IMG/VR virus record: IMGVR_UViG_3300009183_000135
Location: 1-45,605 of that record
From: a virus
DNA length: 45,605 nt
Strand: one strand, 5' to 3'
Shown piece after piece: positions 1 through 45,605 of the stretch; position 1 is the first letter of the stretch, and every line of letters begins with the position of its first letter. The position numbers were made by a program, and so were the translations under genes. A model generated the notes under the pieces. That model had not been told where the DNA came from and did no database searches. It saw nothing but the letters and a program-made list of their open reading frames with translations.

Positions 1-84
1 CAAACACCTACAAATACTGAGACTCAAACTCAAACACCTACACAAACACCTACAAATACTGAGACTCAAACTCAAACACCTACA
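1..84 (+). repeat. 42-bp perfect tandem repeat (two copies) in the Thr/Pro stalk
   Basis: Bases 1-42 and 43-84 are identical. The unit begins caaacacctacaaatactga and encodes 14 residues (QTPTNTETQTQTPT). It is in frame with the gene, so gain or loss of a copy would change stalk length without breaking the frame. More degenerate repeats of the same kind continue to about position 205. Confidence 0.85.
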
Positions 85-741
85 CAAACTAACACGGAAA
101 CACCAACTCAAACACCAACTCAAACACCAACTAATACCAAAACACCAACTCAAACTCAAACACCAACTAATACCGAAACACCAACTCAAACTCCAACACC
201 AACAAGAACAAGATTCTCGTTCTCAGTTTCAACAGGGACCACTCAATACGATGCGTGTGATGCGTCACCTTCAATAACAATTTATGGTGAATTTGTAAAC
301 TTTGACGAAAATACGCAATTCTTTAATTCTCTTTATGGACCAGTGACGGTGAATATGACAGGTTATTATAAAAATTCAGGACAAGTAGTTGAGTTAGACT
401 CTAACGGTAACTATGTAGGAGTATTCTCATTATGTTCACTTTTAACTCAAACTCCAACACCTACACCAACAACAACACCTACAGCAACATTTGGGTATTA
501 CACATATATTTTAGGTACGGGATTAACAACAAACACCGCGTGTGCTGACTTTAGTTCCGCCCCTAATACTCTTTATGCACCAGTATCTCAAGGGACTGGT
601 CCTAATGTTGGCGAGTACTTATATGTTAATACTTCATTAACAACACCAGCCGCGGATGGTTACTATTCTAATGGTACTGCATGGTACTTAGTTAGTGGTG
701 GTTTAGGTCAAATTGGAAGTTCTGACCCTAATGGGTGCTAA
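1..741 (+). CDS. Thr/Pro-rich stalk protein with two Cys-containing modules (5' partial)
   Basis: Frame 1 is open from the first base, so the true start lies upstream of the window. The first ~70 residues are a low-complexity Thr/Pro/Gln/Asn stalk of the TPTQTPTNTET type. Next comes a compact module (RFSFSVSTG... to FSLCSLL, about residues 71-149), a short TPTPT linker and a second module ([10 protein letters not shown]... to SDPNGC) that reaches the stop. The two modules share a pattern (TG.T.., AC, LY, GYYxNG, late Cys) and look like diverged copies of one fold. The next gene is a close paralogue. Function is inferred only: an exposed virion fibre or decoration protein with a mucin-like stalk that could be O-glycosylated by the enzymes encoded just downstream. 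No signal peptide can be judged because the N-terminus is missing. Confidence 0.75.
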   Translation, partial: QTPTNTETQTQTPTQTPTNTETQTQTPTQTNTETPTQTPTQTPTNTKTPTQTQTPTNTETPTQTPTPTRTRFSFSVSTGTTQYDACDASPSITIYGEFVNFDENTQFFNSLYGPVTVNMTGYYKNSGQVVELDSNGNYVGVFSLCSLLTQTPTPTPTTTPTATFGYYTYILGTGLTTNTACADFSSAPNTLYAPVSQGTGPNVGEYLYVNTSLTTPAADGYYSNGTAWYLVSGGLGQIGSSDPNGC

Positions 742-799
742 GAACAAAATTAAAAAAATAAAAAATTAGAAATATTGAATCTAATAAACAAATACTTAG

Positions 800-807
800 T
801 ATTTATA
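800..807 (+). promoter_or_regulatory. TATTTATA late-promoter-like element
   Basis: TATTTATA lies 18 nt before the start codon at 826. It is one of twelve copies of TATTTAT found upstream of genes in coding orientation. Confidence 0.5.
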
Positions 808-825
808 TTATAAAAAGAAATCAAG

Positions 826-1926
826 ATGGCATGTAGCAAATATACCTTAACAAACACGGGTTCAACCGTTGTAAACTTCAATTATAGAAGATGTGACGAT
901 TCAATGTGGGAATACCAAGTTGAGTTATTACCAAACCAAACAAAAAATATTTGGTTAATAAACAACACTTATTCAATTGCACCGTCATTTGTTAATAGTG
1001 TGGTATTGGTTAATAATGGAGCATATCCAATGTATTATCCAACTAGTACCCCAACTCCGACAAAGACCGCAACTCCAACACCAACTTTAACACCAACAAA
1101 TACTCAAACGCCTGGAACAACACCTACACCAACTCCAACTACAACTAATACGGAGACACCAACTCAAACACCAACAACGACAACTACATTAACTGCAACT
1201 CCAACTAATACACCAACTCCAACTAATACGGAAACACCAACTCAAACACCAACAACCACAACAACATTAACTGCGACTCCAACACAAACAGGAACTGCGG
1301 CAGTTACACCAACTCCGACTCAAACTGAAACACCAACTAACACACCTACACCAACAAGAGCAAGATTTTCGTTCTCAGTTTCAACAGGTTTAACAAGTAA
1401 TGATGCATGTAACGCATCACCATCAATAACAATTTATGGTGAACTTGCAAACTTTGATGAAAATACACAATTCTTTAATTTAGTATACGGACCAGTAACT
1501 GTTAATATGACAGGTTGCTATTCAAACTCAGGACAAGTAGTTCAATTAAATTCAAATGGTAATGAAACAGGAGGATTCTCATTATGTTCATTATTACCAA
1601 CACAAACTCCAACACCAACTCATACTTCAACTCCAACTAACACACCTACAGTAACTACAACACCTACCGCAACATTCGGATATTATACTTATATTCTGGG
1701 AACAGGTTCAACATCAAATTTAGCATGTACCGACTTTAGTTCAGCACCTAACACACTTTATGTACCAGCATCTCAAGGACCTGGACCTAACATTGGTGAG
1801 ACATTATATGTTAACACAGGATTATCAATTGTGGCGGCAGATGGTTATTATTCTAACGGTACTGCATGGTATTTAGTTAGTGGTGGAGCTGGTTTAATTA
1901 CCGCTTCTGACCCTAACGGATGTTAA
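826..1926 (+). CDS. Thr/Pro-rich stalk protein with two Cys-containing modules
   Basis: A 366-residue paralogue of the upstream partial gene. Residues 1-~72 form a small globular N-terminal domain ([18 protein letters not shown]...), possibly the virion attachment part. Residues ~73-183 are an extended Thr/Pro-rich stalk with a 21-residue unit present twice. A Cys-containing module (RFSFSVSTG...FSLCSLL) follows, then a second TP linker and the [10 protein letters not shown]...SDPNGC module. Both C-terminal modules are clearly similar to those of the neighbour, so this is a tandem duplication. No enzymatic motif is visible. The start has an A-rich leader (aaaaagaaatcaag) and a TATTTATA element upstream, as for structural genes here. 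Best guess: a surface-exposed virion fibre or decoration protein and possible glycosylation substrate; this is inference. Confidence 0.8.
1144..1284 (+). repeat. Two 63-bp repeats in the Thr/Pro stalk
   Basis: Bases 1144-1206 and 1222-1284 encode the same 21 residues ([15 protein letters not shown] then LTATPT), separated by a 5-codon spacer. The copies differ at a few synonymous sites, so they are older than the perfect 42-bp repeat of the upstream gene. Confidence 0.8.
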
Positions 1927-1950
1927 TAAAAAAAGAAAATTAATATATGT

Positions 1951-1982
1951 AAAAAACCCTTCACCTTCGTGGAGGGTTTTTT
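1951..1982 (+). terminator. Rho-independent terminator after the stalk genes
   Basis: AAAAAACCCTTCAC (1951-1964) pairs with GTGGAGGGTTTTTT (1969-1982) around a CTTC loop. The 14-bp stem has one G-U pair, and both the A-tract and T-tract are inside it. It separates the stalk protein genes from the glycosyltransferase operon and could also work on the minus strand. Confidence 0.85.
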
Positions 1983-2007
1983 ATTTTTAGGGTAAAATAT
2001 AACATAC

Positions 2008-3273
2008 ATGAAGATTTTTATCCAAATTGCCTCATACAGAGACCCGCAGTTAATCCCAACAATTAAAGACATGTTGGAAAACGCCAAAAAACCAAATAAC
2101 TTAGTTTTCGGTATTGCAAGACAATACAGTGAAGAAGACGGTTTTGATAATTTAGATGAGTATAAAAACGACAAAAGATTTAGAATTTTAGATATTCCTT
2201 ATCAAGATTCTAAAGGTGTTTGTTGGGCGAGACACCAAGTTCAACAACTTTACAAAGGTGAAACTTATACACTACAAATAGATTCTCACATGAGATTTGT
2301 TAAGGATTGGGACGATATCCTTATCAAAATGATAAAGGGGTTACAGAAGGACGGGTATAAGAAGCCTCTACTTACGGGCTACGTTCCTTCTTTTGACCCC
2401 GAAAATGACCCAGCAGGAAGAGCCCCTGATGCATGGAGAATGGTTTTTGACCGATTCATTCCTGAAGGTGCAGTATTCTTCTTACCTGAAACAATTCCAG
2501 GTTGGAAAGATTTAAAAAAACCTGTAACATCAAGATTCTACTCAGCTCACTTCTGTTTTACATTAGGACAATTCTCAACTGAAGTTCAGCACAACCCTGA
2601 ATATTATTTCCACGGAGAAGAAATTTCAATTGCTGCAAGAGCTTACACTTGGGGTTATGATTTATTCCACCCACATATTCCTGTTGTTTACCACGAATAC
2701 ACTCGTAAAGGTAGAACAAAACAATGGGATGATGACAAAGGTTGGGGTGAAAGAAACAGAGTATCTCATTTAACAAATAGAAAATTATTTGGTATGGATG
2801 GTGAAATTCAAGAAGGTCATGATGGTCCTTATGGTTTTGGTACCGTTAGAACTTTAACCGAGTATGAAAAATATGCAGGTATCTTATTCCAAAAAAGAGC
2901 AATTGACAAATATACTTTAGATAAAAACTATCCACCAAACCCATATAATTTTGAGACAGAACAAGAATGGAAAGATAGTTTCTGTATGATGTTTAAACAT
3001 TGTATTGATATCGGATATTCTCAAGTACCTGAAACGGATTATGATTTTTGGGTTGTTGCATTCCATAACGATAAAGACGAAACTTTATACAGAAAAGATG
3101 CAGACAAGAATGAAATTGCAGGATTTATGAGAGACCCTGATAAGTATTGTAAAGTGTGGAGAGAATTCCAAACAGATGAATTACCTTCTTACTGGGTAGT
3201 ATGGCCTTACTCAGAATCAAAAGGATGGTGTGATAGAATTACAGGCAGATTAACCCACAACCACGTTAGTTAA
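2008..3273 (+). CDS. Glycosyltransferase of the Skp1-type GlcNAc-transferase family
   Basis: A 421-residue protein. The N-terminus (IFIQIASYRDPQLIPTI), the segment GVCWARHQVQQLY and the metal-site motif IDSHMRF (residues 91-97) match the GlcNAc glycosyltransferase family whose best known member adds GlcNAc to hydroxyproline of the eukaryotic protein Skp1 (established family knowledge). A GT-A fold using UDP-GlcNAc is expected, with no signal peptide or membrane segment, so it should act in the host cytoplasm. It is the first gene of a four-gene set; the next start overlaps its stop (TAATG). A degenerate TATTTTTA lies 18 nt before the ATG. The likely substrate is a phage protein, perhaps the Thr/Pro-rich proteins encoded upstream. 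Donor and acceptor are inferred. Confidence 0.8.
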   Translation: MKIFIQIASYRDPQLIPTIKDMLENAKKPNNLVFGIARQYSEEDGFDNLDEYKNDKRFRILDIPYQDSKGVCWARHQVQQLYKGETYTLQIDSHMRFVKDWDDILIKMIKGLQKDGYKKPLLTGYVPSFDPENDPAGRAPDAWRMVFDRFIPEGAVFFLPETIPGWKDLKKPVTSRFYSAHFCFTLGQFSTEVQHNPEYYFHGEEISIAARAYTWGYDLFHPHIPVVYHEYTRKGRTKQWDDDKGWGERNRVSHLTNRKLFGMDGEIQEGHDGPYGFGTVRTLTEYEKYAGILFQKRAIDKYTLDKNYPPNPYNFETEQEWKDSFCMMFKHCIDIGYSQVPETDYDFWVVAFHNDKDETLYRKDADKNEIAGFMRDPDKYCKVWREFQTDELPSYWVVWPYSESKGWCDRITGRLTHNHVS

Positions 3274-4007
3274 TGAATATTACCAACATTCCCAAATTTG
3301 TCGTTAATTTAGAAAGACGACCTGACCGATTAGACCATATTCAAAAAGAGATGGACTATATGGGATGGGATTACGAATTATTTAAAGCTGTTGATTTAAA
3401 CAATCACGGAGGATGTACTTTATCTCATACAGGAATTATTAAACTTGCTAAAGAGAGGGGATACGACTCTGTGATGGTTATTGAAGATGATTGTACTTTT
3501 TTACCATACTCAAAAGACTTAATTAATAAAATTGAAACTGAAAGTGGTGAATTTGAATATGGTATTATCAATCTTTCTCCTACTTTAAACAGACCTGTTC
3601 TTCGTAGTAAAGAACAACCTTTGTTTTTAGATATAACAAATTTACCCCCAAAACAAGAACACGAAAGAGGTATATTTGCAACTAATATGATGATTTATCA
3701 TAGTTCAATCTATGATAATGTATTAGAGATGGAAATACCTGAAAAATTAGGGTACTACGCAATTGATGATTACATCTATCAATTTGTATTACCAATCAAA
3801 CAAAGTTATTGTCCAATTTTACCATTGGCTCCTCAGATGAGTAGTTGGTCTGATGTGTCACAAGGACAATACAATAATTTTTACACTCAAACTTATAATT
3901 GGAATTTATATAGTCCGTGTAAAATTCCACCACAATATTTAAGTGGAATATTAACCCAAGAATTAAAAAACAATAAAGAACACAATCAATTCACATATGT
4001 CAACTAA
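3273..4007 (+). CDS. Glycosyltransferase family 25 protein
   Basis: 244 residues. It starts with the GT25 signature KFVVNLERRPDRL (residues 8-20), followed by AVDLNNHGGCTLSH (39-52) and the acidic motif VIEDDCTF (69-76). All three are typical of LPS galactosyltransferases and of the collagen beta-galactosyltransferase family. It shares one base with the preceding stop and overlaps the next gene by 11 nt, so translation is probably coupled. It is expected to be a soluble cytoplasmic enzyme using a UDP-sugar, and could extend a first sugar added by a neighbouring enzyme. Sugar specificity cannot be told from the sequence. Confidence 0.8.
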   Translation: MNITNIPKFVVNLERRPDRLDHIQKEMDYMGWDYELFKAVDLNNHGGCTLSHTGIIKLAKERGYDSVMVIEDDCTFLPYSKDLINKIETESGEFEYGIINLSPTLNRPVLRSKEQPLFLDITNLPPKQEHERGIFATNMMIYHSSIYDNVLEMEIPEKLGYYAIDDYIYQFVLPIKQSYCPILPLAPQMSSWSDVSQGQYNNFYTQTYNWNLYSPCKIPPQYLSGILTQELKNNKEHNQFTYVN

Positions 4008-4884
4008 AGTTAAATTTATCACATCAATCTATAGTGATTTGTATGGCACCGAATACGGTGGTAGAATGAATAGAGGGGGTCACTATAGTTATAGTTTATT
4101 ATCTCTTTTAAAAATGACCGACGCAGATTTCTTATGTTATACGTCTGAAAGAGAAATAGAACCATTAAAAAAATTCTTTTACGAAACACATTCAATATCA
4201 TCTGAGAAATTAAAGTTTGAAATTTTTGATATTTCAACAACTAAATTCCAACATTTAATTAAAGAATATAAAAATGTTGAGCAAACTAAAAAATCTGATA
4301 GATGTGTTGAAATTCAATATTCTAAATTTCATTGGTGGTGGAATGAAGATAAATCTTACGACTATTATTATTGGATTGATGCGGGTTTATCTCATTGTGG
4401 ATTAGTTCCTGTAAAATATTTAAGTGGTACTCATCCAGAGCAAAGATACTATGAATGTAGTTTGTTTAATAATGATTTTTTACATAACATGATTGAGGAT
4501 ACTGGTGATAAGTTTTTAATACTCGGTAAAGAAAATGATAGAAACTTTTGGTCACAAACTTTAGACCCTAAGTGGTACAAAGAATATGATAGAAGTCTTC
4601 ATATTATTGGTGGATTGTTTGGAGGTCACAGAGACAAGTGGGATGAAATTGTAAATTTATTTGAAGATTATGCTGAAAAAACTATAATAGATGCGAAGAA
4701 CTTACACCATGAAGAACCAATTATGACTTTAATGTATTTCAATCATAAAGAATTATTTGAAAGAAAACATTTTGATATTTGGTGGTGTAGAGATAATGCA
4801 CCCGCAGGAGTGACAGATGAAATGTTCACATTAAATAAAAGTTTTTATAAAATTTTAGAAGAATTCAATAGAATATATGAGTAA
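3997..4884 (+). CDS. HtrL/YibB-like putative glycosyltransferase
   Basis: 295 residues. It is recognised mainly by similarity to the N-terminal half of the next gene product. Shared features are a start of the form FITSIYSD.. versus LVTGIWDIG.., an acidic motif YYYWIDAGLSH (residues 124-134) versus YMFWIDGGLTN, the segment GGLFGG versus GGFFGG, and a late HHEEPIMTLMYF versus GTEESIFSIMCY. These are hallmarks of the HtrL/YibB (WlaTC) family, found in polysaccharide loci and thought to be glycosyltransferases. It overlaps both neighbours in the operon. Donor and acceptor are unknown. Confidence 0.65.
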   Translation: MSTKVKFITSIYSDLYGTEYGGRMNRGGHYSYSLLSLLKMTDADFLCYTSEREIEPLKKFFYETHSISSEKLKFEIFDISTTKFQHLIKEYKNVEQTKKSDRCVEIQYSKFHWWWNEDKSYDYYYWIDAGLSHCGLVPVKYLSGTHPEQRYYECSLFNNDFLHNMIEDTGDKFLILGKENDRNFWSQTLDPKWYKEYDRSLHIIGGLFGGHRDKWDEIVNLFEDYAEKTIIDAKNLHHEEPIMTLMYFNHKELFERKHFDIWWCRDNAPAGVTDEMFTLNKSFYKILEEFNRIYE

Positions 4885-6553
4885 TATAACATTAGTAACA
4901 GGTATATGGGACATTGGTAGAGGAGAACTATCAGAAGGTTGGTCAAGACCTTACCAACATTATTTAGACCAATTTGAAAAATTATTACAAGTTGAGGAAA
5001 ACTTAATAATTTTTGGTGATGAAGAATTAAAAGAGTTTGTTTTTAAAAGAAGAGACCAATCAAATACTCAATTTATTGTTAGACCATTATCATGGTTTAG
5101 AGATTCTGAATTCTTTGATAAAATACAAAAAATTAGAACCAATGATGAGTGGGCTAATTTATCAGGATGGTTAAAAGAATCAACCCAAGGTAGATTAGAA
5201 AATTATAATCCATTAGTTATGTCTAAAGTATTTTTGCTACACGATGCAAAAATAATGGACCAGTTTGATTCAGAATATATGTTTTGGATTGATGGTGGTT
5301 TAACTAATACTGTTCATCCAGGTTATTTTACTCATGATAAAGTTTTGGATAATTTATCAAAATACATTTCAAAATTTTCATTCGTTTGTTTTCCTTACGA
5401 TGCGGAAAATGAAATTCACGGATTTGAATATAATAAGTTAAATTCAATTGCGGGTGCCAAAGTTAATAAAGTCGCAAGAGGTGGGTTCTTTGGTGGTCCA
5501 AAACACACTATTGGTGATATTAACGGAATTTATTATGGATTATTAAAATCAACTTTAGATGAAGGGTATATGGGTACTGAAGAATCAATTTTCAGTATTA
5601 TGTGTTATAAACATTCAGATTTGGTAAATTATTTTGAAATTGAATCTAACGGTTTAGTTGGTAAATTTTTTGAGGACTTGAAGAATAATAACCTTACACC
5701 TAAATCAGAAAATGTTAACAAATCTACAAATAGTTTAGATGTTAATAAAGTTGGTTTGTATGTCATCACATTTAATAGTCCAAAACAATTTCAAACATTA
5801 ATTGATTCAATGAATGCTTATGATAAGGATTATATTATAAAAACTAAAAAGTTTTTATTGGATAATTCTACCGACACATCCACATTTGATGATTACGCCA
5901 GAATTTGTCAAGAATATGGATTTGAACACATTAAAAAAGATAATTTAGGTATTTGTGGTGGAAGACAATGGATTGCCGAACATTTTGAAGAAAAGACCGA
6001 TTTAGATTTTTATTTATTTTTTGAAGATGATATGTTTTTCTATCCAAATGAAGGTCATGTTTGTAGAAATGGGTTTAATAGATATGTTCCTAATTTATAT
6101 TCAAAAACATTACAAATTGCAAAAAAAGAAAACTTTGATTTTTTAAAGTTAAACTTTAGTGAGTTCTTTGGTGATAATGGTACTCAGTGGTCTTGGTATA
6201 ATGTACCACAAGTGGTTAGAGAAAAATATTGGCCAGGTAAAAATAGATTACCTGAACAAGGTATTGACCCAAATGCACCTAAAGCTGTTTATGATTCTAT
6301 TAGAACATTCCAAGGTATACCTTATGTTACGGGTGAAGTGTATTATTGTAACTGGCCACAAATTGTGACCAGAACAGGTAATAAGAAAATGTTTTTAGAT
6401 ACAACTTGGGCACACCCATTTGAACAAACATGGATGAGTCATATGTATCAGTTAGTTAAAGAAGGAAATTTATATCCTGGCTTACTACTTATGACACCAA
6501 CAGAACACGATAGGTTTGAACATTACGAAAGAAGTTTAAGAAAAGAGTCATAA
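4877..6553 (+). CDS. Two-domain glycosyltransferase: HtrL/YibB-like plus GT2-like
   Basis: 558 residues. Residues 1-~270 form an HtrL/YibB-like domain (TLVTGIWDIGRGE at the N-terminus, FWIDGG near 136-141, GGFFGG, TEESIFS). A polar linker (~270-290) leads to a second domain with VGLYVITFNSPKQF, a DNLGICGGRQW segment and the acidic motif FFEDDMFF (EDD at 383-385), typical of GT-A enzymes of the GT2 type. The C-terminal part has Trp-rich segments and no membrane helix. It is the last gene of the four-gene operon, overlapping the previous one by 8 nt. Two active sites in one chain suggest sequential sugar additions, which is inference. Confidence 0.7.
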   Translation: MSNITLVTGIWDIGRGELSEGWSRPYQHYLDQFEKLLQVEENLIIFGDEELKEFVFKRRDQSNTQFIVRPLSWFRDSEFFDKIQKIRTNDEWANLSGWLKESTQGRLENYNPLVMSKVFLLHDAKIMDQFDSEYMFWIDGGLTNTVHPGYFTHDKVLDNLSKYISKFSFVCFPYDAENEIHGFEYNKLNSIAGAKVNKVARGGFFGGPKHTIGDINGIYYGLLKSTLDEGYMGTEESIFSIMCYKHSDLVNYFEIESNGLVGKFFEDLKNNNLTPKSENVNKSTNSLDVNKVGLYVITFNSPKQFQTLIDSMNAYDKDYIIKTKKFLLDNSTDTSTFDDYARICQEYGFEHIKKDNLGICGGRQWIAEHFEEKTDLDFYLFFEDDMFFYPNEGHVCRNGFNRYVPNLYSKTLQIAKKENFDFLKLNFSEFFGDNGTQWSWYNVPQVVREKYWPGKNRLPEQGIDPNAPKAVYDSIRTFQGIPYVTGEVYYCNWPQIVTRTGNKKMFLDTTWAHPFEQTWMSHMYQLVKEGNLYPGLLLMTPTEHDRFEHYERSLRKES

Positions 6554-6558
6554 CAATA

Positions 6559-6565
6559 TATTTAT
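6559..6565 (+). promoter_or_regulatory. TATTTAT late-promoter-like element
   Basis: Copy of the motif (TATTTATT) only 4 nt before the ATG at 6570. If it is a -10 box, the transcript would be leaderless or nearly so. Confidence 0.4.
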
Positions 6566-6569
6566 TGTT

Positions 6570-6947
6570 ATGGAATTCTTTATCAAACAAAACGCAACAC
6601 TCCCTGTATTAAAAATGCAGGTAGTTAAAGACGGAAGGTCAGGATATCTTCAACTAATGGAGGACTTGGCGGTTTCAACAATCTTTTTTACTATGGTAGA
6701 AGTAGAAACAGGAATTCCTAAAATTGTGTCGGCACCTGCAGAAATAGTAAATTTAATTTTACCTTTAGGTGCTGAACCCGAATATTATATTTATTTCAAA
6801 TTTAGTTCAAGGGATACAAATACCCCAGGTCGATATGTAGGTCAGTTTTTAATTAAGAATGACGAAGGTAATTTGATTCTACCTATTAGAGAAGAGTTAT
6901 ATATTAATATTCAACCAAGTTTTATTTCAGAAACTGCTTGTTGTTAA
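6570..6947 (+). CDS. Small probable virion protein, Ig-like fold suspected
   Basis: 125 residues, rich in alternating hydrophobic strands (LPVLKMQVVKDGR, YYIYFKFSSRDT, GRYVGQFLIKNDEG, LPIREELYINI) and ending in a CC pair. The strand pattern resembles N-terminal domains of phage baseplate upper proteins (BppU type), which hold receptor-binding proteins, but this is by eye only. It sits alone between the glycosyltransferases and the polymerase with its own promoter-like element, which points to a late structural gene. Confidence 0.6.
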   Translation: MEFFIKQNATLPVLKMQVVKDGRSGYLQLMEDLAVSTIFFTMVEVETGIPKIVSAPAEIVNLILPLGAEPEYYIYFKFSSRDTNTPGRYVGQFLIKNDEGNLILPIREELYINIQPSFISETACC

Positions 6948-6972
6948 TTTGATTACTAAGTTTTTTATTTTA

Positions 6973-6979
6973 TATTTAT
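6973..6979 (+). promoter_or_regulatory. TATTTAT late-promoter-like element before the polymerase gene
   Basis: TATTTATC in coding orientation, 55 nt before the start at 7035. The 5' untranslated region it implies would contain the hairpin at 6993-7010. Confidence 0.4.
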
Positions 6980-6992
6980 CATAGAAGGTAAA

Positions 6993-7010
6993 TTTCACGA
7001 TGGTGTGAAA
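6993..7010 (+). promoter_or_regulatory. Hairpin in the leader of the DNA polymerase gene
   Basis: TTTCAC (6993-6998) and GTGAAA (7005-7010) form a 6-bp stem around the loop GATGGT, ending 24 nt before the polymerase ATG. In T4 and RB69 the polymerase represses its own translation by binding a leader hairpin. This hairpin is in a similar place, but its loop does not resemble the T4 operator, so the role is only a suggestion. Confidence 0.4.
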
Positions 7011-7034
7011 GCTAATAAACCAACTATATAACTT

Positions 7035-9764
7035 ATGATATCTAACGAAGAAATTGAATCGTTCTTGCACGGGAATGACCCCGAAGAATTTATTGTAGCA
7101 ATAGAATTTGACTACGCATCCAACTCCATTTACAAAATTAAAGAGATTCCTGGTAAAGGAAAAGAAATCCGTAAGGATACGTTTACCCCATTTGCATGGG
7201 TAGGTGATTTACGCGGTATTAACTTTTACGGTAATTCAAAAGCAGCTCAGAAAGAAGCCATGTCCAAACATGGTATTATGATTGAGAAGTTGGAAACTCA
7301 CGGTAACGAAAGGTTACAAAAAGGTATGACTTTCATGGTGAAATCACTTAAAGGATATAGAGAGCTTATTCAGTTCTTTAGAGAAGGTGGTTGTGACCCA
7401 TGGGGTGAAAAAACAAAAGACAAAGTAATGATTTTACCTCCTGTAGAACAATACTTAATCTCTAAAGAAAAAAGATTATTTAAAGGATTTGAGAATTATG
7501 AAGAAGTTACCCGAATGGTATATGACTTAGAGACGACTGCTCTTGAACCAAAGGACGGTCGTATCTTCATGATTGGAATTAAAACAAATAAAGGATATCA
7601 CCGAGTTATTGAGTGTATGGATGAGGCAGAAGAAAAGAATGCCATCATTGAATTCTTTAATGTTATTAATGAATTAAAACCAAGTATTATTGGTGGTTAC
7701 AACTCAGCAAATTTCGACTGGCATTGGATTTTTGAAAGATGTCAAATATTGGGGATAGACCCTAAGAAGATTTGTAAATCATTACATCCTCAACATTCAT
7801 TCACAAGAAAAGATAGTATGTTAAAACTTGCGAATGAGGTTGAGACATTTACTCAAACTTCTATTTGGGGTTATAATGTAATTGATATTATTCATGCTGT
7901 TCGTAGAGCACAAGCAATCAATTCAAGTATTAAATCTGCGGGATTGAAATACATTACTCAGTATATTAATGCTGAAGCCCCTGACCGTGTTTATATTGAC
8001 CATTTAGATATTGGTCCATTCTACTCAAAGAAAGAAGACTTTTGGTTAAACACTAAAAACGGTAATTACAAAAAAGTTGGTGTGGATTCTAAAATTGATG
8101 AAATTTGTGATAAACGTACTGACGTATACAATAAGATTAAAGGTGATAAGTTAGTAGAGATGTATCTTGACGATGACCTAGATGAAACCCTTAAGGTGGA
8201 CCAAGAGTTCAACCAAGGTTCCTTCTTGTTGGCTGCGATGATTCCAACAACATACGAAAGGGTTTCAACCATGGGTACTGCAACATTATGGAAAATGTTA
8301 ATGTTAGCTTGGTCTTATAAGTATGGGCTCGCTATTCCAGAAAAACAAGGTAAGACAGACTTTGTAGGAGGTCTTTCACGACTACTTAAGGTTGGTTATA
8401 GTAAGAACGTACTTAAACTCGATTTCTCATCTCTATACCCTTCTATTCAGTTAGTACATGATGTATTTCCTGACTGTGATGTAACAGGTGCAATGAAAGG
8501 TATGTTAAGTTACTTCCGTAATACCCGTATCAAATACAAACAACTTGCTGAAGAGTTTTATAATGTTGACCGTAAGAAGTCTGAATCATATGGTAATAAA
8601 CAGTTACCGATTAAGATTTTCATTAACTCGATGTTTGGTGCATTATCCGCTCCTCAGGTTTATGCTTGGGGTGACATGTATATGGGTGAACAGATTACCT
8701 GTACAGGTAGACAATACCTTCGTCAGATGATTAAGTTCTTCATGACTAAAGGATACGTTCCGTTGGTAATGGATACGGATGGTGTTAACTTCTCAACTCC
8801 TGATGAGGCAAACGATAGAGTTTATGTTGGTCGTGGATTGAATTGGAAAGTTAAAGAGGGTAAAGAATATTTTGGGCCTGAAGCCGATGTTGCCGAGTAT
8901 AATGATATATTCATGAGAGGTGAGATGGCGCTTGATACTGATGGTATATGGCCTTCTACCATCAACTTAGCTCGTAAGAACTATGCGGTTATGGATGCCA
9001 AAGGTAAAATCAAATTAACGGGTAATAGTATTAAATCAAAGAAACTTCCATTGTATATTGAGGCCTTTTTGGATAAAGGTGTTAAAATGTTACTTGAAGG
9101 CAATGGTAAGGCGTTTGTTGAATATTACTATGAGTACTTACAGACAATTTTTGATAAAAAGATACCGTTAAGTAAAATCGCTCAAAGGGCGAAAGTTAAA
9201 CTAAGTATGGATGATTACAAAAAACGTTTAACAGAAAAAACTAAATCGGGTAATAGTATGAGCAGAATGGCCCACATGGAATTAGCTCTTCAATCAAATT
9301 TAAACGTAAGTTTAGGTGATGTTATTATGTATGTTAATAATGGACTTAAATCGTCTCATGGAGATGTTCAAAAGAAAGGGGATGGAGTTCAAATTAATTG
9401 TTATATGTTAGATAAAGACATTTTAGACAATGACCCTAATTTAACAGGTGATTATAATGTCCCAAGAGCAATTACCACTTTTAATAAAAGAATTGAGCCG
9501 TTATTAGTTTGTTTTAAGGATGAAGTGAGAAATGGTTTAATTGTTACTGACCCTGAAAAAAGAGGTATCTTTACAACCGCACAATGTGAATTGATAAATG
9601 GTCAACCATTTGACGAGTCAGGTCAAGATAAATTGGAGGACGTGTTAGCGATTACAGATGCTGAAATGTCATATTGGAAAAAACGAGGTTTAGACCCTGA
9701 CTATATGTACGAATTAGCTGAAGAAGGGTGGAAAGAAAAGTTAGGAATTCTTGAGACCGTCTGA
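7035..9764 (+). CDS. gp43: DNA polymerase, family B (T4 gp43-like)
   Basis: 909 residues, close to T4 gp43 (898). The 3'-5' exonuclease motifs are visible: YDLETTAL with D164 and E166, and NSANFDWHW with D228. Polymerase motif A is LDFSSLYPSIQ with D463, motif B is KIFINSMFG starting near K527, and motif C is DTDGVN at 580-582. A KKLP motif (SKKLPLYIE) follows in the thumb region. All catalytic acids are present, so the enzyme should be an active, proofreading replicative polymerase working with the SSB and helicase encoded further right. The gene converges with a minus-strand gene and overlaps its end by 24 nt. Its leader has a TATTTAT element and a hairpin. Confidence 0.96.
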   Translation: MISNEEIESFLHGNDPEEFIVAIEFDYASNSIYKIKEIPGKGKEIRKDTFTPFAWVGDLRGINFYGNSKAAQKEAMSKHGIMIEKLETHGNERLQKGMTFMVKSLKGYRELIQFFREGGCDPWGEKTKDKVMILPPVEQYLISKEKRLFKGFENYEEVTRMVYDLETTALEPKDGRIFMIGIKTNKGYHRVIECMDEAEEKNAIIEFFNVINELKPSIIGGYNSANFDWHWIFERCQILGIDPKKICKSLHPQHSFTRKDSMLKLANEVETFTQTSIWGYNVIDIIHAVRRAQAINSSIKSAGLKYITQYINAEAPDRVYIDHLDIGPFYSKKEDFWLNTKNGNYKKVGVDSKIDEICDKRTDVYNKIKGDKLVEMYLDDDLDETLKVDQEFNQGSFLLAAMIPTTYERVSTMGTATLWKMLMLAWSYKYGLAIPEKQGKTDFVGGLSRLLKVGYSKNVLKLDFSSLYPSIQLVHDVFPDCDVTGAMKGMLSYFRNTRIKYKQLAEEFYNVDRKKSESYGNKQLPIKIFINSMFGALSAPQVYAWGDMYMGEQITCTGRQYLRQMIKFFMTKGYVPLVMDTDGVNFSTPDEANDRVYVGRGLNWKVKEGKEYFGPEADVAEYNDIFMRGEMALDTDGIWPSTINLARKNYAVMDAKGKIKLTGNSIKSKKLPLYIEAFLDKGVKMLLEGNGKAFVEYYYEYLQTIFDKKIPLSKIAQRAKVKLSMDDYKKRLTEKTKSGNSMSRMAHMELALQSNLNVSLGDVIMYVNNGLKSSHGDVQKKGDGVQINCYMLDKDILDNDPNLTGDYNVPRAITTFNKRIEPLLVCFKDEVRNGLIVTDPEKRGIFTTAQCELINGQPFDESGQDKLEDVLAITDAEMSYWKKRGLDPDYMYELAEEGWKEKLGILETV

Positions 9765-10076
9765 AGATAAGATATACCAATTACCAGCACAAAATCTAAA
9801 CTCAATACAGGCATATTTGTCGGCAACTATTTCATCATAGTCTTCGTCAATTTTGCCTGTGTCAGGTTTGATTGTTATCCTTGTCATTGCCTTTACGACA
9901 ATATGGTCAGTAGTTTTTGAGTTTAAAGTAACTGTAGACTCCAATACATTTCTAATGATAACACATTCCTCACCGTTAGTTGAGTATTCTCTTTCAGACA
10001 CAATTGAAATTTCTGAAGTTTCTAATATTTCCCCATTAATTAATCTTGTAGATGGGATTGTTCTTAATATTGCCAT
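9741..10076 (-). CDS. Small protein of unknown function, probably virion-associated
   Basis: 111 residues, beta-rich, with alternating hydrophobic residues throughout (ECVIIRNVLESTVTLN, DHIVVKAMTRITIKP, YACIEFRFCAGNWYIL). It ends inside the last codons of the convergent polymerase gene. It starts 4 nt after the upstream minus-strand gene, so the two are one operon. The compact beta fold and its position after a putative neck gene suggest a small capsid or decoration protein. No family was recognised. Confidence 0.6.
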   Translation of the reverse strand: MAILRTIPSTRLINGEILETSEISIVSEREYSTNGEECVIIRNVLESTVTLNSKTTDHIVVKAMTRITIKPDTGKIDEDYDEIVADKYACIEFRFCAGNWYILSSDGLKNS

Positions 10077-10080
10077 AAGG

Positions 10081-11193
10081 TTAAATTACATATATTTGAC
10101 GAGGCATAGCTCTGAATTTCATTTGCTTATTTAAATTTTCAGCAATAAGGGCTTCTTTTTCCATTTGTTTTTCAGGTCTAAGTCTTTCAAGTCTTAGTTT
10201 TAATTCTTCTTCTAACTTAGTTTTTTCATCTTTACCTTCAGTTAAAAGACTTGTATAGTCCATTTGGATTTCAGAGTCAGGGGTTTTTAAGTTTCCACTA
10301 TATTTCCCTCTAACTCTACCTAACGTTTCTTTAACGTAAGCGGTAAACCATCTTCTTACCCATTGTTGTGCAGGTACATTTAAATCTGTCCAAGTAAACT
10401 CTTCTAAAGGAACTTCATTAGGCATTTTAATTACATCAGGATTATTTTTTAAACAATCCGCCCTACTATCAGGAGTTACATCGTAATACCAATACCAAAC
10501 AGCTTTACCGACATATCCGCTATAATTATTCCAATTAAAATGATTACCAGGAGCGTTATATAACTGTACGTTTCTTTTACCATCAGGTAACGCAGTAATT
10601 CTATATGTTAACGAACCACCTAAAATTCTATTCATAATGTTTGCCTCTTGCATTCTTAACAAGTAGTCAAAACCTGACATCATAAAGTAAGAACCTTGAT
10701 AACCCATTTGAGCAAATCCTACTTCATTCGCACCTAATCCAACACCACCAAAACCACCAATTCCACCCATACCAAATGCAGTCCAAGGTTGGTTACTAAA
10801 CCATAATAACTCATTAATCTCTCTACCTGCAGGTATTTCATAATCTTGTTTGTTTGGCTCAAGAAGAAAATAATCTTTTTTAAGTACCCATGGACCCATA
10901 GTTTGAAGTCCAACAATTTTTGAATACGAATATGCAAATTGTTGTTCAAAATCCATGGTTCTTGTAATTAAAGCTTGAGCAACAGACTTTTCAGTCATGT
11001 TCAAGTTAACCAAGTTAACCCACTGACTTTCAATTAACCAATCAAGAACATATTGTTCATAATCTTGAATAGATAGTTCCATCAAAGAATCCATCATTTC
11101 ATCTTCAATCTCAACACTTCTTAATGGTGCACCCAATAAGTGTTTAATTCTTGTATAAATTTTTGACCTTTCTGGTTCTGGAATAACTGCCAT
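10081..11193 (-). CDS. Putative neck or head-tail connector protein
   Basis: 370 residues. The N-terminal half is helical and rich in aromatic residues (DYEQYVLDWLIESQWVNL, WVLKKDYFLLEP). A Gly-rich stretch (FGMGGIGGFGGVGLG) lies near residues 140-155, and the C-terminal part carries WVRRWFTAYVKETLGRVRGK followed by a charged helix. I associate the KETLGRVRGK region with neck or connector proteins of T4-like phages, from memory and not by alignment. It has a TATTTAT element 5 nt before its start and is followed at 4 nt by the 111-residue gene. It may correspond to T4 gp13; the virion location is more certain than the exact role. Confidence 0.55.
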   Translation of the reverse strand: MAVIPEPERSKIYTRIKHLLGAPLRSVEIEDEMMDSLMELSIQDYEQYVLDWLIESQWVNLVNLNMTEKSVAQALITRTMDFEQQFAYSYSKIVGLQTMGPWVLKKDYFLLEPNKQDYEIPAGREINELLWFSNQPWTAFGMGGIGGFGGVGLGANEVGFAQMGYQGSYFMMSGFDYLLRMQEANIMNRILGGSLTYRITALPDGKRNVQLYNAPGNHFNWNNYSGYVGKAVWYWYYDVTPDSRADCLKNNPDVIKMPNEVPLEEFTWTDLNVPAQQWVRRWFTAYVKETLGRVRGKYSGNLKTPDSEIQMDYTSLLTEGKDEKTKLEEELKLRLERLRPEKQMEKEALIAENLNKQMKFRAMPRQIYVI

Positions 11194-11198
11194 ATCTA

Positions 11199-11205
11199 AT
11201 AAATA
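11199..11205 (-). promoter_or_regulatory. TATTTAT late-promoter-like element (minus strand)
   Basis: The minus strand reads ATATTTATT here, 5 nt before the ATG at 11193. This matches the very short spacing seen before 6570 and 14599. Confidence 0.4.
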
Positions 11206-11220
11206 TCAATTAGTTTATTA

Positions 11221-12750
11221 TTAAATACTGTAGAGCAGTGAATCTTTTGGAAAAACAAAATTACCACCTACAATTTTTGGTTTTTGATTGAACACTAAAA
11301 CATTTTTTCCTTTTTGGAAAACCATCCAATCTGTTTTGTATAACTTAACACTTGCGGTACCTTCTAAAACAATACCATCCTCAGTTTCAATCATATTTCT
11401 AAACGGTTTAATCTGAGCGGTATATAATTGTCCATCTTTAAAAACTTCTAAATCCACACCTTGTATTGCGTCTTTTTTATTACCAAGTTCTCCAACCACC
11501 TCAACCTTAGCGGTTTTACCAAAAAACCTCTTAAGTATTGATGCCGTGATTTCTTCTCTTTTACTTCCTGCTTTATCTTTTTCAGTTAAAATTCTTAATA
11601 AATTTTGAAAAGTTGAACTTTCTTTATCAAAGATTCTAAACTTAAAATGGTTTAATGCATTAACAAATCTTTCAACCTCTTTCTTTTGTTGTGATGGAGT
11701 TTTATCCATAAATTGAATGGGTTCTTTATTAGGAATTGTTGCAATAACATTATTTAAATCTTTTAATAAGATACAAAAAGATGTGTAGTTTGTGTTTAAT
11801 TTATTAATAACAGACCTGCCAGGACCCTCAAGATTATAAACACCAGGTAATTGGTCGTTGTCTGGTTTTTCAATATAGTTTTCATTGAATACTTCTTTCA
11901 TGATTTTATTAATACCATTCATGAAAGTCCATTTTATATCGGAATTTGCATTGAATAACATTCTATAGAATTCATTCTCTGATTGAGAACACATTTCAGA
12001 TTTACCCTCACTTAACAATTGTTTTAATTTTGTTGATTCAGTTAATTTTGTTTCAATTTTCATTTCGTACATTTTTGTTACAAAATCCCAATTAACTACT
12101 TTCCAAAAGTTTGTGATATATTCATCTCTTTTGTTTCTATATTTTAGATAATAAGCATGTTCCCATAAATCTAGTCCTAATAGTGGAAATCCACCCCCTT
12201 CAATCACATTCATTAATGGATTGTCTTGGTTTGGAGTTGACATAATTTTTAAAGTATTTTTTGAGGTTAGAACTAACCATACCCATCCAGAACCAAATCT
12301 TTCTTTGGCTTGTTTTTCAAATTCTTTTTTGAATGCGGTGAATGTCCCCCATTGTTTGGTGATTTTTTTGTAAAGTTCACCATCAAGTTTTTTGGGTTCA
12401 GGAGTTAACATGTTCCAAAATAATGCGTGGTTAAAAGCACCACCTGCATTATTTCTTATGTTTTTATCAAAACGACTAATTGTTTTGATTATTTTTTCTA
12501 AATCTAAATCTCCGTATTTTTTCTTTGATAATGCGTCGTTTAGTTTATCCACGTACCCTTTATAATGTTTATTATAATGAAAGTTCATTGTTTCTGGGTC
12601 AATAAACTGTTTGAGGGCTGTATAAGAATAAGGTAATTTCTCTATTCCTATTTTTTTCATTTCTGTAATCAACAACTCTTTTTCTTTGTTAACGTGGGTT
12701 TCAAGTATCTGTAGTTCTAGTTGTTGGATTTTCTCTTCTGTTTTTTTCAT
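11221..12750 (-). CDS. Fe/Mn superoxide dismutase fused to a PD-(D/E)XK-like domain
   Basis: 509 residues. After a charged N-terminal helix (1-~35), residues ~36-225 form a complete Fe/Mn superoxide dismutase domain. The metal ligands can be placed at His58 (MNFHYNKHY), His108 (FNHALFW), Asp194 and His198 (LDLWEHAYYL), so the domain should convert superoxide to oxygen and peroxide. Residues ~226-509 are not SOD. They contain an ITASILKRFF helix, then GVDLEV (Asp433) and AQIK (446-448), an arrangement typical of PD-(D/E)XK nuclease-like folds with Gln replacing the usual Glu. SODs are normally ~200 residues. The gene follows the SNF2 helicase at 41 nt with its own TATTTATA. The nuclease assignment is by motif only. 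Confidence 0.8.
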   Translation of the reverse strand: MKKTEEKIQQLELQILETHVNKEKELLITEMKKIGIEKLPYSYTALKQFIDPETMNFHYNKHYKGYVDKLNDALSKKKYGDLDLEKIIKTISRFDKNIRNNAGGAFNHALFWNMLTPEPKKLDGELYKKITKQWGTFTAFKKEFEKQAKERFGSGWVWLVLTSKNTLKIMSTPNQDNPLMNVIEGGGFPLLGLDLWEHAYYLKYRNKRDEYITNFWKVVNWDFVTKMYEMKIETKLTESTKLKQLLSEGKSEMCSQSENEFYRMLFNANSDIKWTFMNGINKIMKEVFNENYIEKPDNDQLPGVYNLEGPGRSVINKLNTNYTSFCILLKDLNNVIATIPNKEPIQFMDKTPSQQKKEVERFVNALNHFKFRIFDKESSTFQNLLRILTEKDKAGSKREEITASILKRFFGKTAKVEVVGELGNKKDAIQGVDLEVFKDGQLYTAQIKPFRNMIETEDGIVLEGTASVKLYKTDWMVFQKGKNVLVFNQKPKIVGGNFVFPKDSLLYSI

Positions 12751-12771
12751 AGTTTTGGATTATCCGTTGTA

Positions 12772-12779
12772 TATAAATA
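12772..12779 (-). promoter_or_regulatory. TATTTATA late-promoter-like element (minus strand)
   Basis: The minus strand reads TATTTATA here, 21 nt before the ATG at 12750. Confidence 0.45.
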
Positions 12780-12791
12780 ATCCGTAGTTGC

Positions 12792-14543
12792 TTAATATCT
12801 CAACTGATTAATTCTTTGTAGAATTTCTTCTGCTGCATCAGCAGGATTTTGGTTGTCACCCATAACTGTTGCGATGACTTGTTTCTTGTTGTTCAATATA
12901 TCATAAATGATACCTTCAATCGTATTTTCAAAAATTGGATAGTATACTAATACATTGTTATTTTGACCGTAGCGATATGCTCGGTCTTCAGCTTGTGCGT
13001 GGTCTGATGGTAAGAATGAAAGGTCATTCATGATTACCGCTTCTGCTGATGTTAAAGTAATACCAACACCTGCGGCTTTAATGTTACCAACAAAAACTTT
13101 AACCTTTGGGTTGTCTTGGAATTGGTCAACAGAGTATTGTCTTTCAGGTTTTGACATTGAACCATCAAGTTTAACTGCAAGTTTTCCAAAATGTTCTGTA
13201 ATTTTATTTAAAGAATCTGTGAAATTACAGAATATGATAACTTTCTTGTCTTGTTCTAAAATGTTTTCGGCAAGTTCAATTGTCTGAGCAATTTTCTCGT
13301 CAGCAATAATTTGTCTAACCTTTGTTAGTTTTGAAAATTGAACTGTTAGTGATTTTGACTCTTCAGGATTTTTATCATACCAATCATAATATTCCCCCAT
13401 AACATTTTCATATTCTTTAGATTTTAATCTAAGATATACAGGGGTAATAATTTTATCGGGTAGGTCAAGAACATTTTCTTTTAATCTTCTTAATGTTAAT
13501 CCTACAGTTCGGTCTCTTAATTCCTCTAAATTTGATGCACCCGTCACATTCCAAACTTTTCTTCCGCCAACATTAAATTGATATCCTTGACAATATCTGA
13601 TAGCATATGCCATCCAATTCTTTGCAACAGGGGAATCAATCAAACTTAATAAGTTGAAATAATCAATTGGTCGTGATGTCATTGGGGTACCTGTCAATAA
13701 CCACAATCTGTCAGTTTTTTTAACGATATCGTTAATTAGTTTCGTCCTTTGCGCCGTAGCATTTTTGATATAGTGTGCTTCGTCAATAATAACCAAATCA
13801 AAATTGGCAGCAAGAACTTGAGATTCATCTTTCTTTTTAGGGTCATGGAAATTTTTTATTATGTCGTAGTTTATAATTACAAAATCCGCCTCAGTACTAA
13901 AGTTTTTACTTTCCGCAATGTAGATTGATTTGTCTGAATAATTTTCAATCTCACGTTTCCAGTTAATTTTTAAAGTAGCGGGACAAATGATTAAAACTTT
14001 TTTAGAACCTGATTCTAATGCTGCAATGATTGTTGAGGTTGTTTTACCAAGACCCATGTCATCAGCCAAGATAAACTTTTTATTTTCAACTAATTTTTGA
14101 ATTGCTTCTTTTTGATGTTCTAATGGAGGACGGTGAGAATATTTGGAATAATCAATCACAACATCTTTAACTGAATTATCTTTAATGATTGCTGCCTTTG
14201 GTAACCAAAAATCATGTAATTCTTCTTTTTCAAAAACTTTACCCCAAATGTGGTAAGCCTTTTCTTTATCTGCTAATAATTTTTCAACCCAAACTTTTTG
14301 AGGTATTTCGGTATATAATTTATCGTCAGCTAATTTTTGTGCAAAGTAGGCGTCAAGAATCACCCACTTCTTGGCAACCTTTGGTTGCTTGTCGTGGAAG
14401 TTAATAATATACTCTGATTGACTTCTTGTTGGGTAAAATTTTTTGTTAAGTTGTGACTTACGTTTTAACTCTAACATGTAATTATTACCACCTTCATATG
14501 TTTCAAGAATCGTCAATGCCTTTGACTCCAAACTTATTTCCAT
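12792..14543 (-). CDS. SNF2-family DNA helicase/translocase
   Basis: 583 residues. Helicase motifs in order: Walker A DDMGLGKT (161-168), motif II DEAH (254-257), motif III LTGTP (283-287), and motif VI QAEDRAYRYGQ near residue 530. The spacing between lobes fits an SF2 SNF2-type ATPase. The N-terminal ~130 residues precede the helicase core and are unassigned. It is expected to remodel DNA structures such as stalled forks or recombination intermediates; in T4 that role belongs to UvsW and Dda, which are different families. It is the first gene of the minus-strand group, and a degenerate TTATTTTTA lies ~31 nt before its start, divergent from the gene at 14599. Confidence 0.9.
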   Translation of the reverse strand: MEISLESKALTILETYEGGNNYMLELKRKSQLNKKFYPTRSQSEYIINFHDKQPKVAKKWVILDAYFAQKLADDKLYTEIPQKVWVEKLLADKEKAYHIWGKVFEKEELHDFWLPKAAIIKDNSVKDVVIDYSKYSHRPPLEHQKEAIQKLVENKKFILADDMGLGKTTSTIIAALESGSKKVLIICPATLKINWKREIENYSDKSIYIAESKNFSTEADFVIINYDIIKNFHDPKKKDESQVLAANFDLVIIDEAHYIKNATAQRTKLINDIVKKTDRLWLLTGTPMTSRPIDYFNLLSLIDSPVAKNWMAYAIRYCQGYQFNVGGRKVWNVTGASNLEELRDRTVGLTLRRLKENVLDLPDKIITPVYLRLKSKEYENVMGEYYDWYDKNPEESKSLTVQFSKLTKVRQIIADEKIAQTIELAENILEQDKKVIIFCNFTDSLNKITEHFGKLAVKLDGSMSKPERQYSVDQFQDNPKVKVFVGNIKAAGVGITLTSAEAVIMNDLSFLPSDHAQAEDRAYRYGQNNNVLVYYPIFENTIEGIIYDILNNKKQVIATVMGDNQNPADAAEEILQRINQLRY

Positions 14544-14585
14544 TCTTTTAATAAAAGTTTGTCTTAAATATAAGTAAAAATAAAG

Positions 14586-14592
14586 TATTTAT
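14586..14592 (+). promoter_or_regulatory. TATTTAT late-promoter-like element
   Basis: TATTTATC, 6 nt before the ATG at 14599, in the 55-nt divergent region shared with the SNF2 helicase gene. Confidence 0.4.
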
Positions 14593-14598
14593 CAATAT

Positions 14599-15111
14599 AT
14601 GCAAAAATTAGTTCCAATTACAAGGTTAGGCAAATTCTTCGGTGAGGAGGATTTTGTATTAGATATTGGTATGGGTGAAGAGTGGTTAGTGGGTGATATG
14701 AATTTCACGGTTGTGTTATACCGTGTTGATAGATATCGCACAAAAACTGATGATGTGTATGGTGAAGTTTTAGAAGATGGAATACAATTCATGGCACCTA
14801 TAGAATTGAACGGTTATGTTCAAATCATGGCTCCAACTAACAAATTACTTGGTAATTCTAAAGTTAAACAAGATGAGCCAGGTAATATGAAATTTTCAAT
14901 TTACCAAAAAACTCTTGATGATATGCAAGTTAATATCCTTATGGGTGATTACTTTGGATATTATGAAACTGAAGACCGAATTAGATATTATACGGTTATT
15001 GATGATGGACTTGTTAAGTCAGACAATAAACATACTTATGGTGGATACAAACCGTTCTATAGAACAATAACCGCAACATATGTAAGCGAAAACGAATTTA
15101 GAGGATTATAA
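14599..15111 (+). CDS. Putative virion protein, possibly neck protein
   Basis: 170 residues, beta-rich (MNFTVVLYRVDRYRTKTDD, RIRYYTVIDDG, YGGYKPFYRTITATYVSE). No enzymatic motif. It opens a three-gene run (14599-16569) with a 1-nt overlap and a 4-nt gap. The run ends with a probable tail terminator and is followed by the sheath gene, so a head-tail joining role (compare T4 gp14 or gp3) is plausible from context only. A TATTTAT element immediately upstream supports late expression. Confidence 0.6.
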   Translation: MQKLVPITRLGKFFGEEDFVLDIGMGEEWLVGDMNFTVVLYRVDRYRTKTDDVYGEVLEDGIQFMAPIELNGYVQIMAPTNKLLGNSKVKQDEPGNMKFSIYQKTLDDMQVNILMGDYFGYYETEDRIRYYTVIDDGLVKSDNKHTYGGYKPFYRTITATYVSENEFRGL

Positions 15112-15521
15112 TGAAAGTAGTAATAACTGAATCTCAGTTTGATAATTTATTTTTGGGTAAGAAAGTTATGGTGTATTATAATTTACACAAACATACTTTT
15201 TCGGTCACCTATGATAGTAAAGTAATTATGCATGCTGACTATGTTAAATTAGGAGATGTTGAGTTTAGAGTTAGAAAAGGTGGTAAAGAAAAAGTTCGTT
15301 CTGAAAAATCAAAGAATGTTCACGCATTTGTAATTGGAAAATTATTAGATTATTGTGAATATCCATGTGACGATTTACCAACCTCAACTTCTGATAAAGT
15401 TGTTACATATAATCCATATAAATTTGATTCGTTTGTTTATAAAGACAGTGAAGAACCTGTTTATCATGCAAATGAAGTTGATATGATAAATTCGCAAAAT
15501 AAAATATTTGTTGTAAAATAA
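15111..15521 (+). CDS. Small protein of unknown function
   Basis: 136 residues, basic in the middle (VRKGGKEKVRSEKSKN). It starts MKVVITESQFDNLF and ends NSQNKIFVVK. Its ATG overlaps the stop of the upstream gene by one base, and the next gene begins 4 nt after its stop, so all three are translated together. I recognise no family. The ITESQ start resembles the N-terminal tag-like segments of other proteins in this kind of phage, but no function follows from that. Confidence 0.6.
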   Translation: MKVVITESQFDNLFLGKKVMVYYNLHKHTFSVTYDSKVIMHADYVKLGDVEFRVRKGGKEKVRSEKSKNVHAFVIGKLLDYCEYPCDDLPTSTSDKVVTYNPYKFDSFVYKDSEEPVYHANEVDMINSQNKIFVVK

Positions 15522-15525
15522 TAAA

Positions 15526-16569
15526 ATGCCGTTACCAAGAAACATAGTTAAACCAACATTACCTTTAGTACCAAAAAAAGTTTTATCTGAAAGAAGAGAA
15601 CAACTTTTAGAGTATATTAAAGAAGATGGAACTTATTTACCTAAGTCAGTATTACATGCCGATTTAGATAAAGGTATGTTGAATTTTGTTAAAGATGAAT
15701 TACAAGTAACAACATCGGGAAAAATTGTTCCTATGTTGGATATTATCATTACAACTCAAAATTGGACTCAATATACTGAAACCGCATTATTCACGGATAT
15801 GGATAATAATCCATCCCCACCATTTATTACAGTGGTTAGAAATCCTGAAGTAAAATACGGTTCAAACCCTGCTTTAATTTATAACATTCCAAACAGAAAG
15901 CAATTTTATTACGCTTCGGTACCAACATGGAATGGTAATGAACAAGGTATGGACATTTATACAATTCCACAACCTGTCCCTGTTGATATCAAATATAGTG
16001 TTAAAATTATTTGTAATAGAATGAGAGAACTTAACCAACTTAATAAAGTGGTTATGCAAACATTCGCGTCAAGACAAGCCTACACATTTATTAAAGGACA
16101 ATATGTTCCAATTATTTTGGATAATGTTTCAGATGAATCTCAAATGACAATTGAGTCAAGAAAATATTATATTCAAAATTATGATTTCACAATGTTGGGA
16201 TATCTTATTGACGAAGAAGAGTTTGAAGTTAAACCTGCAATTGCAAGAGTAACACAACTTATGGAAATCGACACCTCAACAAAAAAACAAAAAAGAAAAA
16301 AATATCCTGAAAACCCTGATGAATTTGAGATGAATTTTTTATTTGTTTCGGGTAATACTATGTTAAATGATTTTATTGATTTCACTGCCAATATGAATTT
16401 AGTTTCAACTGGTAATGTAGATACTTTTGACATATACATTAACGGTGATTACTATGGTAGTGACCTTCAAAATATTGAAATAACAACAAACGATAGACTT
16501 AGAGTTGAAGTTACAAAAATAGACGATACACAGGATTCAACAATATTGTACAATAACAAGCTCGTTTAA
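15526..16569 (+). CDS. Putative tail terminator / sheath stabiliser (gp15-like role)
   Basis: 347 residues. The central block (DIIITTQNWTQYTET, VVRNPEVKYGSNPALIYNIP, VPVDIKYSVKIICNRMREL) looks like a conserved structural protein of T4-like phages, with strands leading into a helix where MRELNQLNKVV begins. The C-terminal ~70 residues form a small beta domain. It lies directly before the sheath gene and after two small virion genes, the place expected for a tail-completion protein such as T4 gp15. The assignment rests on position and general resemblance. Its last four bases overlap the end of the minus-strand RHH-like gene. Confidence 0.55.
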   Translation: MPLPRNIVKPTLPLVPKKVLSERREQLLEYIKEDGTYLPKSVLHADLDKGMLNFVKDELQVTTSGKIVPMLDIIITTQNWTQYTETALFTDMDNNPSPPFITVVRNPEVKYGSNPALIYNIPNRKQFYYASVPTWNGNEQGMDIYTIPQPVPVDIKYSVKIICNRMRELNQLNKVVMQTFASRQAYTFIKGQYVPIILDNVSDESQMTIESRKYYIQNYDFTMLGYLIDEEEFEVKPAIARVTQLMEIDTSTKKQKRKKYPENPDEFEMNFLFVSGNTMLNDFIDFTANMNLVSTGNVDTFDIYINGDYYGSDLQNIEITTNDRLRVEVTKIDDTQDSTILYNNKLV

Positions 16570-16727
16570 TCTTCACCGTATATATCTTTCTTCTCTTTGC
16601 ACTTCTCAATAATTAAATTTTCTAAAAATTTATAAATCTTTATTCCCCTCTTATCACAGTATTTTTTCAATATCTCGTGTGATTCAGGTGATATTTTAAT
16701 ATTCTTGATTTCCTTATTAGTTTTCAT
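16566..16727 (-). CDS. 53-residue ribbon-helix-helix-like DNA-binding protein
   Basis: A short minus-strand frame from ATG at 16727 to TAA at 16566-16568. It begins MKTNKEIKNIKISPESHEIL and continues KKYCDKRGIKIYKFLENLII, ending in a charged tail. A short basic strand, helix, turn and second helix is the pattern of Arc/MetJ/CopG-type ribbon-helix-helix proteins. The strand is IKNIKISPE, helix 1 is SHEILKKYCDKRG and helix 2 is KIYKFLENLIIEKCKEK. Support for a real gene: it fills an otherwise empty interval, and an exact TATTTATA lies 34 nt upstream on its own strand. The likely role is a dimeric repressor or activator, perhaps of the divergent sheath operon. Its size and lack of homologues to check leave some doubt. 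Confidence 0.65.
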   Translation of the reverse strand: MKTNKEIKNIKISPESHEILKKYCDKRGIKIYKFLENLIIEKCKEKKDIYGED

Positions 16728-16761
16728 AGGCAGAAAAAAGGCAGAATTAATTCATACCGTT

Positions 16762-16769
16762 TATAAATA
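16762..16769 (-). promoter_or_regulatory. TATTTATA element serving the RHH-like gene (minus strand)
   Basis: The minus strand reads TATTTATA, 34 nt before the ATG at 16727. The plus strand reads TATAAATA, the T4 late consensus, but spacing and orientation of the other copies indicate that this one serves the minus-strand gene. Confidence 0.5.
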
Positions 16770-16806
16770 GTTATTGAAAAGTAAAGTTTTTTCAACTTAT
16801 GTTGAA

Positions 16807-16813
16807 TATTTAT
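16807..16813 (+). promoter_or_regulatory. TATTTAT late-promoter-like element of the tail sheath gene
   Basis: TATTTATC, 34 nt before the sheath ATG at 16848. With the minus-strand copy at 16762-16769 it forms a divergent pair separated by 37 nt. Confidence 0.5.
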
Positions 16814-16847
16814 CTATAAAATAAATCTGTAACAGAATAATTTAATA

Positions 16848-19800
16848 ATGGCAACAGCACAAGCAAATCAAAAAGTATTCGTATCACCAGGCGTATACAC
16901 ATCCGAAACCGACTTATCATTCGTAGCCCAAAGTGTGGGTGTAACAACTTTAGGTCTTGTTGGAGAAACTATAAAAGGACCAGCATTCGAACCAGTATTC
17001 ATAACAAACTATGATGAGTTTCAAGCTTATTTCGGGGGAACAGAACCCGTTAAGTTTTATAACACTCAGATACCAAAGTATGAGGCTGCTTACATCGCTA
17101 AGTCATATCTACAACAATCTAACCAATTGTTTGTTACAAGAGTTTTAGGTCTATCAGGTTATGACGCGGGTCCATCTTGGAGTCTTTCGTTAATTGCCAA
17201 TGTTGACCCTACAACAATTGCAATAAACACAAGTAGTGCACCTTTTACTGCAACGTTTACAGGTAATTCTACAGGGAATACTGTTACATTTACAAACCTT
17301 TCTCAACTTCCTGTTGAGGTTCAAGCAAATTTAAATGTACAATATAGATTGTCTGATGGTTCTACATCAACATTACAAAGTGACTTTAATTCTATTTTAG
17401 ACGGTATTATGGATAGCCCTAACCTTTCAGCAACAACTGTTGTTATGTACGGTGCAATTCCTGAAAGCGATTACTACGGTTTAACAAACACTTATAATGT
17501 TATTAAAGACCCATATAAGTGTGAAAACAATTTAGCTCAGAATGATTTAACTTCGTCATCAAACGACCCATGGTATTATGCAAACTTTGACATTTCTTCA
17601 GGAAATGCTTATACAGGATATTCATTCTACTACACTGTAGGTACTTTAGCAACTGGTGCAACATCTACAGAATTTACAGGTACTATTACAGGTATGACTT
17701 ACCAATTTACAGGTACTGCTTACTCTGAATATAATAATATGGTTGTAGGTACTATTCGTTCAAGAGGTATCTCACTTTACGCAAACAGTGCTGATAGTGT
17801 TGACCATGGTCCTGTTTATGAAGTAGGTATTGATTACAATAATAACAATACATGGGTACCTAATAACTTACAACTTGTTTGTACAGGTCAATATTCGGGT
17901 ATAACTCAATCTCCATATGCATCTTTCTTACTTTCAGGTGTAACTAAAGATAATAACACATTCTCATTTGAGACTTCATTATTAGCATCATCTGCAAAAT
18001 ATATAACTAAAGTATTGGGTGTTGATAATTTTGGTAAATCAAGATTCCAAGTTCCAATTTATGTTGAAGAAATTTATCAAGGAAGTTTGAATTATGGTTA
18101 TAGTCAAGGTTATGTTCGTGGATTAAATTGTGATTTAATTGCACTACCAGACGCAAGAAGTCAATCAAGTTCATCAATTGCATGGAATTTAGAAAAATAT
18201 CAATCACCTGAAACACCTTTCTTAGTTTCAGAATTAAGAGGTAATAAAGTATATGATTTGTTTAAATTCATATCAATTTCTGATGGTGATGCAGCAAATA
18301 CCGAAGTTAAAGTTTCAATTGCTAATTTATCGTTTAATAATATGTCTTTTGATGTATTAGTTAGAAATTTCTTTGACACTGATTCTAATCCAATTGTAAT
18401 TGAGAAATTTACAAATTGTAATATGGACCCAGGTACAAATAACTTTATTGCTAAAAAGATTGGTTCGTCTAACGGTGAGTTCGCATTAATTTCAAAATAT
18501 ATAATGGTTGAAATGGCAAATGAATATCCAATAGACTCATTACCTTGTGGTTTCTACGGTTACACACAAAGAGAATATGAAGACGCTAATGTATATCCAT
18601 CACCATTCCCTAAATTTAAAACTAAATATGATTACCCTGGAGAGGTTATTGCAAATCCACCATTCGGTTCTGCCGTTGGAGGAGGAACAGTTGAATCAGG
18701 GGGAGATATTGTTAGAAAAACATATTTAGGATTCTCAACACAATATGGTGTTGATGAGTCATTACTAACATACAAAGGTAAACAAAACCCAATTGTTGGG
18801 TGGGAATTAGCTACAGAATCAGTTAAATGGAATTATTTGAGTAGAGGTTTCCATATGGACTCAGGTGCTACAGTTGTAACAATCGCAAGAACTTCAATGA
18901 CAAGTGGACAAACGGCATTTGAATGTGGAACTGCTGACTTTAGATTTGACCCGCAAACTCAAGAAAATCCTTATTACTTTATTTATTCAAGAAAATACAC
19001 AGTGTGTTTTGCAGGTGGATTTGATGGATGGGATATTTACAGAGAGTTTAGAACTAACCAAGATAGATTCCAATTAGGTTCTTCAGGTTATTTATCAGGA
19101 GCATACCCTTCTTCAAGATATCCAACCGCAACAGGTGACGGTATATTCAAAAGAATTGTGGTTCAAAATAATACTCAAGATTTCGCAAACACTGACTATT
19201 ACGCTTACTTACTTGGTATCTTAACATTTGCAAATCCTGAAGCAACTAACATTAACGTGTTTGCAACTTCAAGTATTGATTATGTTAATAACTCAAACTT
19301 AGTAGAAGAAGCAATAGATATGGTACAATATTCAAGAGCTGACTCGGTTTATATCGCAACAACTCCTGACTATAATATGTATACACCAGATTCAACCAAC
19401 CCACAAGATATCATCTACTCACAAGAAGCGGTTGATAACTTAGATAACACAGGAATTGACTCTAACTATACCGCAACTTATTATCCTTGGATTTTAACAA
19501 GAGATACAGTTAACAATACTCAAATTTATTTACCACCAACAGGTGAGGTTTGTAGAAACTTAGCGTTGACAGATAACATTTCATTCCCTTGGTTTGCATC
19601 AGCGGGTTACACAAGAGGTCTTGTAAACTCAATCAAAGCTAGACAAAAACTTACACAAACTGATAGAGATACATTGTATCAAGGTAGAATTAACCCTATC
19701 GCAACTTTCTCTGATGTTGGAACTGTAATTTGGGGTAATAAAACTCTACAAGTTGCTGACACAGCACTTAACAGATTAAACGTAAGAAGATTATTACTAC

Positions 19801-20081
19801 AAGCTCGTAAATTGATTTCAGCAGTGGCGGTAAGATTATTGTTTGAACAAAACGACCAAGTTGTTAGACAACAATTCTTGGATAGTGTTAACCCTATCTT
19901 AGATTCAATTAGAAGAGACAGAGGTTTATACGATTTCCGTGTAACAGTATCTTCTTCACCTGAAGATTTAGATAGAAACACTTTAACAGGTAAAATCTAC
20001 CTAAAACCTACGAAAGCTTTGGAGTTTATTGATATTGAATTCTTCATTACTCCAACAGGAGCTTCGTTTGAAAATATATAA
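16848..20081 (+). CDS. gp18: Tail sheath protein (gp18-like)
   Basis: 1077 residues. The N-terminus (VFVSPGVYTSETDLSFVAQ, then GLVGETIKGPAFEPVFI) and the C-terminus (GKIYLKPTKALEFIDIEFFI) are the conserved ends of contractile sheath proteins. The region RQKLTQTDRDTLYQGRINPI, with the later DRNTLTGKIYL, belongs to the conserved C-terminal core. T4 gp18 is 659 residues, so ~400 extra residues sit in the middle, probably as surface domains on the outside of the tail. It is expected to polymerise around the tube and contract on infection. It has a TATTTAT element and a 34-nt leader, and is followed by a GC-rich hairpin. Confidence 0.93.
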   Translation: MATAQANQKVFVSPGVYTSETDLSFVAQSVGVTTLGLVGETIKGPAFEPVFITNYDEFQAYFGGTEPVKFYNTQIPKYEAAYIAKSYLQQSNQLFVTRVLGLSGYDAGPSWSLSLIANVDPTTIAINTSSAPFTATFTGNSTGNTVTFTNLSQLPVEVQANLNVQYRLSDGSTSTLQSDFNSILDGIMDSPNLSATTVVMYGAIPESDYYGLTNTYNVIKDPYKCENNLAQNDLTSSSNDPWYYANFDISSGNAYTGYSFYYTVGTLATGATSTEFTGTITGMTYQFTGTAYSEYNNMVVGTIRSRGISLYANSADSVDHGPVYEVGIDYNNNNTWVPNNLQLVCTGQYSGITQSPYASFLLSGVTKDNNTFSFETSLLASSAKYITKVLGVDNFGKSRFQVPIYVEEIYQGSLNYGYSQGYVRGLNCDLIALPDARSQSSSSIAWNLEKYQSPETPFLVSELRGNKVYDLFKFISISDGDAANTEVKVSIANLSFNNMSFDVLVRNFFDTDSNPIVIEKFTNCNMDPGTNNFIAKKIGSSNGEFALISKYIMVEMANEYPIDSLPCGFYGYTQREYEDANVYPSPFPKFKTKYDYPGEVIANPPFGSAVGGGTVESGGDIVRKTYLGFSTQYGVDESLLTYKGKQNPIVGWELATESVKWNYLSRGFHMDSGATVVTIARTSMTSGQTAFECGTADFRFDPQTQENPYYFIYSRKYTVCFAGGFDGWDIYREFRTNQDRFQLGSSGYLSGAYPSSRYPTATGDGIFKRIVVQNNTQDFANTDYYAYLLGILTFANPEATNINVFATSSIDYVNNSNLVEEAIDMVQYSRADSVYIATTPDYNMYTPDSTNPQDIIYSQEAVDNLDNTGIDSNYTATYYPWILTRDTVNNTQIYLPPTGEVCRNLALTDNISFPWFASAGYTRGLVNSIKARQKLTQTDRDTLYQGRINPIATFSDVGTVIWGNKTLQVADTALNRLNVRRLLLQARKLISAVAVRLLFEQNDQVVRQQFLDSVNPILDSIRRDRGLYDFRVTVSSSPEDLDRNTLTGKIYLKPTKALEFIDIEFFITPTGASFENI

Positions 20082-20090
20082 TAAATTCAT

Positions 20091-20111
20091 GGGGGTACAT
20101 TAAGTACCCCC
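20091..20111 (+). terminator. GC-rich hairpin after the sheath gene, no T-tract
   Basis: GGGGGTAC (20091-20098) pairs perfectly with GTACCCCC (20104-20111) around ATTAA. No run of T follows, so it may be a weak terminator, an RNA stabiliser or a processing site between the very abundant sheath transcript and the HAD gene, which starts 13 nt later. Confidence 0.6.
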
Positions 20112-20124
20112 TAAATGCCAAAGT

Positions 20125-20955
20125 ATGAAAAGACAACTTAAAGAAGGTTTTAAAGGTGAGGGTACACCCGATATGAAATATTATGCATTTGATTGGGATG
20201 ACAACATTGTTCATATGCCAACAAAGATAGTATTAAAAACTGAAAGTGGTGATGAAGTTGGTATGAGTACTGATGACTTTGCGGAATATAGAAGTCAAAT
20301 AGGTAAAGAACCTTTTGATTATAAGGGTAATACCATTTTAGGATTCGCTGAAGACCCATTTAGAAATTTTAGAACCGCAGGTGACAAAGATTTTTTAGTA
20401 GATACCATGAGAGCAAAACTTGGTCCAGCGTTTAGTGATTTTAGAGAGGCAATCAATAACGGTTCAATTTTTTCAATTATTACCGCAAGAGGTCACAACC
20501 CAAACACATTAAAACAAGCTGTTTACAATTACATTATTGATGGATTTCATGGTATAGATAAAGACAAATTAATTAAGAACCTTAAAAAATATAGAACATT
20601 TACGGATGAAGGGGACATGAGTGACGATGAATTAATTAAGTCGTACTTGGAACTTTGTAAGTTTCACCCTGTGTCTTTTGGAGATGAAACAGGTGCTGCC
20701 AATCCCGAAGAAGCAAAAGTTCGTGCAATGGAAGAATTTGTATCTTATATAAAGGCGATGGCTTCAGTTCTTAATAAGAAGGCATATATTAAAAACGATG
20801 TGTCAAATAATTTTGTACCAGAGCAACCTAGTATTGGATTTTCAGATGATGATATTAGAAATGTTGAAGTAATGAGTAAACATTTTAAAGATAAACCAGA
20901 TAATATAGTTAAGACTTATTCTACTGCTGGAGGCGTTAAAAAGGAATATAATTAG
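20125..20955 (+). CDS. HAD-superfamily hydrolase
   Basis: 276 residues. HAD motif I is YAFDWDDNIV (nucleophile Asp23, acid Asp25), motif II is IITARGHN, and a late FGDETGAANPEEAK may be motif IV. It is a probable phosphatase or nucleotidase of the host cytoplasm. The first ~16 residues (MKRQLKEGFKGEGTPD) precede the domain, and a second Met (17) is an alternative start. It sits between the sheath and tube genes without a TATTTAT element of its own, so it is probably transcribed by read-through past the sheath hairpin. Substrate unknown; a role in tail assembly would be unusual. Confidence 0.75.
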   Translation: MKRQLKEGFKGEGTPDMKYYAFDWDDNIVHMPTKIVLKTESGDEVGMSTDDFAEYRSQIGKEPFDYKGNTILGFAEDPFRNFRTAGDKDFLVDTMRAKLGPAFSDFREAINNGSIFSIITARGHNPNTLKQAVYNYIIDGFHGIDKDKLIKNLKKYRTFTDEGDMSDDELIKSYLELCKFHPVSFGDETGAANPEEAKVRAMEEFVSYIKAMASVLNKKAYIKNDVSNNFVPEQPSIGFSDDDIRNVEVMSKHFKDKPDNIVKTYSTAGGVKKEYN

Positions 20956-21007
20956 ATTATAATCCGTCCAAATTAAAAGTAAAGAGAAAAATTTTTTAAC
21001 AAGACTA

Positions 21008-21015
21008 TATTTATA
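21008..21015 (+). promoter_or_regulatory. TATTTATA late-promoter-like element of the tail tube gene
   Basis: TATTTATA, 35 nt before the tube ATG at 21051. This is nearly the same spacing as for the sheath gene (34 nt). Confidence 0.5.
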
Positions 21016-21050
21016 GATATAAACTAAAGAAACAAAAAAATTAAAATAAC

Positions 21051-21539
21051 ATGGCTGATTTATTAATGAAAATGCCGATACCTTACGAACCGAAACGCCA
21101 AAACCGTTTCATCTTAAGGTTTCCGTCAAGTTTGGGTATTAACGAGTGGTTTGTAGAATCTACATCAAGACCTCATATTCAAATTGCACCAGTTGAGATA
21201 CCGTTCTTAAACACTTCAACTTTCGTTGCTGGTAGATTTAACTGGCAAACAATTAACGTAACGTTTAGAGACCCAATTGGACCTTCAGCGGCTCAAGCTC
21301 TTATGGAGTGGGTTCGTCTACATGCTGAATCAGTGACAGGTCGTATGGGTTATGCTGCGGGTTACAAAAAAGACATCGACCTTGAAATGTTGGACCCAAC
21401 AGGTGTTGTTGTTGAGAAATGGATTCTTTACGGAACATTCTTAACAGACGTTAACTTCAATGCGTTAGACTACAAAACAGATGCTTTAGCGTCTATTACT
21501 GCGACATTGAGAATGGATAGATGTGTACTAGTTTACTAA
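21051..21539 (+). CDS. gp19: Tail tube protein (gp19-like)
   Basis: 162 residues, about the size of T4 gp19 (163). The opening PIPYEPKRQNRFILRFP, the middle INVTFRDPIGPSAAQALMEW and the ending ITATLRMDRCVLVY are characteristic of the contractile tail tube family. It forms hexameric rings stacked inside the sheath. It has its own promoter-like element and an A-rich leader, and is followed by a strong terminator, so it is probably expressed as a short abundant transcript. Confidence 0.93.
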   Translation: MADLLMKMPIPYEPKRQNRFILRFPSSLGINEWFVESTSRPHIQIAPVEIPFLNTSTFVAGRFNWQTINVTFRDPIGPSAAQALMEWVRLHAESVTGRMGYAAGYKKDIDLEMLDPTGVVVEKWILYGTFLTDVNFNALDYKTDALASITATLRMDRCVLVY

Positions 21540-21571
21540 TCTTATTTACAAAATTTTACAATCAATTATAT

Positions 21572-21609
21572 TTAACCGTAAAGCACTAAACTTTACGGTT
21601 AATTTTTTT
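21572..21609 (+). terminator. Rho-independent terminator after the tube gene
   Basis: TTAACCGTAAAG (21572-21583) pairs with CTTTACGGTTAA (21591-21602) around CACTAAA: 12 bp with no mismatch. Seven T follow (21603-21609). The next ATG is at 21612, so the chaperone gene starts right at the end of the T-tract. Confidence 0.9.
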
Positions 21610-21611
21610 AT

Positions 21612-22355
21612 ATGGATAATCAAACAATCGACTACGGTCAACAAAATTTTACACTACCACACGATGTGGTACCATTACCTTCTCAAGGTATTTTCTACAA
21701 AAACAAAAAGAAATCATTAAAAGTTGGTTATCTTACCGCATCAGATGAAAACATTTTGATGGGTGGAACTAATGATTTAACAATGACTTTATTAAGAGCA
21801 AAAATTTACGAACCAGATGTTAGGGTTGAAGACCTAATTGAAGGTGATGTTGAGGCAATCTTAATATTTTTAAGAAACACGGCATTTGGTCCTGAGATGA
21901 CATTAAATCTTACAGACCCATCAACTAAAAAAGTATTTCAAACAAATGTTAGGTTGGATGAACTATCTATCATTAACGGACAACAACCAAATGAAGACGG
22001 TAGTTTTACAATTCTTTTACCAAAATCACAATCAACAATTAAAATTAAACCTTTAAATTATGGTGAAATTATGGAGATTGGTAGATTAGCAGAAACATAC
22101 CCCCAAGGCAGAGTTGTTCCAAGAGTTACTTGGAGATTACAAAAAGAAATCATTGAGATTGACGGTTCAACCGATAAAGCAGTTATTGCAAAATTCATCG
22201 AGTCAATGCCAATTGCCGATTCAAAGTTCATTAAAAATTTTATGAATGAGAACGAACCAAGATTGGATATGACTAAAATTATAATGGCCCCGTCAGGAGA
22301 AAGACTAACAGTGAATGTTGGTTTTGGGGTCGACTTTTTTCGCCCTTTCTTCTGA
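21612..22355 (+). CDS. gp26: Tail assembly chaperone / baseplate gp26-like protein (short form)
   Basis: 247 residues. It begins with a polar stretch, then LPHDVVPLPSQGIFYKNKKKSLKVGYLTASDENIL. This is the pattern of the T4 gp26-type baseplate-hub family, which in many contractile phages acts as the tail chaperone. It ends in NVGFGVDFFRPFF. It lies between the tube and tape-measure genes, the classical place for the chaperone pair. No promoter motif lies between it and the terminator in front, so it is probably transcribed by read-through at a low level. A +1 shift near its end would extend it into the overlapping frame that stops at 22494. Confidence 0.75.
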   Translation: MDNQTIDYGQQNFTLPHDVVPLPSQGIFYKNKKKSLKVGYLTASDENILMGGTNDLTMTLLRAKIYEPDVRVEDLIEGDVEAILIFLRNTAFGPEMTLNLTDPSTKKVFQTNVRLDELSIINGQQPNEDGSFTILLPKSQSTIKIKPLNYGEIMEIGRLAETYPQGRVVPRVTWRLQKEIIEIDGSTDKAVIAKFIESMPIADSKFIKNFMNENEPRLDMTKIIMAPSGERLTVNVGFGVDFFRPFF

Positions 22356-22494
22356 TTATAGAAAAAATCAGATAGATGAGTTTTACTATCTGAATACTTT
22401 AATGAAAATTACATATCAAGATTTTGAGCGAATGCCAATATTTGTTAGAAAATATTTATTGGACAAATGGCTCGAAGATAATAAGAAGGACTAA
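21612..22494 (+). CDS. Tail chaperone long form through a +1 frameshift at 22338-22341
   Basis: The last codons of the short form read TTT-TTT-CGC. If the ribosome holding tRNA-Phe on the second TTT (22338-22340) slips one base forward to TTC, it continues at GCC (22342) and reads ALSSDYRKNQIDEFYYLNT, then LMKITYQDFERMPIFVRKYL, to a TAA at 22492-22494. The product would be 293 residues. Phe is kept in both frames and the next zero-frame codon, CGC, is likely rare in this AT-rich genome, the usual make-up of a +1 site. The extension has a conserved-looking helix ending like chaperone partners of other tailed phages. This parallels the lambda gpG/gpGT arrangement. The coordinates span both frames. 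Confidence 0.6.
22315..22494 (+). CDS. Downstream chaperone frame, 59 residues if translated alone
   Basis: The +1 frame has an ATG at 22315, inside the gp26-like gene, so a separate 59-residue protein (MLVLGSTFFALSSDYRKNQ...) is an alternative to the frameshift product. T4 has adjacent genes 26 and 51 at the equivalent place, so it could be a gp51-like assembly factor. There is no ribosome-binding site or A-rich leader before this ATG, which favours frameshifting. The segment is charged and helical (FERMPIFVRKYLLDKWLEDN) and ends in KKD. Confidence 0.5.
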   Translation: MLVLGSTFFALSSDYRKNQIDEFYYLNTLMKITYQDFERMPIFVRKYLLDKWLEDNKKD

Positions 22495-22511
22495 AATTTT
22501 TGGTCCTTCTT
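22483..22511 (+). terminator. Hairpin overlapping the stop of the chaperone frame
   Basis: AAGAAGGAC (22483-22491) pairs with GTCCTTCTT (22503-22511), 9 bp with an 11-nt AT-rich loop that holds the TAA stop. No T-run follows; instead TATTTATA begins at 22513. Probably a weak terminator that insulates the next promoter. Confidence 0.55.
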
Positions 22512-22512
22512 C

Positions 22513-22520
22513 TATTTATA
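22513..22520 (+). promoter_or_regulatory. TATTTATA late-promoter-like element of the tape-measure gene
   Basis: TATTTATA, 19 nt before the ATG at 22540 and 1 nt after the preceding hairpin. Confidence 0.5.
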
Positions 22521-22539
22521 TACATAACCAATTAATATC

Positions 22540-24396
22540 ATGGCAGGAAATCCAAAAGACGAAGGTAGTGCTAAAGAACTTAAAGAAACCGTTGATAGTT
22601 TAGGGTCACCTATTGAAAAAATATTAGACTCTATCGGTAACATGTACCAACAGGCCGATAAACTAAATAATTCTTTTGTTCAGGGTAGAACCAGATTAGA
22701 TGAAATGAACGATGCGGTTTCTAGAGCGGCCGCAGGAGTTATTAGATTAGGTGGAGATATTAATGATGTTTCAAACACTATGGCAAAAATTGCCGAAGGT
22801 TCGAGACGAAATGTTATTGCAACTGAAGACCAAGTTAGTAAATTATATGCCGCGTCTACAGTATTAGGTGTTGGGGCTAAAGAATTGGTTGATTCTTTTT
22901 CAAAAGTTGGGTATGAAACATCTCAAATTGGACCAAATTTAGAAAAATCTATTGAATATGTTCAAAGTATTGGTTTGAATGCTAGAACTGTAATGACCGA
23001 TGTTGCTAATAACATGGAGTTAATGAATAGATTTAACTTTAACGATGGTGTTCAGGGGTTAACTAAAATGGCGGCTCAAGCTTCAATGTTAAGATTTGAC
23101 ATGAAAACTACCGCTGAATTTGCTAATAAAGTTATAGACCCTGAAGGTGCTATTAACATGGCGGCATCATTCCAAAGATTAGGATTAGCTGTTGGACAAT
23201 TAGGTGACCCGTTTGCCTTAATGAATGATGCAATTAACGACCCAGGTGCATTACAAGACAGTTTAATCAAAGCCACAAAACAATTTACTGAATTTGACGA
23301 AAAAAGCAAATCGTTTAAAATAAATCCACAAGGTGTATTAACATTAAGAGAAATGTCTAAAGAGACGGGTATCTCTTATGAACAACTTACAAAATCAGCT
23401 TTAGCTGCTGCAGATTTAGATAAAAGAGTTTCGGCCATTAATCCTTCATTGAAATTTAAAGACGAAGAAGATAAACAATTCTTCGCCAATATGGCAACAA
23501 TGAAAGATGGTGAGTATGTTGTACAACTTAAAGACGATGAAACTGGTAAAGTTGAAACCAAAAAATTAGGTGATATTACTCAGGACGAAATGGAAAAGTT
23601 AAGGGAACAACAGGCTAATGCTCCCAAAACTTTAGAAGAAATTCAAACAAGTCAATTAGATGTATTAAAAAACATCCAACGAGCAATTGAGGGTAATGTC
23701 GCCAAAGCAACTTATGGTGTTGCGGGGTCTTCTGCGATTAGAGGTAATTTATTAGGAGCAGATAGAATTACAAGGTCACTTAGTAAAGCGGTTGATACAA
23801 CTGTTCCTGGTAGCGCGGTAATAACAGAAAAAGTTAATGACGCTATTAAAGAAATGAGAGATTTATATGTTGCGAATACTTCAGGTAAGTTAAGTAATGA
23901 GGATTTATCTAAAAAAGTTAAAGCAATTGAGGAAGGTATTACAAATACTGCGAGTGGTATGGGTAATAAAGGTATGGAAGCACTTAAAGATATTCTTCAA
24001 AAAACTAACCAAGGTGTTACTGGTTCAAGTACTATTGAAAAAGAATTCAAAAAATATTCTGAAGAACTTTTAACTGCGGTAGGAAGACCAACAACTTCCG
24101 CAGCTAGTGCGGTTAAATCAAAATCAGCCGCCACAACACAAAAACCAATATCTCTTACAGATGTTTTAGGGGAAAGAACTGTAAGTCGAAATGCTAGTTT
24201 AACAAATACTGAAAGTAAAACTACAACAAGTAAAATTGAGTTTGGTGAGTTTAAAATTACTATAGATACCCCGCCAGGAACTACACTAACACAACAACAA
24301 TTAAATGCGATTTTTAACAGTGACCAATTTAAACAATATGTTTTAAGTTTATCTGACACAAAATCAAATAAAGGTCAAGGTGTTGTCTCATATTAA
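22540..24396 (+). CDS. Tape measure protein (gp29-like role)
   Basis: 618 residues, close in length to T4 gp29 (590). The sequence is mostly long amphipathic helices with few aromatics (ELKETVDSLGSPIEKILDSI, NDAVSRAAAGVIRLG, MNMEL-type repeats) and Ala/Gln-rich stretches. There is a charged central segment (KDEEDKQFF) and a Thr/Ser/Ala-rich region near 520-560. It comes directly after the chaperone pair, the fixed position of tape-measure genes, and before the baseplate genes. It is expected to fill the tube lumen and set tail length. The identification depends on position and composition. Confidence 0.7.
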   Translation: MAGNPKDEGSAKELKETVDSLGSPIEKILDSIGNMYQQADKLNNSFVQGRTRLDEMNDAVSRAAAGVIRLGGDINDVSNTMAKIAEGSRRNVIATEDQVSKLYAASTVLGVGAKELVDSFSKVGYETSQIGPNLEKSIEYVQSIGLNARTVMTDVANNMELMNRFNFNDGVQGLTKMAAQASMLRFDMKTTAEFANKVIDPEGAINMAASFQRLGLAVGQLGDPFALMNDAINDPGALQDSLIKATKQFTEFDEKSKSFKINPQGVLTLREMSKETGISYEQLTKSALAAADLDKRVSAINPSLKFKDEEDKQFFANMATMKDGEYVVQLKDDETGKVETKKLGDITQDEMEKLREQQANAPKTLEEIQTSQLDVLKNIQRAIEGNVAKATYGVAGSSAIRGNLLGADRITRSLSKAVDTTVPGSAVITEKVNDAIKEMRDLYVANTSGKLSNEDLSKKVKAIEEGITNTASGMGNKGMEALKDILQKTNQGVTGSSTIEKEFKKYSEELLTAVGRPTTSAASAVKSKSAATTQKPISLTDVLGERTVSRNASLTNTESKTTTSKIEFGEFKITIDTPPGTTLTQQQLNAIFNSDQFKQYVLSLSDTKSNKGQGVVSY

Positions 24397-24418
24397 TGAT
24401 AAAAAATTACCTTTAACC

Positions 24419-24425
24419 TATTTAT
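24419..24425 (+). promoter_or_regulatory. TATTTAT late-promoter-like element
   Basis: TATTTATT, 14 nt before the ATG at 24440, at the head of the overlapping baseplate operon (24440-37132). Confidence 0.45.
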
Positions 24426-24439
24426 TAAGAAAAGTATAA

Positions 24440-27400
24440 ATGGGGAGTCCATTAGATTATATTAGCACAGAGGGGTTTAGAAAAAAACTAATCACCAGGA
24501 ATTTAGTACCTTATGCTAAATCTCCTAACCCCGCCACGCCACCTACAACTTACGAGGTGATTCAATCGGATTATGCGGTAGTTGATAGTCCTGATGGATT
24601 AATTGATACTACATTTTTTGCGGACAAACAATACCCACTAAATAGATGGGGTAATGATGGTGGATATGAATTGGCACCAGATATTAGTGGTAACTTAAAT
24701 ACAACTTCAAATCAAGGGGAGTATGGCCCTGGACAACAAGATGCTCATATTGTTGATACGGGATATGCTGCAACACAAATATGGAAACCACTTAATGCTT
24801 ACTCAACAAGTAATACCTTTGATGCGGGTGAAGCGGTTACAACATTAGAAATTGTATATCCTGATGGCGGTAGAATACCAAATGGTCAACCATACCCAAC
24901 AATTATCAATCCTTCATCTTATACACCACTTTCAATTTTATTAAATCCAGACCCACAAGGTAGTAATGGTTTATTAAGTGCGGATTCATATATTGCTCGA
25001 TTAGGTGCAAAAACACTTAAGAAAGAGTTTCAAGAAAGAATAGGTAGAGCGATTATTAGAGAAACAATAGGTCGTGCTAATTTTTTAAATGTTAACAGTA
25101 GTACTAATCTTGTTAATATATTAACAGGTAATGTTCCTTTAATTGAGCCAAATTATCAAATTACAGTTCCATCTAATCCTGTTTCGGCATCTGCAGATTT
25201 CTTACTTAGATTGGGTGGTAGTGTTGCTCCATTCTCATTAATTCCAGGTTCTTATTTTGACCCAAATGTTAACCCTGCACAACCAACAACAATTGGACAA
25301 TCGTTACTTGCAAATCCAATTGCAGCAGCAGGTAATTTTGTAAGTAACTTATTAGGTGCTGGTAAGACTGGTACACAAATATTTTATAACAATACAGGTG
25401 CGGGGCAAAAATCTTTGTTGTGGAAAAATATTAACTACAACAGATATAAGCCAAATTACGACAGAACATTACTTGATAGATTAGGTGGTGCTATTGTTGG
25501 TACAGAAACAAATAATTCTAATTTTTATGTTGGGTCAACAAGTTCTGACCCTTCAAGAGTATTCTCACCAAGTAGAGCGTTACCTGTTGACTCATTTGGT
25601 AATGAACAACAATCTCCTGTTTATGGTCCATCAGAATTAGCTCAACTATATGAAGGTCCAAGTAAAGAAATTCGTTTAGGTGCTAATGGTCCGACATATA
25701 GTAATGGTGGTGGTATTGAAGGTGGATTCACATGGGTGTCACCAAAATACAAAGGTAATGCTGGTAAGAAAGTTGGTATTGGTGGTGAAATAATCAGAGA
25801 AGATTCTGACTTTAAACCATCATCATATAATTCAACTGAATCAACAGAAAGAACATTTAAACAAGGTTCTATTCTTGATAAAACACAAAGAATTGTTGAC
25901 AGCCAACCACAAGGTGGTAAACGATTACAACATGTTGGTAATGCGATTGACCAAGTTAGTAAAGTATTCAATGACGGATATACTGAAATGACAAAAGGTT
26001 CAAGAGTTTTAACTTATGTTGGGGCAATTGGACAAGAAGTTGGTACTGAATACTGTAGAGTATTTGCCAAAGACATTCCGTATCTTCAATATAATGACCT
26101 TCAAAAAACTGATGGTATTACAACTGAAGGTAGAAGATTTTCATATTCTGTGTTAGATAAAACATATAATCTTAATATCGCTCCAAACAAACAAGAAGGG
26201 GGTCAAGACTCAACAAATTTAATTGGAAGTTATAATAATGCTTATGCTAAAAAATATATGTTCTCATTAGAAAATTTAGCATGGGCAACTTCAAATACAC
26301 CAGGATTTTCTGTTTCAGATTTACCTGTTTGTGAAAGAGGACCTAACGGTGGTAGAGTTATGTGGTTCCCTCCATATGGGTTAACATTTAGTGAAACAGT
26401 TACTGCCAATTGGAATGCGAATGATTTCTTAGGAAGACCTGAACCAATCTACACCTATAAAAATACAAGTAGAAGTGGTAGTTTAACTTGGAAAATTGTT
26501 GTTGACCATCCGTCAGTATTAAATGTTATTGTTAATAAAGTGTTGGCAAATGAAACTAATAAAGTTAGAGTTGATAGTATTTTAGATTCATTCTTTGCGG
26601 GATGTAGAAAATATGATTTATACGAATTGGCTAAAAAATATTATACTATTAGTCCAAACGATTTATTTCAAATTCAACAAGCAATTTCTTCAAAAGAAGT
26701 TACTAAAGAACAAATGCAATACGCTGTTAGTACTGTAACTACAATACCACAAGTTGCTGGTAACAATGGTGATGGAGGTACTAACAAAGATTATTTTACA
26801 AAATATAAAAACATTGGATTTTATTTTTCAAATGATTATCCAAAACCTAAAACATCTCCAAACTATACTGAAATGTATACGGAATATATTGGTGAACAAC
26901 CAACATATTCAAAAAAATCAAATGGGGTTCAATTAGATGAATTTTATAATACAGTAGTTAATCCTAACTATGATATTGCACAACAGTTGGCAATTGACTT
27001 GGCATCACAATTTAAAAATAATCCTGATGGTACTGTAACAATTACTATAGATTCGAGTTGTTCTGCACCTGCAACACAATCGTATAATAAAGAATTGGCA
27101 ACACGAAGAATTAACTCTGTTATTAGATTTTTTGCTGAAAACTCAAGTACAAGTCAATATATTAAAGAAAAAAGATTAATTGTTAATAGTGGTAAAAACT
27201 TTGGAGAAAACACATCCTCACAACCTTTAAAATCTAAAACCGCGTCAAAACCATATTCAATTGACGGAATGTCGCCAGGTACAACTGTAAACTGTACTGA
27301 TAATGATGGGAAAGCTGTTGGTGGGGATACTCAAGCAGTTTCTCACGAAATATATACAACAAATGCAATGGCATGTAGAAGAGCGTATATTTCTGATATA

Positions 27401-29458
27401 CAATCAACATTGAGTGCTCCTCAACCACAACCTGTCCCTAAAAAAACAACTGTAGTTACAGGTAATGTTGTTACAACAACTGAAGTACAACCTGTTATTG
27501 AGAATGTAGTAGTACCTAAGGATAATATTAGTAAAAGAGTTTTAAGGGCTTTATTATCTGAATGTGATTATTTTGAAACCATAAAAGAGGAGACTCCTAT
27601 GGTTTATGATAATCTTAGAGATAAATTAAAATTTTTCCAACCAGCATTTCACTCAATTACGCCCGAAGGTCTTAACTCAAGGTTAACATTCTTACAACAA
27701 TGTATGAGACCTGGAGACACAATACCTACAGTTAAAGGTAGTGTTGGTGGTAAACCAATTTTACAATATAACAACGCAACCAACACAGCTTTTGGTGCAC
27801 CGCCAGTATTAGTATTAAGAGTTGGGGATTTTTATAATACTAAAATTATTCCAACTAACTTAAGTTTCCAATATGAGTCATTGGATTTGAATCCTGAAGG
27901 TATTGGTGTTCAACCTATGATTGCAAATGTTACCCTTTCATTTAATTTTGTTGGTGGTAGTGGATTAAAAGAATCTGTTGATAAACTACAAAATGCGTTA
28001 ACGTTTAATTATTATGCAAATACTGAAATTTATGACGATAGAGCAGACCCTACGGATACAAGTTATAAAGTAATTGATAAAGATTTCTTACAATTTGCAG
28101 CGGCTAACAATATTGCACCACCAACTGTTAACCAAGCGCAACCAAACAACGGACAAACAAATGAAACTACTATTGGTACTATTATTACTAATAATATTGT
28201 TGAAACAGGACAGACTGGAACTATAAGTTATAGTACTTTCATGGACAAATTACGTGATGAAACTCAAACGTATTTTACAAATGTTGTAAATAAAAATAGA
28301 GAGACGGTCAATCAATATAATAACGCCTTACGTCAACAATGGATGTTAGAAAGAACTTATACTGATGGTAAATTTATGATTGTGGAAAATGATACCCCAC
28401 AAACAGTTTTATTTGGTAAACCATATAACACTGAAAAAAGAATTGATACAATATTTGAACAATTGATTACCGATATTAAGGCGGGTAACGAAGGGTTTAT
28501 ACAATTTATTTCAAACCCATCTAAAAACTTTTCATCAAGACTAATTAATCAAGTTAAAGAAAATTACTCATCAATTGTTAAGAATAAAAAAGGAACTTAT
28601 CAAAATGCGGTAACTAACATAACTCAAAGTATGGTAAATGTACAACAAAGTTATATTGGGTATATTGCAAGAGCTAATACTGTTCCATATTTCGCACCAG
28701 GAAAAACTGGTACAGGTACTGACGGATACCAACAAAAAAATGGTACGGTTAGAAGTTTTGTTTTATTACCGACAACAGAGGTTGATACAAATTCACAAGG
28801 TGCTTCGGACACTTTAATTGAATTAGTTAATGATATTAAAAAAATTAAAAGTGGTATAACGGCATTTAATGCGGTTACTATGAGTACTAATAGTTTTACA
28901 TATACAGGAAACAAACAAACATATAGTGGTATTTTAGTTTTTGAATCACCTTATAAGTTACCTGCAGGTCAAGAAGTGTTTGTTCCGTTTAGTAGATTAC
29001 CCTTATTTGATGGTAACAGTAGTTTTACATTTAGAAGAGTTTATATGATTGTTTCTGATGATGTGGTTGATGATAAAAAATATCAAACCTTTAAAAATGC
29101 GATGATTGGTAATATAATTAACAATACAGGTATTATTGGTAAAGGTTCCGATAATATAAGTGAAGTGTTTGATGCGTATTGGGATAAAATTGCTAAACCA
29201 GCCTTTGTTGAAGAAAATAGTATTACTAAAGAGTTTATAACTTATATGGAAAAAGAAAAACTAAAAGATTTCTTAAAGTACACACCATACTCAACTAAGA
29301 AAAGAATGTTTAGTTATACAACTGAAGGAGCTAATTCTGACGGACAAGTTGCGTTAATTAAAGGTTTAGGTGCGACTCAAAATCAAAACACAAATAATAA
29401 AACATGGAATGATGAAATATCAAACGATGTATATATATCAAAAGCAAAACTTAACTAA
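24440..29458 (+). CDS. Giant baseplate / tail-tube initiator protein with an OmpA-like insert
   Basis: 1672 residues. A block near residues 610-720 (MFSLENLAWATSNTPGF, GPNGGRVMWFPPYGL, TYKNTSRSGSLTWKIVVDHPS) and one near 1130-1190 (LSFQYESLDLNPEGIGVQP, NVTLSFNFVGGSGL) look like baseplate hub or tube-initiator domains. Between them, about residues 860-990, is a stretch similar to OmpA C-terminal peptidoglycan-binding domains (QSYNKELATRRINSVIRFF, later AMACRRAYI). The diaminopimelate-contacting Asp of OmpA appears to be Gln here, the Arg pair is kept. The long C-terminal part is helical. The stop overlaps the next ATG. Likely a central baseplate component contacting the cell wall; exact equivalence to T4 gp48/gp54/gp27 is unclear. 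Confidence 0.65.
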   Translation: MGSPLDYISTEGFRKKLITRNLVPYAKSPNPATPPTTYEVIQSDYAVVDSPDGLIDTTFFADKQYPLNRWGNDGGYELAPDISGNLNTTSNQGEYGPGQQDAHIVDTGYAATQIWKPLNAYSTSNTFDAGEAVTTLEIVYPDGGRIPNGQPYPTIINPSSYTPLSILLNPDPQGSNGLLSADSYIARLGAKTLKKEFQERIGRAIIRETIGRANFLNVNSSTNLVNILTGNVPLIEPNYQITVPSNPVSASADFLLRLGGSVAPFSLIPGSYFDPNVNPAQPTTIGQSLLANPIAAAGNFVSNLLGAGKTGTQIFYNNTGAGQKSLLWKNINYNRYKPNYDRTLLDRLGGAIVGTETNNSNFYVGSTSSDPSRVFSPSRALPVDSFGNEQQSPVYGPSELAQLYEGPSKEIRLGANGPTYSNGGGIEGGFTWVSPKYKGNAGKKVGIGGEIIREDSDFKPSSYNSTESTERTFKQGSILDKTQRIVDSQPQGGKRLQHVGNAIDQVSKVFNDGYTEMTKGSRVLTYVGAIGQEVGTEYCRVFAKDIPYLQYNDLQKTDGITTEGRRFSYSVLDKTYNLNIAPNKQEGGQDSTNLIGSYNNAYAKKYMFSLENLAWATSNTPGFSVSDLPVCERGPNGGRVMWFPPYGLTFSETVTANWNANDFLGRPEPIYTYKNTSRSGSLTWKIVVDHPSVLNVIVNKVLANETNKVRVDSILDSFFAGCRKYDLYELAKKYYTISPNDLFQIQQAISSKEVTKEQMQYAVSTVTTIPQVAGNNGDGGTNKDYFTKYKNIGFYFSNDYPKPKTSPNYTEMYTEYIGEQPTYSKKSNGVQLDEFYNTVVNPNYDIAQQLAIDLASQFKNNPDGTVTITIDSSCSAPATQSYNKELATRRINSVIRFFAENSSTSQYIKEKRLIVNSGKNFGENTSSQPLKSKTASKPYSIDGMSPGTTVNCTDNDGKAVGGDTQAVSHEIYTTNAMACRRAYISDIQSTLSAPQPQPVPKKTTVVTGNVVTTTEVQPVIENVVVPKDNISKRVLRALLSECDYFETIKEETPMVYDNLRDKLKFFQPAFHSITPEGLNSRLTFLQQCMRPGDTIPTVKGSVGGKPILQYNNATNTAFGAPPVLVLRVGDFYNTKIIPTNLSFQYESLDLNPEGIGVQPMIANVTLSFNFVGGSGLKESVDKLQNALTFNYYANTEIYDDRADPTDTSYKVIDKDFLQFAAANNIAPPTVNQAQPNNGQTNETTIGTIITNNIVETGQTGTISYSTFMDKLRDETQTYFTNVVNKNRETVNQYNNALRQQWMLERTYTDGKFMIVENDTPQTVLFGKPYNTEKRIDTIFEQLITDIKAGNEGFIQFISNPSKNFSSRLINQVKENYSSIVKNKKGTYQNAVTNITQSMVNVQQSYIGYIARANTVPYFAPGKTGTGTDGYQQKNGTVRSFVLLPTTEVDTNSQGASDTLIELVNDIKKIKSGITAFNAVTMSTNSFTYTGNKQTYSGILVFESPYKLPAGQEVFVPFSRLPLFDGNSSFTFRRVYMIVSDDVVDDKKYQTFKNAMIGNIINNTGIIGKGSDNISEVFDAYWDKIAKPAFVEENSITKEFITYMEKEKLKDFLKYTPYSTKKRMFSYTTEGANSDGQVALIKGLGATQNQNTNNKTWNDEISNDVYISKAKLN

Positions 29459-29781
29459 TGGCGTATCAATATTGGAATAGATATAGTGACTTTCTCATTA
29501 ATGGGGAACAAACTGTTGTGCCTTTTGTACCAATACCTCAAAAGCCAACAGATAAATCCTACATATATAAAGTTGCTAGAAGTAGATTAGATGTTGTATC
29601 TCAAGAGTATTATAATTCACCATATTTTGGTTGGTTAATATTACAGGCAAATCCACAATTTGGTGGGTTAGAGAACTACATATATGATGGTGCGGTATTG
29701 ATTATTCCTTATCCTCTACTACCTTCATTACAAGACTATAAAGCGGCTTTAGCTGATTATTTTTATTATTATGGCAGGTAA
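29458..29781 (+). CDS. gp53: Baseplate wedge protein, gp53/LysM-like
   Basis: 107 residues. YWNRYSDFLINGEQTVVPFV at the N-terminus, then SRLDVVSQEYYNSPYFGWLILQANP and YIYDGAVLIIPYPLL, is the small LysM-like fold found in T4 gp53-type wedge proteins. It shares bases with both neighbours (overlaps of 1 and 11 nt), so it is translated with the two giant baseplate proteins. It probably bridges baseplate parts. Confidence 0.7.
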   Translation: MAYQYWNRYSDFLINGEQTVVPFVPIPQKPTDKSYIYKVARSRLDVVSQEYYNSPYFGWLILQANPQFGGLENYIYDGAVLIIPYPLLPSLQDYKAALADYFYYYGR

Positions 29782-32700
29782 CACACCAGGAGACAACAGT
29801 GGAAACATATTAGTTGAGTTTGACTACAATAATATTATTGTTGTTGACCCAAACAAGACTATTGATGCTTTCGGAAATATTCGTGAAAGATTGGTTGACC
29901 ATGAAAAATTGGTTATGTATGCCAACCTTGAAGCTGAAGTTGTACCAAGAACTAAACTATCTGTAGGTGGAAGTCCTGAAGATAGAATTAGGATTGTATC
30001 GGTTGCTAAAATGAATTTCTTAAGACCAACCGAAGGTACAAACTTAACCACAGGTTATTACGATGAATTAACGGGAAAGAACTCTGTAAATGGATTAGGT
30101 GATAATCAATTAAATATTCAAAACATTGACCCAAATGACGGTACCAAACCGTATCAAAAAGTAACGGTTAATAATCCTGGTAATACCTCAACAGATAACG
30201 GATTGTTAGGTATTACAAATATTAATGTAACAACAAACACTTCATTTATTCCAACAGTTACAATGGAATTAGAAGATATTCAAGGTAGAGCTCTATTCCA
30301 ATTAGGAGATAATTCACCATACGCAGCCTTTTTTAATTTACCATATTGTCCATTTTATTTAACACTAAAAGGTTATTATGGTCAAGCGGTAAAGTATCAA
30401 CTAAATCTAAAAACATTTAATGCTAGGTTTAATTCGTTTAGTGGTAACTACCAAGTTACGTTAGAATTTATTGGATACAAATTTAACATACTTAACGAGA
30501 TTTCAATGGGTCATTTACTTGCTGCCCCACACATGTACAGTACAAGATTTGATATTTCTAAATCAACTACTTCATCTGAAGCTCCAAATAAAAATGTTGA
30601 ATCTGGAACAAAACAAACAGGTGCAATATCAAAAGAATCTACAAATAGTTCAAACAACGTAGTCACTCAAATTGTTAGTGAGAAAGGTTACCAAAAAGTT
30701 GTTGAAGTTTATAGTGAATACAAAGCCAAAGGATTAATCGCTCCTGATTTTCCTGAAATAACATTTGCTCAATTAATGAATAAACTTGAAACTTTTGAGC
30801 AAACAGTAATTAATTCTTACACTAAAGTAGATGTTGAACCTTTAACAAACATTAGAACATATAAAGAAACATTACAAAATTATTATAACGATGTTTATGG
30901 TGGTGAAAAGTCTTGGTTCAATACATACTTAAACCCAAAGCCAATAGTATTAAAAGATAAATCTTACGTTTTTACTTTTAAAGATAACATATTAAAAGAC
31001 CCAACGGCAAAACAATCTGCAAAAACATTGTTAAGTGGGTATACTACTGAGTATAATAAATTGCTGGCGGAAAATCCTACTTTAGGATTAACGGGACCAT
31101 CACCAGTTAAAAATAGTATTACAAACGATACAATGTTAATTAATGTTGTTTTGGATGATATTGATTTGGAAAAAACTACAGTTGAACAACTTGGAATATT
31201 ATCTCCAACAACTGCAGATACAAATTCAGTTAAAATTTATTTGGAGGGAGTTTTAAAACCAACAATGGAAAAATTGGCAACAGACGACACAAATAAATCA
31301 GGTAATCTTGTTTTTAGCCCTTTGTTTACTTTTGCAACCACGACAGGAGCTTTTAACGGAACTCCAAGATTTGAAGAATTAATTCGCCAAATGGAGGCAG
31401 AAGCAAATAGACAATTAACTCAATATGAAACTGCATTAACCGCAGATTTTGCTAAAAAAATTGAAGACACGACAATTGGATTTGGATTTAAACCTACAGT
31501 TAGAAATATTTGTGCAGTTATTATGGCGTCAGCCGAGGCGTTTATTAGATTGTTAGATGATACACATACAACCGCTTGGAATGTAAAATATGACCCTGTT
31601 AGAAAAAGTGCGATATTAGATAACACATCTTCAGCGCCTGGTACAGATACAAGAGATAACCTTAATATAAGTCAAAAATCTTTAAATGAAAATCAAGGGT
31701 TATCAACTGCTCAAATACCTGTATACCCTTGGCCTCAGTTTTTTGTTGAAACACCTAATGATAAAAAGGGTAGATTCCAATTAAAATATATTGCAGACCC
31801 ATCAGTTGTTAATTTAACTAAAGGTTATTTATATGACAAATGGCCTGAAGTAGAATTTGTTGAAGAATATATGAGAGGATTAACTCAAAAGTTTAATCCA
31901 CCAATTGCTGCGGTTCCAACAGATAGCCAATCAACTACAAACATTATTAATTTAAATGCTATTGAATACCCTTCAACAGGTATTGCATATCTTAATAAAG
32001 AAGAAATTAAATTTTTCTATGAGATTTGGGAAAGACAATTTTTAACCGCTAACTATAATGGTTTTATTAGGGCAAATTCTAATCAACTAAATCAATTAAC
32101 AAATTTAGTACTTAGTTCAGAAACAAGTAATATTGTTACAAGTTTAGGGGTAAGCTCACCTTATTTAACTTTGAAGTTAAAAAACTATAATTTAACTGCA
32201 GAGAATTACAAAGCCAGTTTGGAAAATTTTTCAAACCAAGGTACAGGTAGGGCGTACCAAGAATTTATTAGAGATTTTTATGTTACACCTTATATAAAAA
32301 ATATTACAGAAAATTCTTTTAATATTTTAAGTATTGGTGATTTAGGTAAAGAACCACAACTAAGTACTAAATCTGAGGCTTTAGAACAATTAGTTAAATC
32401 TGCAAGTAACACACCTTTAATTATTGATACATATCCGTTTACTAACCCAACATGGGTTTCGGGTAATATGAGTTTAAGTGATAGTAGTTCAAGAGATTCG
32501 GTTTATAATACAACAAATGTTTTAAAAGTTTTTAAACCAAGAACGGTAATTTCAAACTTTGAAAGTGTGTACGATTATACAACTAATAGGCCTGTTACAA
32601 ATTTTTCATATTTGAAAGTTTCAAATCCAACCACTGAAATTGTTGCAACAAATCTAACAGTATTTTATGACACCAGAAAAAATCCTGAAATTTTTATACC

Positions 32701-35700
32701 AACAGAAGGTTATGTTAGTCATATTAGACCAATAACTAACATAACAACAGAAACAACTACAACAATGTTAAACACTCCGTATCTGATAAATGCGATACAA
32801 AATGGTGTTTATAATTGGAGAAAAAAAGACAAATATCCTTATGTACAGGCAGCATACCTTTTCATAAATGCATTACCATTAGCAACCTTAAAAGAAAGGT
32901 ATAAAACAAATGGTGCGTCAGGTGATTTAGATTATATTGCATCTTGTTTTAAAAAGTTTGGGGCTATTCATAAAATTCCATATGCTTGGATGTTAAAGTT
33001 AGGTTCTATTTGGTTTAGATATAAAACCTACAAATCTACAGGTATTGATATTTTAGAAAGTGCTTGGAAAAATTTTGATTATAAAACAAACTTTGACCCT
33101 ATAACAAGTGCGGATACAAAAACATATTCGTTTAAATTTGATGGTGAAAAGAAAATTACATTACAAGAATATGGTAACAACATATCAAAAATACAAACAG
33201 GTTTTTATCCTAAAGTAATTAACGACTTTAATGTTTTTTATAATGGTTATGATTTATATAGTGGATATACCGACACTGAAATACAAACGAGTATTGATGG
33301 GGGTGTTAAAGTATATAATTTTACTGATTCAAATATTAACTCGTCATTACCAATAGGACTTGCTGGGTCTCAAAACTTCTCAACAATGCAAACTTGGTCT
33401 GTAATTTTACCTAACGGAATTCAAGATATATTGGCAAATCCTAACGCATGTTCACCAAACCAAAATACCACAAGTGAAAAATATTATATAGTACCTTCAT
33501 TTGGTTCACAAATTAACCAAGTAAATACTGAATGTTTAATTAATAATATACCTATATGTCCATTCTTAGATAATCCATCAATTTATAATGGTTCTGTTAG
33601 ATTATTGTGGAGTGCACCAAATTATGGTTATTTTAATAATGACCAAATAACTAAGCCAAAACCTGATTCATATGTTAATAAAATTTTAACAGGTAATACA
33701 AAACAATCGTCTTTTAAATTATTGATTGATGACGAATATTCTAATATTGAAGAAATATTTTCAGTTTTTGATAAAAGTATTTTAGATAAATTTGAACAGG
33801 AATTCTTAAACTTTAGTAAACCTGTTGCAGATATTGATTTAGGTCCGCAAGTTGTTGTTCCAATCGGGGCTTCTCCTGTTGACAATAATGCAATCTTTAA
33901 AAACTTCCAATACTTATTTAGAAGTTTGATGTCGGTTAATGGAAATAATGGATTATCAACTGGTGATTATTTTAAAACACTTGGTAATACTCAATTAACC
34001 TCATTTTCTAATACAATAAAATCATTCTTAGAATATGATGTTGTGTTAAAATATGGTAACCCCGCAAATTATAAAAGAAGAGTTGTTGATTCATTCTTAG
34101 CTTATAATGGAGGTACTAATACAATTACAGACCCAATACAATTTAATCCTTATGTTAAAAATACATTACCATCATTAAACGGTATTGTGACTTTATCTCA
34201 ATCAAAAGCGGCATTCCCAAATGAATGGTTGGCTTTAGAAACAGAAGTAGGGTTTTCAACAATTACAAATCTAAAATATACAGACCAAGGTTCTTATATT
34301 ACAGATTTCTTTATTGATAATAATATTCAATTTACGGTTGATAATATTGTGTTGTGTTCACAATTAATTAAACAATACGCCACTCAAAAATTATATACAC
34401 CAACGATTGATAGTACTGAGTTTAAAACCAGACTTCAAACATATTTTAATGGTACAACAGAACTTCAAAATATATTCTTAAACCAAATATTAACAAAAAT
34501 TAGATTGGAACTTCCTGACCAACAAGAACTTCCTGAAAAAACAATTCAGAGTGTCATTGATGGTCAACAAAGTAAAGTTGAAAATTATGAGATGTTTAAA
34601 GCTTTAAACGACAAGTGGATTGCTGGTGGTGACTTTACAACCAAAACATTATTTGAGGATATTTTATTTTTAGATAGAGCATCAAGAAATATTGGAGATA
34701 CTATTATCATTGACATATTTGCGTTAAAAGAAACTTTATTAGGGAATAAAACAGTTGAAGAAAGTTCTCTTAATATGGACATGAGTGTTTTTACATTCAT
34801 GAGTGGTTTATTAATTAAAAATAAATTTAATGTAATGCCATTACCCGCGTATGTTAACTTCTATAATGTACAAGACGCGGATGGTACTGTTTTATCTCAA
34901 ACCGCTGAAGGTTCATTACAATTTGCCGACAACATGTGGGGTACATTTTTAGATGTTGATTACAGAAAATCTGGCCCTAAAATGATTTGTTTCTATGCGG
35001 GACTCCCATCCGCTTATTTAGATTTACCTAAAGGAAATTCTAGATTTAGAGATGATGCATTTGAGATGAGAAGAGCATCCGAAAACCCATTAATTGAAAA
35101 CCAAATTGGTAAAAAAGATTGGGCATTATCTAACAGATGTGTAGGTTTTAATGTGGATATTGGTATTAGAAATCAAAACATTTTTTATTCGTTTAATGTA
35201 TCAATGGATAGTGGTAAAGCGACTTCAGAATCTATTAACACGCAATTGAATATGGTTAATCAAGCTTCAGGTAGAAATGTTGCAACACAAAATGTTGGAC
35301 TTTATAATTTATATAAACAAAGAAGTTATCAATGTAATGTTGTTTGTTTAGGTAACGCATTATTACAACCAACAATGTATTTTAACCTTAGACATGTACC
35401 AATGTTTAATGGACCATATATGATTACTGAGGTTAAACACTCAATAAGTGCGGGACAATTCCAAACATCATTTAACGGTATTAGACAAGGAATTTATGAT
35501 TTACCGTCAATTGACAATTACTTACAAAGTATTAATCAAAACTTATTATCACAAATTGAAAGTGTTATTAATAAAAAAGATAATGTCACTGGTAAAGCAA
35601 TAACTAATGTTAATAAATCTGCATTGTTAACACAACAAGGTGATAACACGGCAGCCGCAACAAATACTTGTACAAATAATTTAGATTCAAATTATAGTAC

Positions 35701-37132
35701 ATGGGGTGATTTTGTTAAATCAGAAACAATATCTTTAACACCTTCAGAACTTGTTACTGAAATACAAAAAAAGACAACCAATACTAACTTACAAGTTCTT
35801 ATTTATATTTTATGTTATGTTAAAACATTTAATAAAGATAAATTCTACGGTTATAACAATAATTTTGCAAATGTTGCCTTAAATGTTTATTACGGAGCTG
35901 CAACAAAATATTTTATTCAAAAACAATCATCTTGTGTTAATATTCCAAATTCAACAGGAACTCCAACATCTCAACCAATTGCAAACTTTAAAGACATTGG
36001 TTCGTTTATTGATTTCATGATTGCAAGATTAACTCCAAACCTTAATAGAATTTATTACGGAGAGAATGGAAATGCTCCTTTAGGTATTTCAAAATATTAT
36101 GTTTGTTATTGGCCTAAGGCGGATGTCGCGGAATCTTATTATGATTCAAATTTAGACCAATATAAAAAATTAGAAAAAACATTAAAAGATGCATATAAAT
36201 CTGCGGGAGACGCTCAATTAAATACAGAGTCTGCAAAATCAATTAGAACTGCAGACCAAACTCAAAAACAAAAAATAGCAAACATATATGCGGGAGTTAC
36301 AGGTGCTACAAATAATATTAATACAACAACAACAGTTGTTACTACATGTCCTCCACCAACTATAACATCTTTTTCACCATTAACAGGTGTAACGGGAACA
36401 ATACTTACTATTTCTGGTAAACATCTGGACACTATAACAGGTATAACAATTAATAATGTTACAACAACTACAGGAATTACAATTAACAACCCAACAAATA
36501 TTGTTGTTTTAGTTCCGTTTAGTAATACAAATGTATCACAAAATAATACAATAACAGTTAAGACTGAAAATGGTAATGCTGTTAGTACAACAAACTTTAC
36601 ATACAATCCAAATCAAACATCACCCGCACAACCTACAGTAATACCTGGCTCTCCACCAAATGTTAATTCAAACCCACAACAAACGGGGCCAATTGTTTTA
36701 ACCGCAAATACCACATATAACTTAGTTGGTAGTGCAATGAATATGTATGTTGGAATAAATCCTGCTTCAGGTACTTGGAATATTACTAAACAATATACTG
36801 AATGGACTTGGAAGGCAGTTAAATTAGTACCTGGACCTAATAACACATTTGTTGAAGAAGTTGTTGGAAGTGGTGATTACAGTAGAGAACTTGAAGATTA
36901 TGTTAGTAATGATAAACAATATTTTAATATAACTGCATTAGGTATATTAGATATTGTAAAACAAGATATTGATAATGATGAAGAATATAATAAAATAAAT
37001 AAAATTTATAACAAAATATCATTAATGGCAACATCACCTAATAAGTATGTTAAATTCAATACGACTAATAATCCTAATGATGTAATACCTGATGCATACC
37101 AAACATTCCCATTCACGATTAAGTTAAGTTAA
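29771..37132 (+). CDS. Giant baseplate hub protein with C-terminal IPT/TIG-like domain
   Basis: 2453 residues, the largest gene here. The N-terminal ~250 residues contain FNLPYCPFYLTLKGYYGQA and YQVTLEFIGYKFNILNEIS, which look like a hub ring domain. Near 1800-1920 lies QPTMYFNLRHVPMFNGPYMI and TEVKHSISAGQFQTSFNGIR, the pattern of hub proteins that lead to the spike. The next part, ~1960-2140, with LQVLIYILCYVKTF, FYGYNNNFANV and YYVCYWPKAD, may be an unrecognised cell-wall domain. A Cys-Pro linker leads to a domain at ~2195-2280 (PPPTITSFSPLTGVTGT, LTISGKHL) of the IPT/TIG type, then a Pro-rich linker and a final beta domain. No T4 gp5 lysozyme motif is obvious. The size suggests fusion of several T4 hub and wedge functions. 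Confidence 0.65.
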   Translation: MAGNTPGDNSGNILVEFDYNNIIVVDPNKTIDAFGNIRERLVDHEKLVMYANLEAEVVPRTKLSVGGSPEDRIRIVSVAKMNFLRPTEGTNLTTGYYDELTGKNSVNGLGDNQLNIQNIDPNDGTKPYQKVTVNNPGNTSTDNGLLGITNINVTTNTSFIPTVTMELEDIQGRALFQLGDNSPYAAFFNLPYCPFYLTLKGYYGQAVKYQLNLKTFNARFNSFSGNYQVTLEFIGYKFNILNEISMGHLLAAPHMYSTRFDISKSTTSSEAPNKNVESGTKQTGAISKESTNSSNNVVTQIVSEKGYQKVVEVYSEYKAKGLIAPDFPEITFAQLMNKLETFEQTVINSYTKVDVEPLTNIRTYKETLQNYYNDVYGGEKSWFNTYLNPKPIVLKDKSYVFTFKDNILKDPTAKQSAKTLLSGYTTEYNKLLAENPTLGLTGPSPVKNSITNDTMLINVVLDDIDLEKTTVEQLGILSPTTADTNSVKIYLEGVLKPTMEKLATDDTNKSGNLVFSPLFTFATTTGAFNGTPRFEELIRQMEAEANRQLTQYETALTADFAKKIEDTTIGFGFKPTVRNICAVIMASAEAFIRLLDDTHTTAWNVKYDPVRKSAILDNTSSAPGTDTRDNLNISQKSLNENQGLSTAQIPVYPWPQFFVETPNDKKGRFQLKYIADPSVVNLTKGYLYDKWPEVEFVEEYMRGLTQKFNPPIAAVPTDSQSTTNIINLNAIEYPSTGIAYLNKEEIKFFYEIWERQFLTANYNGFIRANSNQLNQLTNLVLSSETSNIVTSLGVSSPYLTLKLKNYNLTAENYKASLENFSNQGTGRAYQEFIRDFYVTPYIKNITENSFNILSIGDLGKEPQLSTKSEALEQLVKSASNTPLIIDTYPFTNPTWVSGNMSLSDSSSRDSVYNTTNVLKVFKPRTVISNFESVYDYTTNRPVTNFSYLKVSNPTTEIVATNLTVFYDTRKNPEIFIPTEGYVSHIRPITNITTETTTTMLNTPYLINAIQNGVYNWRKKDKYPYVQAAYLFINALPLATLKERYKTNGASGDLDYIASCFKKFGAIHKIPYAWMLKLGSIWFRYKTYKSTGIDILESAWKNFDYKTNFDPITSADTKTYSFKFDGEKKITLQEYGNNISKIQTGFYPKVINDFNVFYNGYDLYSGYTDTEIQTSIDGGVKVYNFTDSNINSSLPIGLAGSQNFSTMQTWSVILPNGIQDILANPNACSPNQNTTSEKYYIVPSFGSQINQVNTECLINNIPICPFLDNPSIYNGSVRLLWSAPNYGYFNNDQITKPKPDSYVNKILTGNTKQSSFKLLIDDEYSNIEEIFSVFDKSILDKFEQEFLNFSKPVADIDLGPQVVVPIGASPVDNNAIFKNFQYLFRSLMSVNGNNGLSTGDYFKTLGNTQLTSFSNTIKSFLEYDVVLKYGNPANYKRRVVDSFLAYNGGTNTITDPIQFNPYVKNTLPSLNGIVTLSQSKAAFPNEWLALETEVGFSTITNLKYTDQGSYITDFFIDNNIQFTVDNIVLCSQLIKQYATQKLYTPTIDSTEFKTRLQTYFNGTTELQNIFLNQILTKIRLELPDQQELPEKTIQSVIDGQQSKVENYEMFKALNDKWIAGGDFTTKTLFEDILFLDRASRNIGDTIIIDIFALKETLLGNKTVEESSLNMDMSVFTFMSGLLIKNKFNVMPLPAYVNFYNVQDADGTVLSQTAEGSLQFADNMWGTFLDVDYRKSGPKMICFYAGLPSAYLDLPKGNSRFRDDAFEMRRASENPLIENQIGKKDWALSNRCVGFNVDIGIRNQNIFYSFNVSMDSGKATSESINTQLNMVNQASGRNVATQNVGLYNLYKQRSYQCNVVCLGNALLQPTMYFNLRHVPMFNGPYMITEVKHSISAGQFQTSFNGIRQGIYDLPSIDNYLQSINQNLLSQIESVINKKDNVTGKAITNVNKSALLTQQGDNTAAATNTCTNNLDSNYSTWGDFVKSETISLTPSELVTEIQKKTTNTNLQVLIYILCYVKTFNKDKFYGYNNNFANVALNVYYGAATKYFIQKQSSCVNIPNSTGTPTSQPIANFKDIGSFIDFMIARLTPNLNRIYYGENGNAPLGISKYYVCYWPKADVAESYYDSNLDQYKKLEKTLKDAYKSAGDAQLNTESAKSIRTADQTQKQKIANIYAGVTGATNNINTTTTVVTTCPPPTITSFSPLTGVTGTILTISGKHLDTITGITINNVTTTTGITINNPTNIVVLVPFSNTNVSQNNTITVKTENGNAVSTTNFTYNPNQTSPAQPTVIPGSPPNVNSNPQQTGPIVLTANTTYNLVGSAMNMYVGINPASGTWNITKQYTEWTWKAVKLVPGPNNTFVEEVVGSGDYSRELEDYVSNDKQYFNITALGILDIVKQDIDNDEEYNKINKIYNKISLMATSPNKYVKFNTTNNPNDVIPDAYQTFPFTIKLS

Positions 37133-37150
37133 CTTAAGTCATAAACAATA

Positions 37151-37158
37151 TATTTATA
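37151..37158 (+). promoter_or_regulatory. TATTTATA late-promoter-like element
   Basis: TATTTATA, 13 nt before the ATG at 37172. Confidence 0.45.
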
Positions 37159-37171
37159 TAGAAACATAATT

Positions 37172-37396
37172 ATGGACATTAAATCAGCATTAGATAACTA
37201 CCTTGGTAAATCAACTAGATTTTCGCAAGAAGATAACGGTGACGGAACTAAACAAGTTTGTGACCTAGATACGGGAGATTGTTATACTGTAAGAGAAAGA
37301 GACGGTCTTATTGAAAGAGCTGGACACCAAACAACTGCCAACAGAAAAGTTAGAGTTGAAACCTCTAAAGGTATAAAACAATTATTAAACGGATAA
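37172..37396 (+). CDS. Small protein of unknown function
   Basis: 74 residues: MDIKSALDNYLGKSTRF, then a CDLDTGDCYTV segment with two cysteines 7 residues apart, then a basic C-terminus (TTANRKVRVETSKGIKQLL). It has its own promoter-like element and is followed at 4 nt by the next gene. I recognise no family. Confidence 0.6.
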   Translation: MDIKSALDNYLGKSTRFSQEDNGDGTKQVCDLDTGDCYTVRERDGLIERAGHQTTANRKVRVETSKGIKQLLNG

Positions 37397-37400
37397 CCAA

Positions 37401-38087
37401 ATGACTTTAGATAAAAAAATACTAAGTGAAATTAAAAGATACAACAGTATCAACAAATACATTTCAGAACAAGCTGCAGAACCAGCTCCTGATGATTTAA
37501 CGGCATTGGCACCTGATGCGGGGGCAGCGCCTCCACCACCACCTGCAGATGCTACGGCAACTCCACCTGAAGCGCCAGCGGCGGAACCAGGAGGAGCTCC
37601 AACACCAATTGATGTTGAAAATGACCCTGATATTGAAAAAATAGATGGTGAAGGTAAATCTGAAGAAAAGAAAGACGGTGAAGAAAATGATAGTGAAGAA
37701 CTTGAAGTAACTGACTTAGTTGATTCCCAAAAAAACATTGAGAAAAAACAAGATGATTATTTTGAAAACTTGTTTGGTCAATTAACTAAATTAGAATCAA
37801 GATTGGGAGAGATGGATGCGATTATGAATAAGCTTAACGCTCTTGAAAACAAAATTGAAAAATACAGAGAAAAAACCCCTGAAGAAAAATTAGAACTAAG
37901 AAGTTACGATTCATATCCTTTTAATCAAAAATTATCACAATTTTTTGATGATAAAAAAGATGAGATGGAAAAAACGGGAAAAAATGATTATGTTTTAACC
38001 CCTGATGATGTAACAGACATTAATGTTAGTGATATTAAGAGTTCTTTCCAAGGAAATGGATTCAAAGACGAATTTGATTATAAATAA
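37401..38087 (+). CDS. Acidic coiled-coil protein with an Ala/Pro-rich segment
   Basis: 228 residues. After a basic N-terminal helix (LDKKILSEIKRYNSINKYI), residues ~25-70 are almost only Ala, Pro, Gly, Asp and Glu (APDAGAAPPPPPADATATPP). Next come a very acidic Lys/Glu stretch and a coiled coil near 120-155 (LTKLESRLGEMDAIMNKLNA, LENKIEKYREKT). The C-terminal ~70 residues are a small charged domain. The Ala/Pro segment is far richer in G+C than its surroundings. Composition resembles scaffold or core proteins of phage heads, but the gene lies at the end of the tail module, so a structural or assembly role is only a guess. Confidence 0.6.
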   Translation: MTLDKKILSEIKRYNSINKYISEQAAEPAPDDLTALAPDAGAAPPPPPADATATPPEAPAAEPGGAPTPIDVENDPDIEKIDGEGKSEEKKDGEENDSEELEVTDLVDSQKNIEKKQDDYFENLFGQLTKLESRLGEMDAIMNKLNALENKIEKYREKTPEEKLELRSYDSYPFNQKLSQFFDDKKDEMEKTGKNDYVLTPDDVTDINVSDIKSSFQGNGFKDEFDYK

Positions 38088-38107
38088 TATTCTAAAACAT
38101 ATTAATG

Positions 38108-38134
38108 AAGGTCACCCAAAAGGTGACCTTTTTT
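38108..38134 (+). terminator. Rho-independent terminator closing the late module
   Basis: AAGGTCACC (38108-38116) pairs with GGTGACCTT (38122-38130) around CAAAA, followed by TTTT. It separates the structural region from the replication region just before a host-type promoter. Confidence 0.88.
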
Positions 38135-38135
38135 A

Positions 38136-38167
38136 TTTGACAAATGATACAAACTATACTATATTTG
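38136..38167 (+). promoter_or_regulatory. Bacteroidota-type (and sigma70-like) promoter of the gp32 gene
   Basis: TTTG at 38136-38139 and TATATTTG at 38160-38167 are 20 nt apart, matching the Bacteroidota promoter form TTTG-N19-21-TAnnTTTG. The same bases also give TTGACA (38137-38142)-N17-TATATT (38160-38165), a near-perfect sigma70 form. Transcription would start ~30 nt before the gp32 ATG. This is the clearest host-type promoter in the window. Confidence 0.75.
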
Positions 38168-38201
38168 TAAGACAACTTAACAATTTAAAATAAAGAAAAA
38201 C

Positions 38202-39062
38202 ATGATGAGTTCATTAGACGCCGTATTGGCACAGTACGAAAAAGCACAACAAGGGGGCGGGGCCCAAAGTAAAATGTCGCAAGACGAAAGAATGAAAAAG
38301 TATTTCGCTTTAATCCTTGGGGATAAAGAGAAATCAGGACAGAGAAGAGTAAGAATTCTTCCAACACAAGATGGTAGTTCACCATTTAAAGAAGCTTGGT
38401 ACCACGAAATTCAAGTTGGTGGTCAATGGCAAAAATTCTATGACCCAGGAAAGAACGACAATGAGCGTTCCCCTTTAAATGAGGTTTATGAAGAATTGAT
38501 GTCAACAGGTAAAGAATCTGATAAAGAGTTGGCGAAACAATACAAGTCTCGTAAATTCTATATCGTAAAAGTTATTGACAGAGACCGAGAAGAAGACGGC
38601 CCAAAATTTTGGAGATTTAAACACAATTACAAGAACGATGGTATCTTGGACAAAATCATTCCAATTTGGAGAAACAAAGGTGACATCACTGACCCTGAAA
38701 AAGGACGTGACCTTATCATTGAATTGACAAAATCTAAAACACCTGCAGGTAAAGAATACACAAGTGTATCTACAATTATGTATGACGACCCAACAGCAAT
38801 ACACGAAGAAAAAGTTCAAGGTGATTCTTGGATTAATGATGAATTGACTTGGTTAGATGTATATTCTAAAAAACCTGTTGACTATCTTGAGGCAATCGCT
38901 CGTGGAGAAACTCCAAAATGGGATAGTGAAAAAGGTGGGTACGTTTATTTAAACGATACTGAATCTACAACATCTATGGGTGGAGCAAAAAAAGATGAAG
39001 CAAAGGCACCTATCGTTGACCCCCAAGCAAATGACGAGGTTGACACTGAATTACCTTTCTAA
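38202..39062 (+). CDS. gp32: Single-stranded DNA-binding protein (gp32-like)
   Basis: 286 residues. The core (KYFALILGDKEKSGQRRVRI, FYIVKVIDRDREEDGPKFWRF, KYTSVSTIMYDDP-like strands) fits the T4 gp32 family. It coats single-stranded DNA during replication and recombination, working with the UvsX encoded next. It has no cysteine at all, so the zinc site of T4 gp32 is absent. The last residues, EVDTELPF, resemble the acidic DDDIPF tip by which bacterial SSBs recruit partners. Two adjacent ATGs (38202 and 38205) are possible starts. It has a strong host-type promoter and an A-rich leader. Confidence 0.88.
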   Translation: MMSSLDAVLAQYEKAQQGGGAQSKMSQDERMKKYFALILGDKEKSGQRRVRILPTQDGSSPFKEAWYHEIQVGGQWQKFYDPGKNDNERSPLNEVYEELMSTGKESDKELAKQYKSRKFYIVKVIDRDREEDGPKFWRFKHNYKNDGILDKIIPIWRNKGDITDPEKGRDLIIELTKSKTPAGKEYTSVSTIMYDDPTAIHEEKVQGDSWINDELTWLDVYSKKPVDYLEAIARGETPKWDSEKGGYVYLNDTESTTSMGGAKKDEAKAPIVDPQANDEVDTELPF

Positions 39063-39075
39063 TAAAACAAAACAC

Positions 39076-39111
39076 ATCATGTATGGTATCTTGTATGGTA
39101 CCATGCATGAT
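39076..39111 (+). promoter_or_regulatory. 13-bp hairpin between the gp32 and uvsX genes
   Basis: ATCATGTATGGTA (39076-39088) pairs with TACCATGCATGAT (39099-39111), one G-U pair, loop of 10 nt. There is no T-run after it, and an ATTTATA stretch follows just before the uvsX ATG at 39127. It could be a partial terminator, an RNase site separating the two messages, or an operator. Confidence 0.5.
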
Positions 39112-39126
39112 TAATTTATATCATAT

Positions 39127-40131
39127 ATGGCAATAAAGAAAAACGATTTCAGCGCAGTTAAGAAGAAATTCTCAACCTCCGCAAAATACAAACCCCAAAG
39201 ATTTTTTGACTTAGGACAAGATTTCTTAGATGCGGTTGGATTACCTGGTCCTGCTATAGGACATTTGAATATGTTCTTGGGTCACTCAGATACAGGAAAA
39301 ACTACAGCATTGGTTAAAACTGCCGTTGATGCTCAGAAAAAAGGTATTCTACCTGTGTTCATTATTACCGAACAAAAATGGTCTTTTGAACATGCGAAAC
39401 TTATGGGTTTTGAATGTGAAGAAGTTGTTGATGAATCAACAGGTGAAGTTGATTGGGATGGTTTTTACATCTTTAATAATGACTTTGACTACATTGAGCA
39501 AATTACGGACTACATCAATAGTTTGTTAGATGCGCAAGAAAAAGGTGAGTTAGATTATAGTTTATTATTCTTATGGGATTCTGTTGGTTCAGTTCCTTGT
39601 AAGATGACTTACGAAGGTAAGGGTGGTAAACAACACAATGCATCTACGTTAGCAGACAAAATTGGTATGGGTATCAACCAACGTATTTCAGGTTCTCGTA
39701 AAGCGGATTCAAAATATGAAAACACATTGGTTATTGTTAACCAACCTTGGGTTGAGTTACCTGACAATCCATTCGGTCAACCAAAAATTAAAGCAAAAGG
39801 AGGAGAGGCCATTTGGTTAAACTCATCATTGGTATTTTTATTTGGTAACCAAAAAGGTGCGGGAACAAACAAGATTACCGCAACAAAAGATAAGAGAAGT
39901 GTAAAGTTTGCAATTAGAACTAAAGTTTCCGTAATGAAAAACCACATCAATGGGTTAGGTTACGAAGATGGAAAGATAATTGTAACACCACACGGTTTCT
40001 TAGCAGGAAAAGAAGCGTCAGAAGAGAAGGTGTCTATTGAATCATACAAAAAAGAATATGCTGACTATTGGAAAGATATTCTTGGTGTTACTTCATTGGA
40101 TTTTGACTTAAAAGAAGAAAAAGAAGATTAG
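39127..40131 (+). CDS. uvsX: UvsX/RecA-like recombinase
   Basis: 334 residues, smaller than T4 UvsX (391). Walker A is GHSDTGKT (52-59) and Walker B is LLFLWDSVGSVP. The segment NTLVIVNQPWVELP is the RecA-type sensor region. It forms the recombinase filament for strand exchange and recombination-dependent replication, together with the gp32-like SSB encoded upstream. The C-terminus is acidic (DLKEEKED). It starts 64 nt after the gp32 gene. Confidence 0.9.
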   Translation: MAIKKNDFSAVKKKFSTSAKYKPQRFFDLGQDFLDAVGLPGPAIGHLNMFLGHSDTGKTTALVKTAVDAQKKGILPVFIITEQKWSFEHAKLMGFECEEVVDESTGEVDWDGFYIFNNDFDYIEQITDYINSLLDAQEKGELDYSLLFLWDSVGSVPCKMTYEGKGGKQHNASTLADKIGMGINQRISGSRKADSKYENTLVIVNQPWVELPDNPFGQPKIKAKGGEAIWLNSSLVFLFGNQKGAGTNKITATKDKRSVKFAIRTKVSVMKNHINGLGYEDGKIIVTPHGFLAGKEASEEKVSIESYKKEYADYWKDILGVTSLDFDLKEEKED

Positions 40132-40150
40132 TATATTGTTTCACATTTTA

Positions 40151-40166
40151 AATCACAATCGTGATT
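40151..40166 (+). promoter_or_regulatory. Hairpin enclosing the GTG start of the exonuclease gene
   Basis: AATCAC (40151-40156) pairs with GTGATT (40161-40166), loop AATC. The start codon GTG (40161-40163) is in the stem, so the fold would hinder initiation and couple it to translation or RNA remodelling from upstream. Confidence 0.45.
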
Positions 40167-41156
40167 AAAACATTATTAGTAGACGGAGATAATTTATTTA
40201 AGATAGGATTCCATGGAGCCAAGGATGTGTATAACGACGGGGCTCATGTGGGTGGAGTATTTCACTTTGTGAACATACTCCGCAAATTCCTTGATGAACA
40301 CAACCATGATAAAGTTGTTGTGTTTTGGGATGGAGATTCAAATTCATCTATTAGAAAAAGTCTATACCCACAATACAAAGCGAATAGAAGACAAGATATG
40401 AATGAGTACAAGTACGAATCGTATTTGTATCAAAAGTCTCGTGTTAAACAATACTTAGAAGAAGTGTTTGTTCGTCAGGTTGAGATGGTTAGTAATGAGG
40501 CGGATGACCTTATTGCATACTATTGTAAGATATCCAAGGATGAGAATATTATTATTTTTTCTGCGGATAAAGACCTAACACAACTTATTTCGGAAAGAGT
40601 TACAATCTATTCTCCAATTACAAAACAATACTTCAAGAATGGTGATATGATTACCATTAATAAAGTGGACATTCCACATTATAATGTATTGTTAACTAAG
40701 ATATTCACTGGAGACAAATCAGATAACATTGACGGTATTGAAGGTCTTGGGGAAAAAACTTTAATTAAATACTTTCCACAAGTGCAGGAAAAACCATGCA
40801 CTGTTGAGGAATTACTGTATATTGCAGGAAATATCGAGCAAAAAAAACCAATTAAAACATTGGGTAATATTTTGATTGGTAAAACAAAATCAACTATACT
40901 TGGAGAAGAGTTTTATAACACAAACAAAAAGATAGTTGACCTGACAAATCCTTTAATAACTGATGATGGAAAAGAATTAGTTGAACAAATCCTAACTGAC
41001 ACTATAGACCCTACAGATAGGGGATATAAGAACTTAATGAGAATGATGATGGAAGATGGTCTCTTTAAGTATTTACCCAAAAATGACGAAGCTTGGGTTA
41101 ACTTCCTTACACCATTTATGAAATTAACAAGAAAAGAAAAAAGACACAAAAAATAA
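40161..41156 (+). CDS. rnh: 5'-3' exonuclease / RNase H of the FEN family (T4 rnh-like)
   Basis: 331 residues. N-terminal LLVDGDNLFKIGFHG carries the first metal-binding acids (Asp8, Asp10). VVFWDGDSNSSIRKSLYPQY, YKANRR, NEADDLIAYY and FSADKDLTQL follow. FTGDKSDNIDGIEGLGEKT is the helix-hairpin-helix region of FEN nucleases. It should remove RNA primers and flaps from Okazaki fragments. It begins at GTG; no better in-frame ATG is near, and the conserved LLVDGDN is only a few residues in. It is in the replication operon, with the following gene 5 nt downstream. Confidence 0.88.
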   Translation: MIKTLLVDGDNLFKIGFHGAKDVYNDGAHVGGVFHFVNILRKFLDEHNHDKVVVFWDGDSNSSIRKSLYPQYKANRRQDMNEYKYESYLYQKSRVKQYLEEVFVRQVEMVSNEADDLIAYYCKISKDENIIIFSADKDLTQLISERVTIYSPITKQYFKNGDMITINKVDIPHYNVLLTKIFTGDKSDNIDGIEGLGEKTLIKYFPQVQEKPCTVEELLYIAGNIEQKKPIKTLGNILIGKTKSTILGEEFYNTNKKIVDLTNPLITDDGKELVEQILTDTIDPTDRGYKNLMRMMMEDGLFKYLPKNDEAWVNFLTPFMKLTRKEKRHKK

Positions 41157-41161
41157 AAATT

Positions 41162-41614
41162 ATGAAAGAGCAAGACAGTACCAAAATGGAATTCTTATTG
41201 ACGTTAAACGACAATATTGTGGTTCAAAGATTTTTCAATGTTAGAGGGTATAATCCTAAAGCAAAAAACTCTTTAGATTTACATTATTTCTTGGAACAGT
41301 TCCAACAAGAATTACATTATCATTTAAAAATGAAAACCGTTATCTATATGATTGATAACAAAGACGCGATTTGTGCGGACCCAACAATTATGGAGACATC
41401 ATACACTGATGGTAAAGAAGATTTTAACATTTATGTTAAAGTTGGGGAACAGACAATTTGTCATAGAAATTTTGATGGAAAATTATATCCACCAAAAGTT
41501 CGTTATACCGTTGATGTACGACCATTCTTAAAAGAAGTTTTAAGAGAATTGACTGACATTTTTTCAGCCCAAAAATTAAGTTACCAATATTTGAACTTTG
41601 ACCTAAACAGCTAA
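41162..41614 (+). CDS. Protein of unknown function in the replication operon
   Basis: 150 residues, mixed alpha/beta, with FLLTLNDNIVVQRFFNVRGY at the start and later KVRYTVDVRPFLKEVLREL. No catalytic motif was seen. It lies between the exonuclease and helicase genes, where T4-like phages often keep small replication accessory genes such as dsbA, 33 or 59, but the sequence does not allow me to equate it with any of these. Confidence 0.6.
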   Translation: MKEQDSTKMEFLLTLNDNIVVQRFFNVRGYNPKAKNSLDLHYFLEQFQQELHYHLKMKTVIYMIDNKDAICADPTIMETSYTDGKEDFNIYVKVGEQTICHRNFDGKLYPPKVRYTVDVRPFLKEVLRELTDIFSAQKLSYQYLNFDLNS

Positions 41615-41648
41615 ATATTTAATTAAACAAGGGATGCAAATATAACAT

Positions 41649-43022
41649 ATGAACAAGAATTTCGACTACTTAGGGAACACCTTCCAAATACAACTTTTAA
41701 ACCAAATTATCGTAGATAAAGAATTTTCTACATCTATTATGGATGTAATAGAAAGTTCTTACTTTGATAACAAATACTTCAAAATCATTTTACAAATGAC
41801 TAAGGAGTATCATGCAAAATACCAATCGACCCCTAACTTTGACACTCTTGACCAAATTGTTAAATCTGAAATCTCGCAAGAAATTGTTGCTAAAATAGTT
41901 CTTGACACACTTAAACAAGTTAAAGACGCTCCTTTTGAAGGAACTCAATTTGTTCAAGAAAAAGCGTTAAAGTTTTGTAAACAACAGGAACTTCAGAAGG
42001 CTATGGACAGAGCCCAAAAAATTATAACAGAAGGTGATTTTGAATCTTATGATAAAGTTGAGGGATTAGTTCGTGAGGCATTACAAGTAGGCGAAAGAGA
42101 TTTGGGAACAACAGATATCTTCTCCAACCTTGAGACAGTACTTGACGAGGATTTTAGACACCCAATTCCGATGGGAATACCAGGAATTGATAAACTACTT
42201 AAGGGTGGTTTAGCAAAGGGTGAGATTGGGGTTATATTGGCTCCTACGGGGGTTGGTAAAACTACCATCTTAACTAAGATTGCCAACACAGCATTCAATC
42301 TTGGGTATAATGTCCTCCAAATATTTTTTGAAGACAACCCAAAGATTGTACAACGTAAACATTTTACACTTTGGACTGGTATTGAACCTGATAATCTTGT
42401 AATACATAAAGAAACGGTTATGAGTAAAATTACCGAGATTAAAGAAACTATGAAGAACGAGTTAATTTTAAAAAAATTACCTTCAGATTCTATGACTATG
42501 AATCAAATCAAAAACCAAATCAGAAAAATGATTGCTGATGGTACAAAGATTGACTTGGTTCTTTTGGATTACATCGACTGTGTTGTACCTGAAAGTTCAA
42601 GTAAAGACGAATGGAAAGCAGAAGGTTCGGTAATGAGAGGATTTGAGGCAATGTGTCACGAGTTATCATTAGTTGGTTGGACAGCAACTCAAGGTAATAG
42701 GTCATCAATTTCATCTGAAGTTGTGACTACAGACCAAATGGGTGGGTCAATCAAGAAAGCACAAGTAGGTCACGTTATCATTTCCTTGGCTAAAACTTTA
42801 ACACAAAAAGAAATGAATTTGGCAACCATTGCAATTACTAAGTCACGTATTGGTAAAGATGGGGTTGTTTTTGAAAACTGTAAATTTAACAATGAATTAC
42901 TTGAAATTGATACTGAAAGTTCAGTAACATTCTTAGGGTTTGAAGAACAACAGGAAGAAAGAAAACGTGATAGAGTTAAAGAACTTTTGGAAAAAAGAAA
43001 ACAAAGAGAACAACAATCGTAA
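41649..43022 (+). CDS. gp41: DnaB-like replicative helicase (gp41-like)
   Basis: 457 residues, like T4 gp41 (475). The N-terminal ~150 residues are a helical domain ([19 protein letters not shown]). The ATPase domain starts near [18 protein letters not shown], with Walker [10 protein letters not shown] (198-206) and Walker [11 protein letters not shown]. The segment [10 protein letters not shown] and KSRIGKDG, with the Arg finger region, completes a RecA-type DnaB core. It unwinds DNA as a hexamer ahead of the polymerase. The C-terminus is a basic coil ([20 protein letters not shown]). Its leader contains AAATATTTAATTAAAC but no exact TATTTAT. Confidence 0.9.
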
Positions 43023-43041
43023 AAAAATAACAAAAATAACT

Positions 43042-43989
43042 ATGGAAAACATTTTAAAAGAAAACCCTAACAGGTTCGTTATCTTCCCTATTGAACACAA
43101 TGATATATGGGAGTATTATAAACAACATCAAGCAGCATTTTGGACTGCAGAAGAAATTGATTTAACAAATGATATTCGTGATTGGGAGAATTTATCAGAC
43201 AATGAAAAACACTTTGTTAAAAATGTACTGTCATTTTTTGCTGCTTCTGATGGTATTGTAAATGAGAATTTGGCGGAAAACTTCTTAAAAGAAGTTCAGT
43301 ATCCTGAGGCAAAATTCTTTTACGGGTTCCAACTTATGATGGAGAATATACATTCATTAATGTATTCTCTTCTTATTGATACATATGTCTCAAGTGCAGA
43401 AGAAAAAGATGAATGTTTCCATGCAATTGATAGATTACCTGCGGTACAAAAGAAGGCAAAATGGGCTCTTGATTGGATTGAAAATGCATCTTTCCAAGAA
43501 AGATTGGTTGCCTTTGCGGCTGTTGAAGGTATCTTCTTCTCAGGTTCATTCTGTTCAATTTTTTGGATGAAATCAAGAGGAATTATGCAAGGGTTATGTA
43601 ATGCTAATTCATTAATCTTTAAAGATGAAAATCTACACTGTGATTTTGCAATTCACTTGTTGAATAATCACATAGAAAACAAACCAAGTGAAAAAAGAAT
43701 TAGAGAAATCTTATTATCTGCATTGGAAATTGAAAAAGAATTTATCACCGAATCATTACCAGTTTCACTTATTGGTATGAACTCAAACTTAATGAAACAA
43801 TATCTTGAGTTTGTTGTTGATGGATTGTTAATTAAGCTTGGTTGTAAAAAAGAATTTAATGTTGAACAACCCTTTAAATTCATGGAACAAATTGCGGTTG
43901 AAACTAAAGGAAACTTCTTTGAGTCAAGAACCGTAGAATACCAAAAAGCTAAATTAAATGAGACAATTTCTTTTGAGGAAGATTTCTAA
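43042..43989 (+). CDS. nrdB: Ribonucleotide reductase small subunit (NrdB)
   Basis: 315 residues from the ATG at 43042. The frame stays open upstream to an ATG at 42940, but that would overlap 83 nt of the helicase gene, and its product start ([13 protein letters not shown]) is unlike R2 proteins; the A-rich leader before 43042 favours the later start. Diiron and radical-site residues are visible: Asp40 in EEIDL, Glu101 and His104 in MENIHS, Tyr108 as radical tyrosine, and the later [12 protein letters not shown] di-iron tyrosyl-radical class I enzyme is expected, working with NrdA encoded next. Confidence 0.93.
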
Positions 43990-44000
43990 TATAAAACAAT

Positions 44001-45605
44001 ATGATGTCATTAAAAATTAAAAAAAGAGATGGAGAGGACGCTTCCTTTAATCCACAAAAAATTTACAATAGAATTAAAAGAGCTGCAAAAGGGTTAAATG
44101 TTAATTCGGACGAGATTTTTATTAAAGTTATAACTTCAGTACCAACTGAAGGGTTAATTACAACAAAAGAGTTAGATAAACTTGTATATGAAATTGCTGC
44201 CGCTTATACTGGTAGTCATCATGACTATTCAAGATTAGCATCTTCAGTTGCAATTTCTTCTTACCATAAGGAAACTAAAGATAGTTTTTGTGAAACTATT
44301 ATGGAATTACATTCTACTGGCGTAATCAATGAAAAGTTAATTGAAGTTATGAGCTCTTATGGTCATGACAAAATTGATGAGGTTATTAATCATGAGAAAG
44401 ATTATAACTTTGATTACTTTGCGTGGCGTTCATTACAAGAAATGTACTTGTTAAAGACACCTCAAGGTAAAGTAGTTGAAAGACCACAACACATGTATAT
44501 GAGAGTTGCTTTATGGGTAACAAATTCATTTGAAGAAGCTGTTGAATACTACAACTCATTGTCAAACCAACTTATTTCACCAGCAACACCAATCATTATT
44601 AATTCAGGAACAAAAGTCCCTCAATTAGCATCTTGTGTATTACATTATAATAACTCAGATTCACGTAATGGTTTATTACAAACATTAAATGATATTTCAA
44701 CTTATTCTTCAGACGCTGCGGGAATTGGATTATCAATGTCTAATATCAGAAGTAAAGAAAGTCGTATTAATTCATCAGGTGGATTTGCGGGTGGATTGTT
44801 AAAGTATTTAAAAATTGTTAACGAGTCATTGAGATTCTTTAACCAACAAGGAAGACGACCTGGTAGTGCTGCTATATATATTGAACCATGGCACAAAGAT
44901 GTTATGGACTTGTTAGATATCAAAAAGAACACAGGTGCGGAAGAATTAAGAGCAAGAGATTTATTCACAGCTCTTTGGATTCCCGACAACTTCATGAGAG
45001 CAGTAAAGGAAAGTGCTGATTGGTATTTATTCTGTCCTAACGATATTATTAAAGCTGGTATTAAACCACTTCAAGAATGTTACGGTACTGAATATGAAAC
45101 AAATTATAACAAAGCTGTTGAGTTAGGGATTGGTAAAAAAGTTAAGGCTCAAGATATTTGGACTAAGATTATTGAATCACAAGTTGAGACAGGTGTTCCT
45201 TACTTATGTTCTAAAGACAATGCTAACAAGAAAACAAATCACCAAAACATTGGTGTGATTAAACAATCAAACCTTTGTAATGAGATTTACCAATATACCG
45301 ATGAAGAAACTACCGCAATATGCACATTATCTTCAATGGTATTGAAAAACTTTATTGAGAAAGGTGAGTTTGATTTTAACCTACTTTATAGTGAAGTAAG
45401 AAAGGTTGTTAGTGCTCTTAACAAAGTTATTGATATTAATAGTTACTCAACTGAAAAAGGTAGAAAAGGTGGATTGGACCAAAGAGCAATTGCGATTGGT
45501 ACTCAAGGTTTGGCTGACGTATTTTATTTGATGGATTACATTTTCACATCTGAAGAAGCTAAGAAATTAAATAAAACTATTTTTGAAACTATCTACTTTG
45601 CAGCA
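44001..45605 (+). CDS. nrdA: Ribonucleotide reductase large subunit (NrdA), 3' partial
   Basis: The frame runs from ATG at 44001 to the window edge, 535 codons, so the C-terminus is missing. Residues 1-~90 form an ATP-cone (LKIKKRDGEDASFNPQKIY, ending near SSYHKET), implying dATP/ATP control of activity. Catalytic residues are present: Cys212 in LASCVLHY, Cys426 and Glu428 in NLCNEIY, Cys441 in AICTLSS. The 15-residue gap between the last two cysteines matches the eukaryotic-type R1 (23 in E. coli). It reduces ribonucleoside diphosphates to feed the polymerase. It starts 11 nt after nrdB and the two form an operon. Confidence 0.93.
   Translation, partial: MMSLKIKKRDGEDASFNPQKIYNRIKRAAKGLNVNSDEIFIKVITSVPTEGLITTKELDKLVYEIAAAYTGSHHDYSRLASSVAISSYHKETKDSFCETIMELHSTGVINEKLIEVMSSYGHDKIDEVINHEKDYNFDYFAWRSLQEMYLLKTPQGKVVERPQHMYMRVALWVTNSFEEAVEYYNSLSNQLISPATPIIINSGTKVPQLASCVLHYNNSDSRNGLLQTLNDISTYSSDAAGIGLSMSNIRSKESRINSSGGFAGGLLKYLKIVNESLRFFNQQGRRPGSAAIYIEPWHKDVMDLLDIKKNTGAEELRARDLFTALWIPDNFMRAVKESADWYLFCPNDIIKAGIKPLQECYGTEYETNYNKAVELGIGKKVKAQDIWTKIIESQVETGVPYLCSKDNANKKTNHQNIGVIKQSNLCNEIYQYTDEETTAICTLSSMVLKNFIEKGEFDFNLLYSEVRKVVSALNKVIDINSYSTEKGRKGGLDQRAIAIGTQGLADVFYLMDYIFTSEEAKKLNKTIFETIYFAA

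Follow-up and report, generated by a model that had tools for sequence, protein, structure and literature searches.

What a phage might gain by joining an antioxidant enzyme to a DNA-acting domain is the question raised by one gene in the virus record IMGVR_UViG_3300009183_000135, whose entire stretch of 45,605 nucleotides is referred to here as the window. The initial annotation described the product of this gene as an active-looking superoxide dismutase (SOD) fused to a nuclease-like module, regarded the pairing as unusual for a phage, and offered three possible roles for it: protection of DNA near a defence that generates reactive oxygen species (ROS), action as a packaged virion enzyme, and coupling to the SNF2 helicase encoded upstream. 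Freshwater phage SODs, packaged phage enzymes, and PD-(D/E)XK proteins are all known already, and a phage SOD by itself is not rare, such enzymes having been reported in freshwater phages among assorted ROS genes (PMC6802176). As for the pairing, the open-access literature searched was found to describe neither a phage SOD-nuclease fusion, with or without protease-like sites at its junction, nor a phage virion SOD.

The fused gene and its relatives

The gene (11221..12750, minus strand) is a single open reading frame that starts with ATG and encodes 509 amino acids. A scan of viral contigs returned 205 relatives, and a first set consisted of 157 sequences. Further scans, with the C-terminal part, the neighboring gp14, and the C-terminal-only and SOD-only forms as queries, enlarged the collection to 463 loci; these are loci and not phages, as some overlap as stretches of the same contig. 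The two halves are fused in 395 of them, the C-terminal half occurs without SOD in 57, the halves are split in 5, SOD occurs alone in 4, and neither half is present in 2. A frame that stays open in 395 of the 463 loci is neither a chance product nor an assembly join. The fusion is genuine, as the initial annotation held, and it is by far the commonest arrangement at this locus. Two separate genes in related genomes had been named in advance as evidence against it, and loci that lack one half or both do exist in the numbers just given, but the fused form still prevails. The carriers are a family of uncultured T4-like phages.

The full set contains 150 distinct fused sequences, with identity down to 45%, and 24 distinct C-terminal-only sequences. 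Estimated dN/dS ratios of ~0.02-0.08 for the SOD part and ~0.07-0.26 for the C-terminal part indicate that both are under purifying selection. The protein begins with a coil or leader (residues 1-35; 12646..12750, minus strand), recognized in the alignments by the conserved sequence [TN]EMKKIGIE. A candidate internal start, the conserved Met230, shows no Shine-Dalgarno sequence, and none was seen at the gene starts that were read. In two loci (L425 and L426) the frame is broken between SOD and the C-terminal part, which is degraded, and another (L470) has an apparent single frameshift at the same place, either real or a sequencing error.

Genomic neighborhood and a promoter-like box

Two constant neighbors flank the gene. 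The upstream one encodes an SNF2-family helicase (12792..14543, minus strand; Pfam and PHROG matches) and occupies this place in each of the 133 loci that extend far enough to include the gene; the downstream one encodes a gp14-like neck protein (head-tail adaptor Ad2; 10081..11193, minus strand; PHROG 211, E=2.8e-11) and does so in 147 of 147. The gp14 of these phages had no match in isolated phages. The proposed coupling to the helicase had synteny as its sole ground and was set aside, since the helicase keeps its place in the two loci where the fusion is missing (L283 and L318). In some relatives the helicase is enlarged, to 1307 residues in L283 (13-3936) and 961 in L140 (2383-5265), and the inserts in the former look like one or two inteins. 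Elsewhere in the window, positions 343-1926 encode two proteins with TPTPTPT-like repeats.

A box, TATTTATA, lies upstream of the fusion gene (12772..12779, minus strand) and is conserved in most of the relatives shown. In G001, one of the long relatives, it precedes 28 genes against 1.4 expected (~20-fold), including those for what we take to be the portal, gp21 protease, sheath, and tube, names that draw in part on gene place and family matches. It lies mostly 11-50 bases upstream of many structural genes (G001, which comprises L165-L174). The T4 late box is TATAAATA, unlike TATTTATA. Judging from the genes that it precedes, TATTTATA is likely a late promoter of this phage group.

The SOD domain

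Residues 36-230 (12061..12645, minus strand) form an Fe/Mn SOD domain of the Mn type, as indicated by Pfam, PDB relatives, and NCBIfam. The Pfam matches, Sod_Fe_N at residues 36-115 (E=2.1e-22) and Sod_Fe_C at residues 124-226 (E=5.5e-40), both score far above the curated cut-offs. Among solved structures, Sphingobacterium sp. T2 MnSOD (PDB 6gsc; E=7.4e-58) comes closest to residues 38-231, and the Mn form of SOD ranks first in NCBIfam, though below its equivalog cut-off. The domain also contains NNAGG and NQDNPL, which we take to be Mn-type signatures. The four metal ligands listed in the initial annotation, His58 (12577..12579), His108 (12427..12429), Asp194 (12169..12171), and His198 (12157..12159, all on the minus strand), are invariant in the 150 distinct fused sequences, as they were in 157 of 157 in the first set. 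With a complete ligand set, the domain is predicted to be an active Mn-type enzyme.

The nearest bacterial SODs are mostly from Bacteroidota and ~50% identical, and TAnnTTTG boxes are found upstream of other genes. Because of these two features, the host is likely a member of the Bacteroidota.

The C-terminal half

Sequence searches of the C-terminal part against Pfam, PHROG, NCBIfam, PADLOC, and PDB gave no significant match; DUF6602 recurs as a weak one in 13 of 16 members (best E 0.0012). A search with the profile of this part found no paralogue in the loci examined and no bacterial relative. In the full-length AF2 model the SOD part was poor with the alignment used (pLDDT <50 in places), and a fold search with that model returned only SODs, so the C-terminal part was refolded alone. 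The resulting model, built from 33 aligned sequences, has a mean pLDDT of 91.3 and a pTM of 0.85. It consists of a helical subdomain (residues 251-377; 11620..12000, minus strand) and a second domain (residues 378-509; 11224..11619, minus strand). Foldseek comparison with PDB places the homing endonuclease I-Ssp6803I (probability 1.00, with a modest E of 6.3e-3) and Hjc resolvases at the top. VIA aligns 99 residues with Archaeoglobus fulgidus Hjc at an rmsd of 3.4 and a Z of 8.3, modest by the program's own yardstick, and its ranks 1-26 are nearly all PD-(D/E)XK proteins, with many branches of the superfamily in the list. Between them, the Foldseek and VIA matches include I-Ssp6803I, Hjc, NhoI, and RecU. 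The VIA comparison covered model residues 162-279 (residues 392-509 of the protein) and hardly included residues 251-377.

Invariant residues follow the order expected of this fold. Glu399 (11554..11556) and Asp433 of the GVD motif (11452..11454), both putatively catalytic, Asp427 (11470..11472), and the Gln and Lys of Gln446-x-Lys448 (QIK; 11407..11415), all on the minus strand, are invariant in the 150 fused and 24 C-terminal-only sequences. The last motif occupies the (D/E)xK position, with Gln446 where the PD-(D/E)XK motif has Asp or Glu; QxK occurs in active members of the superfamily, such as Mrr. Because the list of matches is uniform and the invariant E...D...QxK residues stand in the right order, residues 378-509 are assigned, on the strength of the model, to the PD-(D/E)XK fold with an intact-looking site, and nuclease activity is predicted. 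The initial suggestion that the extra ~280 residues are nuclease-like thus holds for the fold as such, which is formed only by residues ~378-509.

Could this half be a Holliday-junction resolvase whose task is to remove branches ahead of packaging? Such a function would account for the place of the gene beside a neck gene; Hjc is the best fold match, RecU and a resolvase from Thermus phage 15-6 appear among the matches as well, and an endonuclease VII match above the family cut-off was seen in 0 of 9 relatives, a count weakened by the possibility that these records are fragments. The resemblance to Hjc is seen at the level of fold, with no Pfam or PDB sequence match for the C-terminal part. 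However, Z values of 7-8 are common background, the list spans many PD-(D/E)XK branches, and two phages do without the gene altogether. We consider a resolvase very unlikely.

The viral structure database BFVD holds a member of the same SOD-plus-C-terminal family, the 501-residue A0A6J5L953 of an uncultured Caudovirales phage (TMq 0.85 over the C-terminal part). A second entry there, the 1113-residue A0A8D9CCA0 of an uncultured marine phage, holds the whole C-terminal fold (TMq 0.80, 18% identity) and points to a wider family of this domain in other fusions.

Protease-like motifs in the linker

The two domains are joined by a linker (residues 231-250; 12001..12060, minus strand) with pLDDT below 50 at residues 234-251 of the full-length model. 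It carries two short motifs, LTE/S at residues 236-239 (12034..12045) and LSE/G at residues 246-249 (12004..12015, both on the minus strand), where the slash follows the Glu. In 45 sequences nonredundant at 95% (nr95), the first fits [LI]xE[GAS] in 91% and the second fits [LIM]xE[GAS] in 100%, and a scan of the same set for the latter pattern found only these two positions conserved. Among 76 nr90 sequences, which extend down to 45% identity, the linker has at least one [LI]xE[GAS] in 72 and two [LIM]xE in 73, despite its varying sequence and length, and [LI]xE[GAS] is kept in no segment outside it. The consensus of the T4 prohead protease gp21 is L/I-x-E. The linker motifs look like this cleavage pattern and are putative sites. 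In T4, gp21 cleaves such motifs behind the Glu and removes propeptides at the N terminus, and prohead proteases are known that have several sites in one propeptide (PMC9026906; PMC10052503).

The enzyme that would be needed is encoded by the long relatives: G001, G002, and G008 contain Peptidase_S77, the gp21 family, with E values down to 2.8e-26. The long relatives also encode gp23, with a propeptide ending in [FY]LINE/A in all four gp23 sequences read. Neither gp21 nor gp23 was found in the 45.6-kb window record, which is a piece of a genome, and the N terminus of gp21 in G002 has no LxE motif. [LI]xE is a loose motif, and several relatives depart from it: a few fused linkers have no Gly, Ala, or Ser after the Glu, some C-terminal-only proteins have LTE/K, and in L366-L369 the Glu itself is lost (LVLIQ).

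N-terminal [LI]xE is enriched about two-fold in the long relatives, occurring in 20 of 156 proteins in G001 and 14 of 119 in G002 versus ~6% in later segments. N-terminal LxE leaders were considered as a mark of late genes but are not relied on here, their association with the box being significant in G001 (p=0.006) and not in G002 (p=0.84). Several unrelated proteins have an N-terminal leader of the form K[LI][TS]ES..[IL]...[VI]LxE, which resembles the fusion linker (G001, 108576-109043 and 122712-123575; the window, 15111-15521; L256, 14257-14724).

Natural variants at the locus

The space between the helicase and gp14 holds several natural variants. In L306, L336, and their kin, the C-terminal part stands alone, with an N-terminal leader that ends in LVLSE/SKAEKC. 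In L372 and L373, compared with their fused neighbors L384, L402, and L404, ~200 residues of SOD have been deleted in frame, and the N-terminal coil (residues 1-35) and the motif, here IISE/GKSERC, are kept. SOD is found alone in L322/L416 and L327, and neither half in L283 and L318. The LxE leader, internal in the fused form, is N-terminal in most C-terminal-only relatives. Because each half occurs alone at the same locus and SOD is deleted cleanly in L372 and L373, the halves are separable modules, with the LxE motif staying with the C-terminal one. On a gp14 tree, the SOD and C-terminal labels need 8 changes, which points to repeated loss or exchange of halves.

These variants bear on two other explanations. 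The first holds that the protein is never cut and works in the infected cell as a bifunctional enzyme, whose nuclease-fold part, active or only DNA binding, anchors SOD on the DNA and lets it clear superoxide beside replicating phage genomes. The predominance of the fused frame, odd if the parts were always separated, agrees with it, as does purifying selection on both parts, and Gln in place of Asp or Glu in QxK leaves room for a binding-only role. Yet a tether is not needed, as either half can stand by itself at this locus, the conservation of LxE in the linker exceeds what a tether needs, and the invariance of E...D...QxK, fused or not, favors catalysis over mere binding; an uncut enzyme is thus unlikely. 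Even less probable is the second explanation, in which an auxiliary SOD for the oxidatively stressed host and an unrelated nuclease, active in counter-defence or host DNA degradation, simply share a frame at a variable cargo site. It would fit the separate gain and loss of SOD and the C-terminal part, the two phages with neither half, the assorted ROS genes of freshwater phages (PMC6802176), and the resemblance to SODs of Bacteroidota, but it leaves unexplained why two motifs are conserved in the linker and one frame is kept across 45-100% identity, and it does not account for the late-type box.

A packaged precursor as the favored role

On balance, we lean toward the view that the fusion protein is a late head precursor, split by gp21 into a packaged SOD and a packaged nuclease-fold protein. 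The gene would be expressed late, and during head maturation a gp21-type prohead protease would cut its product after LTE-238 and/or LSE-248, separating the Mn-type SOD from the PD-(D/E)XK-fold protein. Both products would stay in the capsid with the DNA and might be ejected into the host, in the manner of Alt and the internal proteins of T4. SOD could scavenge superoxide near the phage genome, whether packaged or newly injected, or within the stressed host, and the nuclease-fold part could act after entry on host, competing, or branched DNA. Protection of DNA near a ROS-generating defence, as first suggested, may be a further role.

Such a precursor is favored because the linker is the sole place in the protein with conserved [LI]xE[GAS], because the long relatives encode gp21 along with a gp23 whose propeptide ends in LINE/A, and because the motif lies near the N terminus of the C-terminal-only sisters and persists in L372 and L373. 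The box shared with portal, gp21, sheath, and tube genes and the precedents discussed below argue in the same direction. The case is weakened by the looseness of the motif, its merely two-fold enrichment, a box association that did not replicate, and the relatives that break the motif. Packaging, an idea already raised in the initial annotation, hence gains indirect support from the linker motifs, gp21 and gp23 of the long relatives, the late-like box, and the adjoining gp14. The fuller version, a two-enzyme cargo polyprotein from which the antioxidant enters the host together with phage DNA, is more tentative, and we hold it to be somewhat doubtful.

If this reading is true, the prohead-protease step does more than trim propeptides, as it also frees two distinct enzymes from a single packaged precursor, and the particle would bring in an antioxidant along with a DNA-acting protein just as infection begins. 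This would bear on how phages handle ROS-linked stress or defence at entry. It would also suggest a sequence rule, LxE-flanked cargo in phages with gp21, that predicts packaged proteins of uncultured phages.

Comparison with known systems

The SOD domain resembles Fe/Mn SODs of the Mn subtype (PDB 6gsc) in having full N- and C-terminal domains, the four ligands, NNAGG and NQDNPL, and the E197/H198 pair. Unlike the matched solved SODs, the fusion is extended by 35 residues at its N terminus and by 279 at its C terminus. The C-terminal extension is easily overlooked, as at least one public record, that of A0A6J5L953, names the protein solely superoxide dismutase and leaves the C-terminal part without a name. 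Residues 378-509 share with archaeal Hjc, I-Ssp6803I, RecU, and NhoI the PD-(D/E)XK fold and the order E...D...(Q)xK, but differ from that superfamily in showing no detectable sequence similarity, in the Gln replacing Asp or Glu, in the helical subdomain, and in the attached SOD.

The internal head proteins of T4 and Alt, which are packaged and cut by gp21, offer the closest parallel for the proposed processing: the carriers are T4-like, with gp21 and gp23 in the long relatives, and LxE/G or LxE/S directly precedes the C-terminal part, close to the N terminus in most relatives that have only this part. In contrast to those proteins, the fusion has its motif internally, between two enzyme domains, and its packaging is a prediction. 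T4 internal proteins are packaged by short capsid-targeting sequences (PMC3012670), which are N-terminal, whereas the site in the fusion is internal. A precedent for a virion SOD is A245R of the chlorovirus PBCV-1, which is encoded by a late gene and carried inside virions (PMC7019647); the phage protein is likewise a viral SOD, with a late-type box upstream of its gene. The PBCV-1 enzyme differs in being of the Cu/Zn type, in belonging to an algal virus, and in standing free of any nuclease fusion (PMC7019647).
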